Shown here one piece after another: positions 1 through 64,000 of a stretch of 64,000 nucleotides of DNA; within the stretch, counting starts at the first letter, position 1, and every line of letters starts with the position of its first letter. The stretch comes from Ignavibacteriales bacterium (GTDB lineage Bacteria; Bacteroidota; Ignavibacteria; UBA10030; SZUA-254), in NCBI GenBank assembly GCA_016214905.1, contig JACRMQ010000006.1:124001-188000 (forward strand), read 5' to 3'. The notes beneath the pieces were generated by a model, which was not told the origin of the DNA, ran no database searches, and saw only the letters and a program-made list of their open reading frames with translations. The position numbers and the translations under genes are program-made.

Positions 1-1
1 T

Positions 2-505
2 GGAGTTCGGTCTGACCGTGCCGATAAACAGGAAATTGTTGACCGTCTTGTTAAAGAGTTGGATGGCGTTCGATCAGACCGTGCAGCCAAGCAAGAGATT
101 GTTGATCGTTTAGCTAAGGAACTTGAAGAAATTCGATCAGATCGTGCAGCTAAACAGGAAGTTGTTGATCGGCTCGTTAAAGAGTTGGATGGGATTCGAT
201 CTGGCCTTGTGGTTAAACAAGAAACTGTTGACCGTCTTGTTAAAGAATTGGATGGTGTTAGATCTGACCGTTCAGCTAAACAGGAAATTGTTGATCGACT
301 CGTTAAAGAACTGGATGGAGTTCAATCGGACCGCTCTGCTAAACAGGATGTTATCGATCGCCTTATTAAAGAGTTGGACACTATTCGATCAGATCGTGCA
401 GCCAAACAGGAGGTTGTTGACCGACTTCTTAGAGAACTGAACGAAGTTCGGGCAGATAATTTAATAAAGAAGGTGCTAGTAGAAAAACTTCGTGGATTGA
501 TCCAA
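2..505 (+). repeat. 63-bp in-frame tandem repeat encoding 21-aa coiled-coil units
   Basis: Seven consecutive units of 63 bp (2-442) each encode a 21-aa block with the pattern (G/E/T)-(V/I)-(R/Q)-S-D-R-x-x-K-Q-(E/D)-x-(V/I)-D-R-L-x-(K/R)-E-L-x. An eighth degenerate unit spans 443-505. Twenty-one residues equal three heptads, so adding or losing a unit keeps both the frame and the coiled-coil register. The array continues past the left edge, so the total copy number is unknown. Confidence 0.9.
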
Positions 506-1894
506 GCAAAAAATTCAGCTATAAACCAACTCGGCAAAGAATTAGCAGAGTATAGAAAATTGGGTTGGGGATTGATAAATTCCATCATGCGAATTCGACA
601 ATCCCTGCGTAAACTTTTTGATCCCGCGAAGAATATAGAGGTGTCTCAAAATCGAGAACCTCAATCCACACAAAAGAAAGTATCTGATTCGGGTGGTATC
701 CATGTTGCTTTAGATGTTGTTCAAATCGAATTCGGGATATCGGGTGGTGTTGAGATATACATGAAGACATTAGTCCATGCTCTCATGTCTCACACTGATG
801 ATGTTAGAATAAGTTTAATACTCAACACAAAACAATTGCCACAATTGGAAAATTTATTTGGTAAGAGAGTGAATTACCATGTTCTGGATCGTATACCTAC
901 GGTAAGTTTTGGACTCAAAGTTAAAAAAGCATTCTTTTCCAAAACCGAGGCGATTGATTATAGGAGCACTAATCTGACGTTTGCTAATCTTAGAGAAAAA
1001 TTAGGAGTAGATATAGTGCATAGCCCGGTTCAAATCTTTTCCCAAATTGATTTTACTGTGCCGGGGATATTGAATCTACATGATCTTCAGCATCTACATC
1101 ATCCTGAGAATTTTACCGCTGGTGACCTGGAGGCACGATACAATTTATATGGACAATCAGCAACGCTTGCTTCAGCGATCATAGCATCATCCGATTTTGT
1201 TCGGAATGATATTATCCAGAAAATGGGAATTCCGGAATGGAAAGTTTATAAAATTCAACCTGCATGCAATCCAGAAGTTGCTAAAGGGTTGGAATCATTT
1301 ACACCCCAAATGGCTCGAGATATATATCATCTTCCTGAAAAATTTGGTTTTTATCCTGCTCAATTCTGGATTCATAAAAATCACGCTCGCTTAGCAGAAG
1401 CATTGGCAATTGTTAGATCACGTGTACCAAAGCATGATTTTAAAATTGTTTTTAGCGGATATCGTGGACTTACTGGTTGGCCCAATTTAGAGAAAGTACT
1501 AGATCAGTACAATCTACGAGACCATATTATGTTTTTGGATTATATACCAACTGAACATTTAGGTGCTATTTATAAATCAGCAACTTACTGTGTTGTTCCT
1601 TCACTCTTTGAAGCATCAAGTTACCCGGTCATTGAAGCTCAAACGTTGGGCTGCCCCGCGATGTGTTCAAATATTGAATCATTGACTGAGCTAATGGTGG
1701 ATGGCGCCGGCTTGGTTTTCGATCCGATCTCTGTTGAAGATATTGCTGATAAAATGGTGTCTTGGCTTGAATATCCAGAACAAAGAAATATGTGTGCAGA
1801 ACGTGGCCGCGAGAGGGCTTTACGCGATAATTCACTTAAGCAATATGCAATAAAGGTGTTTGACCTTTATCGAAGTGTCAAAGAAACTAATTAA
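2..1894 (+). CDS. Glycosyltransferase family 4 protein with N-terminal repeat coiled coil (5' partial)
   Basis: The reading frame is open to the left edge of the window, so the true start lies upstream. The first ~155 codons are 21-aa near-identical repeats of the type SDRAAKQEIVDRLVKELD, rich in charged residues with heptad spacing, predicted to form a long coiled coil. After a linker, a GT-B fold glycosyltransferase follows: an N-terminal Rossmann part with the GGVEIYMKTL acceptor-side motif (about nt 740-775) and a C-terminal donor-binding half with the E-x7-E-like FEASSYPVIEAQ (about nt 1608-1643), typical of GT4 enzymes using nucleotide-sugars. It leads a run of polysaccharide genes 10 bp upstream of the aminotransferase. 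The likely role is adding a sugar during O-antigen or exopolysaccharide assembly; donor and acceptor cannot be read. The coiled coil may oligomerise the enzyme, bind a membrane partner or act as a spacer. Confidence 0.85.
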   Translation, partial: GVRSDRADKQEIVDRLVKELDGVRSDRAAKQEIVDRLAKELEEIRSDRAAKQEVVDRLVKELDGIRSGLVVKQETVDRLVKELDGVRSDRSAKQEIVDRLVKELDGVQSDRSAKQDVIDRLIKELDTIRSDRAAKQEVVDRLLRELNEVRADNLIKKVLVEKLRGLIQAKNSAINQLGKELAEYRKLGWGLINSIMRIRQSLRKLFDPAKNIEVSQNREPQSTQKKVSDSGGIHVALDVVQIEFGISGGVEIYMKTLVHALMSHTDDVRISLILNTKQLPQLENLFGKRVNYHVLDRIPTVSFGLKVKKAFFSKTEAIDYRSTNLTFANLREKLGVDIVHSPVQIFSQIDFTVPGILNLHDLQHLHHPENFTAGDLEARYNLYGQSATLASAIIASSDFVRNDIIQKMGIPEWKVYKIQPACNPEVAKGLESFTPQMARDIYHLPEKFGFYPAQFWIHKNHARLAEALAIVRSRVPKHDFKIVFSGYRGLTGWPNLEKVLDQYNLRDHIMFLDYIPTEHLGAIYKSATYCVVPSLFEASSYPVIEAQTLGCPAMCSNIESLTELMVDGAGLVFDPISVEDIADKMVSWLEYPEQRNMCAERGRERALRDNSLKQYAIKVFDLYRSVKETN

Positions 1895-1904
1895 AAGGAT
1901 TTAA

Positions 1905-3041
1905 ATGCAGAAATCACCAATTCATTATCCGGTCTCACAACCACTCTTAGCCGGGAAGGAAAAACAATATGTAAATGATGCTATCGATGCTGGTTGGATT
2001 TCCAGTTCGGGTGAGTACATTCCACGTTTCGAAAAAGCAGTTTCTTCCTTTTTGCAATTAGATGAAGGCATTGCTGTATGTAATGGTACAGTAGCGTTGC
2101 ACTTAGCTTGTATGGGCTTGGATCTCAAACCGGGGATGGAAGTTATTGTTCCATCGCTTACATATGTCGCAAGCGCTAACGCCATAGCATATTGTGGCGC
2201 ACAACCTGTCTTTGCAGATTCTGACCTTAACTCATGGAATGTAACTCGTGAATCTATTGAGAATGCTTGGACACCAAAAACCGCTGGAGTAATACTTGTT
2301 CACTTGTACGGATTACCCGCCCCTACACTTGAAATAGCAGATCTGTGTCGCTCTAGGAATGCATGGTTGATCGAAGATTGTGCGGAAGCTTTCGGTGCAT
2401 CGATTCAAGGTCATAACGTGGGAAGTATAGGAGATGCCGCAACATTCAGCTTTTATGGAAACAAAATTATTTCTACCGGTGAAGGTGGAATGGTTTTTAT
2501 GAAGGATGTTCAGCGCAGAAAAGGTGTAAAAATGTTGAAGGGACAGGGGATGGATTTGAATAGACGCTATTGGCATCCTATAATAGGATATAATTATCGC
2601 ATGACTAATGTCTGCGCTGCGATTGGTCTTGGTCAGGTTGAAATGGCATCATATCATCTTTCTGAACGCCGAAGAATCGCGATGCGTTATTTAAAAAATC
2701 TGAAATCATTTGCTAACGAAGGGTTGATTCGCTTACCAATCGAACCAACTGGTTACCACAATGTGTATTGGTTATTCTCAATTGTACTCGGAAGCGGTGG
2801 TACTCACATCAGGGAAGAAGTGCAAAATATGTTGTTAAGTAAATATGGAATCGAAACTCGACCATTTTTTATCCCAATGCATAAGCTACCGATGTATGCA
2901 GGTGACTTTAAATTTCCAAATGCCGAATTCTTAGGTGATCATGGAATAAATCTTCCGACATATTCAGGACTTACTGATGAGTCTATTGATGAAATCTGCT
3001 TGTCGTTAGAAAAAACGATCAGAGAGGTTTTCAGGAAATGA
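1905..3041 (+). CDS. DegT/DnrJ/EryC1/StrS aminotransferase, perosamine-synthetase-like
   Basis: This is a PLP-dependent sugar aminotransferase of 378 aa, the normal family length. It places an amino group on a 4-keto (or 3-keto) nucleotide sugar in the cytoplasm. The start region (SQPLLAGKEKQYVNDAI), the substrate/PLP region (CNGTVALHLA), the EDCAEAFGA motif and the Schiff-base lysine in FSFYGNKIISTGEGG (Lys187) are all present. The overall pattern is closest to GDP-perosamine synthase (Per/RfbE) as I remember that family. A GDP-mannose 4,6-dehydratase in the same locus (15639-16643) would supply its GDP-4-keto-6-deoxymannose substrate. It lies 10 bp after the glycosyltransferase and overlaps the next gene by 4 bp, so it is probably in one operon. 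Exact substrate is inferred. Confidence 0.88.
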   Translation: MQKSPIHYPVSQPLLAGKEKQYVNDAIDAGWISSSGEYIPRFEKAVSSFLQLDEGIAVCNGTVALHLACMGLDLKPGMEVIVPSLTYVASANAIAYCGAQPVFADSDLNSWNVTRESIENAWTPKTAGVILVHLYGLPAPTLEIADLCRSRNAWLIEDCAEAFGASIQGHNVGSIGDAATFSFYGNKIISTGEGGMVFMKDVQRRKGVKMLKGQGMDLNRRYWHPIIGYNYRMTNVCAAIGLGQVEMASYHLSERRRIAMRYLKNLKSFANEGLIRLPIEPTGYHNVYWLFSIVLGSGGTHIREEVQNMLLSKYGIETRPFFIPMHKLPMYAGDFKFPNAEFLGDHGINLPTYSGLTDESIDEICLSLEKTIREVFRK

Positions 3042-4021
3042 ACGAGCTTGAGCGAAGTCTCGCTTTTATTCCATCATCTTCAGATATTACAATGGTGAAA
3101 ACTCTTCCATTGGTATCATTGCCGAAAATTTCTGCTGTTATTCCTTCATTCAATCAAGCCAGTTTCATACAGCAGACATTGGATAGTATAATAGCTCAAA
3201 AGTATCCTTCTCTAGAAATATTTGTCGCCGATGGAGGATCTTCTGACGGCACTAAGGAGATCTTGGATGAATATAAATCTAAATACAAAAATCTAATTCG
3301 TTATGTCAGTGAATCCGATCGTGGCCAATTCCACGCCGTGAACAAAGGAATAGAAGCGACTGACGGCGAAATAATTGCCTGGATAAATTCCGATGATATA
3401 TATCTTCCAGATACTTTCTGGAAGGTTGTTACATTTTTTTATTTGAATCGGTGTGCCCTCATCGTGTATGGCAAGAATTACTACACTGACGACAACCTGA
3501 AACCACACATTGAATACCCTGTTGATTGGAGTCCGATATTACACGAACAAAAACGCAGGATGATGCACTTCTGTATTGTTCCACAGCCATCGCTCTTCTT
3601 TAAGAGGAAAGTTGTTGTTCTTTCAGGGAAGCTCGTATCACCTATTCTCGATTATGAGCTTTGGATGAGATGGCAGCGTGATCTTCCATTTTATTTTATA
3701 GATGATTTTCTTTCACTCTCCAGACTTCATTCGGATGCGAAGACCGTTAAAGACCGCGACGGACTTATTCATGGAATTTGTGAGACTGTACACCAATATT
3801 ATCATAACGTACCGTACAGTTGGACTAGGCAGCTTGCCTATAATAAGGTTTATGGTAATAGCTGGACTCAAGGAGAGCCGACACCAGTTACACGCTCTAT
3901 ATTGATGTGGGCGATGATTTATTGGATATACTATAATCTTAGATGGTCACCCAGGACAATTTTATATGGTGTGCGCTCCTTTACAAGTTGGATCAAAGAA
4001 AGCATTTTTGGTCATGTCTGA
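3038..4021 (+). CDS. Glycosyltransferase family 2
   Basis: A GT-A fold inverting glycosyltransferase of 327 aa. The nucleotide-binding N-terminus ISAVIPSFNQ, the VADGGSSDGT motif and the metal-binding WINSDD (DxD-type) are clear in the first ~130 residues. The ATGA overlap with the aminotransferase gene supports this start; an alternative ATG at 3092 would remove 18 residues before the conserved core. The C-terminal third is rich in Trp and Tyr and may contact membrane or acceptor. It is probably translationally coupled to its neighbours and adds one sugar to the repeat unit. Donor unknown. Confidence 0.88.
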   Translation: MNELERSLAFIPSSSDITMVKTLPLVSLPKISAVIPSFNQASFIQQTLDSIIAQKYPSLEIFVADGGSSDGTKEILDEYKSKYKNLIRYVSESDRGQFHAVNKGIEATDGEIIAWINSDDIYLPDTFWKVVTFFYLNRCALIVYGKNYYTDDNLKPHIEYPVDWSPILHEQKRRMMHFCIVPQPSLFFKRKVVVLSGKLVSPILDYELWMRWQRDLPFYFIDDFLSLSRLHSDAKTVKDRDGLIHGICETVHQYYHNVPYSWTRQLAYNKVYGNSWTQGEPTPVTRSILMWAMIYWIYYNLRWSPRTILYGVRSFTSWIKESIFGHV

Positions 4022-5024
4022 AATAACTTCATTTGCATCAAACCAATCTGATGAAAAGCAAATTGGGTTCTCTATCGTCATTCCTTCTTTCAATCAAGGG
4101 GAGTATATTTCCGAAACTATCGATAGTCTGCTCAATCAGCATTATCCAGATTTAGAGATCATCGTTATTGATGGTGGATCAACCGATAATACAGTGGATA
4201 TACTCAGGGGATACGGTGATCGAATTCGCTATATAAGTGAAAAGGATAATGGCCAATCTGATGCCTTAGTGAAAGGTTTCAAGATGGCATCGAAAGAGTG
4301 GCTTGCGTGGCTGAATTCTGATGATGTGCAATCGAATAATGCTCTTTGGAAAGTTGGTAAAAGTATAAAAGAGCATCCTGAGACGCAAGTCGTAGTAGGT
4401 TTGGGACATTACATGGATAAGTCCGGTAATTTTCTTCGTCCGTATCCAACTATTGAGATCGGTTCAAACGGTAATCCTACAAAAGAATTGTTTGAGAAAG
4501 GTTATCTCGCTCAACCCTCGGTTTTTTTTCGGAGGGATATCTATATCGAGTGCGGTGGTGTCAATGATAAGTTGCAATTCGTTATGGATTATGAACTATG
4601 GGCACGTTTTGCAATAGCTGGTTATCGTTTTTTAAAAATACCGGAAGACATTTCAGGGAATCGATGGCACGAGACAGCAAAGACTGCATCGCAATTGCTG
4701 CCGCTTCTTTCGGAAGTAGCAAACGTTCAGACAAAAGAGTTTGGAAAAGTATCTCCTTATTTTGTGCAAGCGATAAGTGACCATCTCTACGGCGTATTTC
4801 ATTCAAAACATTTTGGAGATAAACACCATATTTTTTACAGAACGATTTATTTTAAATCGGTATGGCTTTGGATGAATATTCGAAAACCATCGTACTGTAT
4901 CAAAGGATTACTGACTGAAAATATTTGCAAGTCGGGGCCCGTAGTGGGCGATAAGCTGACTTATTCAGAGATTTTATCTTTCGGTATGGAGAAAATTAAA
5001 AACAAAATAAAACCTGTTGAATAG
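4014..5024 (+). CDS. Glycosyltransferase family 2
   Basis: A second GT2 enzyme, with FSIVIPSFNQGEYISE, VIDGGSTDNT and WLNSDD in the N-terminal catalytic half. It is clearly a paralogue of the preceding gene product. A longer frame begins at 3966, but the ATG at 4014 gives a short 8-bp overlap with the upstream stop and begins close to the conserved fold, so it is preferred. Cytoplasmic or membrane-associated, it forms part of the polysaccharide repeat-unit assembly set. The sugar transferred is not readable. Confidence 0.85.
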   Translation: MSEITSFASNQSDEKQIGFSIVIPSFNQGEYISETIDSLLNQHYPDLEIIVIDGGSTDNTVDILRGYGDRIRYISEKDNGQSDALVKGFKMASKEWLAWLNSDDVQSNNALWKVGKSIKEHPETQVVVGLGHYMDKSGNFLRPYPTIEIGSNGNPTKELFEKGYLAQPSVFFRRDIYIECGGVNDKLQFVMDYELWARFAIAGYRFLKIPEDISGNRWHETAKTASQLLPLLSEVANVQTKEFGKVSPYFVQAISDHLYGVFHSKHFGDKHHIFYRTIYFKSVWLWMNIRKPSYCIKGLLTENICKSGPVVGDKLTYSEILSFGMEKIKNKIKPVE

Positions 5025-5035
5025 AATCGAAGAAA

Positions 5036-5503
5036 ATGATGCGAACAGAAGATCTTGAAATAGTACCATTACGTCCGGAGCTATCTAATTTGTTGGCTGA
5101 TTTATTTGCTGATATTGCCGGGAAGGGAGAAGACAATTTCTTTCATCCGCACCCGTTTACCAAAGCTGAAGCAGAACGCCTCTGTTTGTACGACGGAAAA
5201 GATTTCTATTGCGCGTTAATTCACTCAGATCATGTATTGGGTTATGGTATGCTTCGTGGCTGGGATCAGGGTTACGCAATCCCAAGTCTTGGTATTTTGA
5301 TTAGAAATGAAGCACAAGGAATGGGCTTGGGAAAGCTAATGATGTTATACCTTCACTCTGTCGCGCGTATAAGGGGAGCCGACACTATAAGATTAAAGGT
5401 ATATGAACATAACAAACGCGCCAAACGGTTATATGAACAGCTAGGTTATGTTTTCGAAGAAAAAGATGGTGAACAGCTTATCGGGTTTTTGAAGTTGAAA
5501 TAG
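5036..5503 (+). CDS. GNAT family N-acetyltransferase
   Basis: A 155-aa acetyltransferase of normal GNAT length. The acetyl-CoA pyrophosphate-binding motif (Q/R-x-x-G-x-G/A) is seen in EAQGMGLGKLMM (about residues 100-111), and the C-terminal NKRAKRLYEQLGYVFEE is the classical beta5-alpha4 region. It starts 11 bp after the GT2 gene, with a weak purine-rich RBS (gaagaaa). In this setting it may acetylate the amino sugar made by the aminotransferase at 1905-3041, as WecD does for TDP-fucosamine; that is inference. It could equally act on another amine. Confidence 0.8.
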   Translation: MMRTEDLEIVPLRPELSNLLADLFADIAGKGEDNFFHPHPFTKAEAERLCLYDGKDFYCALIHSDHVLGYGMLRGWDQGYAIPSLGILIRNEAQGMGLGKLMMLYLHSVARIRGADTIRLKVYEHNKRAKRLYEQLGYVFEEKDGEQLIGFLKLK

Positions 5504-5546
5504 TCTTTGTGTTGTAACACATCATAGATTTTCTTCACAAAAACTA

Positions 5547-7739
5547 TTATTTTACTTCCGCAACAGATAATGATTGAAATAATAATGCAAGTTTACGATT
5601 ATCCTTTTTACTTGGTTTCAGGTAATGTGAAAAATGAAATTCAATCTCACTCAAATAAGGGCGATAATTATCTGCATTTACTGATAGATAATGATTTTCC
5701 CATTGTCCTTGTTTTAAATTTCTCCAACCTCCTATTACCTTCCCGTCGAGTTTAACAGTGACTAGTTGCATGCTGTCAATGAAAGGGGAGTTAACATTCA
5801 TAGTCAATAATATTTTGTTCTTTGGAAGTGTAAGATGTAATGATGCAGAATCTCCAACTGACCAAGAAAATGTGGTCCCATCGACTTGATTTTTTTCATT
5901 TATACTCCATCCATATCTTAAATATCGCCGAGATGCGTCTGTACCAAAGATAATTTTACTGGTTGAATACGATTCACCTGGTAAGTGATTTTTAATGCAT
6001 CGCCATGACACCCTATCATTTATATTTCCACGTACAGAATATTCATATATATTGTCAAAATATTTATCGGCTGATCCGTTTAATTCATTATAATAGTAAA
6101 ATCTTCGATCTCTAATTTTATTTTTGTCAATTTCAAAAATTGACTGTCCATTAAATATTTCATTTATTTTTAATAAAGAGCATAAAGTTGTAGGTATGTC
6201 AGTTGTCTGAGTTTGTAAATATGATGTTTTTATTTTTCCTCTAGCATTTGGAAGTTTGATTAATAGAAGGGGGGAACTTGCACATACTTTTTCTGCAAAG
6301 TCTTCCTCTGTTGTAAAATCTTTTGTAAGTGATTTATCTAAATTCAATAAATCCAATTGAGTTATTGAATTAGCAACCTTCCAATAACCATGATCCGCCT
6401 GAATAATAATCAATGAAGAATCGTAAATTCCAATGGTCTTTAGTTTTTCCAAAAATTTGATAAAATGATCAAGACTACATCTCGCTTGAATCTTTATGTT
6501 GTCCCATGTGAACGGCAGTACAGTTCCATCATATTCACAGTTACTATTCATTATCATTGGGAAGTGTGTAGTCGTTAGATGAATAAATTTATATATGGGA
6601 GCATTTCTATTTATTGTCATTTGATCGATCATATCTTGCAAGAATGCTTTATTTGATAAATGTCGAAGTGCTTCAAATGATTGGATCTTTTCTTCGTCTG
6701 AAGTTTTGAGATTTATTCTATTCTCGAAAATGATTTTTTTGCCAAAATGAGGGGTAGCCCGAAACAGCACCAGATTCATTAAGTAAGTAGTGTTTGTCTG
6801 TTCATAATCGGTAATTGTAACACCATATGGAACCGGTATTTGGTACCAATTAGTATGCTGCATAGACGAATACCATCCAAGTGTACTTGTAAGGTCGACA
6901 TCATATCCATTCTTTAATAGAGCCGTTGGAATAGTTTTCCCTTTATAAATGGAGTCCTTGAAATCTTCTATTGGAATGTAATTTCTATACACTTCACCAC
7001 TAAGTAAGGCGGGCATACTCATGACTGTTGTCGGGAAAACGCCCATGTTCTCTTTAAAGAATGTAAATCCTTCAAATACTTTAGGGTAATAACCAGTGTC
7101 TTGGTTAATTATATTTTGAAATACATCTGTTTGCAATTCATCGAGAATAATATGAATTACATTTTGATTAGATGAAAACTGAAATATTTTTTCTGGAGGC
7201 TGTGTATATTCTATTCCTCTTTGCCAAGTATTCGGTTGCTCAAAACTCGTGTAGCATAACAACACAACTTGCAGTGATATGAACGCAATGCTTGCTGTTT
7301 TTGAAATTTTGTATACATTTTTGTAGAATATAAATGTCAAAACAAGCAGTCCAATCCAAATTGTTAAATCAATCCATCCACGCCAGATCGCTTTACTCCA
7401 ATCAATATCAGCTTTACCTAGTACTCCATAGTCCCAACGCAAGATATTGCTTTGGAGCCATAGGAGTATGCCCAAGATGAATAAAATAGCAACATAACGC
7501 TTATGCCATTTTTCTAGTAGCAAGATACCAATACCACCCAATATTAGAATAGTAATAAGAGAGGGAAAAAGATAAAATTTAATTAGGGAAACAAACGCCA
7601 CGGTAAATTCATCGAGGTTCCCTTGGTAAATAGTGAATGGAGTGAATAAGAAGATATTAGATACTATAAAAATAGTCGGTGGTAGTACAGCAAATAATTT
7701 TTGAAATTTACTTAGCTTAATTTCTGTCGGATTTTCCAT
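5547..7739 (-). CDS. Membrane-anchored sulfatase/alkaline-phosphatase-fold protein
   Basis: A 730-aa protein with about five hydrophobic segments in the first ~165 residues, followed by a large extracytoplasmic domain with sulfatase-family signatures. These are HIILDELQTD (metal-coordinating Asp, about residue 196), FIHLTTTHFP and IIIQADHGYW (metal-binding Asp-His). The arrangement is that of phosphoethanolamine/phosphoglycerol transferase-like or sulfatase-like membrane proteins in surface polysaccharide loci. The ~200-residue C-terminal part is beta-rich and not recognised. It converges on the GNAT gene. It may decorate the glycan with a phospho-group; substrate unknown. Confidence 0.75.
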   Translation of the reverse strand: MENPTEIKLSKFQKLFAVLPPTIFIVSNIFLFTPFTIYQGNLDEFTVAFVSLIKFYLFPSLITILILGGIGILLLEKWHKRYVAILFILGILLWLQSNILRWDYGVLGKADIDWSKAIWRGWIDLTIWIGLLVLTFIFYKNVYKISKTASIAFISLQVVLLCYTSFEQPNTWQRGIEYTQPPEKIFQFSSNQNVIHIILDELQTDVFQNIINQDTGYYPKVFEGFTFFKENMGVFPTTVMSMPALLSGEVYRNYIPIEDFKDSIYKGKTIPTALLKNGYDVDLTSTLGWYSSMQHTNWYQIPVPYGVTITDYEQTNTTYLMNLVLFRATPHFGKKIIFENRINLKTSDEEKIQSFEALRHLSNKAFLQDMIDQMTINRNAPIYKFIHLTTTHFPMIMNSNCEYDGTVLPFTWDNIKIQARCSLDHFIKFLEKLKTIGIYDSSLIIIQADHGYWKVANSITQLDLLNLDKSLTKDFTTEEDFAEKVCASSPLLLIKLPNARGKIKTSYLQTQTTDIPTTLCSLLKINEIFNGQSIFEIDKNKIRDRRFYYYNELNGSADKYFDNIYEYSVRGNINDRVSWRCIKNHLPGESYSTSKIIFGTDASRRYLRYGWSINEKNQVDGTTFSWSVGDSASLHLTLPKNKILLTMNVNSPFIDSMQLVTVKLDGKVIGGWRNLKQGQWENHYLSVNADNYRPYLSEIEFHFSHYLKPSKKDNRKLALLFQSLSVAEVK

Positions 7740-7789
7740 AACGTCTTAATTTTGTCCTAAATTCTATCGGTAGGGTAAGTCAAACGCTA

Positions 7790-9220
7790 TCATTCATTTA
7801 TTCTAGTTTCACCATAAACGAGATAACGTGTTCGGGAATTAAGAGGAAGTCGCTTAACAATATTAAACCTTAATGCAAGTTGCTGTTCAAAGTTTTCAAG
7901 TTCATAATCATTATACTGGTCTTCCTTGTTTTGCAAAAGGAATTTTACCATTGGATCTTCCTTGGTTACAAATTCTATTATCAAATCTCCGCCAAGCGAA
8001 GCGAGCCAATCAATAAATTCGGCAAGCGGTATGTTTGCGCTAATAACAACATGATGAATCAACGCCAATGCGAGTATCAAATCCGGTTTACCACGCTCGG
8101 CTAGCGATTTTCTTTCCAATCCTCGCCATCCAAGATTCGGCGATGCATCCGATAGATTCATTACTAATGGAAGAATTGTACGACAATTTTCTCTTTTTAA
8201 TTCCTGATACAATCGTTCAATTGCAAGATGGTCGCTGTCCATTGCTACAACGTACTTTGAATGTTCTGCTGCAATGCGCGAGAATCTTCCTGTGTTGCAC
8301 CCGAGATCCCAAACCAAATTCCGGTCTTTACACCTCACCGCATCGCGTACAAAATCATCTTTAAATTTAGCGTCTTGATTACTGTAGCTGTTATCATCGG
8401 CATAATCCGACCACTCAGATTTTGATTGCTTCCAGTTTAATCCGTTAACAATCTTCGTCAATCTGCGGATGTTAGAAAGAATCATCTCTTTTCTAAACCC
8501 CACCGACTTGATATCGTCTTTAACTTTTTTCGTCGTGGTTGCATATTTCTTCTGCAGTTTTGATTGAAGATATACATCTACAAAAACTCCACGGCGGAAC
8601 ATATCCCGGCAAGACATAAGGTTATTAAACTCCTCAGGATCAATTCCATCTATACTGCCGCGCATCCATGGGTGGAAGTGTATATTCTTGTATGCTTGAA
8701 GCATAAGAGGGTAGAGGAACATTTCGCAGAATTGTCTGTATCCAACCCACGGCGTACCCGGATTAAGATTTTCGAAAGATGCGATATCTATGAAAACCGG
8801 ATTAGCTCCGAACCATTGGATGTTGAAGCTGGTCGCATCTTTCATCGTCATATCTTCTTTGATTGCTTTTTCCAGCAGTTCGAGTTGTAAGAGCGCGGCA
8901 TCCTTCATCATCCCGAAAGACCATTCATATGGATAAGAAATAAAAGGGATAACTTGATGTTTTAGTACTGCCGCCCATCCTTCTCCGATTGATATATCAG
9001 AGAGTTGGTTTTTTTCAACTTTGATAGTCTGAACTAATTTGTTTTGTTCGGTTGCTGGCTGAAAGAATTTTGTTGCAATGAGTGCATTCCAATTTTGCAA
9101 AGTTAATTCGCTTATACCCCGGTATACAGATCCGCCACTATAAATAATTCTGCCATGCCGGTCACGGAATGATCCCGGTTCAATTTTTGCTTTGTAAGGT
9201 GGTTTTATTTGGTCTATCAT
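7790..9220 (-). CDS. Class I SAM-dependent methyltransferase
   Basis: A 476-aa protein whose C-terminal half has a Rossmann methyltransferase fold. Motif I is LVWDLGCNTGRFS, followed by the acidic loop end VVAMDSDHLAIERL. The N-terminal ~270 residues contain kinase-like-looking text (WGAVLKHQ-type and FNIQWFGANPVFIDIASF) and resemble large methyltransferases of surface glycan loci, but I cannot assign that domain. It is transcribed in the same direction as the sulfatase-like gene, 50 bp upstream of it. It may methylate a sugar or cap a glycan chain. Confidence 0.75.
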   Translation of the reverse strand: MIDQIKPPYKAKIEPGSFRDRHGRIIYSGGSVYRGISELTLQNWNALIATKFFQPATEQNKLVQTIKVEKNQLSDISIGEGWAAVLKHQVIPFISYPYEWSFGMMKDAALLQLELLEKAIKEDMTMKDATSFNIQWFGANPVFIDIASFENLNPGTPWVGYRQFCEMFLYPLMLQAYKNIHFHPWMRGSIDGIDPEEFNNLMSCRDMFRRGVFVDVYLQSKLQKKYATTTKKVKDDIKSVGFRKEMILSNIRRLTKIVNGLNWKQSKSEWSDYADDNSYSNQDAKFKDDFVRDAVRCKDRNLVWDLGCNTGRFSRIAAEHSKYVVAMDSDHLAIERLYQELKRENCRTILPLVMNLSDASPNLGWRGLERKSLAERGKPDLILALALIHHVVISANIPLAEFIDWLASLGGDLIIEFVTKEDPMVKFLLQNKEDQYNDYELENFEQQLALRFNIVKRLPLNSRTRYLVYGETRINE

Positions 9221-9292
9221 ACTGCAACTTTTGAGAAGGGAGTATTTATTTTGTTTCCCGCAATGATCGGAATTATCCGATCATGTGGAAAA

Positions 9293-9484
9293 CTAATCTT
9301 GGTCTTTTTCTTTTTTTGATGATCCAAAACGTGCCATAATACGTTTGCCGAATAATTTCAAAACTACCCAGCCGCTTGCAATACCACCCAATAAAAGTTG
9401 AAGAAGCAAGCTGCCTGTCCCTGGATCTATGTAGGCAGGGATTATTGCCGATAATATCCGTATGTGCGATAAATATTCCATCAA
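9293..9484 (-). CDS. Small conserved membrane protein
   Basis: A 63-aa protein with a single hydrophobic segment containing AYIDPGTGSLLLQLLLGG and a basic, charged C-terminus (GKRIMARFGSSKKEKD). I recognise the YIDPGTGS-LLQLLLGG pattern as a recurrent short protein encoded next to polysaccharide genes in many bacteria; its function is not known. It lies 72 bp upstream of the methyltransferase on the same strand and probably shares its transcript. Confidence 0.7.
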   Translation of the reverse strand: MMEYLSHIRILSAIIPAYIDPGTGSLLLQLLLGGIASGWVVLKLFGKRIMARFGSSKKEKDQD

Positions 9485-9904
9485 TTGGAAATTCCTTTCA
9501 CGCTAATAACGATGTAAAACAATGGATTTGACATAAAATATGCTTATGTAAGTATACAAAAAATAAAATTATAAAACCATGTTAAAATTACAATAGTTTG
9601 CCATGATACGCAATCATCTCATGAAAATCACAGAGTAGCCGCGGACATTCATAAGATGTCCATAGCTGAATGTCCGCGCTGTTTGCAATTATACACAACC
9701 ATATCGAAGACATGGTCAAACCTCCGGTATCTTCAACTGTTGATCATGGTCAGATACCGGAGGTTTAAAACAAAGAGCATAGAAATACTGCCATTCAATC
9801 TCCCAGCCGTAGCCGCGGACTTTTCTTGGCTCTTCAATGCTAAATGTCCGCGTGTTTGCAATCATACGCAATCATCTCGAATTAGAGCCGGGAGGAGATT
9901 GCGG
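9485..9904. repeat. Intergenic region with nested inverted repeats
   Basis: This 420-bp gap has no credible gene. It contains an 11-bp inverted repeat CGCGGACATTC / GAATGTCCGCG (9640-9650 and 9668-9678) and a perfect 15-bp inverted repeat AAACCTCCGGTATCT / AGATACCGGAGGTTT (9718-9732 and 9752-9766). A second copy of the first element's edges (agccgcggac at 9811-9820, atgtccgcgtgtttgca at 9844-9860) is present, and the phrase cgcaatcatctc occurs at 9609-9620 and 9868-9879. The layout suggests remnants of a dispersed palindromic intergenic element. Confidence 0.7.
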
Positions 9905-12169
9905 CTACACCCTCCACCTTAATCCCGCATAAACCATCCTTCCGTAAATCGGTCCCCAGATGATGGATGAATCGAAATATTTCCCGTCCGGATTTTCCGG
10001 ATCGATGATCGGCGAATTTTGTTTGAACCCGAATATATTCTCTATCCCTAAATATAAATCGAATCGATTGTTGAACGATCTGGTTATCTGGCTATTCACC
10101 AGCGCGAATGATGGAGAATATTTCAAGGATCGAAAATCTGCAGGGTTTAACTCAGTATCGGGCAATCTCTTAGGACCGAACCATTGTATCGTTAAATCAT
10201 AAAGCATCTGAGGTTGATCGGGTTCGTCCCGTTCACTCGAGTATCCTAAATTCAACAACATTCTGTTTTTTGAAATAAATGGTCTCTCAACCAATTTGTT
10301 GTTTACAGATTGCTTCGTATCTACGTAACGATACGCAATCCTTGCATCCAATCTCTCAACCGGTTGGAAATTTATTTCTGCCTGAATGGTATTTGAATAC
10401 GACTTTCCGTTCAGGTTATAGAAATAAACCGATTGTGGATCACGGTCAAGATCAATCACAACCTGTTTATCGAAAACAGTTCTGTACAAATCAAGTGTGA
10501 TTGTTCCTTCGCGCCACTCAAACAAAAAATAATGTGTAAGATTAAAGCCAATGTTCCATGCAGATTCCTGCTTAAACGGATAGTTGCCCGATTCTACCGG
10601 AAAATTCAGGTTCCTCGCACTGGCAAAGAAAGCAAGATTTTCTGAAAGGACATTCGCCGTTCTTACTCCTTTACCTGCAACCAATCGCAATACCCAATCT
10701 TCATGAGGTGTATAACGTAAATGTAAACGGGGCGACGTAATTGTTCCGAAGAGATCATTAAAATCTGTCCGCACTCCCGCTATCAAAGATAATTCATCCG
10801 CGGGATTGTAAGTGTATTCACCGAAAATACCGGGGATTCGTTCCGTCCTTTCAAAATGTAATCCCGGAAATTTTTCTTTGAAATTATCGAATTGAAAACT
10901 CAATCCTAACCTGTACTGATGTATGGTGCTGTCGAAGCTCGATTGAAATATGAAGTTAAAATATCCCGACGATTGCTCACCGTCGTAACGACGCAGATTA
11001 AAATCATTATTTTGTTTAAAATTGCTGAATGACCATTGAAGGGCAACACTTGAATAAGAATTCCCTTCAAACACATATCCGTTCTTACCGAAAATTCTTA
11101 AATATACGTTTTTCATTCTGAATGAATATTCTTTCGGAAGCAGAGATAACTCATCGGTGTTCTTTTCATATCCGTTCAACGTTCCCCCTGATTTGGAATC
11201 GGAAACATATTGCACCCCGATCTGATTCTCAAACCTGCGCGGATATGCTATGTGAAAACGCTGCAGGAAATTGATTGTATTTCCGAGAGGCATATCGAGG
11301 AAACGATCGGAATTCCCATCCATCCTGCTTTTCAGGAAACTGCCATGAAGAAGCGTTAATGCATCTATACCTTCTCCGAGATTTTTACGGAAATTCAGAT
11401 TTCCTTCAAATCTTTTTTCACTGTTGCCGAAGAAGTTGAAGAAGATGTTATCCTCATCCTTATCTTCCGGTTTGTGAAGCTCCACGTTTATCTGACCGGT
11501 TATCGATTCATATCCGTTTGCTACCGAACCGGTGCCTTTAGAAACCTGAATACTTTTAATCCATGTCCCGGGAATGTAAGACAAACCGATTGATGAAGAA
11601 AGTCCGCGGATCGAAGGCATATTTTCAACTGTAATCAGCGAATAAATTCCAGCCAAGCCGAGCATCTCTATTTGTTTTAATCCGGTAATCGCATCGGTAA
11701 AAGAGACATCGATAGACGGATTGGTTTCGAAACTTTCCGAGAGGTTACAGCATGCCGCTTTGAATAATTCTTTCTGCGACATGGTTTGAACGAATCCGGC
11801 AGATTTGTATTCGTACGTTGAGGATGCATTCACCCCCTCAACCACAACCTCGGATAACTCATGTGCCTCCGCCGATAATTCCACCGTGATGAATGTATTT
11901 ACGGAAATAGCAATGGTGTCGGGTTTATATCCTACACTGCTTATTGCAAGTTTTACCGGCGTGCTGATTTTCAAGAGGGTGAATGATCCATCTGCATTCG
12001 TCGATGTACCGTTGGCTGTCCCCACGACAAAAACATTCGCACCGGCAACCGGAATAATTTTTCCCTCAACATTTTTTTCCAACACTCTTCCCTCAAGTCT
12101 ATCCGCGCTTTGTGCCGGTAATAGACAGGTGAGTAAGAGGATCATAATGATTATAATTGCTGTTCTCAT
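9905..12169 (-). CDS. TonB-dependent outer-membrane receptor with carboxypeptidase-regulatory-like N-domain
   Basis: A SusC/CirA-type outer-membrane transporter of ~754 aa. The chosen start (12169) gives the signal peptide MRTAIIIIMILLLTCLLPAQS; a longer frame opens at 12307, and MKIDLL at 12214 is an alternative. A CarboxypepD_reg-like domain follows (LEGRVLEKN, SSVGYKPDTI), then a plug with VENMPSIRGL and GYESITGQINVEL, and a 22-strand barrel ending in an aromatic C-terminus (MVYAGLRWRV). A double cysteine lies in the plug (KAACCNLSESF). It is downstream of genes for a CxxC metal-binding-type protein and a Cys-rich protein. It therefore probably imports a metal ion or metal complex, perhaps copper; the substrate is inferred from context. 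Confidence 0.85.
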   Translation of the reverse strand: MRTAIIIIMILLLTCLLPAQSADRLEGRVLEKNVEGKIIPVAGANVFVVGTANGTSTNADGSFTLLKISTPVKLAISSVGYKPDTIAISVNTFITVELSAEAHELSEVVVEGVNASSTYEYKSAGFVQTMSQKELFKAACCNLSESFETNPSIDVSFTDAITGLKQIEMLGLAGIYSLITVENMPSIRGLSSSIGLSYIPGTWIKSIQVSKGTGSVANGYESITGQINVELHKPEDKDEDNIFFNFFGNSEKRFEGNLNFRKNLGEGIDALTLLHGSFLKSRMDGNSDRFLDMPLGNTINFLQRFHIAYPRRFENQIGVQYVSDSKSGGTLNGYEKNTDELSLLPKEYSFRMKNVYLRIFGKNGYVFEGNSYSSVALQWSFSNFKQNNDFNLRRYDGEQSSGYFNFIFQSSFDSTIHQYRLGLSFQFDNFKEKFPGLHFERTERIPGIFGEYTYNPADELSLIAGVRTDFNDLFGTITSPRLHLRYTPHEDWVLRLVAGKGVRTANVLSENLAFFASARNLNFPVESGNYPFKQESAWNIGFNLTHYFLFEWREGTITLDLYRTVFDKQVVIDLDRDPQSVYFYNLNGKSYSNTIQAEINFQPVERLDARIAYRYVDTKQSVNNKLVERPFISKNRMLLNLGYSSERDEPDQPQMLYDLTIQWFGPKRLPDTELNPADFRSLKYSPSFALVNSQITRSFNNRFDLYLGIENIFGFKQNSPIIDPENPDGKYFDSSIIWGPIYGRMVYAGLRWRV

Positions 12170-12218
12170 AACAAACCTTATAATATTGTTTTGTGATAAT
12201 AAATCGATCTTCATCGAT

Positions 12219-12566
12219 TTAATGAGTTGTCGGATTTCCCCTGTACAAACAACAAGGTGGTAGTTTGTTATAAGTGCTGTCCTGCGCCAGATGAATACCA
12301 GTATCATGTCCGGAGGTGGCTATTCTCTTCTGAAGTGAGTCGACTGAAATTGTCGGTGAGAGATATGCAACTGTGAGCATTTTAGATTTTTTATCCCACT
12401 TTGCATATTTCACTTCTTTGATTTTAATTGATTTTTCGATCCGGTCTTTGCACATGCCGCAATTACCGGATACTTTGAATTTTGATTCTTTAACTTCGGG
12501 TTTTTGTGCGAACAATATTGATGCAACAAGTAAACCAAACAAGAGTGATTTGAAAAATATTCTCAT
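12219..12566 (-). CDS. Periplasmic heavy-metal-associated (HMA-like) domain protein
   Basis: A 115-aa exported protein with signal peptide MRIFFKSLLFGLLVASILFA and an HMA fold core: FKVSGNCGMCKDRIEKSI (GxCxxC metal site), VKYAKWDKKSKMLTVAY and a second beta-alpha unit. HMA domains bind soft metals such as Cu(I). Near the C-terminus it also has a CC pair (LPPCCLYRG). It precedes the TonB receptor on the same strand and probably works with it as a metal-binding partner. Which metal is not determinable. Confidence 0.8.
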   Translation of the reverse strand: MRIFFKSLLFGLLVASILFAQKPEVKESKFKVSGNCGMCKDRIEKSIKIKEVKYAKWDKKSKMLTVAYLSPTISVDSLQKRIATSGHDTGIHLAQDSTYNKLPPCCLYRGNPTTH

Positions 12567-12626
12567 ATATCCTCAATTTATATTGTGATCCATCAGTGAA
12601 TTAAAAACAAAACTCACTATGCATCA

Positions 12627-12995
12627 TCAAATGAGGAATACGCAATCGATTTTATATTTTGAAATTTTACCCGGAGGTGATTTATCGGAAACGGAAAGAT
12701 AGGTGAAGATATTTTGGATTGGATTTAAATCAAGAACTCCACCAATGTGTAAAAAGGGAATAGAGGTTACTAAATTCTGTCCTTGGATGATTTGAATCTG
12801 AGAATCTTCGAGATGAAATACTTTGACTGATAATTCACAGCAGTCTGCACCGCAAGCGTCACCGCACGGATCGTCCGGTGTTTTGGCAGAGACAAACGCA
12901 TTGGTGCGGTCTCCGCATGTATGCAAAATTACAGGTACACCTATTGAAAACAAGATGTATATCGGCAGAATCAGTATGTTTACTCTAAATTTCAT
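12627..12995 (-). CDS. Cys-rich exported protein, HYC_CC_PP-like
   Basis: A 122-aa protein with an N-terminal hydrophobic export signal (ILILPIYILFSIGVPVILHTCG), then a cysteine cluster DPCGDACGADCCELSV. The pattern matches what I know as the HYC_CC_PP family of Bacteroidota, short proteins regularly encoded upstream of an HMA-domain protein and a TonB receptor; here it lies 60 bp upstream of them on the same strand. Role unknown, probably extracytoplasmic metal binding or handling. Confidence 0.65.
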   Translation of the reverse strand: MKFRVNILILPIYILFSIGVPVILHTCGDRTNAFVSAKTPDDPCGDACGADCCELSVKVFHLEDSQIQIIQGQNLVTSIPFLHIGGVLDLNPIQNIFTYLSVSDKSPPGKISKYKIDCVFLI

Positions 12996-13208
12996 CAGGA
13001 CTATTTATATACCTAAGAACAAGATAACTGATTAAATTGTTCTATGCAAAAATTACCTATTTGAAAAGTCGCATTTCTCAACTCATATCTCACAACTCAC
13101 AACTTACAACTCACCACTCATAGCTTCTAATTAGTAACCAATGACAATCTTTCTTGCAATTCTCAGATAATTTCTCCATTTTATCGAGTATTTATTTCAG
13201 AAAATGAT

Positions 13209-14360
13209 ATGGCAGACAGGCGGAAGAAAATTTTATTTATTTCACACGATTGCTCATTAACAGGGGCGCCGCGTGAATTGCTCCTGATCGTTAAACATCT
13301 CGATAAAACAAAATACGAACCGATCGTTGTTACCGGAACAGACGGACCTCTCCGTAAATATTTCGCAGAACATGCGGAAGTTTTCCCACAGGAACTGTTT
13401 TGCCGCGGAGTAAAATATTTACGTAATATCAGAGGGGCATTTAAACGTTTCTCACTTATCAAACAACTGAAACCGGATCTCGTTTATTGCAATACTGTCA
13501 TGACGTCGAAGTGGCTTCTCTACGCGAAGTTATTCGATATACCCACACTGATTCATGTTCACGAACTTTCAAACATTTTCGACACTCTTTCATCGTTCGA
13601 TAGATATCTGATACATAATTATACGGATGTTGCAATATCCGCATCAACCGCCGTGCGAAAATATTTATTAACGGTCTCGGCTCTCAATCCGGCAAGCATA
13701 GTTGTGTTTCATGAATCAATCGAAATCCCGGAAACAGTACTTCCACGTAATTCATCTATCATGGCTCTGCTTCGGATTGAAGAAAGTACGATCATCATCG
13801 GTATGATCGGCAGAATCGCTCACGTGAAGGGGAGTGATCTTTTTCTGGATGTCGCAAAAATAATTAAAGAATCTCTTTCACCCTCTTTAAAAGTGAAATT
13901 TATAATTATCGGCGGGACACCGCATGTTGAAGGACGTTTTAATGAATGGCTGGAAGATGAAATTGCGGAAAGTGAGATCAAAGACGATTTCATCATCACA
14001 GGTTCAAAAGAAAATATCGATCAATATTTATCGCTGGTCGATATTTTTGTTCTGCCCTCGCGCGAAGATCCATTCCCGCTTGTATTATTGGAAGCGATGG
14101 CGGCGTCAAAACCGATTGTCGCGTTCGCTGTTGGTGGAGTCCCCGAGGCGGTTGGTAACCAGGCAGGATTTTTGATCGAACCTCTCAATGTAGGTGCCAT
14201 GACTGAAACAATCATAAAATTAATTAATGATCCTGATTTAAGAAAACGTATGGGTGCCGAAGCCCGTAAACGTGTTGATCATGATTTTAACATTGAGCGT
14301 AATATCTCACGTGTAGAAGAAATTATTGAAATGGCTATTCAAAGTGGAAAGGTAAAATGA
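13209..14360 (+). CDS. Glycosyltransferase family 4
   Basis: A 383-aa GT-B fold retaining glycosyltransferase. The N-terminal loop SLTGAPRELLLIVKHL and the C-terminal donor-site text FVLPSREDPFPLVLLEAMAASKPIVAF (with the E-x7-E arrangement) are diagnostic of GT4. Length is usual. It is preceded by a 213-bp spacer containing simple (ctcacaact)-type sequence, so it probably starts a new transcript for the second half of the polysaccharide locus. Donor and linkage unknown. Confidence 0.9.
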   Translation: MADRRKKILFISHDCSLTGAPRELLLIVKHLDKTKYEPIVVTGTDGPLRKYFAEHAEVFPQELFCRGVKYLRNIRGAFKRFSLIKQLKPDLVYCNTVMTSKWLLYAKLFDIPTLIHVHELSNIFDTLSSFDRYLIHNYTDVAISASTAVRKYLLTVSALNPASIVVFHESIEIPETVLPRNSSIMALLRIEESTIIIGMIGRIAHVKGSDLFLDVAKIIKESLSPSLKVKFIIIGGTPHVEGRFNEWLEDEIAESEIKDDFIITGSKENIDQYLSLVDIFVLPSREDPFPLVLLEAMAASKPIVAFAVGGVPEAVGNQAGFLIEPLNVGAMTETIIKLINDPDLRKRMGAEARKRVDHDFNIERNISRVEEIIEMAIQSGKVK

Positions 14361-14585
14361 TATGACAGTGATTCATTTTTATCTGGCTTGGAGGGCGGAG
14401 AAGCTGGCTGTGAGAAATCGCACGTACGGTAACCTCTGAATTAATTACGCTACAATCTGAGTATACTTTTTTTTAAATACTCTTCGTATCCCATCCTCAA
14501 TAAATAGCAATTTAATGCCGCTTTTTTTATATTATCATCACAAATAAAATCAAAGAATTCACAACCAATAATTCACAATATACAA

Positions 14586-15596
14586 ATGGCAACAGCCCTT
14601 ATCACAGGTATCACGGGACAAGATGGCTTTTATTTGGCTGATCTGCTCATCAGTAAAGGATATAAAGTCATTGGATTGCGCCGTAAAACTTCTTCCGATC
14701 AGGCGAACCTTTTCAGCCGTTACGGAAAAATGATTGAATTCATATATGGAGATTTGCTCGATACTTTTTCGCTGGCAGAAGCCATCAAGAAGCATCAACC
14801 TGATGAGATCTACAACCTTGCGTCGCAATCGTATCCAGGAGAATCATGGCGCCTCGCTATAGAAACCGGAGAAATCACCGGGTTGGGCGCTCACCGTTTG
14901 TTCGAAGCTGCCAGGCATGTAAAACCTGATTGCCATGTTTATCAGGCGTCGTCATCAGAAATGTTTGGCGATCCTAAACAGGTTCCTCAAAACGAATCGA
15001 CACCTTTTAATCCGATGAACCCTTATGCCGCATCGAAAGTATACGCTCACAATCTGGCGCAAATATATAGGAAAAGTTATGACATGTTTATATCATGCGG
15101 AATATTATTCAATCATGAAAGCCCGCATAGAGGGATGCACTTCTTAACTCAAAAAGTTACTTACGGTGCCGCATGTGCAAAGTTAGGGATAAAAAATTCA
15201 TCCGTACTTAATGAAGTTAGCGAGCCGATGGTGAAGGATGGTAAGATCGCTCTTGGTAATCTCGATTCTAAAAGAGATTGGGGCTACGCCGCCGATTATG
15301 TCGAAGCTATTTGGCTAATACTTCAGCAGAAACAAGCAGATGATTTCGTTGTAGGGACCGGGCAATCCCGCACCATAAAACAATTTTGTGAAGAAGCGTT
15401 CGCTTTTGTCGGTTTGAAATGGGAAGATCATGTTGTTATCGATCAGCGTTTCGTGCGTCCCACAGAAACCGGACCCACTGTTGCCGATGCGTCTAAAGCA
15501 AGAAAAATTTTGGGATGGAAACCGAAAACATCTTTCAGTGAAATGATCGGATTCATGGTGAATAATCACCTCAATAAATTAAACACAGAGAAATAA
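14586..15596 (+). CDS. GDP-mannose 4,6-dehydratase-like SDR enzyme (divergent paralogue)
   Basis: A 336-aa extended short-chain dehydrogenase with GITGQDG near the N-terminus, the GLRRKTS NADP-contact region, SSSEMFG and the catalytic YxxxK (NPYAASKVYAH). It is related to the canonical Gmd immediately downstream (15639-16643) but differs in the segment that follows NHESP (HRGMHFLTQ against RRGETFVTR) and has an insertion (about residues 203-217). It could be a second Gmd, or an enzyme acting on a related GDP- or other NDP-sugar. Known relatives in the SDR family include reductases and epimerases, so the reaction is uncertain. Confidence 0.75.
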   Translation: MATALITGITGQDGFYLADLLISKGYKVIGLRRKTSSDQANLFSRYGKMIEFIYGDLLDTFSLAEAIKKHQPDEIYNLASQSYPGESWRLAIETGEITGLGAHRLFEAARHVKPDCHVYQASSSEMFGDPKQVPQNESTPFNPMNPYAASKVYAHNLAQIYRKSYDMFISCGILFNHESPHRGMHFLTQKVTYGAACAKLGIKNSSVLNEVSEPMVKDGKIALGNLDSKRDWGYAADYVEAIWLILQQKQADDFVVGTGQSRTIKQFCEEAFAFVGLKWEDHVVIDQRFVRPTETGPTVADASKARKILGWKPKTSFSEMIGFMVNNHLNKLNTEK

Positions 15597-15638
15597 AATA
15601 TCATCATTAAAATAAATTTTAGTTAAGAGAAAAATAAA

Positions 15639-16643
15639 ATGAAAAAAGCATTGATCACCGGAATTACCGGTCAGGATGGTTCGTATCTCGCTGAATTATT
15701 ATTGGAAAAAGGATATGAAGTCCACGGTATCATCCGCCGTGCAAGTACTTTCAACACCGGAAGGATAGATCACCTTTATACGGATCCTCACATTAACGGT
15801 GTGAGATTTTTTCTTCATTACGGTGATATCAGTGATTCAACAAATCTTATTAAATTACTTTATAATCTTAAACCGGATGAAGTGTATCACCTTGCTGCAC
15901 AAAGCCATGTGCGCGTCAGTTTCGATATACCTGAATATACAGGTGACGTTACGGCATTGGGAACTGTTAGAATTTTGGAAGCTATACGCGAAACAGGAAT
16001 TAAAACAAAATTTTATCAGGCATCGAGCAGTGAAATGTTCGGGATGGTGCGTGAAGTGCCGCAAAAGGAAACCACGCCGTTTTATCCGCGCAGTCCGTAT
16101 GGCTGTGCTAAAGTTTATGCATACTGGATTACCGTCAATTTCCGGGAGAGCTATGGAATTTACGGCTGTAACGGAATCCTTTTCAATCACGAGTCGCCCC
16201 GGCGTGGCGAGACTTTTGTTACACGTAAAATAACACGCGCGCTTGCTCACATTAAAGCCAGATTACAGGATTCCCTGTATCTCGGAAATCTCGATGCGAA
16301 GCGCGATTGGGGTTACGCAAAAGAATATGTTGAAGCTATGTGGTTGATGATGCAGCAGGAGAAACCTGATGATTTTGTTATTGCCACCGGAGAGACACAT
16401 ACCATTCGTGAGTTCTTGGATGAAGCATTTTCGTACGCAGGGATGGATTGGAAGAAGTATGTAAAGATAGATCCGCGTTACTATCGTCCGGCAGAAGTCG
16501 ATCTTCTTATTGGTGATGCTAGCAAAGCGAAACAAAAACTAGGTTGGAATCCCAAGACTACGTTTAAACAGCTTGTTCGTTTGATGGTTGATGCAGATAT
16601 TGAATTGCTGAATAATGAACGCCATCTCTCTATAAAAATCTAA
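15639..16643 (+). CDS. gmd: GDP-mannose 4,6-dehydratase
   Basis: A 334-aa extended SDR that converts GDP-D-mannose into GDP-4-keto-6-deoxy-D-mannose in the cytoplasm. Canonical features are [18 protein letters not shown] (NADP-binding glycine motif), [15 protein letters not shown] (catalytic Ser/Glu), the YxxxK in [12 protein letters not shown], and [17 protein letters not shown] followed by [14 protein letters not shown]-like AAGAGAAA precedes the ATG. It is followed 13 bp later by the GDP-fucose synthase gene, the next pathway step; the aminotransferase at 1905 could use the same intermediate. Confidence 0.95.
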
Positions 16644-16656
16644 AAACAAAATAAAG

Positions 16657-17721
16657 ATGGAAAAGAAATCGAAAATATATATTGCAGGGCATACAGGTCT
16701 TGTAGGATCGGCAATTGTTCGAAAACTTCAGGAGAAAAGTTACTCTAATCTTGTCGTGAAAGATTTCCCCGGATTGGATTTGAGCCGCCAGAAGGAGGTG
16801 GAAGATTTCTTCACAAGTGAAAAACCTGATTATGTTTTTCTTGCCGCTGCGAAAGTTGGAGGAATTCTTGCCAACAATACATATAAGGCAGATTTCATTT
16901 ACGATAATCTTGCTATTGCGATGAATGTGATTCATTCGGCTTATAAATCCGGTGTAAAGAAACTTCTTAACCTCGGTTCTTCTTGCATTTATCCGAAACT
17001 TGCACCGCAACCTTTGAAGGAAGAATATCTGCTGAACGGATTTTTGGAACCGACAAATGAACCGTACGCAATTGCGAAAATTGCTGCAATAAAATTGTGC
17101 AGATATTTTAACGAACAACACGGTACAAATTTTATATCCTTGATGCCCACAAACCTGTATGGTCAGAATGATAACTTCAATCTTGAAACCGCGCATGTTC
17201 TTCCTTCGTTGATCAGAAAATTTTATCTCGCTAAATTGCTCGCACAAAAGAATTACGAGGATATTAGAGAGGATATTGGTCGATTTCGGTTAGGTTTTAA
17301 TTACGATGCTGAATTGAAATCTGAAGATGATGAGTCGATAATCCGGGTGATGAATCAACTAGGTATTTCAGAGAGATCTGTAACGTTATGGGGAACAGGG
17401 TCACCCTTTCGTGAATTCCTATATGTTGATGATTTAGCCGATGCTGCGGTTTATCTTATGGAAAATTATGAGTATAAAGATATCGGTGAACTTGTCAATG
17501 TAGGAACAGGAGTTGATTCAACCATTCGAGATATAGCAACGACAATTAAGAATATTGTTGGTTTCTCAGGTGAGATTAAGTGGGACTCATCCAAACCTGA
17601 TGGAACTCCAAAAAAGTTATTAGATGTCAGTAGATTGGAAAAATTGAAATGGAAAGCTTCAATTTCGCTTCATGATGGTATCCGCCGGACAATCGATTGG
17701 TACACCGACAATCAAAAATAA
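16657..17721 (+). CDS. fcl: GDP-L-fucose synthase
   Basis: A 354-aa SDR epimerase/reductase that turns GDP-4-keto-6-deoxymannose into GDP-L-fucose. The glycine motif YIAGHTGLVGSAIV, the signature AAAKVGGILANNTY, SSCIYP and the catalytic YxxxK in NEPYAIAKIAA are all present. It is longer than the ~315-320 aa E. coli type because of an insertion around residues 195-235 rich in charged residues, as seen in some family members. It directly follows gmd. Confidence 0.93.
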   Translation: MEKKSKIYIAGHTGLVGSAIVRKLQEKSYSNLVVKDFPGLDLSRQKEVEDFFTSEKPDYVFLAAAKVGGILANNTYKADFIYDNLAIAMNVIHSAYKSGVKKLLNLGSSCIYPKLAPQPLKEEYLLNGFLEPTNEPYAIAKIAAIKLCRYFNEQHGTNFISLMPTNLYGQNDNFNLETAHVLPSLIRKFYLAKLLAQKNYEDIREDIGRFRLGFNYDAELKSEDDESIIRVMNQLGISERSVTLWGTGSPFREFLYVDDLADAAVYLMENYEYKDIGELVNVGTGVDSTIRDIATTIKNIVGFSGEIKWDSSKPDGTPKKLLDVSRLEKLKWKASISLHDGIRRTIDWYTDNQK

Positions 17722-17727
17722 ATTGAA

Positions 17728-18555
17728 ATGCCTCTCCCGAAAATATCTATAATCACTCCATCATTTAATCAAGCGCGCTTTATCGATGCAAATATTCAAA
17801 GTGTATTGAATCAACAATATCCGAATGTAGAACACATAATAATCGACGGTGGTTCAACTGATGGGACAGTAGATGTCTTAAAAAAATATCCTCACCTTAG
17901 ATGGATATCTAAAAAGGATCGAGGACAATCGGATGCACTGAACAAAGGATTCAAGTTGGCAGCAGGTGATATTATTGGTTGGCTGAATTCAGATGATACA
18001 TATTGCCCGTATATTTTTCCCATCGTCGCAGATTATTTTAAGAATGAAGATGTAAAAGTTATTTGTGGTGATGGTTATGAAATCGATAGTTCAGGTATTG
18101 TAATAAAACAGATGTATTCTCGAAGTGCGTCTCCCGATATTCTGATTAAATATTGGAAATGGAAATTAGAATTTATCCAGCCTGCATTTTTCTTCCGTCG
18201 AGAAGTGTTTGATAAAGTTGGTTTTTTGGATGAGGATTTATATTTTACGATGGATTTCGATTTTTTTATCAGGTTGGGGCAGCGATACAAGTTCCATTAT
18301 TGTCAAATCCCATTTGCAAATTTTCGTCTATATACAGAATCTAAGACAGGGAAGAACTATCGAAAAATTATTCCGGATTACATCTGGGAGATGCAAAAAG
18401 TGTCCCATCGCTATTGGGGTAAACCATATCAAATCAAATATTATGAATACCTCTTCTCGTTTATCGGGGCGTTGTTTTATTCAGTCGTAAAAAATCTGTT
18501 TTTCAGTCCTACATCTAAATCAAGGGCATTGATAAAAAGGTTCTATGGATATTGA
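17728..18555 (+). CDS. Glycosyltransferase family 2
   Basis: A 275-aa GT-A fold enzyme with ISIITPSFNQARFID, IIDGGSTDGT, KDRGQSDALNKGF and WLNSDD; a close relative of the GT2 enzymes at 3038 and 4014. It lies 6 bp after fcl and overlaps the following oxidoreductase gene by 11 bp, so the three genes are one transcription unit. It may use the GDP-sugars made by its neighbours; this is inference. Confidence 0.88.
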   Translation: MPLPKISIITPSFNQARFIDANIQSVLNQQYPNVEHIIIDGGSTDGTVDVLKKYPHLRWISKKDRGQSDALNKGFKLAAGDIIGWLNSDDTYCPYIFPIVADYFKNEDVKVICGDGYEIDSSGIVIKQMYSRSASPDILIKYWKWKLEFIQPAFFFRREVFDKVGFLDEDLYFTMDFDFFIRLGQRYKFHYCQIPFANFRLYTESKTGKNYRKIIPDYIWEMQKVSHRYWGKPYQIKYYEYLFSFIGALFYSVVKNLFFSPTSKSRALIKRFYGY

Positions 18556-19678
18556 TGTCGTCGTTATCGGTGCAGGTGCTGTTGGGCTTGCTTGCGCGGC
18601 AGAAAGCGCGAAGCATGGTTATTCCACTTTGATCGTTGAACGGCACGAATCGTTCGGCCAGGATACGAGCAGCCGGAACAGCGAGGTTATTCATTCGGGG
18701 ATCTATTATCCTTATGGTTCTCTTAAAGCGCGACTTTGCGTAAAGGCTAATCATAATCTCTATCAGGAATGTCAACGCGCAAACGTTTGGACTCACCGAT
18801 GTGGTAAATTGATTGTTGCCACTGTGCCCGAGGAGCAAGATCAACTTGAAAAATTGTACCGTCGCGGGATTGATAATGGAGTGGAAGGGATGCAACTCCT
18901 CACGCAAGCGAAGGTGAAACAAATTGAATCAGAAATTAAATGTCATTCGGCGATCTTTTTACCAAGCACCGGAATCATTGATTCGCATGAGCTCATGAAA
19001 TCGTATCTTGTTGAAGCAAAGGAGAAAGGTGCAGAAACTGCTTTTTCTGTTGAGTTTATAAGTGGTGAGATAAATAACGGAATGTATTTGTTGCACCTGA
19101 AAGATACGAACGATGAAATCGTTGAAATTAAATCGAAGTATGTTATTAACTCGGGCGGACTTTATGCAGATAAAGTTGCAGAAGGTTTCGGTATTGACAT
19201 CGACAAAGCCGATTATCGGCTTCATCGTAATCGCGGGCATTATTATTCAGTTTCAGGAGTAAAAAATAATGTAATTTCCCATCTCATTTATCCTCTTCCG
19301 CATTCGAACTTGGTTAGTGTAGGAATTCATATGACGATAGATAGATCGGGCAGGATGAAGCTTGGACCCGATTTGGAATATTTACACGATTCACTCCCGG
19401 AATCGGAGTGGTATAAATTTGATGATTCAAGAAGGGAAAAGTTTTTCAATGCTGTTCATCGATATTTCCCGATGCTTAAGTTGGATGATTTATCTCCGGA
19501 TCAGGTAGGAGTTCGTCCAAAGCGAAAAGGTTCTGAAGATAATATTAAAGATTTTATAATCAATGAAGAAAGTAACAAAGGTTATCCGGGATTGGTGAAC
19601 CTGATCGGAATTGAATCGCCTGGCTTAACATGTTCCCGCGAGATTGCTCGCGAGGTTATCAAAATTCTTAACAATTAA
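18545..19678 (+). CDS. FAD-dependent oxidoreductase, L-2-hydroxyglutarate oxidase (LhgO)-like
   Basis: A 377-aa flavoprotein of the DAO family. The dinucleotide-binding motif VVVIGAGAVGLACAAESAK is at the N-terminus, followed by SSRNSEVIHSGIYYP, which is diagnostic of the LhgO branch, and a C-terminal FAD contact (LVNLIGIESPGLTCSREIA). Family members oxidise L-2-hydroxyglutarate to 2-oxoglutarate or related 2-hydroxyacids. It sits inside a polysaccharide operon, overlapping a GT2 gene, which is an unexpected place for a metabolite-repair enzyme. Confidence 0.85.
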   Translation: MDIDVVVIGAGAVGLACAAESAKHGYSTLIVERHESFGQDTSSRNSEVIHSGIYYPYGSLKARLCVKANHNLYQECQRANVWTHRCGKLIVATVPEEQDQLEKLYRRGIDNGVEGMQLLTQAKVKQIESEIKCHSAIFLPSTGIIDSHELMKSYLVEAKEKGAETAFSVEFISGEINNGMYLLHLKDTNDEIVEIKSKYVINSGGLYADKVAEGFGIDIDKADYRLHRNRGHYYSVSGVKNNVISHLIYPLPHSNLVSVGIHMTIDRSGRMKLGPDLEYLHDSLPESEWYKFDDSRREKFFNAVHRYFPMLKLDDLSPDQVGVRPKRKGSEDNIKDFIINEESNKGYPGLVNLIGIESPGLTCSREIAREVIKILNN

Positions 19679-19686
19679 CTTTTAAG

Positions 19687-20712
19687 ATGACGAACTCAGA
19701 TTATAATCCGCTTGTCTCGGTCATAATACCGGTTAAAAATGGTGCCGCAACATTACCCAGTTGCCTCAGGGCAGTACGGCGGTCATATTACAAGAATTTC
19801 GAAATCATTGTTGTAGATGATCATTCAACAGATGGATCGGGTGATGTCGCAAGATACTATAAATGCACCGTAATTGAAGTTGAAGATGGAGGAGGAGCCA
19901 ACAATGCCCGCAACAAAGGTGCGGCGCAGGCAAAGGGAGATATTCTGGTGTTCGTCGATGCCGATATCGTCATAGAACGCGAGACAATGCTCGGTATTGT
20001 TGAAACGCTTGAAGAAGATTATTTAGATGCCGTAGTGGGAATCTACACGGCAAAGCATAGGCACGAATCGTTTGTAAGCCAGTACAAAAATTTGTGGGTA
20101 AGGTATTCATATATAAAAAGTCCGCCTGCGATTGACTGGCTGTTCGGTTCAATCTCTGGAATAAAAAGAAATGCCTTTGAAAAGTTAGGCGGTTTCAATG
20201 TTGCACTTCTGGCAAAACACGGGCATGATGATATTGAGCTTGGAAAACGTGCCGCTCAAGCCGAGTTAAATATTGTGCTCAACATGGATATTGAAGTGGA
20301 ACATCTCAAGAAATACACACTCGCGTCATTCATAAAGAATGAATTTCATCGCAGTATGGGATTCGCCGCGCTCGCAATGCGATTCAAAGAAACCACTCAA
20401 TCAATCAGGAAGGGTTTTGTGAATGTCTATCCCGAATTTGTGATCTCGACACTATTTTCATTTGTTGTAGCGGCGATTATTGTTTTAAGTTTATCCGGGT
20501 TATTAAATAAATGGTGGCTGATTGGATCGGCTCTGTTTTATTTTATCCTCAATATAAGATTCTTGAACTATCTGGAGCAGGTGCGGGGATTATTCGCCAT
20601 GATTGTGATGATACCGTTCTTATTCCTCGATCACCTCGTCTGTTTTGTCGGCAGCGTAATCGGAAGTATCAAAGGATTATTGAAAATTAAGAATAATAAG
20701 TTCTCAATCTGA
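19687..20712 (+). CDS. Membrane-bound glycosyltransferase family 2
   Basis: A 341-aa enzyme with an N-terminal GT-A domain (VSVIIPVKNGAATLPSC, VVDDHSTDGSG, VFVDADI as the DxD) and three hydrophobic C-terminal segments (about residues 255-275, 278-295, 305-325). It resembles bactoprenol- or membrane-acceptor GT2 enzymes. It starts 8 bp after the LhgO-like gene and ends the polysaccharide cluster. Confidence 0.85.
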   Translation: MTNSDYNPLVSVIIPVKNGAATLPSCLRAVRRSYYKNFEIIVVDDHSTDGSGDVARYYKCTVIEVEDGGGANNARNKGAAQAKGDILVFVDADIVIERETMLGIVETLEEDYLDAVVGIYTAKHRHESFVSQYKNLWVRYSYIKSPPAIDWLFGSISGIKRNAFEKLGGFNVALLAKHGHDDIELGKRAAQAELNIVLNMDIEVEHLKKYTLASFIKNEFHRSMGFAALAMRFKETTQSIRKGFVNVYPEFVISTLFSFVVAAIIVLSLSGLLNKWWLIGSALFYFILNIRFLNYLEQVRGLFAMIVMIPFLFLDHLVCFVGSVIGSIKGLLKIKNNKFSI

Positions 20713-20809
20713 AATTATAATGATAATATGTATGACTGATATTATTCGATGTCGATTTCTTAATTCTTATATCCGAAATCAGCAATCCGAAATCCAAAGT
20801 TGTTAAAAC

Positions 20810-21448
20810 ATGCTCGATGTAAACGAAATATTTTACAGCATTCAAGGTGAATCTACACATGCAGGTAGGCCGTGTGTGTTTGTTAGATTGTCATATTGCA
20901 ATCTTCGTTGCACATATTGCGATACAGAATATGCTTTCGGGAAAGGTGAGATTATTTCACTCGATTCGATTCTGGAAAAGATCCGAAGTTTCAATTGTAA
21001 ATTGGTTGAAATAACGGGTGGCGAACCGTTGCTGCAGGAATCTTCATTCGATCTTATGAAAATATTATGTCACGAAGGTTATGAAGTGCTGCTGGAGACG
21101 AACGGCAGTGTGGATATAAGTAAAACAGATCCGCGTGTCAAGAGAATTGTTGATTTCAAAACTCCTTCGAGCGGTATGGATAATCGGAGCATGTGGGAGA
21201 ATGTTAATTATTTAAAAGAAGGGGATGAAGTTAAATTTGTAGTCGCTGACCGCACCGATTACGATTGGGCAAAAGATAAAATCTTTAAATATGGATTGAC
21301 CGATTCTGCAGTTGTTTTAATGAGTCCCGTGTTCGGTAAACTTGAACCGATTATACTATCAGAATGGATTTTGCAAGACAAATTGAACGTGAGATTCCAA
21401 TTGCAATTGCATAAATATATTTGGAATCCTGAAAAAAGAGGAGTGTGA
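20810..21448 (+). CDS. queE: 7-carboxy-7-deazaguanine synthase
   Basis: A 212-aa radical-SAM enzyme that contracts the ring of 6-carboxytetrahydropterin to 7-carboxy-7-deazaguanine in queuosine/preQ0 synthesis. The substrate-binding start EIFYSIQGESTHAGRPCVFVR, the 4Fe-4S ligand motif CNLRCTYCD (CxxxCxxC) and VEITGGEPLLQ are intact. queC follows on the same strand, giving the next step. Confidence 0.93.
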   Translation: MLDVNEIFYSIQGESTHAGRPCVFVRLSYCNLRCTYCDTEYAFGKGEIISLDSILEKIRSFNCKLVEITGGEPLLQESSFDLMKILCHEGYEVLLETNGSVDISKTDPRVKRIVDFKTPSSGMDNRSMWENVNYLKEGDEVKFVVADRTDYDWAKDKIFKYGLTDSAVVLMSPVFGKLEPIILSEWILQDKLNVRFQLQLHKYIWNPEKRGV

Positions 21449-21503
21449 TCGCGATGAAGGATGAATTATGAAGTATGAGTTATAAGTTGGTAGTGATTAT
21501 TGA

Positions 21504-22187
21504 ATGAATGATCGAGAAATAAAAAAAGAAATTGCGGTTGTGCTTGTAAGCGGCGGTATGGATAGTTGTGTAACAGCGGCTATCGCGAATCAAGACTATG
21601 AAATGGCATTTCTTCATCTCAATTATGGTCAACGTACCGAGAAGCGCGAGCTCAAAGCGTTCAACGATATTGCCGATCACTACAAAGTCGAAAGGCGGTT
21701 AATTGTTTCTACTGAGCATTTAAAACAAGTCGGTGGATCAAGTCTTACGGATTCATCACTAATTATTCCCGATGCCGACCTTGAGCGAAAAGATATACGT
21801 TCTACATATGTTCCTTTCCGAAATGCGAATATACTATCTATTGCAGTCAGTTGGGCAGAAGTTATTAGCGCGATAAATATTTATATCGGCGCTGTTGAGG
21901 AGGACTCTTCCGGATATCCTGACTGCAGGCGCGAGTTCTATGATGCGTTCAACAAGGTAATCGACCTTGGAACTAAACCATCAACAAAGATTAATATCGA
22001 AACACCGATTATAAATCTTACCAAATCCGAGATAGTTAAACTTGGTGCATCGTTGCATGCACCGTTTCACCTAACGTGGTCATGTTATCAAAGTGAAGAT
22101 GAAGCGTGTGGGATCTGTGACAGTTGTGCTTTGAGACTACGTGGATTTCAAAAAGCCGGTATCAAAGATCCTATCAAATACCGATGA
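21504..22187 (+). CDS. queC: 7-cyano-7-deazaguanine synthase
   Basis: A 227-aa ATP-dependent enzyme forming preQ0 from 7-carboxy-7-deazaguanine and ammonia. The PP-loop [12 protein letters not shown], the nucleotide-binding region and the C-terminal zinc cluster (C at the WSCYQ region plus [10 protein letters not shown]) are visible. It lies 55 bp after queE. No queD or queF is in the window. Confidence 0.93.
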
Positions 22188-22283
22188 AAACTGTTAATTT
22201 ATCAAAAATTCACCAAATTATTCCTTTCTTAGCCAAGCATCCAGCAATAAATCACATGCATTGTGCGTTTGCTTAAACCTCCC

Positions 22284-22311
22284 TTGACATTCTCTGTCAA
22301 ATTAATAAAAT
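22284..22311 (+). promoter_or_regulatory. Candidate -35/-10 promoter for the secreted protein gene at 22345
   Basis: TTGACA at 22284-22289 and TAAAAT at 22306-22311 are 16 bp apart and lie 33 bp upstream of an ATG with a good AAGGAG-type RBS. It matches a housekeeping-type promoter by eye only. Confidence 0.35.
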
Positions 22312-22344
22312 TGTTCTACCATAAATATTGCAAGGAGCTAAGAT

Positions 22345-24315
22345 ATGAGTTATTTGAGACTGTTTTTAACGATGATATTCCTAATAGTTTTATTTGGAAT
22401 ATTTTCGTTTTCACAATCATTACCTGTACCAGGAAATCTCAGTGTGAAAGCCGGAGAATTTGGCGGAGCTTTTTTAACGTGGGATACAGTCAGCGGGTCA
22501 ATGGGTTACATCGTATATAAATCGATTGATGGCTCTTCCTTCGCAAGCATTGCCGCGGTACCACGTAGCATGTTTAATGATTGGTGGATTATCCCTGACC
22601 ATCTTTATAGATATTATGTGACTGCATTCCGCAAGGTCGGTATGGTGGTAGAAGAAGGTACACCAAGCGATACGGTTACATTCGCATTCGGATTACACCA
22701 TAAACCGCTTCCCGGACAAGGAATTATAGGTGGAAAAATTATGGACGAGAAAAACGGATTACCGTTGAAGGGAGCCGTTGTGAGTATTTTCCAACCCGGA
22801 AAATTGTGGGCTGAAAAAACTCATACCGACACAGGCGGTATATACTGGGCAGCGATCGATACAGGGAGATACATTCTTCGCGCCGATAAATTTGATTATT
22901 TCGGTGAATGGTTCGATAATGTTTTACACTTAGATAGTGTTACCGTTGTGAGTGTTCATGAAGATTCTTTTGCGATTGCCAATTTTGCATTGCGGCATCT
23001 TCCGGTTCCCGAAGTTGTAACGGTTAGCGGTATTGTTATCGATAGTTTAAACAGCCAACCACTCGCACAAACTTTCGTGGCATTTCTACGCCCGCACAGA
23101 TGGTTACGCGAACTGCAAGTTGTGACCGGAATATTTGGCGGTTTGCCAACGGAATGTGTTGACGTCGCAGGATTAGGTCGCCTATTCGGTGTTGTTTGGA
23201 TGGGGAAAACCGATGCGAACGGAATTTTTAATGCCCATCTCATTAAGGGATTAAAGTATATTGCTCTTGCATTCAAACCGGGTTATGTTCCCGAGTTTTA
23301 TGATAACAAATATATTCCATTTACTGCAGACCGCTTGAGATTTACGAGCGATACAAGTGGAATCGATTTCAAACTTCTCTCAAATCCGATCGCGATCAAC
23401 ACGCTCAATGGTTCGGTGGTTGATTCGTCCGGAACCGGAATTCCATCGAATGTCATCCTCTATCGGAAAACCGTATTAGGCAGAATCCCGGTGCGGTTTA
23501 CCATGACCGATTCACTCGGGAATTTCGAGTTCAACAAACTCGTCAATGGTATTTTCTATATAAAAGCATATCCTGTTGACGCATATTCACCGGCTTGGTA
23601 TAGCAGTTTAGATTGCGGTGTGCGAAATTGGCGGTTCGCCGATACGATAAATGTATCCGGAAACGTGACAGGAATAGAGGTCTGCGTCAAACCGGTTCCG
23701 CGACTTGGCTTCGCGCGCATTGCCGGTAATGTACGTGGTCCGCGCGGCAATCTAATGGCAGAGACAATTGAACAAGCCGTTACTGTATATGCTGTCTCAA
23801 CGGCGACCAATCAGATTGTTGGATACGATATCTCTGAGGATGATGGCTCTTACTCAATCGAAAATCTTCCCGCCGGTACTTATTCAATCGTCATCGATAA
23901 AGAGGGTTTTACCGGAGCCAGCGAGCCATTAATCACCGTGGATGAAACAAACAATTACGAAGTTGCCGATGCCACAATTTTCGTTGTTTCCGATCCCACA
24001 TCGGTTGATGAAAAGGTTCAATCGGTCCCGGCAGTTTTCAAACTTTATCAAAACTATCCGAATCCGTTCAATCCTACAACCCAAATCCGGTTCGATTTGC
24101 CGAAGTCAAGTTCGGTTGTTTTGAAGGTATTCAATCTTATCGGACAGGAAGTAGAAGTTTTGGTGAATAAAGATTTAGCCGCAGGAACCCATACAGTAAG
24201 GTGGAATGCTCAAATAGCCGGTACAGGTATCTATTTCTTCAAAATCGTTGCAACTCCTCCGGATGGAAGCGGAGCGCGATTTTCAGAGGTTAGGAAGATG
24301 ATATATCTGAAGTAA
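22345..24315 (+). CDS. Secreted multidomain protein with T9SS C-terminal sorting domain
   Basis: A 656-aa exported protein. The signal peptide (MSYLRLFLTMIFLIVLFGIFSFSQ is split here as the first ~25 residues) is followed by a fibronectin-III-like domain (residues ~30-110). Several carboxypeptidase-regulatory-like beta domains follow, starting at GIIGGKIMDEKNG, VSGIVIDSLN, NGSVVDSSG and RIAGNVRGP. The last ~85 residues form a type IX secretion sorting domain with NYPNPFNPTTQIRFDLP and the GTGIYFFKI strand, which is cleaved or lipid/glycan-anchored at the cell surface in T9SS bacteria. AAGGAG precedes the start. Probably an adhesin or scaffold; ligand unknown. Confidence 0.85.
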   Translation: MSYLRLFLTMIFLIVLFGIFSFSQSLPVPGNLSVKAGEFGGAFLTWDTVSGSMGYIVYKSIDGSSFASIAAVPRSMFNDWWIIPDHLYRYYVTAFRKVGMVVEEGTPSDTVTFAFGLHHKPLPGQGIIGGKIMDEKNGLPLKGAVVSIFQPGKLWAEKTHTDTGGIYWAAIDTGRYILRADKFDYFGEWFDNVLHLDSVTVVSVHEDSFAIANFALRHLPVPEVVTVSGIVIDSLNSQPLAQTFVAFLRPHRWLRELQVVTGIFGGLPTECVDVAGLGRLFGVVWMGKTDANGIFNAHLIKGLKYIALAFKPGYVPEFYDNKYIPFTADRLRFTSDTSGIDFKLLSNPIAINTLNGSVVDSSGTGIPSNVILYRKTVLGRIPVRFTMTDSLGNFEFNKLVNGIFYIKAYPVDAYSPAWYSSLDCGVRNWRFADTINVSGNVTGIEVCVKPVPRLGFARIAGNVRGPRGNLMAETIEQAVTVYAVSTATNQIVGYDISEDDGSYSIENLPAGTYSIVIDKEGFTGASEPLITVDETNNYEVADATIFVVSDPTSVDEKVQSVPAVFKLYQNYPNPFNPTTQIRFDLPKSSSVVLKVFNLIGQEVEVLVNKDLAAGTHTVRWNAQIAGTGIYFFKIVATPPDGSGARFSEVRKMIYLK

Positions 24316-24343
24316 AATTCAATGAATTTTACTCATTTTCACC

Positions 24344-24386
24344 AATTCCCCGGTAGATTTGGTTCTGCCGGGGAATTTTTTTTTTT
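24344..24386 (+). terminator. Rho-independent terminator
   Basis: A perfect 10-bp stem AATTCCCCGG (24344-24353) / CCGGGGAATT (24368-24377) with a 14-nt loop is followed by a run of T to 24386. It lies just after the stop of the secreted protein gene. Confidence 0.9.
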
Positions 24387-24458
24387 GAAAAAGCTTAAAC
24401 TATTTTCCGCGGCGATGATCAAATGTAACGATATAACTATATATGGGAGTATCGTTAA

Positions 24459-24550
24459 TTGACAGTATCGTGGATTAGGTTAACGGAAAGTAAGTGGGAG
24501 TGTTACTTTCTCTCTCTCAATGCCTCAGTGAGTATCTGAGGCATTTTTTA
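24459..24550 (+). ncRNA. Candidate small transcript with its own promoter-like box and terminator
   Basis: Downstream of one complete terminator, TTGACA (24459-24464) and TAACGG (24481-24486) are spaced 16 bp apart. About 30 bp further on is a second terminator hairpin, AATGCCTCAG (24519-24528) / CTGAGGCATT (24536-24545), followed by T-rich sequence on the plus strand. No ORF fits between. The hairpin faces the wrong way to end the minus-strand gene at 24548. The terminator is well supported; the promoter and RNA are inferred. Confidence 0.35.
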
Positions 24551-24552
24551 TT
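24519..24552 (+). terminator. Orphan rho-independent terminator
   Basis: Perfect 10-bp stem with a 7-nt loop followed by TTTTTATTT on the plus strand. No plus-strand gene lies between it and the previous terminator. Confidence 0.75.
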
Positions 24553-25201
24553 TCGATATATATGGGTTGTTTTTGATGAAGAACCTCCACTTCTTATCTG
24601 TCGCATTAGTGATACCGATTCGTGTTGATGACCCGAATTGATTTCTTGGGATTACCTCACCATCCGCTATGAATATTGTATTGTCCAACAAATCGATTCC
24701 ATTATGCCCACGATTTATATTGAATGCTTCACACAGTTTCGCCGGTCCGTTGGTAAGATCTAATAGTTTCCTATTACTCCATTTTTCCATCAATCCATTT
24801 CTCCGTTTATTTTTTCTATTATCTTTCATCACTTCAATACCTTCAATCGGTTCAACCGCTCGCAACAAGACCGCACAACCTTTTCCCTCTTCTTCAGTAA
24901 CAATGTTCGCGCAGAAGTGCATCCCATAAGTGAAGTAAACGTAAAAATGTCCGCCTTTTTTAAACATTACTTCATTGCGTTTGGTTATTCCAAGATATGA
25001 ATGACTGGCGGGATCGTTATTACCGAGATATGCTTCCACTTCGACGATCTTACCGATAAGAAATTTGTTGTTTAATTTTCGGATGAGATATTTGCCGAGC
25101 AAATCTTTTGCTACAATTAATGTTGGACGGAGATAAAATGAACGTGGTAGTTTTTTCAACGAACTCCCTCTCCTCCTTGGAGAGGATTGGGGTAGGGTCA
25201 T
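24548..25201 (-). CDS. mpg: DNA-3-methyladenine glycosylase (AAG/Mpg family)
   Basis: A 217-aa base-excision repair enzyme that removes alkylated purines. Recognisable elements are KDLLGKYLIRK, IVEVEAYLG (catalytic Glu), DPASHSY, HFYVYFTYGMHFCANIV and GCAVLLRAVEP. The start overlaps the upstream aldehyde dehydrogenase stop by 4 bp (ATGA), but the first ~16 residues ([14 protein letters not shown]) are encoded by an imperfect palindrome and look unlike the family; a TTG codon further in could be the original start. It is the last gene of the ruv block. Confidence 0.9.
   Translation of the reverse strand: MTLPQSSPRRRGSSLKKLPRSFYLRPTLIVAKDLLGKYLIRKLNNKFLIGKIVEVEAYLGNNDPASHSYLGITKRNEVMFKKGGHFYVYFTYGMHFCANIVTEEEGKGCAVLLRAVEPIEGIEVMKDNRKNKRRNGLMEKWSNRKLLDLTNGPAKLCEAFNINRGHNGIDLLDNTIFIADGEVIPRNQFGSSTRIGITNATDKKWRFFIKNNPYISK
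25167..25200. repeat. Palindromic dispersed-repeat-like element inside the mpg start
   Basis: CCTCTCC (25167-25173) and GGAGAGG (25179-25185) form a 7-bp stem with a 5-nt loop, followed by attggggtagggtca. This wording (ctctcc-ttggagagg-attggggt) resembles a short intergenic repeat common in many bacterial genomes. Here it spans the mpg N-terminus and abuts the upstream stop codon. Confidence 0.6.
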
Positions 25202-26844
25202 CTCTTGGTAAATTCCTTTATGATTTTATCAACCTCTTCTTCAGAAATTCCGGTACCTAATGTTTCTGTTTTCTTATCCGGTGAGGTTTGTTTGGAGGAT
25301 TGTTTTGAATCATGCGCCGGTTGAGGTGTATTCGCCGTTTTTAACCGGATTCGTTCTTCAATTTCCTCTATCCAAGATTTTTGATCGGGGTTTTTTTGAG
25401 TCACCGTATGAGCGAGAACATCAGGAGCGATTTTGATCTTAGGTTTTGGAATGGCGGGTTCAGTTTTAAATTCAGTTCCGCCAGCCGGATTTAAGGGACG
25501 GGTTTCAAACGCCAATCTTTTTACGTTAAATAGATGTTTCGCGGAAACGTTTTCAGATATGATCGAGTCGCCGAATGTTCCCGGTCCGAGTGTGAGCGAA
25601 GGAAGAAGTTCGTTCGTGTAACCAACAGCACCAAGCGCCCCTACGGTGTTCACTAAAATTCTGAATGCCGGTTTCTCTAACGCGAATTTCATCACAATAT
25701 CTTCATCCATCGAGTGAATTACCATCGTATGCCCGATGCCGCCGAATTCCAGCAACTCGATGCATCGTTCACATCCTTCGCGCCAGTTATCGACCGTGAA
25801 GAATGAAAGAACCGGAGAGAGCTTTTCATGCGATAGGGGGAAATCTCGCCCAACGCCGTTTAGTTCAACAATTAAAACTTTTGTCGAGGGAGGGACAGAG
25901 ACACCCGCTTTTTGTGCGATGTATGTTGCGGGTTTACCCACAATGTCGGGATTCAAATCACCACGGTAATCGAACATTAGGTCGCTTAGTTTAGATTTGT
26001 CGTCTCCTTCAACAGAATAACAATTGTGTTTTTTAAATTCATCAACCACGATATTTTTTATTGAAGAGTCGACGATGACAGAAGCTTCTGTTGAACAAAG
26101 CACGCCATTATCAAAAGTTTTTCCGGTAACAATATCTGCGACGGCTTTTTTGATGTTCGCAGACTTTTCGATATAAACAGGAACATTCCCCGGTCCTACC
26201 CCATATGCAGGTTTTCCTGAACTGTACGCAGCTTTTACCATCGGCGTACTGCCGGTCGCAAGGATGACCGCAATATTTTTCTGTTTCATCAAAGCATTTG
26301 TTGCTTCTATAGTTGGAATGCCGAGGCACTGAATTAAACCCTGAGGCGCGCCTGCCGCTTCAGCCGCCTGTGAAATTATATGTGCCGCCTCCATTGTGCA
26401 TTTTACAGATTTTGGATGCGGGCTTGCAACTATCGCATTTCTTCCTTTAAGAGATATGATCGCTTTAAACATCATTGTTGATGTTGGATTTGTTGATGGT
26501 ATCAATGCCGCAACAACTCCCATCGGTTCCGCGATTTCAATTATTTTCTTTTCGCTGTCCTCACGTATCACCCCGACAGATCTAAGGTCTTTGATTGATT
26601 CCCACACTCTTCGAGTTGAAAATTCGTTTTTCTTTTTCTTATCGTCAGGATTACCAAATCCGGTTTCTTCATGTGCCATACGGGCAAGTTTTTCTGCAGC
26701 TTTGTAACCTGCTTCCGCCATTGCACTGCAAATCCGGTCTACGCGAGTTTGATCGTAAGCGCGAAATTCAAGTTGTGCATGCTTTGCCTTCGCAACGAGG
26801 TCGCGCATTTCCTGAATTGATTGTAAGTCTTTATCGATCGCCAT
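25198..26844 (-). CDS. CoA-acylating aldehyde dehydrogenase (EutE/PduP-like) with C-terminal encapsulation-peptide-like tail
   Basis: A 548-aa enzyme oxidising an aldehyde with CoA and NAD to acyl-CoA. The start at 26844 is chosen because AAAGGA precedes it; the longer frame from 26892 adds 16 unlikely residues. The NAD-binding fold ([18 protein letters not shown]), [20 protein letters not shown] and the catalytic Cys250 ([11 protein letters not shown]) are present. After the catalytic domain comes a Gln/Ser/Thr/Pro/Lys-rich linker (~500-531) and a terminal amphipathic helix [15 protein letters not shown], like peptides that target cargo into bacterial microcompartments. Two microcompartment vertex genes lie 11-12 kb away. 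It could serve a fucose/rhamnose, propanediol or ethanolamine-type pathway; the substrate is unknown. Confidence 0.85.
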
Positions 26845-26919
26845 AATTATTTTCCTTTGCACTATTTGCACTCTATGCGAGAAACAATTCAACGCAGAGA
26901 CGTGGAGGTCGCTGAGTGG

Positions 26920-27354
26920 TTAAGATAAAATCCCTGTTTTCCACAAAAACAATCCTGTTTTTTCATCCTGCTCTCGTACTAATTCTTCACCGTCGAATTC
27001 ATCGATGAAAACTTCACATGCCCAGAGTTTTGTCCCGGGCATCAAATGTCCGCCGAAAACTTTTCCATCCGGATCACCAAGGAGAAGATGGACATGAACG
27101 AATGGCTTGCTATCCCTGATACTAATATTGCCGGTCAGATTTAATATTTCCATTCCGCCTGCAAACTCCATTGAGTTATACTTTTTTGTATTCTGATCAT
27201 AGTATGCAACAATAGCGTGCGTTGTTGCTCCTATGCCGTGTATACGGCCACAGTGTATGTTTTCTTTCTTGACAAATTTTGTTAACTCTTCAAGTAGATC
27301 CGTTCCGTAAGGGAATTGTCCGATGATAGTTTTTTTTAATTTGTAATTTGTCAT
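26920..27354 (-). CDS. PPC-domain (DUF296) protein
   Basis: A 144-aa protein that is entirely a PPC/PCC domain: LLEELTKFVKKENIHCGRIHGIGA, then FVHVHLLLGDPDGKVFGGHL and GTKLWACEVFI. Bacterial PPC proteins are small trimeric proteins, sometimes annotated as DNA-binding, with poorly defined function. The His-x-His and Gly-His-Leu residues of the family are seen. It is 10 bp downstream of ruvB and upstream of the aldehyde dehydrogenase in the same direction. Confidence 0.85.
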   Translation of the reverse strand: MTNYKLKKTIIGQFPYGTDLLEELTKFVKKENIHCGRIHGIGATTHAIVAYYDQNTKKYNSMEFAGGMEILNLTGNISIRDSKPFVHVHLLLGDPDGKVFGGHLMPGTKLWACEVFIDEFDGEELVREQDEKTGLFLWKTGILS

Positions 27355-27364
27355 TTGTCGGACG

Positions 27365-28417
27365 TCATCGGTTGAACAAACTAGTTTGATCAGAAGACGA
27401 TTTTCGCGGGTTTATCTTAAAATGTTTATACACAAGTTCCGTTGCCTCTCGTCCGCGTGGTGTTCGTTTTAAAAATCCTTCCTGAATCAGGTACGGCTCG
27501 TACACTTCCTCAATTGTTCCGGGCTCCTCGCCAACTGCGACGGCAAGCGTACTGATGCCAACGGGACCACCATTATATTTCTCGATTATTGTTGTGAGTA
27601 TTCTTTTATCCATGTCATCAAGCCCTAATTCGTCAACCTCTAACGCCTTAAGCGAATACTCAGCAACTTCTTTTGTAATGATATTGTTGGAATGTTCAAG
27701 TTTCTTATCTGCCTGCGCAAAGTCGCGGCAGCGCTTGAGTAAACGGTTTGCGATACGCGGAGTTCCGCGTGAACGGCTTGCGACTTCTTTTGCTCCATCT
27801 GTTTTGATCTCAACATTTAAAATCTTAGATGAGCGTTTGATAATTTTTTCCAAAAATTCGGATGGATAATAATCTAAACGACTTGTAACGCCAAAGCGTG
27901 AACGAAGGGGAGAGGAGAGAAGTCCTGCCCGTGTTGTGGCTCCGACTAATGTGAAGTTTGGAAGATTAAGTTGAACGCTTCGCGCATTCGGTCCGCTGTC
28001 GATTACAATATCGATTTTGAAATCTTCCATTGCAGAGTATAGATATTCTTCGATGAGCGGATTCATGCGATGGATTTCATCGATAAATAATACATCACCT
28101 GCGCTTAGATTTGTCAGAATGCCTGCAAGGTTGTATGGTTTATCGAGCGCGGGTCCCGAGGTTGCTTTTATCTGTACACCCATCTCGTTCGCGATTATAT
28201 ACGCGAGCGTGGTTTTTCCTAAACCGGGAGGACCTGTGAGAAGAACGTGGTCTATGCTTTCGCCGCGTTTCTTTGCGGCGTTTATGAAAACCTTGAGATT
28301 GTCGACTATCTTCTGTTGCCCGACGAAATCTTCAAATTGCAGTGGGCGCAGAGTTTGGTCGAACTCTACTTCGTTCTCAAGTCGCTCGGGTGTTGTTGGG
28401 TCTGTTCGCTTTGCCAT
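27365..28417 (-). CDS. ruvB: Holliday junction branch migration ATPase RuvB
   Basis: A 350-aa AAA+ motor that drives Holliday junction migration with RuvA. Walker [12 protein letters not shown], Walker [10 protein letters not shown], sensor GATTRAGLL with the arginine-finger region SPLRSRFG, and the C-terminal winged helix ([18 protein letters not shown]) are complete. It follows ruvA after 80 bp in the same direction. Confidence 0.97.
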
Positions 28418-28497
28418 GTGATTGGAAATATACAGAGAATGGAGGTGAAGAGCAAAAAAAGATGCCCCTCAAACCAAGATTTGTTGGATGCTAAGGA

Positions 28498-29106
28498 TTA
28501 TCGTTGCTTCGCCGAGTGATGCAGCGCCTTCTTTATCATTTCTTCCACCGATAATTCTTTGTTTGTGGATTCAATTAATACAGCCCGTAAAGTTTGCTCG
28601 GCGCTCGTGCGGTTGAAACCAAGCGACATCAATGCTATGATAGCTTCGGAACGGGATTTTAATTGTTGACTTGTTGGGGTAACAGCTTGCTCTGTGAACT
28701 CAATCTTTCCAAGTTTACTACGCAGCTCAAGAATAATCCGCTCCGCTGTTTTTCTTCCAACACCTGATATAGATGTGAGTGCTTCAATATTTCCGAGTAG
28801 AATCGCTTCTCGAAGATCGTTCGTACCAATGCCTGAAAGAATTCCCTGTGCAATCTTTGGTCCGATTCCAGAAACAGAAATTAAAAGTCGAAATATATCC
28901 CGTTCGGCTTCGGTTGCAAATCCAAACAAAATCATGGCATCTTCGCGTACGTGCATGTGGGTTAGAATAACAACATCTCCGTTAAGCTTTTCAATCTTTT
29001 CAAATGTTGAAAGGGGAATATGCACATGATATCCAACACCGTTAACATCAATTGTAATTTCGGTGGGAGACTTTTGAACGAGTTTTCCTCTGAGATGAGA
29101 AATCAT
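28498..29106 (-). CDS. ruvA: Holliday junction DNA-binding protein RuvA
   Basis: A 202-aa protein with the N-terminal OB fold (MISHLRGKLVQK, GVGYHVHIP), the two helix-hairpin-helix elements (SGIGPKIAQGIL, SGVGRKTAERIILELR) and the C-terminal RuvB-binding three-helix domain (ALMSLGFNRTSAEQTL). It overlaps ruvC by 4 bp, so translation is probably coupled. Confidence 0.97.
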   Translation of the reverse strand: MISHLRGKLVQKSPTEITIDVNGVGYHVHIPLSTFEKIEKLNGDVVILTHMHVREDAMILFGFATEAERDIFRLLISVSGIGPKIAQGILSGIGTNDLREAILLGNIEALTSISGVGRKTAERIILELRSKLGKIEFTEQAVTPTSQQLKSRSEAIIALMSLGFNRTSAEQTLRAVLIESTNKELSVEEMIKKALHHSAKQR

Positions 29107-29660
29107 TTTGTACCCTTCCGCTTTGATGAGATCTTTTCAGGATGAGCAGTGATGAAAGATTTCCAGCTTTTAAATGAGTGTGTCCGGGATGTTTGTCGCC
29201 TCTGTATATGGCAAATAGCTACAGCAAGCGCATCTGTAACGTCGTAATGTTTCGGGAGTTCTTTGAGCTTAAGGAGTGATTTTACCATGAACTGTACTTG
29301 CTCTTTTGAGGCGGCACCGTTGCCAACGATAGCTTTCTTAACTTCCCGCGGAGAATATTCGTGAGTAGGTATCTCCTTAGTCACCGCGGTTAAAATCGCA
29401 ACGCCGCGCGCGTGACCTAGCTTTAACGCCGATTGAGCGTTCTTACCGTAAAAAGCAGTTTCGATTGCAAACTCATCGGGTTGATACTTTTCGGTAAGCG
29501 CGGAGAGAGTTTCGAAAATAACTTTCAACCGCAATGGCATAGAGGTCCGGCTGTTGTTTTTTATTGCACCGGAATCTAAAATTTTCATCTTGCCGTTGCG
29601 TGTCTCAATCACACCAAAACCAGTAATAAGTGTACCGGGATCAACGCCGAGGACAATCAT
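29103..29660 (-). CDS. ruvC: Crossover junction endodeoxyribonuclease RuvC
   Basis: A 185-aa Holliday junction resolvase with an RNase H fold. The catalytic acidic residues appear in LGVDPGTLITGFGV (Asp7), AIETAFYGKNAQSALKLGHARG (Glu) and the C-terminal YDVTDALAVAICH (Asp-x-x-Asp). The order ruvC-ruvA-ruvB is the common operon plan. Confidence 0.96.
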   Translation of the reverse strand: MIVLGVDPGTLITGFGVIETRNGKMKILDSGAIKNNSRTSMPLRLKVIFETLSALTEKYQPDEFAIETAFYGKNAQSALKLGHARGVAILTAVTKEIPTHEYSPREVKKAIVGNGAASKEQVQFMVKSLLKLKELPKHYDVTDALAVAICHIQRRQTSRTHSFKSWKSFITAHPEKISSKRKGTK

Positions 29661-29698
29661 GAATCAATTCAAAATTAAAAATTTAAAAGTAAATAAGA

Positions 29699-30448
29699 TT
29701 ATTCATTCAGAGCTGCCAAAGTTTTTTCGTCGATATCGAAATTGGCGTAAACATGCTGAACGTCTTCATGCTCTTCCAAAGAATCCATCAATTTAATTGC
29801 GTGCTCTGCATCTTTCCCTTCAACCTTTACGGTATTTTCCGGAATCATTTGGACTTCCGCCTCTTCCATTTTTATACTTTTTGCTTCAAGAGCTTGTTTG
29901 ACCGATTCAAAATTTTCAGGCGCGGTGTATATTTCATACATATCATCTTCAGTCTTCATGTCGTCTGCGCCCGAATCGAGCGCGAGACTCATCATATCGT
30001 CTTCATTCAGAGCAGTTTTCAAAATTCTCATTACACCTTTACGATGGAACATATAAGCAACCGAATTGGAAGCACCAAGTTTTCCGTTGTGTCTCTCTAG
30101 CAGATGTCGGATCTCGGAAACAGTTCTGTTTTTATTATCGGTAACCGATTCAATGATGAGAGCGACTCCACCTGGTCCGTATCCTTCATAAGTTACATCC
30201 TCATACATAACACCTGGCAATTCGCCGGTCCCTTTTTGAATAGCCCGTTTGATATTATCTGCCGGCATATTCGCCCCTTTTGCTTTATCAACTGCGAGGC
30301 GAAGGCGTGGATTGCCTTTTGGGTCACCGCCACCCATTCGCGCGGCGATCGTAATTTCCTTTATGATCTGTGTAAATGCCTTACCTCTTTTTGCATCGGT
30401 AACTGCTTTTTTTCGTTTGATGGTTGCCCATTTAGAGTGACCAGACAT
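29699..30448 (-). CDS. yebC: YebC/PmpR family protein
   Basis: A 249-aa cytoplasmic protein of full family length starting MSGHSKWATIKRKKA, the family hallmark, with RLRLAVDKAKGANMPADNI and YEGYGPGGVALIIE. YebC-family proteins are described as DNA-binding regulators and, for some members, as translation factors relieving ribosome stalling on proline stretches. It is commonly next to ruvC, as here (38 bp). Confidence 0.95.
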   Translation of the reverse strand: MSGHSKWATIKRKKAVTDAKRGKAFTQIIKEITIAARMGGGDPKGNPRLRLAVDKAKGANMPADNIKRAIQKGTGELPGVMYEDVTYEGYGPGGVALIIESVTDNKNRTVSEIRHLLERHNGKLGASNSVAYMFHRKGVMRILKTALNEDDMMSLALDSGADDMKTEDDMYEIYTAPENFESVKQALEAKSIKMEEAEVQMIPENTVKVEGKDAEHAIKLMDSLEEHEDVQHVYANFDIDEKTLAALNE

Positions 30449-30477
30449 TTTATAAATCCTTTCTGAGAATTATCAAT

Positions 30478-32241
30478 TTATTCGATCGCATTTATCGATT
30501 CGATATTCGAATCGGGGATATGCTTTCTAATATCTTTAATTTTGAGTTGAGGAAATGATTCTGTTGTACCGGCGCTCGAGATTGGGACCTCATGTTCGTC
30601 CACGGAGAAAACCAGGTCGAGCGCTTTTCCGTTATCGCGAACTTCATCCAAAAGTGATCCTAATCCGAATCCGATCGCATCGAGTGTGTATTGATTTTGT
30701 TTGACACGGAAGCGAAGGTGATCTTTCCCGACGATTTTTGGAACCCCGATTGTCTCTACATTTCTTGCCAGGAAGATCGGTCGCATGTTGCTGGGACCGT
30801 AAGGAGAAAATTCTTTTAGAATTTTTAAGAAGCGTGGATTTAAATCTCCAAGCGTAATTTCCGTGTCTATTTTGATTTCGGGTGTGCGGATATTATCTGT
30901 CATCAATTCATCGACTACGAGGTTAAAGGCTTCCCTGAATTCATCCACACGATCAAGCGCGACGGAAAGTCCGGCGGCATATTTATGTCCTCCGAACTGA
31001 AGTAATTTGTCTTCAACGCGTTTTAATGCCTGGTGAATATCAAAACCGACTATTGACCGCGCCGAACCTTTTGCAACTCCGTCAACGGTTGTCATCATCA
31101 CAGTAGGTCTGTAATATTTTTCCACGAGCCGGGATGCAACAATCCCGATTACTCCGGGGTGCCAATCTTCGTTGTGGAGAACAATTGCAGGATCTGGTTC
31201 GACCTCGAGATAACTCTCGACTAACTCCTGGGCTTTAAGAAATGTATCTTCATCAATTTTGCGGCGGTTTCGATTTTCAGTTTCGAGTATCTGAGCAAAT
31301 TCAATGGCTGTTGAAAAATTATCGTTCGTGAGTAAAGTGACTGCGCGAGTTGCGTCTCCCATTCTGCCGACCGCATTGATACGCGGAGCCAGTACAAAAA
31401 CGATTTGTCCTGTGGATATCTTTCCCAATTGCGAGCCGGATGTTTCAATCAACGCTCGAATTCCGGGACGGGGATTTGTATTGATTTGTTGAAGTCCGAT
31501 TTTTGTTAAAATTCTATTCTCACCTATCAATGGAACAATATCTGCGGTTGTTGCCAATGTGGCAAAATCTATAAATTGCTCTGCCATGTTCTCACCGTCC
31601 CGGCGTCGTTCAATTGCTTGTATCAATTTGAATCCGACTCCACAGCCGCACAGATTTTTAAACGGATATTTATTTGTCGGGATCAACGGATCAAGAACTG
31701 CGAGTGCATTCGGTAACGATTCGCCAGGTTCGTGGTGGTCGCAGATGATCACATCGATACCTAAACCTCGAGCGTATTCAACTTGATCGATGGCGGTTAT
31801 TCCACAATCGATAGAGATCAGCAGTGTGGCACCGAACTGTTTCCCTTTGTCGATACCAAGCGTCGAGATACCATATCCTTCTTTAACACGATCGGGGATG
31901 TGGATGATTGATTCGAGTCCCAGTTTTTTGAAGTAGAGATAAAGCATTGCCGCGCTTGCCGTTCCATCTACATCGTAATCTCCAAAGATGAGCAATCGTT
32001 CTTTGCTTTCAATTGCACGGAGAATTCGAACAACAGCCTGTTCCATTCCTTGCATCAAAAACGGATCGTGTAAATCTGTTAATTGGGGTCGGAAAAATTC
32101 TTTCGCAAGTTGATAAGTAGTGATACCGCGGTGAAAGAGTATTCTAGCTATTGTTTCGGGAACATTGATCTCCTTGGCAAGTTGCATTACTTGCAATTCG
32201 TTCGGTTGTTCCACAACGCTCCATCTGTATTGTTTTTTCAT
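30478..32241 (-). CDS. recJ: Single-stranded-DNA-specific exonuclease RecJ
   Basis: A 587-aa 5'-3' ssDNA exonuclease. The DHH-family motifs are FGDYDVDGTASAAML, ISIDCGITA, VIICDHHEPGE (DHH) and LCGCGVGFKL, with the DHHA1 part showing GGHKYAAGLSV, followed by the OB-like C-terminal domain. All metal-ligand motifs are present, so it should be active. It is the first protein-coding gene after rnpB in the minus-strand block. Confidence 0.96.
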   Translation of the reverse strand: MKKQYRWSVVEQPNELQVMQLAKEINVPETIARILFHRGITTYQLAKEFFRPQLTDLHDPFLMQGMEQAVVRILRAIESKERLLIFGDYDVDGTASAAMLYLYFKKLGLESIIHIPDRVKEGYGISTLGIDKGKQFGATLLISIDCGITAIDQVEYARGLGIDVIICDHHEPGESLPNALAVLDPLIPTNKYPFKNLCGCGVGFKLIQAIERRRDGENMAEQFIDFATLATTADIVPLIGENRILTKIGLQQINTNPRPGIRALIETSGSQLGKISTGQIVFVLAPRINAVGRMGDATRAVTLLTNDNFSTAIEFAQILETENRNRRKIDEDTFLKAQELVESYLEVEPDPAIVLHNEDWHPGVIGIVASRLVEKYYRPTVMMTTVDGVAKGSARSIVGFDIHQALKRVEDKLLQFGGHKYAAGLSVALDRVDEFREAFNLVVDELMTDNIRTPEIKIDTEITLGDLNPRFLKILKEFSPYGPSNMRPIFLARNVETIGVPKIVGKDHLRFRVKQNQYTLDAIGFGLGSLLDEVRDNGKALDLVFSVDEHEVPISSAGTTESFPQLKIKDIRKHIPDSNIESINAIE

Positions 32242-32276
32242 ATCATTATTTTATGTTTGATTTCAAATTTAAATAC

Positions 32277-32720
32277 TGCGCATCTATAAGCCGGATTCTG
32301 TATCCCGTTCCGCTATAGCGGCCCGGGATTGCAATCATTCATCTTACCCTTCAGAGAAGGGAATTTAGCGACCTACCCATCCCGCTTTTTTGAACCGACT
32401 TAACGTCGGAACAAAAAGTTGAGCGGACCACTCTTCTCTCAACCATAGTTGGAAGCGGGATTTACATGGTCTTGCACCGAGCAGGGTTTGTCAAGCTTCC
32501 AGCTTACGCTTGGAACTGGTGAGCTTTTACCTACGCCATTTCACCCTTACCCTGTTCAATCAACGATTGGACAGGACGGTATATTTTCTGTTACACTATC
32601 CGTTGCATCGAACTTTGGTTCGCTGCACCCCCATTTTCACAGGGTACTCTGTCCTGTGGTGTCCGGACTTTCCTTCCCATTTAACTTGTTGAGTTAGACG
32701 GGACGATTGCACGATGCGCA
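32277..32720 (-). ncRNA. rnpB: RNase P RNA (bacterial type A)
   Basis: Read on the minus strand, the region starts TGCGCATCGTGC, contains the diagnostic P4/J region GGAAAGTCCGGACACC and CACAGGACAGAGTACC, and ends ACAGAATCCGGCTTATAGATGCGCA. The ends pair as helix P1 (TGCGCATC/GATGCGCA). At about 444 nt it is slightly longer than the E. coli RNA. It cleaves the 5' leader of precursor tRNAs with the RnpA protein. It lies between the zinc-ribbon gene and recJ on the same strand. The small open frames across it are not genes. Confidence 0.95.
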
Positions 32721-32748
32721 GTTTTGTTATTTAATTCCTAAGAACTTA

Positions 32749-33477
32749 TTAAAGAATTTTGCTAACACTTACGATGTGATCTGACACGAGTATTCTGCCA
32801 CAGTGTTCACAAGTGAATAACCTGTTGTTTTGCCTGATCTCAAGTATTTTTTGAGGAGGTACTCTGCTGAAGCATCCACCACAAGCATTACGTTTCACCG
32901 CAACTACAGCCACGCCACCCTTGGCATCCTTAATTCTTTTGTAACTGTCTAAATCTTGTTTATTGATGCGGGCGATGATTTTATCTCGCTCATGATGATA
33001 TTTTAATTCCTCTTTCTCGTGTTCTTTGTTTACTTCGCGTAACTCTTTTTTCTTTCCGTCAAGATCTTCACTTGATTGTTCGAGTTGTATTGAATACGTT
33101 TCAACATCTTTTTTTGCAGTCTCCATCTGTGTTTCATATGTTTCCATGTCTTTTTCTAACTGCACAGATTTTTTCTCGGCTGCCTCTATCTCTCTCGTCA
33201 ACGCATCATATTGCTTGTTCGATTTTACGTTCAGTTGTTGGTTTTTATATTTCTCTACTTTCTCTGCCAAATCAATAATCTCCAGATCGGCCTTATCGCG
33301 ATTGATTTTTGATTGTTTTAACGTTGAGTTCAGCTCCTTTATTTTTGCCTTTAGTTCATCAACTTTCTGTTCAAGATCGTCGACAAGTCCAGGCAAATCA
33401 CCTTTCAGTTCATGTACTTCCTGTAATTGTGAATCAACAATTTGTAATGCGTATAAATATTTAAGTCGGTTTTCCAC
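32749..33477 (-). CDS. Coiled-coil protein with C4 zinc ribbon (CdsZ/DUF164 family)
   Basis: A 242-aa protein. Residues ~1-170 form a long antiparallel-type coiled coil rich in Lys/Glu; the C-terminus carries a C4 zinc ribbon with CGGCFSRVPPQ and CEHCGRIL. Family members are widespread and have been linked to RNA or stress roles in some bacteria, but the function is not settled. It is 11 bp downstream of the Nif3-like gene and precedes rnpB, an arrangement seen in several Bacteroidota-type genomes as far as I recall. Confidence 0.88.
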   Translation of the reverse strand: MENRLKYLYALQIVDSQLQEVHELKGDLPGLVDDLEQKVDELKAKIKELNSTLKQSKINRDKADLEIIDLAEKVEKYKNQQLNVKSNKQYDALTREIEAAEKKSVQLEKDMETYETQMETAKKDVETYSIQLEQSSEDLDGKKKELREVNKEHEKEELKYHHERDKIIARINKQDLDSYKRIKDAKGGVAVVAVKRNACGGCFSRVPPQKILEIRQNNRLFTCEHCGRILVSDHIVSVSKIL

Positions 33478-33488
33478 CGTTTACTCCT

Positions 33489-34604
33489 TCAAGATGTATA
33501 ATAATGAATAGGATTTATGCTCTTCAATGATCCAAATATTTTAATGTCTGAGTTTTGCTTTTTCATCTCTCGTTTTAAAAAATTCACCAGTTCGCGCACA
33601 ATGAATTCTTCGGTTTCAAAATGTCCCGCATCTACCAAAAGCATTTCCGGAGGGCAATCGGAAAAACGATGGTATGATATGTCTGCCGTAACGAAAGCAT
33701 CGGCGCCTGCCTGATGAGCTATGGCAATTAAATCGGATCCGCTTCCACCACAGACTGCAACTCGTTCGATTTGCTTGCGTTTGAAATTATTGTGTCTCAA
33801 AATTTTTGTATTTAACTTTTTTGTGCAATGTTTCAAAAAATTATCAGGAGTCAATTTTTTTGGAAGGTTACCGATTACTCCGCTTCCATAATCGTTACTC
33901 GGAGTTGAAAGGGGGTAAACATCGAACGCAACTTCATCATATGGATGAACTTCTTTCATCGCGGCGATGACATCGTTCAAACACCACTGAGGAACATTCA
34001 TTTCGAGACGGACTTCTTCGGTACTTTCAAGTCGACCTTTTTTTCCGATGTAAGGTTTTGCTTTTGCGGAGGGTAGAAATGTGCCGGTTCCGTTTATATT
34101 AAATGAGCATGAACTGTATTCGCCGATTACACCCGCACCTTGATTAGCCATCGCTTCCAGGACAACTTTCGCGTGATCGCTTTGTACAAAGACAACAATT
34201 TTTTTATTCGTCTGTTGATTTTTGCGAAGAAAGTCGGTTCCGTCTAATCCGAGAGCTTTTGCAAGCGCGAAGCTCACGCCATTTCGTGTAAAATCTAAAT
34301 TTGTATGTGCAGAATAAACTGCAACCTTGTTACTGAGCAGGGTTGAAATAAGAAATCCGATTTGAGTATCCGGATTTATAGATTTTAAAGGATTGTACAG
34401 GAATGGATGGTGAGTTATAATCAGATCGGCTTTTTTTCTTACTGCTTCCTTCACAACCTCCAGAGTTATCTCTAAAGCAACTAAAATATTATCAATATTC
34501 GAGTTTGGGGAGCCGATCTGAATGCCGATGTTATCGCGTTCCCATGCAATTTCCTTCGGTGCCCAATTTTCAATAATTTTTTGGATATTGCGTAAAATCA
34601 TCAA
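33489..34604 (-). CDS. Nif3-like dinuclear metal-centre protein
   Basis: A 371-aa member of the Nif3/YbgI (DUF34) family. Metal ligands are seen in DLIITHHPFLY, VYSAHTNLDF and the C-terminal LLVDAGHFETEE. It also carries the inserted PII-like/CutA-like central domain (about residues 130-235) typical of the ~370-aa branch. Proposed roles include GTP cyclohydrolase-like or metal-insertion activities; none is proven for this branch. It is 11 bp upstream of the zinc-ribbon gene and probably co-transcribed. Confidence 0.9.
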   Translation of the reverse strand: MMILRNIQKIIENWAPKEIAWERDNIGIQIGSPNSNIDNILVALEITLEVVKEAVRKKADLIITHHPFLYNPLKSINPDTQIGFLISTLLSNKVAVYSAHTNLDFTRNGVSFALAKALGLDGTDFLRKNQQTNKKIVVFVQSDHAKVVLEAMANQGAGVIGEYSSCSFNINGTGTFLPSAKAKPYIGKKGRLESTEEVRLEMNVPQWCLNDVIAAMKEVHPYDEVAFDVYPLSTPSNDYGSGVIGNLPKKLTPDNFLKHCTKKLNTKILRHNNFKRKQIERVAVCGGSGSDLIAIAHQAGADAFVTADISYHRFSDCPPEMLLVDAGHFETEEFIVRELVNFLKREMKKQNSDIKIFGSLKSINPIHYYTS

Positions 34605-34618
34605 ATCGAAATTTTATG

Positions 34619-34651
34619 AAAAAAAATGTCCCGTTTTTTTAGGACGGGACA
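34619..34651 (-). terminator. Rho-independent hairpin upstream of the Nif3-like gene
   Basis: On the minus strand, TGTCCCGT (34651-34644) pairs with ACGGGACA (34634-34627) and is followed by eight T residues. It lies 15 bp before the Nif3-like start and 215 bp after the stop of the response-regulator gene. It could end that transcript or act as an attenuator in the leader of the next. Confidence 0.7.
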
Positions 34652-34865
34652 AGAGAAACTGAATTTTATACTTATTAATTTTCTTTAGATTTTTATCTAC
34701 CCTGATAAGATCGGTAATTCTTTTTGCTTGAATGTTTCGGTAAATTATCATTGGTATTTGAATCGTAAGAGGAAGTAACATAACGAAATAAATATAAAAA
34801 AATAAATCGAAATATCAAAATATTATCGACTTTGCAAAGTGGAAAATAGATTTAATGAGCGATAT

Positions 34866-35510
34866 TTATTTATCGATGTTTAAATCGCGCAACAATACGA
34901 TTTGTTTCTCAAGATGCCCAATGTTTTCGTTAAATCGTGAGAGCGTAAGCTTCTGTTCCGCAGATACCGATTGGCGCATTAATATATCTGTGCTAATTTT
35001 AATTGCTGCCAGCGGATTGTTAAATTCGTGGCACATTGTAACAATCAATTCCTGCACAGCTTCCATTTTCTTGCCAGTCATCATTTGTTCTTTTTCGGCT
35101 TCATTAATGCGCTTACTTAGGTTTACCTTGTCAATTACGTTAATGATAGTGCGGGGCAGAATGGTATCAACAGCTTCTTCTTTGATTAAATAATCTTCAA
35201 CGCCATATTTCATTGCCTCGATAGCGATTCTGAAATCTTTATTAGAAGTTAGAAGTACTATTGGAATTTGAATATTAAGGGAATGTATTATTTTGCTTAT
35301 TTCGATACCGTTTGTTCCCTGTAAAAAGTAATCTAGCAAAATCAAATCGAATATATTTTCCTGTTTAAGTGTTAAAATTGCCTTTTCAGGGTCCTGAATG
35401 GCTGTCAGGTTGAAAACTTTATTTTGGAAGGGTCGAAGCTGATGTCGGATAACATCGACATATGCTTTATCGTCATCGATAATCAATATCTTTATTATTT
35501 GTTCGCTCAT
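34866..35510 (-). CDS. Response regulator receiver fused to a histidine-kinase dimerisation (HisKA) domain without ATPase domain
   Basis: A 214-aa protein. Residues 1-125 form a REC domain with the acidic pocket (IIDDDKAY), phospho-acceptor Asp in LILLDYFLQG, the conserved Thr (VLLTSNK) and Lys (YLIKEE). After a coiled linker, residues ~150-210 are a HisKA helix with the H-box TMCHEFNNPLAAIK. The protein stops before any HATPase_c domain. It cannot autophosphorylate alone; it may act as a phosphotransfer intermediate or dimerise with a full kinase. Confidence 0.85.
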   Translation of the reverse strand: MSEQIIKILIIDDDKAYVDVIRHQLRPFQNKVFNLTAIQDPEKAILTLKQENIFDLILLDYFLQGTNGIEISKIIHSLNIQIPIVLLTSNKDFRIAIEAMKYGVEDYLIKEEAVDTILPRTIINVIDKVNLSKRINEAEKEQMMTGKKMEAVQELIVTMCHEFNNPLAAIKISTDILMRQSVSAEQKLTLSRFNENIGHLEKQIVLLRDLNIDK

Positions 35511-35702
35511 AATATTATCCTATCCAATTATACCACTTGTAGTTCAATAAAGCAATTATTTTAAAGAAAATCTTATTATAAAATTGAAAGATTATTCATA
35601 ATCCTTTTAAAAACCATTGAAATTTCAGTATTTAAATTGACATTCAATGGAAAATTCATTAGATTTAAACACTTTAAGAGTGTTCCGGAACCGATAAAGT
35701 CG

Positions 35703-37685
35703 ATGCATTTTAAGATAAATAATCAAAATATTGAATCTCTTTTGGAAAAGATAAATGCCGGTGACGGCATTTTTTTAGTCATAGGAGTAGTGGCGGTCGT
35801 TACCGGAATACTTGTAGATATTTTTTTAATCAGATTAATTTGTCTAATCGTGGTTCTAAGCGTGGGAGCATTGTTCATTTTCTCCGTACGTGCAAAAGAG
35901 TTACAAATAGGAGGCATTGATCGGAAAAATAAATCACTATTGCAATCACAACACAAGAGTGACGGGATGAAGAAATTAATCTTTGATGATTTTCAAAAAA
36001 ATGCAGAACAATCATTTCGTGTTGAAGAAATTGAAGAAAAGGCATTTGAGAATAAAGACCAAATTCATGCTGATCTCAGAGAAATGGGTAGACCGCCCGT
36101 AGTTGACCCGTTTCGGAATAAGACCGTTGAACCAATCCGGCGCGATTTTGGTATTGACGATTTTTTTGATGTCAATTCCGATATATACAAAGGTGATACG
36201 GAGCCGCGAACTGAGTTTGATTTTTTGCTCAATAAAGTTTTGATGGTGATTAAAGAGGTTCTTTTCGCTCATACTGCCGCATTCTTTTGGGCGAATCGAG
36301 AAAAACAACAAGTGGTTCTCGAAGCATTCGTTTCTGATTCTCCCGGTTTATTTACATCTCGAAGATTTTCTTTCGGGCACGATCTGGTCAGCAATGTTGC
36401 CGTGACGGGCAAACCGGAATTTATTTCTGAAATAAACGATTTGTCGGAACGTGAATTATTTTGCTACTATTCCCAGTCTGCTTCTGTACGCTCCTTCGTG
36501 GGTGTCCCAGTTTATTTTTCAAGAGGCAGCAATATTGAAACTCCTCAGATGCCTGTCGCTGTTTTAATTGTAGACAGTAAAGCCTCGGATGAATTTGGAC
36601 CGGAGACTTTAACTTTGCTTGGCCGATTCACAAAGTTGCTCTCTGCACTGGTGAAAAGTTATAACGACAAATATGATTTATTGCTTGATATTGAGCTAAT
36701 GGCTTCAATTCGTAGGTTGCAAGAACGGATCAGGAGTAACTTTTCTCTCCAAACAATTGTTCAAGCATTGGCAGAAGAATCTTCAAAATTAGTAAATTGG
36801 GATTTTCTCTCAATCGTTCTTTATGATGAATCAAAAAGAGCGTGGGTTGCGAAGAAAATAATAAATCGCGCTCATGAAGGTTACATCGTAACTGAGCAAG
36901 CGATAGATTTCCCTGAGAGTCTTGCAGGAAAAACGATAAAGAATAATATCTCAACAACCATCGATGATCTAAGTGCAATATCATTGCCGAGATATTACAA
37001 CGAGGAGAAATTAGATCGGCGAGGGTCGTTCGTTTCCGTACCGATAAGTTCTTTGAATAAATGTTACGGAGCAGTGAATATTGAGAGTAAGGAAATATTC
37101 AATTTTTCTCGCCGCGATGTCGATATCCTATCGCGACTTGCGGACAATTCCGCCTCAGCGTTAGAAATATTTTACATGCGGGAAATAATCAATGAATATG
37201 TGGTGATAGATGATACTACCGGTATGTATGCTAAGAAATTTTTAATGCAGAGAATAGGAGAAGAATTACAGCGTGCCGACGATTTGGCAACAGAATTGTC
37301 TCTTCTTTTAATCACTGTTGACAGATCGGAAGAGATATCGCAACGTTTCGGTATAGACGGTTTCGAGCGTGTTATGCTTACACTTGCAAAAGCGATTAAA
37401 ACAGGTGTTCGTCCATACGATGTTGTTGGCAGATATGATACCGATAGATTCGCGATTGTATTTGTGAACACTGCAGCGAATGAAGCATTCATTTGGGCAG
37501 AAAAAATTCGCAAAACAATTGCAGGTTTAGTAATTAATCTTGACGGTAAAAGTTTCTCGATGACGATCAGCGTTGGCGTTGCCGGTGCAACCGAAGGGAT
37601 GAAAAAAGAAGAATTAGTGGGGAATACAATCGCGATTTTGAACACCGCATCTCATACCGGCGGAAATGTAGTACGAGTTTTTTAA
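35703..37685 (+). CDS. GAF-domain and degenerate GGDEF-domain signalling protein
   Basis: About 660 aa. Start at ATG 35703 precedes two hydrophobic segments (residues ~20-60); a TTG at 35637 would add 22 residues. Two GAF-like regions follow (about 165-330 and 345-500), then a GGDEF fold (510-660). The GGDEF signature is replaced by RYDTD in VVGRYDTDRFAIVF, so diguanylate cyclase activity is unlikely unless the variant is tolerated. It is probably a membrane-bound sensor that binds nucleotide or a small ligand. Divergent from the response regulator gene, 190 bp apart. Confidence 0.8.
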   Translation: MHFKINNQNIESLLEKINAGDGIFLVIGVVAVVTGILVDIFLIRLICLIVVLSVGALFIFSVRAKELQIGGIDRKNKSLLQSQHKSDGMKKLIFDDFQKNAEQSFRVEEIEEKAFENKDQIHADLREMGRPPVVDPFRNKTVEPIRRDFGIDDFFDVNSDIYKGDTEPRTEFDFLLNKVLMVIKEVLFAHTAAFFWANREKQQVVLEAFVSDSPGLFTSRRFSFGHDLVSNVAVTGKPEFISEINDLSERELFCYYSQSASVRSFVGVPVYFSRGSNIETPQMPVAVLIVDSKASDEFGPETLTLLGRFTKLLSALVKSYNDKYDLLLDIELMASIRRLQERIRSNFSLQTIVQALAEESSKLVNWDFLSIVLYDESKRAWVAKKIINRAHEGYIVTEQAIDFPESLAGKTIKNNISTTIDDLSAISLPRYYNEEKLDRRGSFVSVPISSLNKCYGAVNIESKEIFNFSRRDVDILSRLADNSASALEIFYMREIINEYVVIDDTTGMYAKKFLMQRIGEELQRADDLATELSLLLITVDRSEEISQRFGIDGFERVMLTLAKAIKTGVRPYDVVGRYDTDRFAIVFVNTAANEAFIWAEKIRKTIAGLVINLDGKSFSMTISVGVAGATEGMKKEELVGNTIAILNTASHTGGNVVRVF

Positions 37686-37718
37686 ATAATAACAATGTAA
37701 AATTAGGAAAGTAATAGT

Positions 37719-37913
37719 ATGGCAAAACAGCAATCATTCGCAGACAAAGCGGCAAAAGCAGCAATGCAACCGGGCAAAAAATGTGCCGCGTGCGGGGCTA
37801 TTAAACAACCGGTCCTGTATGTCGCATCGGAACCGTCAAAACATGGAAGTATCAGGTTCAGTCACCGTCGCGTTCAAGTATGCAAGTGCAATGAGAAAGA
37901 ATTATACGGATAA
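37719..37913 (+). CDS. Small putative zinc-binding protein
   Basis: A 64-aa protein with CAAC in GKKCAACGAIKQPVLYV and a second pair in VQVCKCNEKELYG, consistent with one zinc knuckle; the N-terminus (KQQSFADKAAKAAMQ) is basic and helical. AGGAAAG precedes the ATG. It lies upstream of the two EutN/CcmL genes on the same strand. Function unknown. Confidence 0.65.
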   Translation: MAKQQSFADKAAKAAMQPGKKCAACGAIKQPVLYVASEPSKHGSIRFSHRRVQVCKCNEKELYG

Positions 37914-38040
37914 TATTCATCCGGAATATATGCCGAAGTATTAATTTGCGCGGGGGATTCATACCCGTTCCTGATATGGTGGGAAAAGAATTCGGCAACA
38001 ACAAACCAGATTATTCGTACAATGAAAGCAGGATTCTGAA

Positions 38041-38313
38041 ATGTTTTTAGGAAAAGTTGTTGGTACTGTTTGGGCAACAAGAAAAGATGAAGAGCTTGTC
38101 GGCATGAAGTTTCAAGTTGTAAAACATGTCGGTTTAGATTACAAGTTGAAAGATACTTTCGTCGTTGCCGTTGATACAGTTCAAGCTGGCGTGGGTGATA
38201 CTGTTCTTGTCTGTAGCGGTAGTTCTGCAAGGCAAACATCATTGACTAAGAACAAACCGGTAGATGCAGTCATTATGGCTGTTGTAGATAAATTAGATAT
38301 AATAGAAAATTAG
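38041..38313 (+). CDS. Bacterial microcompartment vertex protein, EutN/CcmL family (BMC-P)
   Basis: A 90-aa pentamer-forming shell protein that caps the vertices of polyhedral microcompartments. The start FLGKVVGTVWATRKDEEL, the VAVDTVQAGVGDTVLVCSGSSAR core and the closing VDAVIMAVVDKLDI match the family along the full length. AGGA lies upstream of the ATG. A second copy follows after 8 bp. No BMC-H hexamer gene is in the window. Confidence 0.93.
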   Translation: MFLGKVVGTVWATRKDEELVGMKFQVVKHVGLDYKLKDTFVVAVDTVQAGVGDTVLVCSGSSARQTSLTKNKPVDAVIMAVVDKLDIIEN

Positions 38314-38321
38314 GCAGAATC

Positions 38322-38606
38322 GTGTTTTTCGCAAAAGTAATTGGAACCGTTTGGGCGACCCGGAAGGATGAAAGTTTGCATAATTTTAAAATGCAATTCA
38401 TTCAACCGCTCAACGCGCAAAGAAAAAATGCCGGAGATCCCATTGTGGCGATAGATACAGTGGGTGCGGGTCCCGGAGAAACAGTTATCTACATTACAGC
38501 CCGTGAGGCAACAATACCGCTACCGGTTGAGATGGCTCCGGTTGACGCGAGTATTGTAGGAATCGTAGACCGGATCGATCTCGATAATCGGTTTATTGGC
38601 GGATAA
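38322..38606 (+). CDS. Bacterial microcompartment vertex protein, EutN/CcmL family (BMC-P), second copy
   Basis: A 94-aa paralogue of the preceding gene, beginning at GTG: FFAKVIGTVWATRKDESL, IVAIDTVGAGPGETVIYITA and VDASIVGIVDRIDL. The two differ at many positions, so this is an old duplication, suited to non-identical pentamers or alternative vertices. It precedes rpoD by 27 bp and may share its transcript. Confidence 0.92.
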   Translation: MFFAKVIGTVWATRKDESLHNFKMQFIQPLNAQRKNAGDPIVAIDTVGAGPGETVIYITAREATIPLPVEMAPVDASIVGIVDRIDLDNRFIGG

Positions 38607-38633
38607 CACAGCGTAGGATTATAAGGATGCTAT

Positions 38634-39491
38634 ATGGCAAAAGGAAATAAACAGTTTACAACACGGGAAAGTCAATCGCTTGATAAGTATCTTCAAGAGA
38701 TAGGTAAAGTAGAACTACTCAATGCTGAAGATGAAATTGATCTTGCGCGAAGAATAAAAAAAGGGGATCAAAAAGCTCTTGAAAAATTAACGAAAGCTAA
38801 CTTACGATTTGTTGTCAGTGTGGCGAAGCAATACCAGAATCAGGGTTTGTCGTTAGGAGATTTAATTAACGAGGGAAATTTAGGTCTAATCAAAGCTGCG
38901 AAACGTTTCGATGAAACACGTGGATTTAAATTTATCTCTTATGCTGTTTGGTGGATTCGACAATCTATCCTTCAGGCATTGGCGGAACAATCTCGAATCG
39001 TAAGATTACCTCTGAATCGCGTAGGTGCGTTGAATAAAATCGGCAAAGCTTTCAGCACGCTTGAACAGGAATTTGAGCGTGAGCCAAGCGCAAGCGAACT
39101 GGCGGAAGAACTCGATATGTCGCTATTTGAAGTAGCCGACACATTGAAAATTTCAGGCAGACATTTATCCATGGATGCACCATTTGTGCAGGGTGAAGAC
39201 AACAGATTACTCGATGTTATTCAGGATGAGCGTACACCGATGCCCGATCATGTGTTAATCAAAGAATCGTTGAGTAAAGAAGTAGAGCGTGCTTTGAGTA
39301 CGCTGACCGAACGCGAAGCGGAAGTTATTCGATTGTACTTCGGTCTAGGGAGGGAACATTCGTTGACACTGGAAGAAATCGGAGAGAAATTTCAACTAAC
39401 TCGCGAACGCGTCAGACAGATAAAAGAAAAGGCAATCCGAAGATTGCGGCACGCATCGCGCAGCAAACAATTACGTGCATATCTTGGCTAA
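38634..39491 (+). CDS. rpoD: Primary RNA polymerase sigma factor (RpoD/SigA type, short form)
   Basis: A 285-aa sigma-70 family factor with regions 1.2 ([13 protein letters not shown]), 2 ([17 protein letters not shown], the -10-recognising [13 protein letters not shown]), 3 and 4.2 ([29 protein letters not shown]). The missing long region 1.1 and non-conserved region give the ~290 aa length typical of the housekeeping sigma of Bacteroidota/Chlorobi-type bacteria. It directs RNA polymerase to most promoters. Confidence 0.93.
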
Positions 39492-39497
39492 AAGTGC

Positions 39498-39528
39498 GAG
39501 CCATCCTGATACGGATGGCTCTTTGATT
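39498..39528 (+). terminator. Rho-independent terminator after rpoD
   Basis: Perfect 9-bp stem GAGCCATCC (39498-39506) / GGATGGCTC (39513-39521), loop of 6, followed by TTTGATTT. Confidence 0.75.
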
Positions 39529-39548
39529 TAATTTTCAGATTCAGCTTC

Positions 39549-40151
39549 GTGCGAAAAATTCTATTCATCATATTGTCATTTTTTATATTAACTTTCTCAA
39601 CAGGGTGTTCGCCTCAGCAACAGATTTTTAAGAAAGTGGATATGACCGATACATTGAAGATCGAGGCAACAGAAGATCCTCAAGTTGATGAAGAGGATGA
39701 AGAAATCCCCGATACGGAAATTATTGAACCAACCGATGAGATTGAATCGAGAATATTGATATCGGAAGATAATCCTTCAGTTGACCGGCATAAACTACTC
39801 AGCGAAATTATGCCGCTGATGAGAACACCTTACCGGAAAAAAGGAATCGGTAATAAAGGTTTCGATTGTTCGGGCTTCACGAAGAAGGTATATCAGGATG
39901 GATTGGGATATGAATTGCCGCGCTCAAGTAAGGCTCAATTCTCTCTCGGTCAGCGCGTAGATCGAGATAGTTTAAAATTCGGTGATCTTGTTTTTTTTAA
40001 AACTCGCCGGACTATACCATCGCATGTTGGAATTTATGTTGGTGATGGACTTTTTGCCCACGCGAGTTTAAAAATTGGTGTTACAATTTCTCTTCTCGAC
40101 AGTAAATATTATAAAAAACGTTATGTAGGCGCGCGCCGCATCATAGAATGA
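39549..40151 (+). CDS. NlpC/P60 family lipoprotein peptidase
   Basis: A 200-aa lipoprotein: GTG start, signal with lipobox FSTGC (mature Cys about residue 20), an acidic spacer (residues ~35-75) and an NlpC/P60 cysteine peptidase domain. The catalytic Cys is in GFDCSGFTKKVY, the His in SHVGIYVGDGLFAHAS. Such enzymes cut peptidoglycan stem peptides in the periplasm or at the outer membrane. Confidence 0.88.
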   Translation: MRKILFIILSFFILTFSTGCSPQQQIFKKVDMTDTLKIEATEDPQVDEEDEEIPDTEIIEPTDEIESRILISEDNPSVDRHKLLSEIMPLMRTPYRKKGIGNKGFDCSGFTKKVYQDGLGYELPRSSKAQFSLGQRVDRDSLKFGDLVFFKTRRTIPSHVGIYVGDGLFAHASLKIGVTISLLDSKYYKKRYVGARRIIE

Positions 40152-40206
40152 TATTTTCTCCATCATTCTCTACATTAAATTATTAAAGTATCATAAAAAA
40201 AATAGT

Positions 40207-40764
40207 ATGGCAGTTTTACCGATTTACACAGATGGTTCTCCGGTTCTCCGCAAGAAAGCTCAACACTTGACAAAAATTACCGATGCAACAATTCAGTTTA
40301 TTCTGGATATGTTCGAAACAATGCGGAAAGCTAACGGTATTGGGTTAGCTGCAAATCAGGTCGGGGTTCTAAAACGGATTATCATCGTCGATGTGTCGGA
40401 AGTCGAAGGTTATGAAGAGACGAAACCGACCGCATATATCAATCCGGAAGTCGTCGTGGAAAAAGAAAAATTAGTTATGGAGGAAGGATGTCTTAGTGTG
40501 CCAAATATTCGCGATGAAGTGGAGCGCGCAGAAACTATTCGTCTCAGATATCGTGATTCGAATTTCGAACTCGTCGAAACAGAACTGAGCGGATTACCAG
40601 CTCGTGTGGCACTTCATGAGATCGATCATCTGGACGGGATACTTTTCGTCGACAGGTTATCGCCCGAAAAAAAAGAAGCGCACATGGAAGAATTAAAAAA
40701 AATCAGAAACGGAGAAATCGAAGTGGATTATCCGGTTATAACAGCACCCGACGCAGCGGTCTGA
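40207..40764 (+). CDS. def: Peptide deformylase
   Basis: A 185-aa metalloenzyme removing the formyl group from nascent proteins. All three motifs are present: GIGLAANQVG, EEGCLSVP (metal Cys) and HEIDHLDG (HExxH-type metal site). It lies 21 bp upstream of fmt, the enzyme that adds the formyl group to initiator tRNA. Confidence 0.97.
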   Translation: MAVLPIYTDGSPVLRKKAQHLTKITDATIQFILDMFETMRKANGIGLAANQVGVLKRIIIVDVSEVEGYEETKPTAYINPEVVVEKEKLVMEEGCLSVPNIRDEVERAETIRLRYRDSNFELVETELSGLPARVALHEIDHLDGILFVDRLSPEKKEAHMEELKKIRNGEIEVDYPVITAPDAAV

Positions 40765-40785
40765 AAGATTCCGGGGAATCATCAA

Positions 40786-41706
40786 ATGCGAATAGTTTTT
40801 ATGGGCTCACCCGAGTTTGCACTGCCAAGTCTCAGTATTTTAATCGAGCATAAACATGAGATTTTATCAGTAGTTACTGTCCCCGATAAACCGGCAGGCA
40901 GGGGATTGCATGTTACATCTTCACCTGCGAAACTATTTGCTCTCGAACGAAATATACCTGTGTTTCAACCGCAATCGTTGAAAGATAATAACTTTATTGA
41001 AGAACTAAAGAATCTTAAACCGGAACTATTTGTCATAGTCGCGTTTAAAATTCTTCCACCTGAAATTTATAAAATTCCTGTCTACGGTTCGTTCAATCTG
41101 CACGCTTCTCTTTTGCCAAAATACCGCGGCGCAGCTCCGATCAATTGGGCTGTGATCAACGGAGAAAAGGAAACCGGAGTCACAACTTTTTTCTTACAGG
41201 ATAAGATTGATACCGGTAATATCATTCTTCAGGCGCGATTGCCGATAGGGGAAAATGAATCCGCAGGCGAGGTGCATGATAAACTTGCGGATATCGGCGC
41301 CGAGGTTGTGCTGCACACTGTCAATCTTATATCAATGGGGCGCGCTATAGCAAAACCGCAGGAAGATTCCAATGCTACCTCGGCTCCAAAAATATTTAAA
41401 GAAATGTGCCGGATCGATTGGAACAAAAATGCAGTTGCGGTGCATAATTTTATCAGAGGGTTATCTCCGCATCCAACCGCATTCACGTCTCACAAAGGAA
41501 AGAAAATTAAAATTTACAAATCAAAAATTGCCGGTGATATGAAATTTGCACCGGGTGCTATTTCAGTTTCGGTATCCCGCTTATTCATTGGTACCGGAGA
41601 TGGCGCAGTGGAAATTCTCGAACTTCAGCTGGAAGGTAAAAATAAATTGTCGTCGGAAGAATTCTTAAGAGGATATCAATTTGATAGAGAGGATTTATTG
41701 GTGTGA
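40786..41706 (+). CDS. fmt: Methionyl-tRNA formyltransferase
   Basis: A 306-aa enzyme formylating initiator Met-tRNA with 10-formyl-THF. N-terminal FMGSPEFALPSL, the folate-site motif FNLHASLLPKYRGAAPINWA and the C-terminal OB-like domain (LSPHPTAFT) are complete. Overlaps the rhodanese gene by 4 bp (GTGA). Confidence 0.97.
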   Translation: MRIVFMGSPEFALPSLSILIEHKHEILSVVTVPDKPAGRGLHVTSSPAKLFALERNIPVFQPQSLKDNNFIEELKNLKPELFVIVAFKILPPEIYKIPVYGSFNLHASLLPKYRGAAPINWAVINGEKETGVTTFFLQDKIDTGNIILQARLPIGENESAGEVHDKLADIGAEVVLHTVNLISMGRAIAKPQEDSNATSAPKIFKEMCRIDWNKNAVAVHNFIRGLSPHPTAFTSHKGKKIKIYKSKIAGDMKFAPGAISVSVSRLFIGTGDGAVEILELQLEGKNKLSSEEFLRGYQFDREDLLV

Positions 41707-42359
41707 AAATGTTGAATCGCTTCTCTCCGTTGGTAAAAGAAATATTGGTAATTGTCTCTGTTTCGATTCTCGTGTCTTTATTGTTCAATACTTTTTCAGG
41801 GAAAGGATTGCCGCTGATCCGGAAAGAGATCGTAAAAGTTCAGGCGGCAGATTCGGTGTTGTTCTCACCAACCACATCCAAGATTGATTCTGCGTTATTG
41901 ATTCAACCGGATTCTTCAATTACGAAAAATATTAAAGTGATTGCCCCGCTTCACGAACAGGCGCTTCGGAATCCGGATTCGGTCATAAGTTCATCGAATA
42001 AAAATTCAACAACATATTATACCACAATCACCTTGACTCAGTTGCAACGGTTATTAAATGAAAATCGTGGTTTCCTTATCGACGCGCGCAATGCCGATGA
42101 ATACAATCAAGGTCATATCGCGAAAGCGAAGAATATGCCCGCGTTGGATGTTGATAAACATTTTGCCGAACTCGTAACTATTCCGCGCGATACACTTATG
42201 CTTCTTTACTGCAACAATGCCGATTGCCACCTCTCCCATTTGCTGGCAGATTTTCTCCGCAATTTGGAATTCAAAAAGATATATATCTATGAAGATGGTT
42301 GGGATGGTTGGATTAAAGCCGGCATGCCGGTCGATAGTTCGAAAGGAGGAGATAAATAA
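41703..42359 (+). CDS. Membrane-anchored rhodanese-domain protein
   Basis: A 218-aa protein with one N-terminal membrane anchor (IVSVSILVSLLFNTF), a ~75-residue Ser/Thr-rich spacer and a C-terminal rhodanese domain: LIDARNADEYNQGHIAKAKNMP and the active-site loop LYCNNADCHLS, with Cys in the persulfide position. The GTG start overlaps the fmt stop. It probably moves sulfane sulfur or protein thiols outside the cytoplasm; it precedes a DoxX/MauE-like gene. Confidence 0.85.
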   Translation: MKMLNRFSPLVKEILVIVSVSILVSLLFNTFSGKGLPLIRKEIVKVQAADSVLFSPTTSKIDSALLIQPDSSITKNIKVIAPLHEQALRNPDSVISSSNKNSTTYYTTITLTQLQRLLNENRGFLIDARNADEYNQGHIAKAKNMPALDVDKHFAELVTIPRDTLMLLYCNNADCHLSHLLADFLRNLEFKKIYIYEDGWDGWIKAGMPVDSSKGGDK

Positions 42360-42360
42360 T

Positions 42361-42804
42361 ATGAAAAATCTACTTTCGAACAGATATATTATTTTATTCT
42401 CACGATTAGTTCTCGGAATAATTTTTATAATTGCTAGCAGCGATAAGATTGCTCACCCTGAACTTTTTGCTCTGAGCATCAGCGGTTATAAATTATTGCC
42501 TCTTTATTTGATCAATCTTTTTGCCATCGTATTGCCATGGCTCGAAATGATCACAGGATTATTTTTGATAAGCGGGATATTTGTTAAATCAAGCAGTGCG
42601 ATTCTCGCTTTTCTTATCACTGTATTCATCGGAGCGATTTCATTAGCCATGATACAGAAATTGGAGATTGATTGTGGCTGTTTTGGCGCGGGGAAAGGAT
42701 CGCAAGTCGGATGGCTGCGCATAATTGAAGACATAGGTATGCTTATCCTTTGCGGGCATATTTATTATTTTTACCGCGATCCAAATCTGTATCCTAAGAA
42801 TTAA
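42361..42804 (+). CDS. DoxX/MauE family redox-associated membrane protein
   Basis: About 147 aa with four predicted membrane helices. The ATG at 42361 directly after the rhodanese stop is preferred to the longer open frame from 42217, which overlaps the rhodanese gene. The motif DCGCFGAGKGSQVGW near residue 105 holds a Cys pair as in MauE/DoxX-like proteins that maintain disulfides or quinone-linked thiol oxidation. With the adjacent rhodanese it may form a membrane thiol/sulfur module. Confidence 0.8.
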   Translation: MKNLLSNRYIILFSRLVLGIIFIIASSDKIAHPELFALSISGYKLLPLYLINLFAIVLPWLEMITGLFLISGIFVKSSSAILAFLITVFIGAISLAMIQKLEIDCGCFGAGKGSQVGWLRIIEDIGMLILCGHIYYFYRDPNLYPKN

Positions 42805-42962
42805 TACATCACAGTCGGGATTTAAGAGAAGGACTTCATTGCATTATCAATAAAAAAGCTTTATATTTCTCAGTAAATAATGTGATAATTTGAATTACAT
42901 CGAAACTCGAACCGACATTTATTTCAAAAATTTGGAAACGCCTTCGTTAGCTCAGAGACTGT

Positions 42963-43757
42963 ATGAATAAAATCATTACGATAACGAATCAAAAAGGGGG
43001 AGTGGGTAAAACCACAACCGCAATTAACCTTGCCGCTGGCGTTGCGGTTGCTGAATTTACCACCCTTCTCATCGATATAGATCCTCAGGCAAACTCCACA
43101 AGCGGTCTTGGTGTTGATGTCCGGTCCGAAGGCAATAATGTTTATGATGTCTTGATCAACGGTGTTGATCCTCACGATGTAATAGTAAAAACCGAAATGC
43201 CGTTTCTTTCTCTTCTGCCATCAAACATCAATCTCGTTGGCGCTGAAGTTGAACTTGTGGATATGGAAAATCGTGAGTCGATACTTAAAGTGATTGTTGA
43301 TAAAGTTCGAGATGATTACGATTTTATTTTTATCGATTGTCCGCCTTCACTCGGGCTCTTAACGCTAAACGGACTTGTTGCCGCCGATTCTGTTATCATA
43401 CCGGTGCAATGCGAGTATTACGCCCTTGAGGGACTGGGACAGCTTTTGAACACAATTAATATTGTACAGAGAGGATTGAATAAAAATCTGGAAATTGAAG
43501 GAGTGCTGATGACGATGTACGACAGCCGGCTTCGCCTCTCGAACCAGATTGTTGAAGAAGTGAAGAAACATTTCGGCGATAAAGTATTTGCCACAATCAT
43601 TTCCAGGAATGTTCGGCTCAGTGAAGCGCCAAGTTACGGAAAGCCGATCCTCCTTTATGAAGCAATTTCATCAGGTGCGAAAAATTATATGGAACTCGCG
43701 AAGGAATTTCTCCGTCGCCAACAATCCGCTGAAGCAAAGGCAGCACTGAATCTATAA
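42963..43757 (+). CDS. parA: Chromosome partitioning ATPase ParA (Soj)
   Basis: A 264-aa deviant-Walker ATPase: [49 protein letters not shown]. It pairs with ParB, whose gene starts 3 bp after the stop, to segregate chromosome origins. Often located near oriC, but no dnaA or oriC features are seen here. Confidence 0.95.
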
Positions 43758-43760
43758 CCT

Positions 43761-44672
43761 ATGTCTAAACAGAAAGGTGGACTTGGCAGAGGATTATCGG
43801 CTTTAATAAGACCTACAGCGCAGGAGACGACTCCGACTTCGTCGGCCAAATTCGTTGAAACTGCCGCTCCGAATAAACCGTTATCCCATATCGAAGTTGC
43901 CAAAATACGACCAAATCCGTTTCAACCACGCGCCGACTTTGATCCTCAAGCACTCGATGAGTTGAAAGAATCGATCAAGCAAAAAGGTATCATTCAAGCG
44001 GTAACGGTTCGGTTGGCGAAAGACGGGATGTATGAATTGATTTCAGGTGAGCGTAGAATCCGTGCCGCCACCGACATCGGAATGAAAACCGTTCCTGCTT
44101 ATATCATCGAAGTTAAACTCGATGAGGAAATGCTTGAACTCGCTCTCATCGAAAATTTACAGCGCGAGCATCTGAATTCAATCGAAATCGCGATCTCATA
44201 CCAGCGCTTGATGAATGATATAGGATTGACTGCTGAAGATATCGCTAAAAAAGTCAGTAAGGATCGCACCACTGTCGTGAATTTTCTTCGTTTGCTGAAG
44301 CTTCCGAAAATAATTCAGGACGCATTAAGAAAAGATAAATTAACAATGGGGCACGCGCGCGCGCTTATCTCCTTGCCTGACGAACAGACACAGCTTCGTA
44401 TCTTCGATAAGATTTTAAAGAAAGACCTGAACGTGCGGCAAGTTGAAAAGTTAGTTCGCGAAGCAGGTAAGAAAAACGGAAAGAAATCATCGCGTAACCT
44501 GAGGAGTCCCGGAACGGTAGAGGATAATTTAGCGGAACGGCTTCAACAGATACTCGGGACAAAAGTGAGAGTGAATTCTCAGGAAGCGGGACGCGGAGAA
44601 ATTATAATTGAATTCTATAACAGCGACGATTTAGGAAGGTTATTCGATCTTCTATCGTCAATCGAATCATAG
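43761..44672 (+). CDS. parB: Chromosome partitioning protein ParB (Spo0J)
   Basis: A 303-aa CTP-dependent DNA clamp: N-terminal [12 protein letters not shown] (ParA-stimulating), [12 protein letters not shown], the CTP/arginine motif [11 protein letters not shown], the helix-turn-helix ([26 protein letters not shown] split over residues ~145-170) and a C-terminal dimerisation region. It binds parS; no parS copy (tgtttcacgtgaaaca) was noticed in the window. Confidence 0.94.
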
Positions 44673-44683
44673 GAAAATATCTC

Positions 44684-45073
44684 ATGAATAAATCTGTCAT
44701 ATTAACAAAAGAAGCTCCTGCCCCAATCGGGCCATACAATCAAGCGATAAAAGCAACCGGTTCATTTTTATTCACAGCGGGTCAAGTACCGATCGATCCC
44801 CACGGTGGTCAGGTTGTACAGGGCGACATTAAAACTCAAACGCGTCTCGTGATGAAAAATCTTCAGGCGATTTTGGAAAAAGCCGGATGCTCTTTTGAAA
44901 ATGTCGTAAAGACAACTGTCTTTTTAAAAGATATGAATGAATTCGCGGGAATGAACGAAGTATATGCCGAATTTTTCAAAGCTGACCCGCCGGCTCGATC
45001 GACTGTGGAAGTGGCGCGGTTGCCGCGAGACGTCCGCGTTGAGATCGAAGCGATTGCTTTAGTGAATGAATAA
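44684..45073 (+). CDS. ridA: RidA family reactive-intermediate deaminase
   Basis: A 129-aa trimeric enzyme that hydrolyses reactive 2-iminoacids/enamines. The family text [24 protein letters not shown] and the C-terminal [24 protein letters not shown] (catalytic Arg and Glu) is complete. Located 11 bp downstream of parB in the same direction. Confidence 0.95.
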
Positions 45074-45106
45074 GATGTGTAATATTGCGAAAATAAAATC
45101 AATATC

Positions 45107-45748
45107 ATGGTGAGCTTAGTTAATCCTAAGTTTATCGAGGGATCGAACCATGACATTGTGCTAAAGATTTGTGCATCAACAACGTCGGTAAGAATATATT
45201 GTTCTATTCTCTTCGTTGCTTTATATTTTTTTATAGGTATTACAAATATCTATTCTCAGTCGGATTCTACAAAAACAACCGCAGATACTTTAACCCAATC
45301 AATCTCTCCACCTAATCCTCAATCAACATCCCAAAGTAAATCAGACGAGTTAACGGAATTCCATCCTACGAAATCACCGATGCTCGCGATGGGTCTTTCA
45401 GCAATATTCCCCGGTTCAGGCCAAATTTATACAGAAAATTATTGGAAAGTTCCAATCATCTGGGGGGTCGGTGGGTACTGGATTTATGAATGGATCCACC
45501 TCAATAATAAATACAAACAATTCCGGTCGGATTATGCCCGAACCGTGAATGAACAAGATTTACGCTTGCGCGATTGGTACCATGATGAGCGCGATAAATT
45601 TGCTTGGTTCCTTGGCGCTCTTTATATGTTGAATCTCGTTGATGCCTTTGCAGGTGCACACCTGTACGATTTTAACGTAAGTCCGGATCTCACTCTCGAC
45701 GGAAGATTAGTACCGAAGGTTGCTGCCACAATCCGGTTAAAATTTTAG
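45107..45748 (+). CDS. DUF5683 domain protein, probably outer membrane
   Basis: A 213-aa protein with an internal signal-type hydrophobic stretch (YCSILFVALYFFIGITNIY), a low-complexity Ser/Thr/Gln spacer and a DUF5683 core: SPMLAMGLSAIFPGSGQIYTENYWK, WYHDERDKFAWF and DAFAGAHLYDFNVSPDL. The ParA-ParB-DUF5683 order is conserved in Bacteroidota. The long N-terminus before the hydrophobic stretch suggests the true start may be later, for example a GTG near 45158. Confidence 0.82.
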   Translation: MVSLVNPKFIEGSNHDIVLKICASTTSVRIYCSILFVALYFFIGITNIYSQSDSTKTTADTLTQSISPPNPQSTSQSKSDELTEFHPTKSPMLAMGLSAIFPGSGQIYTENYWKVPIIWGVGGYWIYEWIHLNNKYKQFRSDYARTVNEQDLRLRDWYHDERDKFAWFLGALYMLNLVDAFAGAHLYDFNVSPDLTLDGRLVPKVAATIRLKF

Positions 45749-45758
45749 CGGGATGAGA

Positions 45759-46100
45759 TTACTTCCGGACAAAGTGTGGGAGTTCGAAAGGAATTTCTAG
45801 TGAGAGTTCCACAAGCCCCGAGTATTTTCCATCCGTGTACCATGGCGATTGATAGATAATTTTTTTTATTCCATTTTTCTCTATCGTGTATACATTTCTT
45901 CGTTGCGTCTTCAGCAATTCTATCAGTTTCGAGCGTGATGGTTCAGGATGGCATTCGATAAGATTAGTTCCGATTAGCTTTGCACCGCCGTCGGACTCGA
46001 ATGTTTTTATTGCTTTCTCATTCATTTCAAGAATAATTCCATTCTCATCGCAAACGGTTACCGCCCCGGGGAATTCATTGACCCAGATGTTTGGTTTCAT
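45759..46100 (-). CDS. Single PAS-domain protein
   Basis: About 113 aa. The start at 46100 (MKPNIWVNEFPGAVTVCDE) removes an unlikely upstream extension to 46184 that overlaps the neighbouring gene. The remaining sequence is one PAS fold: AVTVCDENGIILEMNEKAI, GTNLIECHPEPSR and a final sheet GLVELSLEIPFELPHF. Without an output domain it may sense a ligand or bind another signalling protein. Confidence 0.8.
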   Translation of the reverse strand: MKPNIWVNEFPGAVTVCDENGIILEMNEKAIKTFESDGGAKLIGTNLIECHPEPSRSKLIELLKTQRRNVYTIEKNGIKKIIYQSPWYTDGKYSGLVELSLEIPFELPHFVRK

Positions 46101-46113
46101 ATTAAAGCTTTCT

Positions 46114-46533
46114 CTAATTCTTGATAAAATAGTTTTTATGAAACATAAAACTCCCCAATAAAAGCGCTCCGCCCATCGCAACATAAATTACCGCAAGATA
46201 ATGCTTCGGGAAAGAAGAATTACGTACTATTATTCCCGCGCTAACCATAAAGGCAATTAAAAAATATCCTTTCCATGCCGTGAAAGCGAAGATGCAAACG
46301 CTATCGGGCAAGGAAAATAAACGGTTGATGTTTTTTCGGGCTACTCTAATGAACATCGTGAAGAAGAATAATAGCGCAAGCGCTGCGCCTAAAAGGAGAA
46401 TCAGCAAAAGTTGTTCGGTCTCATAATCGTTGAGCCATTCATAAGCCCGCTCAATCAGTATCAAGCCGGCGATACTCCATAAAGAACCGGCGATCAGGAA
46501 AAGCCAGCGGCGTGGTACTGCCGGTTTCATCAT
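46114..46533 (-). CDS. Small four-helix membrane protein
   Basis: A 139-aa protein with four hydrophobic segments (WLFLIAGSLWSIAGLILI, LLLILLLGAALALLFFF, YFLIAFMVSAGIIV, LAVIYVAMGGALLLGSFMF). No motif recognised. It is 13 bp upstream of the PAS gene on the same strand, so the two are probably co-transcribed. Confidence 0.7.
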   Translation of the reverse strand: MMKPAVPRRWLFLIAGSLWSIAGLILIERAYEWLNDYETEQLLLILLLGAALALLFFFTMFIRVARKNINRLFSLPDSVCIFAFTAWKGYFLIAFMVSAGIIVRNSSFPKHYLAVIYVAMGGALLLGSFMFHKNYFIKN

Positions 46534-46669
46534 TGGTATTTAATTCCTTTCGATAACATATCAATAATTTCAGATATCCGCGCTTCACGTGAATTGTTTT
46601 TCATTATTGATGAGTAAATAATTTGGTGTTTGTTTTAATTTAATCGGAAAGTTGCCGTTATATGTGGAA

Positions 46670-46698
46670 GAGGATCCCTGAAGATTAGTGGGACCCTC
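46670..46698 (-). terminator. Possible hairpin terminator of the minus-strand gene at 46714
   Basis: GAGGATCCC (46670-46678) and GGGACCCTC (46690-46698) form a 9-bp stem with one G-U-type mismatch, just beyond the stop codon of that gene. There is no clear T-run, so the call is weak. Confidence 0.35.
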
Positions 46699-46713
46699 CT
46701 CCAAATAATTCGA

Positions 46714-47037
46714 TTAGACAATATGTTTCCTGAGTTCTCTTTTCAATTTATGTATCTGCTCGCGCACATCGCGTAATTTTTGTGAATCTTTATTTTGCAT
46801 CGCAAGAGATCGGTCTTGTTTTAAAGCGCGTATCTGCATTTTGATTTTGGTTTTGTTGATGCCGACTGCAACATGGTGGGCATGATCTTCGATTCCAAGA
46901 GCATGACAAAGCGCGGGCAATAATTTCTCTTTATGCATAACGCTGTGACCTTTGGTCTCTTCATGGTCTATCCCATCGGCAATATGACGAAGCTGGACTA
47001 CCGTCATTTTACTTAGTTGTTCGTACGTATAAGACAT
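46714..47037 (-). CDS. Conserved hypothetical protein with Rho-N/SAP-like N-terminus
   Basis: A 107-aa soluble protein. The first ~50 residues (QLSKMTVVQLRHIADGIDHE, then HKEKLLPALCHALGI) have the helix-extended-helix look of SAP/Rho-N nucleic-acid-binding modules. The last ~45 are a basic, Lys/Arg/Gln-rich helical pair (KIKMQIRALKQDRSLAMQ). It may bind nucleic acid. The ATG is preceded by a GGAGAAG-type RBS. Confidence 0.75.
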   Translation of the reverse strand: MSYTYEQLSKMTVVQLRHIADGIDHEETKGHSVMHKEKLLPALCHALGIEDHAHHVAVGINKTKIKMQIRALKQDRSLAMQNKDSQKLRDVREQIHKLKRELRKHIV

Positions 47038-47322
47038 GATGCTTCTCCTTTAACATTTAACGATAATGAATTGTTCCCTGTTTCAATATCAAGAGATTAC
47101 ATTGTTTGGAATATATGAACAATCGTAAAATGATGCAAATGGGAAGATAGGGTGTGATTTTGTTCGAAATTGAAAGAATTTGAGATAGGATCATATCATT
47201 GGAGTTTTGATTTAATGATCGTGTTTCCGGATTACCAAGTTGATTTTTAACTTGACAATTTATAGATTAAATCGTTCCTCATAATCCATCTTGATCTTAC
47301 AAAAATGCACGGAGACAAAGAA

Positions 47323-49566
47323 ATGGGTATTGATTATAGACGTTCCGCTATTATTTTGGCAATAGTTTTTGTATTTATTCCAACACTACTGTTGGGTCAG
47401 GGACAAGATATCCGGCGAGTGCCACCTGCTCCTATCCAACTTGAACAGAATGAAAAGTACGATGGAAAGTATACTCCTTTGAAACCGATGAATCAAACAT
47501 TTTCCCCCGCATATCATCGTACTTCTGCCGATGGATTTTTTATCTCACAAGTGAATGTTTCCGGTACCGGTGAAAACATTGTCGGCGATGCAGCAAATGA
47601 ACCTTCTCTCGCAGTAGATCCCACCAATCCGAATAGGATGGCAATCGGTTGGCGGCAATTTAATACTGTCACCAATAACTTCCGGCAAGCAGGTTACGGT
47701 TATACAACCAATGCAGGGCATACATGGACATTCCCTGGCATTATAGAGCCGGGAGTATTTCGCTCAGACCCGGTTCTCGACGCTGATGCGAATGGTAATT
47801 TCTTTTTTAACAGTCTCACCTTGGACGACTATGGCAACTATTCCTGCGCGGTGTTTAAGTCGGTAGACGGCGGAGCAAATTGGGGATCGAAAACCGATGC
47901 CCGTGGCGGGGATAAACAATGGATGATCGCGGATAAAACTGAAAGCATCGGTAAAAATAATTTCTACTCATTTTGGACTTATGCCTATTCAAGTTGTTCA
48001 CCCGGTTTCTTCACTCGTGGACTCTTAGGGGGACTCATTTACGAAAATTGCATTGAAATTCCATCCAATCCATATTGGGGAACGTTAGACGTAGACAGTA
48101 ACGGAGTTTTATACGTTGGCGGATGGGGAGGTGGCGATTTTGCTGTAGCGAAGTCTACTACTGCACGTAATATGGAAACACCAACAACATGGGATACGGT
48201 GGTTACAGTGGATCTCGATGGTTACATCACTTATGGCACCGATCCTAATCCGGGTGGCTTAGCAGGTCAAACATGGTTGGCAGTGGACAAAACAGGAAAC
48301 TCCACAAGCGGCAATGTCTATGTGCTCTGTTCCGTTCAACGCAAGTCAACTACTGATCCGTTAGATGTGATGTTTTCACGTAGCACCGACGGAGGTTTAA
48401 GTTGGAGCGTACCAGTACGCATTAACGACGATACAAGCTCTACCGCCTGGCAGTGGTTCGGAACAATGTCGGTTGCACCGAACGGACGGATAGATGTTGT
48501 TTGGTTAGATACACGCGATAATCCGGGCACAGTTCTTTCATCCCTATACTATTCTTGCTCTGTAGATGGTGGACTTACATGGTCACTGAATAAACGTCTA
48601 TCAGAATCATTTGATCCCCATCTCGGATGGCCGCAACAGAACAAAATGGGTGATTATTTCCACATGGTATCAGATAGTACTGGTGCAAACCTTGCTTGGG
48701 CAGCCACTTTCAATGGAGAACAGGATGTCTATTTCTCTTGGATCCCGGAAGATCCGCGCATACCAAATTTGCATCAGTTCTCTGTTGATAATCATTGGAA
48801 TATTATCTCTGTTCCAGTGGAGCGAACATCATATCTCAAAACAGATCTTTTCCCCACTTCAATCTCTAACGCGTTTTATTACCATGATGGCGGATATGTT
48901 CCGGAAGATACTTTAAAAAGTAACGGTGCTTATTGGCTTAAATTTGGTAGCGATGAAATAATTTCAATAACAGGAGATAGTATCCGGACTCAAGCTTTCT
49001 CAGTACAAGAAGGATGGAATATGATAGGATCGGTATCTTCCCCTATAGCGGTTTCATCTATCACATCCGATCCTTCTAATCTCACAACATCGGATTTTTG
49101 GGAATTTAACCAATCGTACTTCAGAGTGGATTCAATATTACCGGGCAAAGGATATTGGGTAAAGGTTCGAGGAACCGGCACGTTATATTTATCTTCGGTT
49201 ACGACAGGTAATATTACGAGCCGGATCAAGATAGCATCAACCGATGAGATGCCGCCATCCCCGCCTGTGCTGACAGGAGAAAAAGAAATACCGGTAACTC
49301 CGTTGACATTTTCACTAAAACAAAATTATCCTAATCCATTCAACCCGAGCACAACAATCAGCTATCAATTGCCAGCTAGAAGCCATGTAACACTCAGAGT
49401 TTTTGATCTGCTTGGAAGGGAAGTCGCGATGCTGGTGAATCGTATAGAGGAATCAGGGAATAAATCGGTGGTGTTTGATGCGAGCAGATTATTAAGTGGT
49501 GTTTATTATTATCGGTTACAAGCCGGAAATTTTGTTGATACGAAAAAACTGTTATTGCTCAGGTGA
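47323..49566 (+). CDS. Secreted sialidase-fold (BNR/Asp-box) protein with T9SS sorting domain
   Basis: About 747 aa. The start at 47323 is preferred because GGAG lies 8 bp upstream; an ATG at 47305 adds six residues. A signal peptide (SAIILAIVFVFIPTLLLG) is followed by a beta-propeller carrying Asp-box repeats such as YTTNAGHTWTF, FKSVDGGANWGS, SRSTDGGLSWSV and CSVDGGLTWSL, then a ~180-residue beta domain. A C-terminal T9SS domain ends it (NYPNPFNPSTTISYQLP, LLSGVYYYRLQAGNF, KKLLLLR). It may be a glycosidase or a ligand-binding propeller; catalytic residues are not identified. Confidence 0.85.
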   Translation: MGIDYRRSAIILAIVFVFIPTLLLGQGQDIRRVPPAPIQLEQNEKYDGKYTPLKPMNQTFSPAYHRTSADGFFISQVNVSGTGENIVGDAANEPSLAVDPTNPNRMAIGWRQFNTVTNNFRQAGYGYTTNAGHTWTFPGIIEPGVFRSDPVLDADANGNFFFNSLTLDDYGNYSCAVFKSVDGGANWGSKTDARGGDKQWMIADKTESIGKNNFYSFWTYAYSSCSPGFFTRGLLGGLIYENCIEIPSNPYWGTLDVDSNGVLYVGGWGGGDFAVAKSTTARNMETPTTWDTVVTVDLDGYITYGTDPNPGGLAGQTWLAVDKTGNSTSGNVYVLCSVQRKSTTDPLDVMFSRSTDGGLSWSVPVRINDDTSSTAWQWFGTMSVAPNGRIDVVWLDTRDNPGTVLSSLYYSCSVDGGLTWSLNKRLSESFDPHLGWPQQNKMGDYFHMVSDSTGANLAWAATFNGEQDVYFSWIPEDPRIPNLHQFSVDNHWNIISVPVERTSYLKTDLFPTSISNAFYYHDGGYVPEDTLKSNGAYWLKFGSDEIISITGDSIRTQAFSVQEGWNMIGSVSSPIAVSSITSDPSNLTTSDFWEFNQSYFRVDSILPGKGYWVKVRGTGTLYLSSVTTGNITSRIKIASTDEMPPSPPVLTGEKEIPVTPLTFSLKQNYPNPFNPSTTISYQLPARSHVTLRVFDLLGREVAMLVNRIEESGNKSVVFDASRLLSGVYYYRLQAGNFVDTKKLLLLR

Positions 49567-49671
49567 GTACAATTACAAGTAGCACCTATAGAACTACGCT
49601 GGAATAAGTCATGACATATAAAAACTACGTTCAATACTTTTGTTCAAATAAAAAATAAAAGGAGAATATTT

Positions 49672-51063
49672 ATGAATAGATTTATAAGAATATTTACTTT
49701 AGTACTTGTTCTATGTTTCCAAGTTTCGGCAGGAGAACAGATTGCGCCCGTCTCACCAAAGAAAGAAAATATACCTTCACAGGTAACAGTCGCTTGGGCG
49801 AAGCGGGCACTCCAAGGATTTGACATGAAGGTATGGATAAGTAACCAAATGGTGCTGGGTCTTCAAGCGTGGGATGGAACCACACCGGACGGATTCGGGT
49901 TGGAATATCCAACCGGCTCTGGAATTGAACACCTCTATGGTGCCGGTCCATGGATTGGTGCTATGATTGATGGTGTTGCAAGGGTAACCGAAGGTTATAA
50001 TGGTTATGATGCAAGAAAGGAAATACTTCCTCAGCAAGGTGACTCTATCCTCTCAACATCCCAGAAATCGGATAAAGATTTCTACTGTTCTGCAACAGAC
50101 ACATTCCATACACCGGTAATATCCGGTCACATTCCAATGGGAGTGAAAGTATCTCAAAATTCTTATGCCTGGCAACCGGGAATGTATACCAATGCTTTTG
50201 TAATTCAAGAGTATAATATTCAAAACATAGGAAATAAGATTTGGCAAAATGCTGTTGCAGGTTTTATGGCAGATATGGATATTGGACCGGTTAGCGTTGG
50301 GAATTTTTCTTCAAATAATTATGCTGCATTCGATGCAGCAACAAAGACAGCATACATGCACAATGCTATCGATCGGGGCTCTACACCACTCGGTGTTACT
50401 TTCCTGGGTACATCAATACCGCTTGATTCAGTACGTTTGGTCTTTAGGTGGTGGGACTTTACAACACATCAGGGACCGGGCACAAATGATTCAGCCCTCC
50501 ACGCATGGATTTCCTGCGAAGGTGGAGTTCCATGCTTAGATTCCAATCAATCACCGTCAGTGCCGAGCGACGGGCGCGTTTACCTTGGGATAAGCGGAGT
50601 GACAATGCAACCTGGTGATTCAATAAAATTGTATTATGCAATCGTCTCAGGGAATACGATCCAGGAGATGTTGGACAACGCTAATCGTGCTCAGGATGTC
50701 TATAATTCAACTTTCGTTACGGGAGTAAATGATTACACTGAGAATATGCCGCAAGGGTTTCTATTGCATCAGAATTATCCTAATCCATTCAACCCGAGCA
50801 CAACGATAAGCTACCAACTGCCAGCCCGAAGTCATGTAACACTCAGAGTTTTTGATCTGCTTGGGAGAGAAGTTGCGATGCTGGTGAATCGTATCGAAGA
50901 ATCAGGAAATAAATCGGTGACGTTTGATGCGAGCAGGTTATTAAGTGGTGTTTATTACTACCGTCTACAAGCCCGCCCAACAGATGGCGGGGAAGCCCGC
51001 CAAAAAGATGGCGGGCAAGCAGGCAACTTCACATCCGTGAAAAAATTATTGCTGCTTAAGTAA
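49672..51063 (+). CDS. Secreted protein with T9SS sorting domain carrying a duplicated 8-aa insert
   Basis: A 463-aa exported protein: signal peptide IFTLVLVLCFQVSA, an unrecognised beta-rich body (~residues 25-370) with motifs QEYNIQNIGN and WWDFTTHQGPG, and a T9SS C-terminal domain (NYPNPFNPSTTISYQLP). The sorting domain is interrupted between YYYRLQA and GNFTSVKKLLLLK by 16 residues, RPTDGGEA plus RQKDGGQA, encoded by two palindromic 24-bp units. AAAGGAG precedes the ATG. Function of the body unknown; it resembles other surface proteins with TGNxxQ-type bodies only loosely. Confidence 0.82.
   Translation: MNRFIRIFTLVLVLCFQVSAGEQIAPVSPKKENIPSQVTVAWAKRALQGFDMKVWISNQMVLGLQAWDGTTPDGFGLEYPTGSGIEHLYGAGPWIGAMIDGVARVTEGYNGYDARKEILPQQGDSILSTSQKSDKDFYCSATDTFHTPVISGHIPMGVKVSQNSYAWQPGMYTNAFVIQEYNIQNIGNKIWQNAVAGFMADMDIGPVSVGNFSSNNYAAFDAATKTAYMHNAIDRGSTPLGVTFLGTSIPLDSVRLVFRWWDFTTHQGPGTNDSALHAWISCEGGVPCLDSNQSPSVPSDGRVYLGISGVTMQPGDSIKLYYAIVSGNTIQEMLDNANRAQDVYNSTFVTGVNDYTENMPQGFLLHQNYPNPFNPSTTISYQLPARSHVTLRVFDLLGREVAMLVNRIEESGNKSVTFDASRLLSGVYYYRLQARPTDGGEARQKDGGQAGNFTSVKKLLLLK
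50974..51021 (+). repeat. Two tandem 24-bp palindromic units inserted in-frame in a T9SS domain
   Basis: Compared with the homologous end of the 47323 gene (junction after nt 49524), 48 extra bases encode RPTDGGEA and RQKDGGQA. The first has GCCCGCC (50971-50977) and GGCGGG (50986-50991); the second GCCCGCC (50995-51001) and GGCGGGC (51010-51016). The frame is kept and both reads are free of stops. Confidence 0.85.
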
Positions 51064-51097
51064 ACGCAAAGTAAATAGAAAACATTTTGTTTAAAAG

Positions 51098-51122
51098 TGC
51101 AGTCTACAAGCGGACTGCAGAT
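51098..51122 (+). terminator. Hairpin after the T9SS gene at 49672
   Basis: TGCAGTC (51098-51104) / GACTGCA (51113-51119), 8-nt loop. The surrounding 3' sequence is nearly identical to that after the next gene (52261-52320). No strong T-run. Confidence 0.45.
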
Positions 51123-51285
51123 TATTAATGACTGGAGAGATTGATAACCGAATAGGATAGAGTCAAGAGTTCGAAACTATGGATATTAAGATATTTTGAT
51201 CTAATGATAATCAAATTATTTATTGATGAACAAAGACAAAATAGCATACAACACAAAATCTATCAATCATCAAGGAGATATGCCT

Positions 51286-52260
51286 ATGAAGCAATTAACA
51301 GTTGTTTTAGTTGTAGTATTTCTTTTTTTTCTCGATTTCAATATCGGAAATAGTCAGGGCACAATTGCGTTTGTGGACAGTTTCAATCAAGGGAATTCAA
51401 ATGAATGGACTTGGCAAACAGGTTCATGGACTTTTGCAGATGGGATCCTTTCAACTGGGACAGTTGCAGGCCACCATTTTCTCATCGAGCCTCAGTATAT
51501 TTTTAGTAATTTTACATTCCAAGTAGATGTGATGAAGATCGACGACGGCGACGCAGAACATCCAGGTTTGGTGTTTCGTTGGATGAACGATACGATGAAC
51601 TACGTTTTCCGCATCAACGGAGTCGGTTCGCAGTCTTGGATCCAGTTGGCCCGTGATATGGATAACCGCGATCATAATTCACAAATTATCAGCACAGTTC
51701 CGTGGTTTACCAACGAGAACAATAATCGAATGTATAAAGGAGTTTGGTACACGATGAAGGTACGCACGGATAGCACACAAATCAAGTGCAAGGTCTGGCG
51801 GACTTCGGATCTGGAACCATCAACCTGGAATCTTGATGTGACCGACAGTCAATATGCACTGGGTAAAATTGGTTTGGAGTATTACACGGGTTCTCACCAA
51901 TATGATAACGTTGTTGTAATCGGAGAAGGTAATCTGGTAAATGATGTGTCTGAGGAGATTCACCCAAGCCCTGTGACCTTTGCTCTTGCACAAAATTATC
52001 CTAATCCATTCAACCCGAGCACAACAATCAGCTATCAATTGCCGACGCGAAGCCACGTAACGCTCAGGGTCTTTGATCTGCTTGGAAGGGAAGTTGCGAT
52101 GCTGGTGAATCGTATCGAGGAATCAGGAGATAGGTCGGTGACGTTTGATGCGAGCAGATTATTAAGTGGTGTTTATTACTACCGTCTACAAGCCCGCCCA
52201 ACAGATGGCGGGCAGGCAGGCAACTTCACATCTGTGAAAAAATTATTGCTGCTTAAGTAA
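51286..52260 (+). CDS. Secreted LamG/DUF1080-like domain protein with T9SS sorting domain carrying one 8-aa insert
   Basis: About 324 aa. AAGGAG lies 8 bp before the ATG at 51286; a longer frame from 51223 adds 21 residues before the signal peptide (LTVVLVVVFLFFLDF). Residues ~25-215 look like a concanavalin/LamG-type jelly roll: SFNQGNSNEWTWQTGSWTF, FQVDVMKIDDGDAEHPGLVF, WYTMKVRTDSTQIKCKVW and KIGLEYYTGSHQYDNV, a carbohydrate-binding style fold. The C-terminal T9SS domain matches its two neighbours and carries the insert RPTDGGQA. Likely a surface glycan-binding protein. Confidence 0.83.
   Translation: MKQLTVVLVVVFLFFLDFNIGNSQGTIAFVDSFNQGNSNEWTWQTGSWTFADGILSTGTVAGHHFLIEPQYIFSNFTFQVDVMKIDDGDAEHPGLVFRWMNDTMNYVFRINGVGSQSWIQLARDMDNRDHNSQIISTVPWFTNENNNRMYKGVWYTMKVRTDSTQIKCKVWRTSDLEPSTWNLDVTDSQYALGKIGLEYYTGSHQYDNVVVIGEGNLVNDVSEEIHPSPVTFALAQNYPNPFNPSTTISYQLPTRSHVTLRVFDLLGREVAMLVNRIEESGDRSVTFDASRLLSGVYYYRLQARPTDGGQAGNFTSVKKLLLLK
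52195..52218 (+). repeat. Single 24-bp palindromic unit inserted in-frame in a T9SS domain
   Basis: Encodes RPTDGGQA at exactly the same codon junction (after the Ala of YYYRLQA) as the insert in the preceding gene. GCCCGCC (52192-52198) and GGCGGGC (52207-52213) form the palindrome arms. Confidence 0.85.
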
Positions 52261-52291
52261 ACGCAAAGTAAATAAAAAACATTTTGTTTAG

Positions 52292-52322
52292 AAGTGCAGT
52301 TCATAACGACTGCACTTTATTT
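52292..52322 (+). terminator. Terminator after the T9SS gene at 51286
   Basis: AAGTGCAGT (52292-52300) / ACTGCACTT (52309-52317), 9-bp stem, 8-nt loop, followed by TATTTATT. Confidence 0.7.
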
Positions 52323-52326
52323 ATTC

Positions 52327-52478
52327 TAGAGTCCTTTCTGAGGAAAGCCTGCCTGCCGCAGGCAGGGACTCTACATTGATAACAATGAGTAGAGTCCGTT
52401 CCTTCGAACGGACTACACGGATAACAAAGCGTAGAGTCCGTTCTCCCAAAGGTATTCCTACTGAACTTAGAACGGACT
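52327..52478. repeat. Cluster of hairpins built on a repeated AGAGTCCGTTC element
   Basis: This is part of an 844-bp stretch (52261-53104) without a recognised gene. An outer stem TAGAGTCC (52327-52334) / GGACTCTA (52366-52373) encloses a CTTTC/GAAAG hairpin and a CCTGCC/GGCAGG hairpin. Two further hairpins share an arm: AGTCCGTTC (52393-52401) / GAACGGACT (52406-52414) and AGTCCGTTCT (52435-52444) / AGAACGGACT (52469-52478). The repeated gtagagtccgttc wording suggests copies of one dispersed palindromic element. Confidence 0.75.
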
Positions 52479-52510
52479 TCTAGCTTAACAATTCGAAATA
52501 TCAAACCGCC

Positions 52511-52888
52511 ACTCCGTTTGGTACTGCGACAACTCCGTTCGACATTGCGACGATTCCGTTCGACATTGCTGCAACTCCGTTCGGTATTGCGATAACTCCG
52601 TTAGACATTGGGGCGATCCCTTTAGACATTGCGATAACTTCGTTAGACATTGGGACGATTCCTTTAGACATTGTGGTAACTCCGTTAGACATTGGGACGA
52701 TTCCTTTAGACATTGCGATAACTTCGTTAGACATTGGGACGATCCCTTTAGACATTGCGGTAACTCCGTTAGACATTGGGGCGATCCCTTTAGACATTGC
52801 GGTAACTCCGTTAGACATTGGGACGATTCCTTTAGACATTACGGCAACTCCGTTAGACATTGGGGCAATCCCTTTAGACATTACGGCA
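52511..52888. repeat. Eighteen-unit 21-bp tandem repeat array, open on both strands
   Basis: Eighteen contiguous 21-bp units alternate between two types: ccgttagacattggggcgatc and cctttagacattgcggtaact, so the higher-order period is 42 bp. On the plus strand every unit reads as a heptapeptide such as TPLDIGT or IPLDIAV; on the minus strand as MSNGVTA or MSKGIVP-type heptapeptides. Unit number 21 is a multiple of 3 and the units hold no stop in either of these frames, which explains the opposing open frames (52501-53052 minus, 183 aa; plus frame to 52948). The left five units are more divergent (ttcgacatt or ttcggtatt in place of ttagacatt). There are no unique spacers. I cannot tell whether it is translated. 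Confidence 0.85.
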
Positions 52889-53104
52889 ACTGCTAACAGG
52901 ATTGCGACGATCCGACATAGGATTATGCCCAAATTGACTTGTTTTTGAGGGTGGCAATGTGGATATGGATGTTTTGATAGTGAATAGGAGGTTGTGCGGA
53001 TTAAAATAATTTGAATAAGAAATGTATAAAAACACATCATTAATATACACATCTTTGATTGTTTTTTTGTTAGAATTTAACGATATTTTCTAACAGAGGA
53101 ATGC

Positions 53105-53785
53105 ATGCCAACAACTAAAGATATATTGCTTCAGATTCTCGAAGAATCATCAATTCAACATACATCGTTTGGGAAAACACAGCTTGTAAAATTACTCTAC
53201 CTCACCGAAGTCGAATATTACAGAAATTACAACGAACGTTTGACCGATCTCGAGTGGCTTTTTTATCATTATGGTCCGTACGCTCTTGCAATAGATGACA
53301 TTCTAAATGAAAGAGATTTTGTTCAGACAAAGGCGAAAATTAAGAATGAAAAGAACTTAATTCTAATTAAAGTTGCTGAAGGGTTAAGTCGGTATAAATC
53401 TGAAGTTGACACCAAAGTTAGTTTGATTATTAAAAAGATCGTTGGGCAGTGGAAAGATAGACTTCTTGAGGATCTGCTGGACTATGTATATTTTGAAACA
53501 GAACCGATGGAAGCGGTAGATAAGCGGGGGGATGTATTAGATTTCACAACAATAAAAAAGGAAACTAATAAGGTTGTAATTCCACTAAAAGCTTCGAAAG
53601 AAACTGAACAAAGAGTTGCGGAGTTGAGGAAGCGAATTGCCCCGACACTCAAAAGACTTAGTGAACAAAGGGTAACAGAAAAACACGAGGGTAAGGAATA
53701 CCAGAAAGCTATTGAAGCATGGGATGAAGAGGAACAGGTTGATGCGGAATCGTTACGACATCTAAAGATAATAATCAAACCATAA
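53105..53785 (+). CDS. Panacea-domain (SocA/DUF4065) antitoxin-like protein
   Basis: A 226-aa protein with an N-terminal Panacea fold: FGKTQLVKLLYLTEVEYYR, then LTDLEWLFYHYGPYALAIDDIL and, further on, YFETEPMEAVDKRGDVLDF. These are the hallmarks of Panacea-domain proteins, which act as antitoxins or chaperone-like neutralisers for diverse toxins. The C-terminal ~60 residues are charged and helical. AGAGGA precedes the ATG. The next gene, 40 bp downstream, encodes a PemK-like protein and is the natural toxin candidate. Confidence 0.82.
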   Translation: MPTTKDILLQILEESSIQHTSFGKTQLVKLLYLTEVEYYRNYNERLTDLEWLFYHYGPYALAIDDILNERDFVQTKAKIKNEKNLILIKVAEGLSRYKSEVDTKVSLIIKKIVGQWKDRLLEDLLDYVYFETEPMEAVDKRGDVLDFTTIKKETNKVVIPLKASKETEQRVAELRKRIAPTLKRLSEQRVTEKHEGKEYQKAIEAWDEEEQVDAESLRHLKIIIKP

Positions 53786-53825
53786 AACAACTCTGACACG
53801 CAAAGGGATTGACATATCGGGACTT

Positions 53826-54482
53826 GTGGAAACTTGCTTTGAAGCTGGACCAACCGCAGGGTTCTCTGTTGGTCAAATTGTGGAAATACCATCATTATAT
53901 CCAAATAAAGATAAGCTGATTCTTGATGTTAATGTATTAGAAGATCCAAGCGAAGTTGAACTGCCAGCTATGATTAGCCAACTTGATAAACGGCAATTCA
54001 AGTTCCCGGTGAAAAGCATCGGTTTGAAAGCAGACGAACATTTGTTTGCAATCAAAGGTAAAATGCGTCCTGCAATTGTTATTGCGGAAGGACCAACCCG
54101 TTGGGCAACTAATACATCCGAGCAATTAATCATATGTGTACCGCTTTACACAGTTGATAAACCTAAAATTCATAGAGAGTTTGTTATAAATGTTCAAGCT
54201 TTTCAATATCCGAGTAAATTTTATATTCCCCCATTCCCGATGTTTCATATAGAGGAAAGCATTGCACGTTTTGAGTTGATTCAAATAGCACATGCATTTG
54301 CAGTAAAAATATTTCCAGCCAAAACAAACCCGGCAATGCTGTCTGATGAATTCTTCAGTCTTTTTAGGATTTGGCTCGTGTCATATCTTGGTGGAACAAT
54401 TGATGAAGAAGAAATTGAAATTTTAAAGTTATATGGAAATGATATTTTGAATGAAGCTAAAAGACAAGGAGTAGCTATTTAA
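53826..54482 (+). CDS. PemK/MazF-like putative toxin
   Basis: A 218-aa protein from GTG at 53826. The central part resembles the PemK/MazF SH3-like barrel: GKMRPAIVIAEG (RPxxV strand) and LIICVPLYTVDKP, followed by an aromatic-rich loop (PSKFYIPPFPMFHIEES). It is larger than MazF (~110 aa), with extra N- and C-terminal segments. The frame stays open upstream to 53775 and reads LTRKGIDISGLVETCF without an ATG, GTG or TTG, so the true start may use ATT or the 5' end may have decayed. Family members usually cleave RNA; activity here is inferred. It lies 5 bp before the methyltransferase remnant. Confidence 0.65.
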   Translation: METCFEAGPTAGFSVGQIVEIPSLYPNKDKLILDVNVLEDPSEVELPAMISQLDKRQFKFPVKSIGLKADEHLFAIKGKMRPAIVIAEGPTRWATNTSEQLIICVPLYTVDKPKIHREFVINVQAFQYPSKFYIPPFPMFHIEESIARFELIQIAHAFAVKIFPAKTNPAMLSDEFFSLFRIWLVSYLGGTIDEEEIEILKLYGNDILNEAKRQGVAI

Positions 54483-54487
54483 AATTT

Positions 54488-54676
54488 ATGCCCTCACTAA
54501 ACTGGATTGGTAAAAAAGTCGTAGAGAATCATCACCGGCACGTGTCGTTTCATTTGCTTAAAGATGTTCCTGAATTATCTGTCGGTGATTCGGGAAGCGG
54601 CAACCTGATTGTTGAAGGTGATAATTTACTCGCCTTGAAAATGCTGAATATTTTATGCAAACTTATACTTAATTAA
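54488..54676 (+). pseudogene. Truncated 5' end of a site-specific DNA methyltransferase (type III Mod-like)
   Basis: Sixty-two codons starting MPSLNWIGKKVVENHHRHVS and continuing GNLIVEGDNLLALKM match the N-terminus of adenine-specific DNA methyltransferases whose next segment should be a ~LLPRYAGKVKCIYIDPPY catalytic region. Instead the frame reads LNILCKLILN and stops, 16 bp before the DUF4011-helicase gene. No remainder of the enzyme is seen downstream. The break is at about nt 54646. Probably a deletion or replacement scar left when the large neighbour arrived. Confidence 0.75.
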
Positions 54677-54691
54677 GTTCGCTCAATCATC

Positions 54692-57600
54692 ATGGATATA
54701 CAAGTACAAATAGAATTTGCAAGAAAGAATCTTCTTGACCTTACGATGAGGAATCGCCTTCTCAATTTCAGGCCCACAAAGGCGAGGTCCATTAGGGCTA
54801 TAAACGAAATTCCCCGTGAAGTTTATGACCTTCTCGTACTTCAAGAAAGGATGATGGAATTCCAACCACAGAAACAACGCGACAACATTTCTGAGAATGG
54901 TTCAAGCGAATCGTTGTTTGGTGAAAAGGAAAAAAATGGATCATCGGATGAGGGGCTTACCGAGCTCTGGCATTTACCAATTACCACGACTGAAGTAGCA
55001 GACCGCCATCTTGATCGTTATCTACAAACCGATTTGGACTCCGAGGGATTGCAAAAAAGATTATTCTACATCAGCCAACAGGCACGATCTGTTTTTGAGG
55101 AACAAGGGTATACCGTATTGTTCTTGGCTCTTGGTTTCTTAGAATGGAAAGAGTCTCCTGATGCAATTGAAATGAGAAGAGCTCCCCTCATACTTGTTCC
55201 AGTCGAACTTGAAAGAACGGATGTTAGGAAATCTTACCGACTGAAATGGAATGAGGAAGATATTTATTCAAACATTTCGTTGAGTGCAAAGCTTGTAGAA
55301 CAAGGAATTATTTTACCATTCTTTGAAATGCCTGAAGGAAAGACCGATATAGATCAATACTTTGTAGCAGTCTCCAATGCTATTTCAACTATGGCCGACT
55401 GGAAAGTGGTGAATGAGATTTGTCTTGATTTCTTTAGTTTCACAAAATTTGTGATGTATAAGGATCTAGATTCGAAGTCTTGGCCTACAGAAGAATCACT
55501 TACTCAGCATCCTCTCATCAAGGCGATTCTTTCTCCTTCAGGAGATGTGACCCATAGGGTCGGGTTCAATGTGGAAGAGGTAGATCAGAAAATACAATGG
55601 AAAACCACTTACCATATTCTCGATGCTGATCCCTATCAAATTGCTGTTATTGAAGACGTTAAAGCCGGTCATAATCTTGTTGTTGAAGGACCCCCTGGAA
55701 CTGGCAAATCCCAAACAATTGCAAACGCCATTGCTGAGCTACTTGCAAATGGCAAGACTGTCTTGTTTGTCAGTGAGAAAATGGCCGCGCTTGAAGTTGT
55801 GAAGAGCCGATTAGATCATGCCGGATTGGGGGAATTTTGTCTGGAGCTACATAGCCGTAAGGCCAATAAGAGGGAGGTGCTTAAAGAACTAGAAAGAACT
55901 CTCCAAGTTGGTACGACTCATACCGGCGATCAAGGAATGGACTTTCAATTACATGAAGATCTCAAGAACAAGTTGAATGGATATGCTCATGCTCTAGGGG
56001 AGCCGATCGGCAATATCCAACTCTCGCCATTCGCTCTATACCAAATGAAGGAGAAGAGCCTAAGACATTTCAAGCATTCAGGGATGACAATACCTAGAGC
56101 CAAGATTTCTTCGCCAGAGAAATGTACCATTGAGGAATGGTCATTAGCCCAAACTCGTTTGAACGACTTAGCATCTTCTTACTCTCTTGTTAAGCCAGTC
56201 TCAAAAAATGTATGGCGAGGGTGTAACCCTCCGATTATCCTGCCATCTGATGAATATGAAATTGGTAATCTGATTGAGAAATGTATTGTAGGATTAAATA
56301 AACTTGCCTCTGTTGCGCAAGAGTTTTCAGAAAAGAGCGGTATCAGAAGACCTGGTTGCCTTGGTGATATCCAAGATGTTGTTTCAAATTCCATCATAGT
56401 AGCTTCTGCACCGAAAATAGAACGCATAATTCTTGAAAACCGTGAGTGGGATTCATTAAAAGAGCAAGCACAGTCAATTATCAACGATCTACAGGAATTC
56501 CAGAAACAATGGGCTATAGCACTATCCTGTTTCAAGGAAAATTCGTTAGATCATGATCTTCAATCGTTGCTACATGATTATAAGATTGAATCAAAGCACA
56601 TATTCAGATTTATCAATAAAAAGTATTGGTACTTAAAACGTGAAATTGCGGGATTATGCGAATGTCGACCTTTCAAAAAACGGCAACAGATAATCGAGCA
56701 TCTCGAGCAACTGATTATAGTACAACACCTCCAGACTCGAGTTGCCTCTCATGAAATAACAGCACGTAAGCTATTTGGTTCTCTATGGAAAGGTAGACAA
56801 ACAAATACTGAAACTCTATCTACATTCGCAGATTGGATCGTCGGTTTCCGTGCATCCTTAAATGCAGGGACAGCAACAACTAATGCTCTGTCCATTATTG
56901 AAAAAGGAGTTAACAGGCTTGAGATAGAAAAAGTATACAAACTTCTTTTGGATTCAGTTATTGATCTGGAAGTTCAATTAGACAACCTAAAGACACGCAT
57001 CGGATTGAATTATTTGTTGGCATTTTCAAATGAGCGAGACAATATACAGTTCGGAATACTCAAATCCCGTCTAACAGAATTGTCAAGGAACACGCATACA
57101 CTACACACATGGTCTCAGTTCATGCGTTATAGGAATGCGTGCATTGAAACAGTTGCAGCCTCTGCTGTGCCACTTGTGGATTCAGATTCGATTATGCCTG
57201 ATAGTTTGGTTTCTTGTTTTGAAGGAAATTTTGCTGATGATCTTCTACGATTTGCTTTTGATCAAAAATCTGATCTTGCTGATTTCATTGGAAAATTACA
57301 TGAGCAAAACATCAAGCGCTTTTCGGAAGTTGACCAATTGCTTATAACTACGAATCGAAAGCGTCTCGTTAGCAAGCTTCAGAAGAATAAACCAATTGTA
57401 TATGGTGGTGCCAGAGGTTCAGAGGTTGGAGTGCTTCTTGGAGAGTTTAGTCGAAAGCGTAGCCATATGCCAATCCGCAAGCTTATGATTAGGAGTGGAA
57501 CTCTAATTCAAAAACTGAAACCTTGTTTTATGATGAGTCCACTTTCTATTGCTCAATTTCTTGATCCGCGAACAGTACAGTTTGATGTTATTATTTTTGA

Positions 57601-59476
57601 TGAAGCAAGCCAGGTAAAACCAGAGGATGCGCTCGGCGCCTTGCTTCGTGGGGGACAGCTTATTGTCATGGGAGATACAAGGCAACTTCCACCTACGAAC
57701 TTCTTCAGCCACCTAATCGGTGAGGGTACAGAGGAAGAAGAGACCGAAGAAGCAACGGTAGCAGATGTAGAGAGTATCCTTCATCAATGTAAAAGAGCTT
57801 TCCCAATGAAGTCCTTGAATTGGCACTATCGTAGCCGGCATGAATCACTAATTGCTGTCTCCAACCGAGAATTCTACGATAATTCTCTCCTTATATTTCC
57901 TTCGTCGATTGGTAAGGATGATGATCTTGGGTTACATTTTGTGCATTTACCAAATGGAGTCTATGATCGCGGAAAGAGTGGTGTCAACCGAATTGAGGCA
58001 AGGTCTGTAGCTGAGGCGGCTGTCCACCACTTCAAAAAACATCCAACAAAGAGTTTGGGAATCGGCACCTTTAATATTAAACAACAGCAAGCCATACAGG
58101 AAGAAGTAGAATTGCAACTTCGTCATAATCCTGAGATGGAAGAGTATTTTAGAAGTGGACGAGATGAACATTTCTTTGTGAAAAATCTTGAAACGATTCA
58201 AGGCGATGAGCGGGATGTTATTTTTATAAGTGTAGGTTTCGGTTTTGATGAAGTGCGAAAGTTATCACAAAACTTTGGACCATTGAATCATGATGGTGGC
58301 CACCGCAGGCTAAATGTTCTTACAACACGTGCACGAGAGAAGTGTGTGGTTTTTTCCAATTTCAAGGCGTCAGATCTAAACATTGAGGTAGATACACCGT
58401 TTGGTGTCAGAGCACTGAAATCATTCTTAGCATTTGCTGAGAATCGCAAAATAATTGGCACTCAGGGACCATCTGCGGACACCGATTCACCTTTCGAGGA
58501 CTCTGTGTTTGAATTCCTCACAAGTAAAGGATACATTGTTAGCAAGCAGGTAGGCTGTGCATCGTTCAGAATTGATCTAGCCGTTGTTGACAGGAAGAAT
58601 CTAGGACGGTACATACTCGGTATTGAGTGCGACGGCGCCAAATATCACTCCTCGACAGTTGCTCGGGATCGTGATAGATTAAGGCAACAAGTGCTTGAGG
58701 GCCTCGGTTGGAAAATCCATCGAATTTGGTCAACGGATTGGTATCGCAACCGAATTGAGGTTCAAGATCGTCTGATAGCCGTTGTCAGGGAAGCTGCTAA
58801 TGAACTGGATAGTTCAGGAGTGATTAAGAAAGGACAGACAAGCAATTCAGAGATCGAACCAATTGTGGTAATATCGCCAAATAGCACATATCGAAATTTT
58901 TCAATTCCTAATATTGAAGAACTTGCGACTCCTTATCAGGTTTGCCAGTCGTTAGGGATTCAGATAGGTGGGGATCTGCACAAACAATCAGCTAGATACT
59001 TGGCAAATGCAGTTGTTAATGTTGTAATAGTTGAAGCACCGGTACATTTTGATGAGGTAGTTCGCCGTATTCGAATGCTGTGGGGTTTAGGCCGGGCTGG
59101 TCAACGTATCAATTCCATTGTCAAAGATGCTACGAAGCACGCTGTAAATGCTGGTTTGATAAAATTGAAGAACGGGTTCTTATGGTCATCTAAAGAACAA
59201 AATCCTGTTTTAGTACGAAGGAGGATCGATGATCCTTTGCCTCGTATTGAGTTAATATGTAATGAAGAAATAGCAGAAGCAATCAGGGTAGTGTTACGCC
59301 ATCAATTTTCCACAAACAGCGGTGAGGTTGTCACACAAGTCGCTCACTTGTTCGGAATTCAATCAATTCATGATAAGACAGCGGAACGAATAGAATACAT
59401 ATTGAAAGATCTCATGATGAATAATGAAGTGGAATATGTTTCCGACGGAATCGTTCGACTAGCAGTGGGAAAATAA
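54692..59476 (+). CDS. DUF4011-helicase-Vsr/MTES_1575 nuclease-DUF3320 protein (Hhe-like defence protein)
   Basis: A 1594-aa protein. Order: DUF4011-type N-terminus (EFARKNLLDLTMRNRLLNF), a superfamily 1 helicase split into two parts with Walker A GPPGTGKS at 333-340 and Walker B IIFDEASQ at ~968-975, then helicase motifs such as MGDTRQLPPTNFF, LNWHYRSRHESLI, ETIQGDERDVIF and RLNVLTTRARE. A Vsr-like restriction-endonuclease fold follows (~1265-1345) with FEDSVFEFL, FRIDLAVVD, IECDGAKYHSS (Glu1312) and RDRDRLRQQVLEGLGW, and a C-terminal DUF3320 region. The architecture matches the Hhe anti-phage protein described by Gao and colleagues (2020). Between the helicase halves lies a ~500-residue helical insert. 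No good RBS precedes the ATG. Stand-alone systems of this kind need no partner. Confidence 0.88.
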   Translation: MDIQVQIEFARKNLLDLTMRNRLLNFRPTKARSIRAINEIPREVYDLLVLQERMMEFQPQKQRDNISENGSSESLFGEKEKNGSSDEGLTELWHLPITTTEVADRHLDRYLQTDLDSEGLQKRLFYISQQARSVFEEQGYTVLFLALGFLEWKESPDAIEMRRAPLILVPVELERTDVRKSYRLKWNEEDIYSNISLSAKLVEQGIILPFFEMPEGKTDIDQYFVAVSNAISTMADWKVVNEICLDFFSFTKFVMYKDLDSKSWPTEESLTQHPLIKAILSPSGDVTHRVGFNVEEVDQKIQWKTTYHILDADPYQIAVIEDVKAGHNLVVEGPPGTGKSQTIANAIAELLANGKTVLFVSEKMAALEVVKSRLDHAGLGEFCLELHSRKANKREVLKELERTLQVGTTHTGDQGMDFQLHEDLKNKLNGYAHALGEPIGNIQLSPFALYQMKEKSLRHFKHSGMTIPRAKISSPEKCTIEEWSLAQTRLNDLASSYSLVKPVSKNVWRGCNPPIILPSDEYEIGNLIEKCIVGLNKLASVAQEFSEKSGIRRPGCLGDIQDVVSNSIIVASAPKIERIILENREWDSLKEQAQSIINDLQEFQKQWAIALSCFKENSLDHDLQSLLHDYKIESKHIFRFINKKYWYLKREIAGLCECRPFKKRQQIIEHLEQLIIVQHLQTRVASHEITARKLFGSLWKGRQTNTETLSTFADWIVGFRASLNAGTATTNALSIIEKGVNRLEIEKVYKLLLDSVIDLEVQLDNLKTRIGLNYLLAFSNERDNIQFGILKSRLTELSRNTHTLHTWSQFMRYRNACIETVAASAVPLVDSDSIMPDSLVSCFEGNFADDLLRFAFDQKSDLADFIGKLHEQNIKRFSEVDQLLITTNRKRLVSKLQKNKPIVYGGARGSEVGVLLGEFSRKRSHMPIRKLMIRSGTLIQKLKPCFMMSPLSIAQFLDPRTVQFDVIIFDEASQVKPEDALGALLRGGQLIVMGDTRQLPPTNFFSHLIGEGTEEEETEEATVADVESILHQCKRAFPMKSLNWHYRSRHESLIAVSNREFYDNSLLIFPSSIGKDDDLGLHFVHLPNGVYDRGKSGVNRIEARSVAEAAVHHFKKHPTKSLGIGTFNIKQQQAIQEEVELQLRHNPEMEEYFRSGRDEHFFVKNLETIQGDERDVIFISVGFGFDEVRKLSQNFGPLNHDGGHRRLNVLTTRAREKCVVFSNFKASDLNIEVDTPFGVRALKSFLAFAENRKIIGTQGPSADTDSPFEDSVFEFLTSKGYIVSKQVGCASFRIDLAVVDRKNLGRYILGIECDGAKYHSSTVARDRDRLRQQVLEGLGWKIHRIWSTDWYRNRIEVQDRLIAVVREAANELDSSGVIKKGQTSNSEIEPIVVISPNSTYRNFSIPNIEELATPYQVCQSLGIQIGGDLHKQSARYLANAVVNVVIVEAPVHFDEVVRRIRMLWGLGRAGQRINSIVKDATKHAVNAGLIKLKNGFLWSSKEQNPVLVRRRIDDPLPRIELICNEEIAEAIRVVLRHQFSTNSGEVVTQVAHLFGIQSIHDKTAERIEYILKDLMMNNEVEYVSDGIVRLAVGK

Positions 59477-59572
59477 GTTAATTGGAATATCTTTTGTGAA
59501 CAATTAAAGATATGTCACTTCTTTTTACCTATGATGAAGGATACACGATATACATCAGAGTTCAATCCAATC

Positions 59573-61168
59573 TTACGATCTAATCTGCTTCCACCAATTG
59601 TTCACCACATCAGGAACGCTGGTGTCGGCTTCTTTCTTTAACCATTTATTGAAGAACTTTATATCACCGCTTGCAGGTGCCGGGGAGGGCATATCAATTT
59701 GTACACGCGCTGGTATTGCAACCGCGTCGCCAATAATAAATGCTTCACCCTGTCCTAAGGTTGGCAGTACATCTATTAAACTTGCCAGCGCGTCGGGAAC
59801 AAGCTTGCGGACGTAATTCTGATCGTTCGGATTCAACAAACGCAACGCTATGAAATTATTGCACTGTGCCGTTATTGTTTCGGAAATTTCGGAAGGTCTC
59901 TGACTTACAATCATGCAACTGACGCCGTATTTTCTTCCTTCCTTCGAGATGCGCTCAACCGTTTTACGCGCGGCAACACTGCGCCCCTGCGAAGATAAAT
60001 ATGTATGCGCTTCTTCGAACACAATCAGCACAGGGAAGTTTTGTCGGTTTTGATTCCACAAATTGAAATCGAAAATAATCCTGCCTAATAACGATACGAG
60101 AACATTGATGACATCGAAAGGCACTCGGCTTAAATCTAAAACTGTAACCTGTTTGTTGTTCACAATTCCGAATAGCTGTGTGAGCAACTCTGAAAAAGTT
60201 TCAGACGATCTGTATTTTTTAGGTTTGAATAAGAATTCGTAACGCTTATCCTGAATTTTACTTTCAAGACGGACGAGGAAACGGGTGAACTGACCGTAGA
60301 AAGGACCTTCTTTGCCGCCTAAAGTTCTTTCGGTATCCAGCGAGCGCATTCTCGCCGAAACTTCGAGGAAATCGAAATATACAGGCGTATCTATTGTTAA
60401 AAATTCTTTCAGGTTGAGATTCTTACCGCGCTTCGAATCGAGTACGGCATCTTTCATAATCATCATCTGATTGTGCGAATGAGGATCGTCTTCATCGATG
60501 AATGTTTCGCACAGTTCATCGAAATTCATCAGCCAGTATGGAAGCTCAAGCTCGGTTATCTTGATGATGTTGCCCTGATCTTTGAAGGCAGGTTCATACT
60601 CGCCGTGAAGATCGAGAAGAATGACGTGCGCATTTTCGAACTTATGGATTTTCTGGATGATGGAGGCGGTTGTGCACGATTTACCGGAGCCGGTGGAGCC
60701 GAAGAGAGCTATATGTTTAGCGAAAAATTTATTCGGTTCGAGAAAAAATCTTTCTTCGTCCATGATCGAAAGAGAACCAACCGAGAAGTTGCTATGCCGA
60801 TAGGTGGCAAAAATGCTTTTTAAATCTTCAGAAGCGGCAAGATAAACAGGAGAGCCGAGAACGGGGAATGACGAAACTCCGCGTGTGAATCTGCCGTCGG
60901 TTAGAGTGCCGATTAACTGGATTTCTATAATTTTCTTTGCCGGCTTGAGTGACAGCTTGTCGTCTGCCGCCGATAGATCGTGGTAACGTGTCGACGATAT
61001 TGTACCGATAATAGATCGATCGCCGCTCGGGATCATGACGTATGAACCCAGTTTGCCTATTACATCGCTTGGTGAAGCTGCAGAAGCTACATCATCTGCG
61101 AATACGGCGGTTATGTTTCCGCTCGTAACAGTTGCAACATTTGCGATTCGTTTTAGTTGTGTGCTCAT
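59573..61168 (-). CDS. HerA-like (DUF87) ATPase
   Basis: A 531-aa protein with an N-terminal HAS-barrel-like beta region (residues ~1-115) and a FtsK/HerA-type motor: Walker A GSTGSGKS (157-164), Walker B LIVFEEAHTYL (~residues 382-392), a sensor SRQP-type text IVSQRPSEISETI, and the C-terminal QGEAFIIGD strand. HerA proteins translocate DNA with NurA in repair or join Sir2, DUF4297 or other effectors in defence. No NurA or effector gene is next to it here. GGAAGGAG precedes the ATG; it is 21 bp after the SpoIIE-type phosphatase gene and converges on the Hhe-like gene. Confidence 0.85.
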   Translation of the reverse strand: MSTQLKRIANVATVTSGNITAVFADDVASAASPSDVIGKLGSYVMIPSGDRSIIGTISSTRYHDLSAADDKLSLKPAKKIIEIQLIGTLTDGRFTRGVSSFPVLGSPVYLAASEDLKSIFATYRHSNFSVGSLSIMDEERFFLEPNKFFAKHIALFGSTGSGKSCTTASIIQKIHKFENAHVILLDLHGEYEPAFKDQGNIIKITELELPYWLMNFDELCETFIDEDDPHSHNQMMIMKDAVLDSKRGKNLNLKEFLTIDTPVYFDFLEVSARMRSLDTERTLGGKEGPFYGQFTRFLVRLESKIQDKRYEFLFKPKKYRSSETFSELLTQLFGIVNNKQVTVLDLSRVPFDVINVLVSLLGRIIFDFNLWNQNRQNFPVLIVFEEAHTYLSSQGRSVAARKTVERISKEGRKYGVSCMIVSQRPSEISETITAQCNNFIALRLLNPNDQNYVRKLVPDALASLIDVLPTLGQGEAFIIGDAVAIPARVQIDMPSPAPASGDIKFFNKWLKKEADTSVPDVVNNWWKQIRS

Positions 61169-61189
61169 AATGGCTCCTTCCCGTAAATG

Positions 61190-62419
61190 TTAATTGCGCC
61201 TGATTGTAACAAGAGTTTTATCATCAGTATGTGTGCCTAAACTATTAAATAATTGAACATCTTCAAGTATTTTCAATGTAATTTCTTTCGGGGTAAGAGA
61301 ACGTGATGCAATCAACAACCTGATCAAGCGTTCTTCGCCGTAAAAATCGCCTTGTTCGTTAGTGGCTTCAACAATTCCATCCGTGTAAAGGAGAAGGATG
61401 TCGCCGTGATCCATGTGAAAATTCTCTGTCCGGAAATTTTCATTCGGGAAAGGTCCAAGCATCTGACCTGTTGTTTCAATATATTCCGTTGTTTCAGAAT
61501 TATTCCGTAGCAGGATGGGATTATTATGGCCGCAGTTCGCGTATATTATCAGTCCGTTTTTATCGTCGGTTAATTCAGTGTAAACGAGTGATACGAAATG
61601 TTCTTCTGAAAAGGTTTTATTCAGAAGTTTATTGATTCGCTGCAGAAGGGATGAGATTTTAGTTTGATAATCGAAGCCCATTCTGAGAGCGCCCGAGGTG
61701 TAGAGCGCCTGCGCCGCGGCTGAAAATCCTTTGCTTGCGGCATCGCCTACAACAACAGCGATTCGTTCATCATCTGTTTCCGATTGAAGATAATCGAAGA
61801 AGTCGCCGCCCACAATCCGATCGGGAATTGACACTCCATATACATCGAATGAATGGAATTTCATTTCGTGCTGAGGCAATATGCTTTTTTGAATTTCACT
61901 CGCTTTATCGAGATCGCGTTCCAGCACTTTAGCATCTCGTTCAATTTTTTTGGTGCGAAGTACGGTGCTCAAAGCCGCGCTTATGATATTCAGAGTGTTG
62001 GTTAAACTTTCATCCAAATCATCGGCGTTGAATGCCATTACATAACGGTAGAGTGTATTTCCGCGCCATTGAATTTTTTCACCGATACCTGTTGCCGAAT
62101 ATTTCAATATCCCGCGTTGTTTCAGGTACCAATCTTGCTCGCTTCCTAAAACTGTTCGAAGTTTCGGTAATTCGAGGAAGATAGGATACTCTTTCAGTTT
62201 AATCCTATATCGTTCTTTTATCAGCTCAATATCGCCTTCCTGATAGAATAATTCATAGCTCGCGCTTTTGGCGTCAAACTTCCAGATGCGTCCGCCTTTT
62301 AAATTTATTTCTTCGTTCTGAACGATTTCATGGATTACATGTTGAAGCAATTCTTCCTCGGTGGTGAATGGGCGGGAAGCGATTTTTTCAATTGTTCTGT
62401 ATAATTTTCTCAGTTGCAT
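61190..62419 (-). CDS. GAF-like plus SpoIIE/PP2C-type serine phosphatase (RsbU-like)
   Basis: A 409-aa protein. Residues ~1-160 resemble a GAF sensor; a helical linker with EIQKSILPQHE precedes the PP2C-like domain: IVGGDFFDYL (metal Asp), VVVGDAASKGFSAA, YANCGHNNPILL, LLLYTDGIVEATN (metal Asp) and THTDDKTLVTI. All metal-binding aspartates are present. Such enzymes dephosphorylate anti-anti-sigma factors in partner-switching pathways. No partner is adjacent; instead it precedes the HerA-like gene by 21 bp. Confidence 0.9.
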   Translation of the reverse strand: MQLRKLYRTIEKIASRPFTTEEELLQHVIHEIVQNEEINLKGGRIWKFDAKSASYELFYQEGDIELIKERYRIKLKEYPIFLELPKLRTVLGSEQDWYLKQRGILKYSATGIGEKIQWRGNTLYRYVMAFNADDLDESLTNTLNIISAALSTVLRTKKIERDAKVLERDLDKASEIQKSILPQHEMKFHSFDVYGVSIPDRIVGGDFFDYLQSETDDERIAVVVGDAASKGFSAAAQALYTSGALRMGFDYQTKISSLLQRINKLLNKTFSEEHFVSLVYTELTDDKNGLIIYANCGHNNPILLRNNSETTEYIETTGQMLGPFPNENFRTENFHMDHGDILLLYTDGIVEATNEQGDFYGEERLIRLLIASRSLTPKEITLKILEDVQLFNSLGTHTDDKTLVTIRRN

Positions 62420-62483
62420 CGATTCATATTCTTATTTAAAAACAAATCAAATTTACCTTGAAAATAGGAGAAAAGCAACAAAG

Positions 62484-63140
62484 TCATTCGTGATATTTCA
62501 TCTCACCCGCATAAACTTTGAAAGGAAGATGATCTTCTTTCCGCGGAATGGCGCAAGAGTAACGCGCGCTGTAAGCGCAGTATGGATTATATGCGCTGTT
62601 GAAGTCTAAAGTGTAAAGATGATTGGGGTCGGTTTTTTCTTCTCCAACATCAATATACCTGCCAACCTGATATGTTTCTTTTCCGGTTGTTTCATCTGTA
62701 AACCAAACCGAGAGGTAGTTTTTATATATCTTATATCTTGCTGTGTCTTTGGAAGTGAATTTATAAACGTTAATTCGATACTCTTTACCTGAATATAAAA
62801 ACTTGAAGTAGCCGTATTTAGCATACTCACGCTCATCTCCTTTTGTTCCTAGAACGGTTACAACCTCGGTTAACGGATATCGGTTTAACTTAGAGGAAAA
62901 GTAGCACTTCAGATTTGGTGGAAACCATTTGATTCCGGTAAAATGGATTGAAGAATCCTGGTTGAAAGGGGATGATGGTTCGCTTCTGAATGCGGAATCG
63001 ACTTCGGCTCTGTGATGAATAATCTCCTGAACAATTCGCGAACTGTCTTCGGTGCTAAAATTATGACTTGAATTTGAATTTTTGCCGCATCCCGACAATA
63101 TTCCCCAAACAACTATGAGAATAAAAAAAATATTTTTCAT
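62484..63140 (-). CDS. DUF1684 family lipoprotein
   Basis: A 218-aa lipoprotein: signal peptide with lipobox ILSGC (Cys about residue 18) and a DUF1684 body that ends with LYTLDFNSAYNPYCAYSARYSC and AIPRKEDHLPFKVYAGEM, the family hallmark. Function unknown. It overlaps the YCF48-type gene by 4 bp. Confidence 0.85.
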   Translation of the reverse strand: MKNIFFILIVVWGILSGCGKNSNSSHNFSTEDSSRIVQEIIHHRAEVDSAFRSEPSSPFNQDSSIHFTGIKWFPPNLKCYFSSKLNRYPLTEVVTVLGTKGDEREYAKYGYFKFLYSGKEYRINVYKFTSKDTARYKIYKNYLSVWFTDETTGKETYQVGRYIDVGEEKTDPNHLYTLDFNSAYNPYCAYSARYSCAIPRKEDHLPFKVYAGEMKYHE

Positions 63141-64000
63141 TTGTTCTTTCTCCCCTTGATCATAACTTGATTCCAGGTTTTACCTTCATCTATAGTCGAT
63201 AATAATGTGCCGTGATATCCAATTGCGAACGCGTTATTGGTTTTTGTCAGAACAATGTCGGTCAACGGGATTTCTGTTGTGCTATTTTGCTTTTCCCATA
63301 TCTTGCCGCCATTGGTGGTGTGAAGTACCAGACCATCTGATCCAACAATCCAACCGATATGGTTATTCGCAAATCGAACCTTATAGTTGAACTTATCTGT
63401 TTTAAAAACCAGCATTTTTTCCTCTTCATTTTGCTTGGACCAAGTTGCACCGCCATCAGTTGTATTTAAAATCGCGCCGTATCCACCACAAATCCACGCA
63501 TTCAAGGAATCCGTCATATATACAGATTTGAAAAAATTATTTAATTTATTCTGAGCGTTTTTCCATGTAATGCCGCCATCGGTAGTGTAAATAATTGTCC
63601 CCTTCGCTCCAACAGCGATGCCATCGGAACTGTTTGTGAACCAAATTGAAGTTAGTTCATTCAAAGTATTGCTGTATTGTTTATTCCATGTGGTACCGCC
63701 ATCGGTCGTGTGCAGTACATACCCTCTGGAGCCGGTTATCCATCCGAGCATCGGATTGATGAAATGAATTGAATTCAGGTCGCGTGTGAATTTACCACTT
63801 GTCTTATTCCATGTTGCACCGGAATTTGTACTCTTTAATATTGTTCCTTCTTTACCCACCACCCATCCGGTTTTTGAATCGCTGAAAGCGATACCGGAAA
63901 ATGGTTCTTTTATCTTACATACATTCCGTTCGATTTTCCATGTATCTCCCGCATCAATTGTTTTGGCAATGGTACCGTTATCACCGATCGCGATAAGAGT
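63137..64000 (-). CDS. YCF48/BNR-repeat protein (5' partial)
   Basis: The minus-strand frame runs to the right window edge without a stop, so the gene continues beyond 64000; a start at 63862 is only an internal GTG. Repeated HTTDGGTTWNKQ, YTTDGGITWKN, NTTDGGATWSKQ and HTTNGGKIWEKQ units with GWITGSRGY- and GWIVGSDGL-type strands make a YCF48-like seven-bladed propeller. Such proteins are surface or periplasmic; in photosynthetic bacteria YCF48 assists photosystem assembly, but most non-phototroph homologues are uncharacterised. Confidence 0.85.
   Translation of the reverse strand, partial: TLIAIGDNGTIAKTIDAGDTWKIERNVCKIKEPFSGIAFSDSKTGWVVGKEGTILKSTNSGATWNKTSGKFTRDLNSIHFINPMLGWITGSRGYVLHTTDGGTTWNKQYSNTLNELTSIWFTNSSDGIAVGAKGTIIYTTDGGITWKNAQNKLNNFFKSVYMTDSLNAWICGGYGAILNTTDGGATWSKQNEEEKMLVFKTDKFNYKVRFANNHIGWIVGSDGLVLHTTNGGKIWEKQNSTTEIPLTDIVLTKTNNAFAIGYHGTLLSTIDEGKTWNQVMIKGRKNK

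Follow-up and report, generated by a model that had tools for sequence, protein, structure and literature searches.

Direct repeats set at about two helical turns are known from the iterons of plasmid origins or centromeres. A Bacteroidota element of similar architecture is BrickBuilt of Porphyromonas gingivalis, a minisatellite/MITE that has a 23-bp unit, is dispersed in 19 element copies and has associated promoter activity (PMC4596501). A further comparison is with chromosomal integrons and with CALINs, clusters of attC sites without an integrase (PMC9024848); complete integrons have been reported from Chlorobi and Ignavibacteriae. In this study, a 21-bp tandem array in a 64,000-nucleotide stretch of an Ignavibacteriales genome (the window) was compared with these systems and with its own relatives. 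The array is probably a noncoding minisatellite and belongs, as a single copy, to an intergenic element that is dispersed and specific to the genus, consisting of start units, a 21-bp array and a conserved tail, which in most copies is followed by a promoter-leader module (P) heading variable accessory-gene clusters, some of them integron-type cassettes.

By analogy, BrickBuilt is the closest known kind. Both are dispersed intergenic elements of Bacteroidota with an internal tandem array of units of about 20 bp, nonrepeated 'leader' and 'tail' flanks and variable copy number; in both, the unit has a conserved and a nonconserved half, the distribution is restricted to a genus or species, and the element copies are of similar order in number (19 versus about six here). 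As in the BrickBuilt type, the intergenic copies found here are dispersed and have a tandem array between flanks that they share, and the promoter activity associated with BrickBuilt would have its counterpart in the promoter-like P. However, the unit is 21 rather than 23 bp long, the unit type varies here from locus to locus, and most copies precede a shared promoter-leader module tied to integron-like cassettes. Furthermore, inspection of the flanks by eye did not establish IS5-like terminal inverted repeats or target duplications, the ends of the element not being fixed. The array shares with iterons the spacing of about two helical turns, but it is chromosomal and dispersed, its units are locus-specific and it has no identified partner of the Rep or ParB type. 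As in integrons and CALINs, attC-like sites are present at five related loci and P precedes an integron-like recombinase; unlike in these systems, the recombinase has no IntI insertion and attC-like sites are absent from the window copy.

The tandem array that had been proposed at this position is genuine, with a period of 21 bp and 18.1 copies (TRF; Table 1) and with periodicity beyond chance (15 unit matches versus 2.75 expected). A 42-bp higher-order period was recovered over 7.3 copies, and the clean alternation of two unit types sets in near position 52586. The core had been described as invariant, which it is not: TTAGACATT is present in 14 units, and the initial units instead carry TTCGACATT or TTCGGTATT. 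When the units are set in register with the conserved tail, the repeats extend to position 52922, and the last of them, TTGCGACGATCCGACATAGGA, is family-wide; in the window copy, the tail has diverged over its second half. A CRISPR array was considered and rejected, as the units follow one another head to tail without spacers and the nearby genes that were scanned gave no cas match. A separate tandem repeat with a 63-bp period and 7.1 copies, probably coding, occupies positions 1-450 of the window.

Table 1. Coordinates of the array, its surroundings and related features; positions without a locus prefix are those of the window.
Feature	Position	Strand	Basis
21-bp tandem array, 18 units	52511..52891	+ (strand of the family's tail)	TRF; unit list in register
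Clean 42-bp alternation block, TTGSGACGATYCCTTTAGACA / TTGCGRTAACTYCGTTAGACA	52586..52891	+	TRF 42-bp, 92% matches
Family-wide terminal unit (52902-52922) and first part of conserved tail (GGATTATGCCCAAA..GACTTGTTTTTGAGGG)	52902..52951	+	
Unrelated dispersed inverted repeats (GTAGAGTCCGTTC..GAACGGACT; GCCTGCCTGCCGCAGGCAGG) preceding the array	52324..52480	.	Sequence; partial matches elsewhere
Reverse ORF, 183 aa, MSNGV/MSKGI heptads, judged spurious	52501..53052	-	
Forward ORF, 91 aa, TPLDIGT/IPLDIAV heptads, judged spurious	52673..52948	+	
SocA/Panacea-domain gene	53105		
DUF4011/Hhe/PDC-S37-like helicase	54692		
Accessory block with array, ∼10 kb, missing from between its flanking genes in G011 (sister species)	49567..59554	.	
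Leader after P, examples	L027:7570-7750; L106:3252-3461	-	
Integron-like tyrosine recombinase with attC-like cassettes downstream	L030:7722-8648; G011:C12:54487-55308		Both species
Unrelated 21-bp-period arrays, G003	L125:7618-7873; L126:16779-17082; L160:11773-11948; L162:1-377; L164:13305-13593; L166:16415-16904		
Unrelated 21-bp-period arrays, other genomes	L171:3197-3576 (G065); L114:253-439 (G247)		

The original prediction also placed the array immediately upstream of a toxin-antitoxin and defence gene set. This is correct as to position, but the link looks incidental, since most relatives of the array lead into the shared promoter module P and varied accessory genes. The array belongs to an accessory block that contains two sorting-domain proteins, the array itself, the SocA/Panacea gene, an unknown gene and the DUF4011/Hhe-like helicase; in the sister species, which does not have this block, the 753-aa gene is followed directly by a 3' fragment of HerA. 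The 3' end of HerA recurs as extra fragments in the sister species (window 59554-59677; L191:127-249; L192:2052-2115), as if this were an insertion hotspot. The window copy of the element looks partial, comprising the array and half of the tail without P, and it may therefore do nothing there; as it has neither P nor an attC-like site, the window locus is uninformative on the supposed regulatory role.

A sequence model of three units (R2) detected six arrays in the genome of the window (G000) and six in a sister MAG of the same genus (G011); in 13 other genomes of the same family, its matches did not rise above noise. The best match of the model in genome G003 (E = 0.005) was rejected, not being an array of the dispersed 21-bp family. 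Further 21-bp arrays in the own genome end in one tail, GATCCGACATAGGATTATGCCCAAAACGACTTGTTTTTG...CCCCTCAAAAACAAGCAAAATA, of ∼90 bp, which aligns over 12 loci, and the arrays of the family often begin with the same start sequence. Among 245 genomes of the class (a sample into which the sister MAG was not drawn), a model of the tail gave strong matches only in the own genome and noise elsewhere, and GTDB contigs yielded the tail solely from the sister MAG 'Chlorobiaceae bacterium SW.3.66'. An origin in a mobile replicon was rejected, as searches of phages and plasmids gave no match and viral contigs did not contain the tail. The element family is restricted to the genus and intergenic, with a fixed orientation and a shared tail.

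In the register set by the tail, each unit consists of a half-conserved core of ∼10 nt (TTGCGACRAT) and an array-specific second half, typically CCGTTCGCAG, GCAATATAGGA, CAGAACTGAA, CAATATTGAA, CATACATGAA or CCTTTAGACA. Positions 1-11 hold most of the variation within arrays, whereas positions 12-21 are nearly fixed within arrays and differ between them (permutation p = 0.0007 for the within-array variation and 0.006 for the contrast with the between-array variation, with units that are not independent). Unit type and number turn over between orthologous loci: at the locus following the gene MPLNDNTN.. (L026/L033), the own genome has nine units of one type and the sister MAG has 28 units of two types. 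In addition, units of the types CAATATTGAA, CCGTTCGCAG and GCAATATAGGA are found again at different, non-orthologous loci of both species. These two observations point to turnover by slippage or unequal exchange together with ectopic exchange, and the earlier suggestion of a recombination substrate is partly supported to this extent.

The module P was identified by walking outward from the array loci. It reads TTGAC-N17-TTTYRTAATTT- and continues into a leader with an inverted repeat, ACTCACGC...GCGTGAGT. P stands directly after the array and tail, on the same strand, in ten of the 12 R2 arrays as well as in the divergent C1 array; the two R2 arrays without it are the window copy and L089, situated at the end of a contig. 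Seven further copies of P were found from similarity to P alone, three with weak 21-bp periodicity upstream and four with none. The array may have a cis-regulatory role on P. Both sides of the leader inverted repeat vary among copies (for example ACTCGCGC/GCGCGAGT in place of the arms given above), suggesting a conserved hairpin.

Downstream of P, 14 attC-like sites were found in 113 kb, compared with five in 720 kb of control strand. They occur at five P loci (L027, L030, L090, L176 and L181), where they follow accessory genes in the direction of P, and six of them that were folded gave z values of -3.5 to -6.3. Each of the two genomes has one P immediately ahead of an integron-like tyrosine recombinase. 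These two recombinases, of C1 and C12, are closest to VchIntI but do not have the stretch at about 178-240 (VchIntI positions), i.e. the IntI-specific insertion, and they score below the cut-off of the NCBIfam model TIGR02249. To our knowledge, integrons have not been described as including a 21-bp array ahead of the promoter, and our literature search returned nothing direct on 21-bp arrays or on arrays before integron promoters. It is conceivable, if rather improbable, that this genus captures cassettes in an integron-like manner from numerous dispersed platforms, each made up of an array, a tail, a promoter, a leader and an insertion site and all served by one integrase without the IntI insertion; the locus-specific array would then be a working cis part that controls the cassette promoter or recombination, and the 21-bp-period arrays of unrelated sequence in the class would share this role.

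The original prediction emphasized that the array is open on both strands, and indeed a single frame in each direction runs through the array without a stop, with the heptapeptides that had been quoted. This openness is nevertheless unremarkable. When the 21 columns were permuted identically in every unit and open frames were counted out of six, the controls had a mean of 1.66 open frames compared with the two observed (P = 0.55), 55% of permutations reaching at least the observed number. Since the same codons recur in each unit of a tandem array, a frame without stops in one unit will usually have none in the others. The 24 arrays taken together have 64 open frames against 48.6 expected, an excess that stems partly from a small number of GC-rich arrays in a different genus. 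A translated protein of variable heptapeptide repeats on the reverse strand (starting GIILCRIVAI.. and continuing in MSNGV/MSKGI heptads) is accordingly very unlikely. The reverse frame anchored on the tail stays open across nearly every unit of the g1 arrays, and over ten related arrays it scores as the most conservative of the six frames (codon-similarity test, summed z = 2.4, not independent), so that a weak coding constraint is conceivable; however, the preference is too weak to claim coding, and the window array by itself gave z = 0.6-0.9. In three relatives (L021, L024 and L014), the frame is interrupted by stops at one shared position of the tail, L024 has a further stop near its far end and others have stops just upstream of the tail, while the shared DNA stays conserved across these stops. 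Nonsynonymous changes are frequent, codon-level conservation is not clear, relatives have no common start codon in the tail-anchored frame, and Pfam gave no match. The gene open in both directions is thus removed as a false lead, and a dispersed element family is put in its place. A structured RNA or cruciform formed by the array, which had also been suggested, is just as improbable. Single units do resemble small hairpins (GGGacgatCCC; CGGtaactCCG versus CGAtaactTCG), and the arrays at L027, L087, L160 and L114 fold better than column-permuted controls, but most arrays fold at the level of these controls. On either strand, the window array is less stable than its controls (z = +1.1 and +1.4), its hairpin signal being removed by the column-permutation control. 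No consensus structure of the tail was supported, and Rfam searches of the array loci tested gave no match in the arrays, and elsewhere only a tRNA and spurious matches.

A minisatellite that is purely neutral, and only by coincidence part of a repeated intergenic segment, would account for the free turnover of copy number and unit sequence, for a window copy without the downstream module and for open frames at the random level. We nevertheless regard this as unlikely, though less so than any other alternative, because the 21-bp period is also found in arrays of unrelated sequence, orientation and position before P are fixed at most loci, the tail is retained and variation is uneven along the unit. 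The same regularities could be read as those of a phased, iteron-like array in which the 21-bp spacing presents bound protein on one face of the DNA, with the array-specific half as the site and the core as the spacer, or the reverse, and in which the protein acts on promoter activity, looping or recombination. The period of exactly 21 bp in all arrays, including the unrelated arrays of other genera, the near fixation of positions 12-21 and the confinement of within-array variation mainly to positions 1-11, and the fixed orientation upstream of P are consistent with such binding. However, the putative protein has no candidate, array-specific halves would demand many specificities, the core is common to the arrays as well as the other half, and the unit type changes at orthologous loci, so that this reading is improbable. 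The dispersed minisatellite element is preferred. Its units would multiply by slippage or unequal exchange, and ectopic exchange would swap them from one dispersed array to another. The 21-bp period may be kept as two turns of the helix or through in-register pairing of copies, and the downstream promoter may be tuned or insulated by the array. Accessory-gene clusters have copies of the element at their front. Should the array indeed affect the promoter or recombination, changes in copy number would be a simple and fast switch on accessory genes, and the constancy of the 21-bp period in unrelated arrays of several genera would become a testable question.

In stretches sampled from other genera of the family and class, arrays of unrelated sequence were observed with an exact period of 21 bp (or 42 or 63 bp). 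In genome G003, three of the six 21-bp arrays adjoin genes for proteins of ∼205 aa (L164:13859-14485, L166:15624-16247 and L125:7984-8598); the proteins at L164 and L166 are alike at their ends, and that at L125 is less so.
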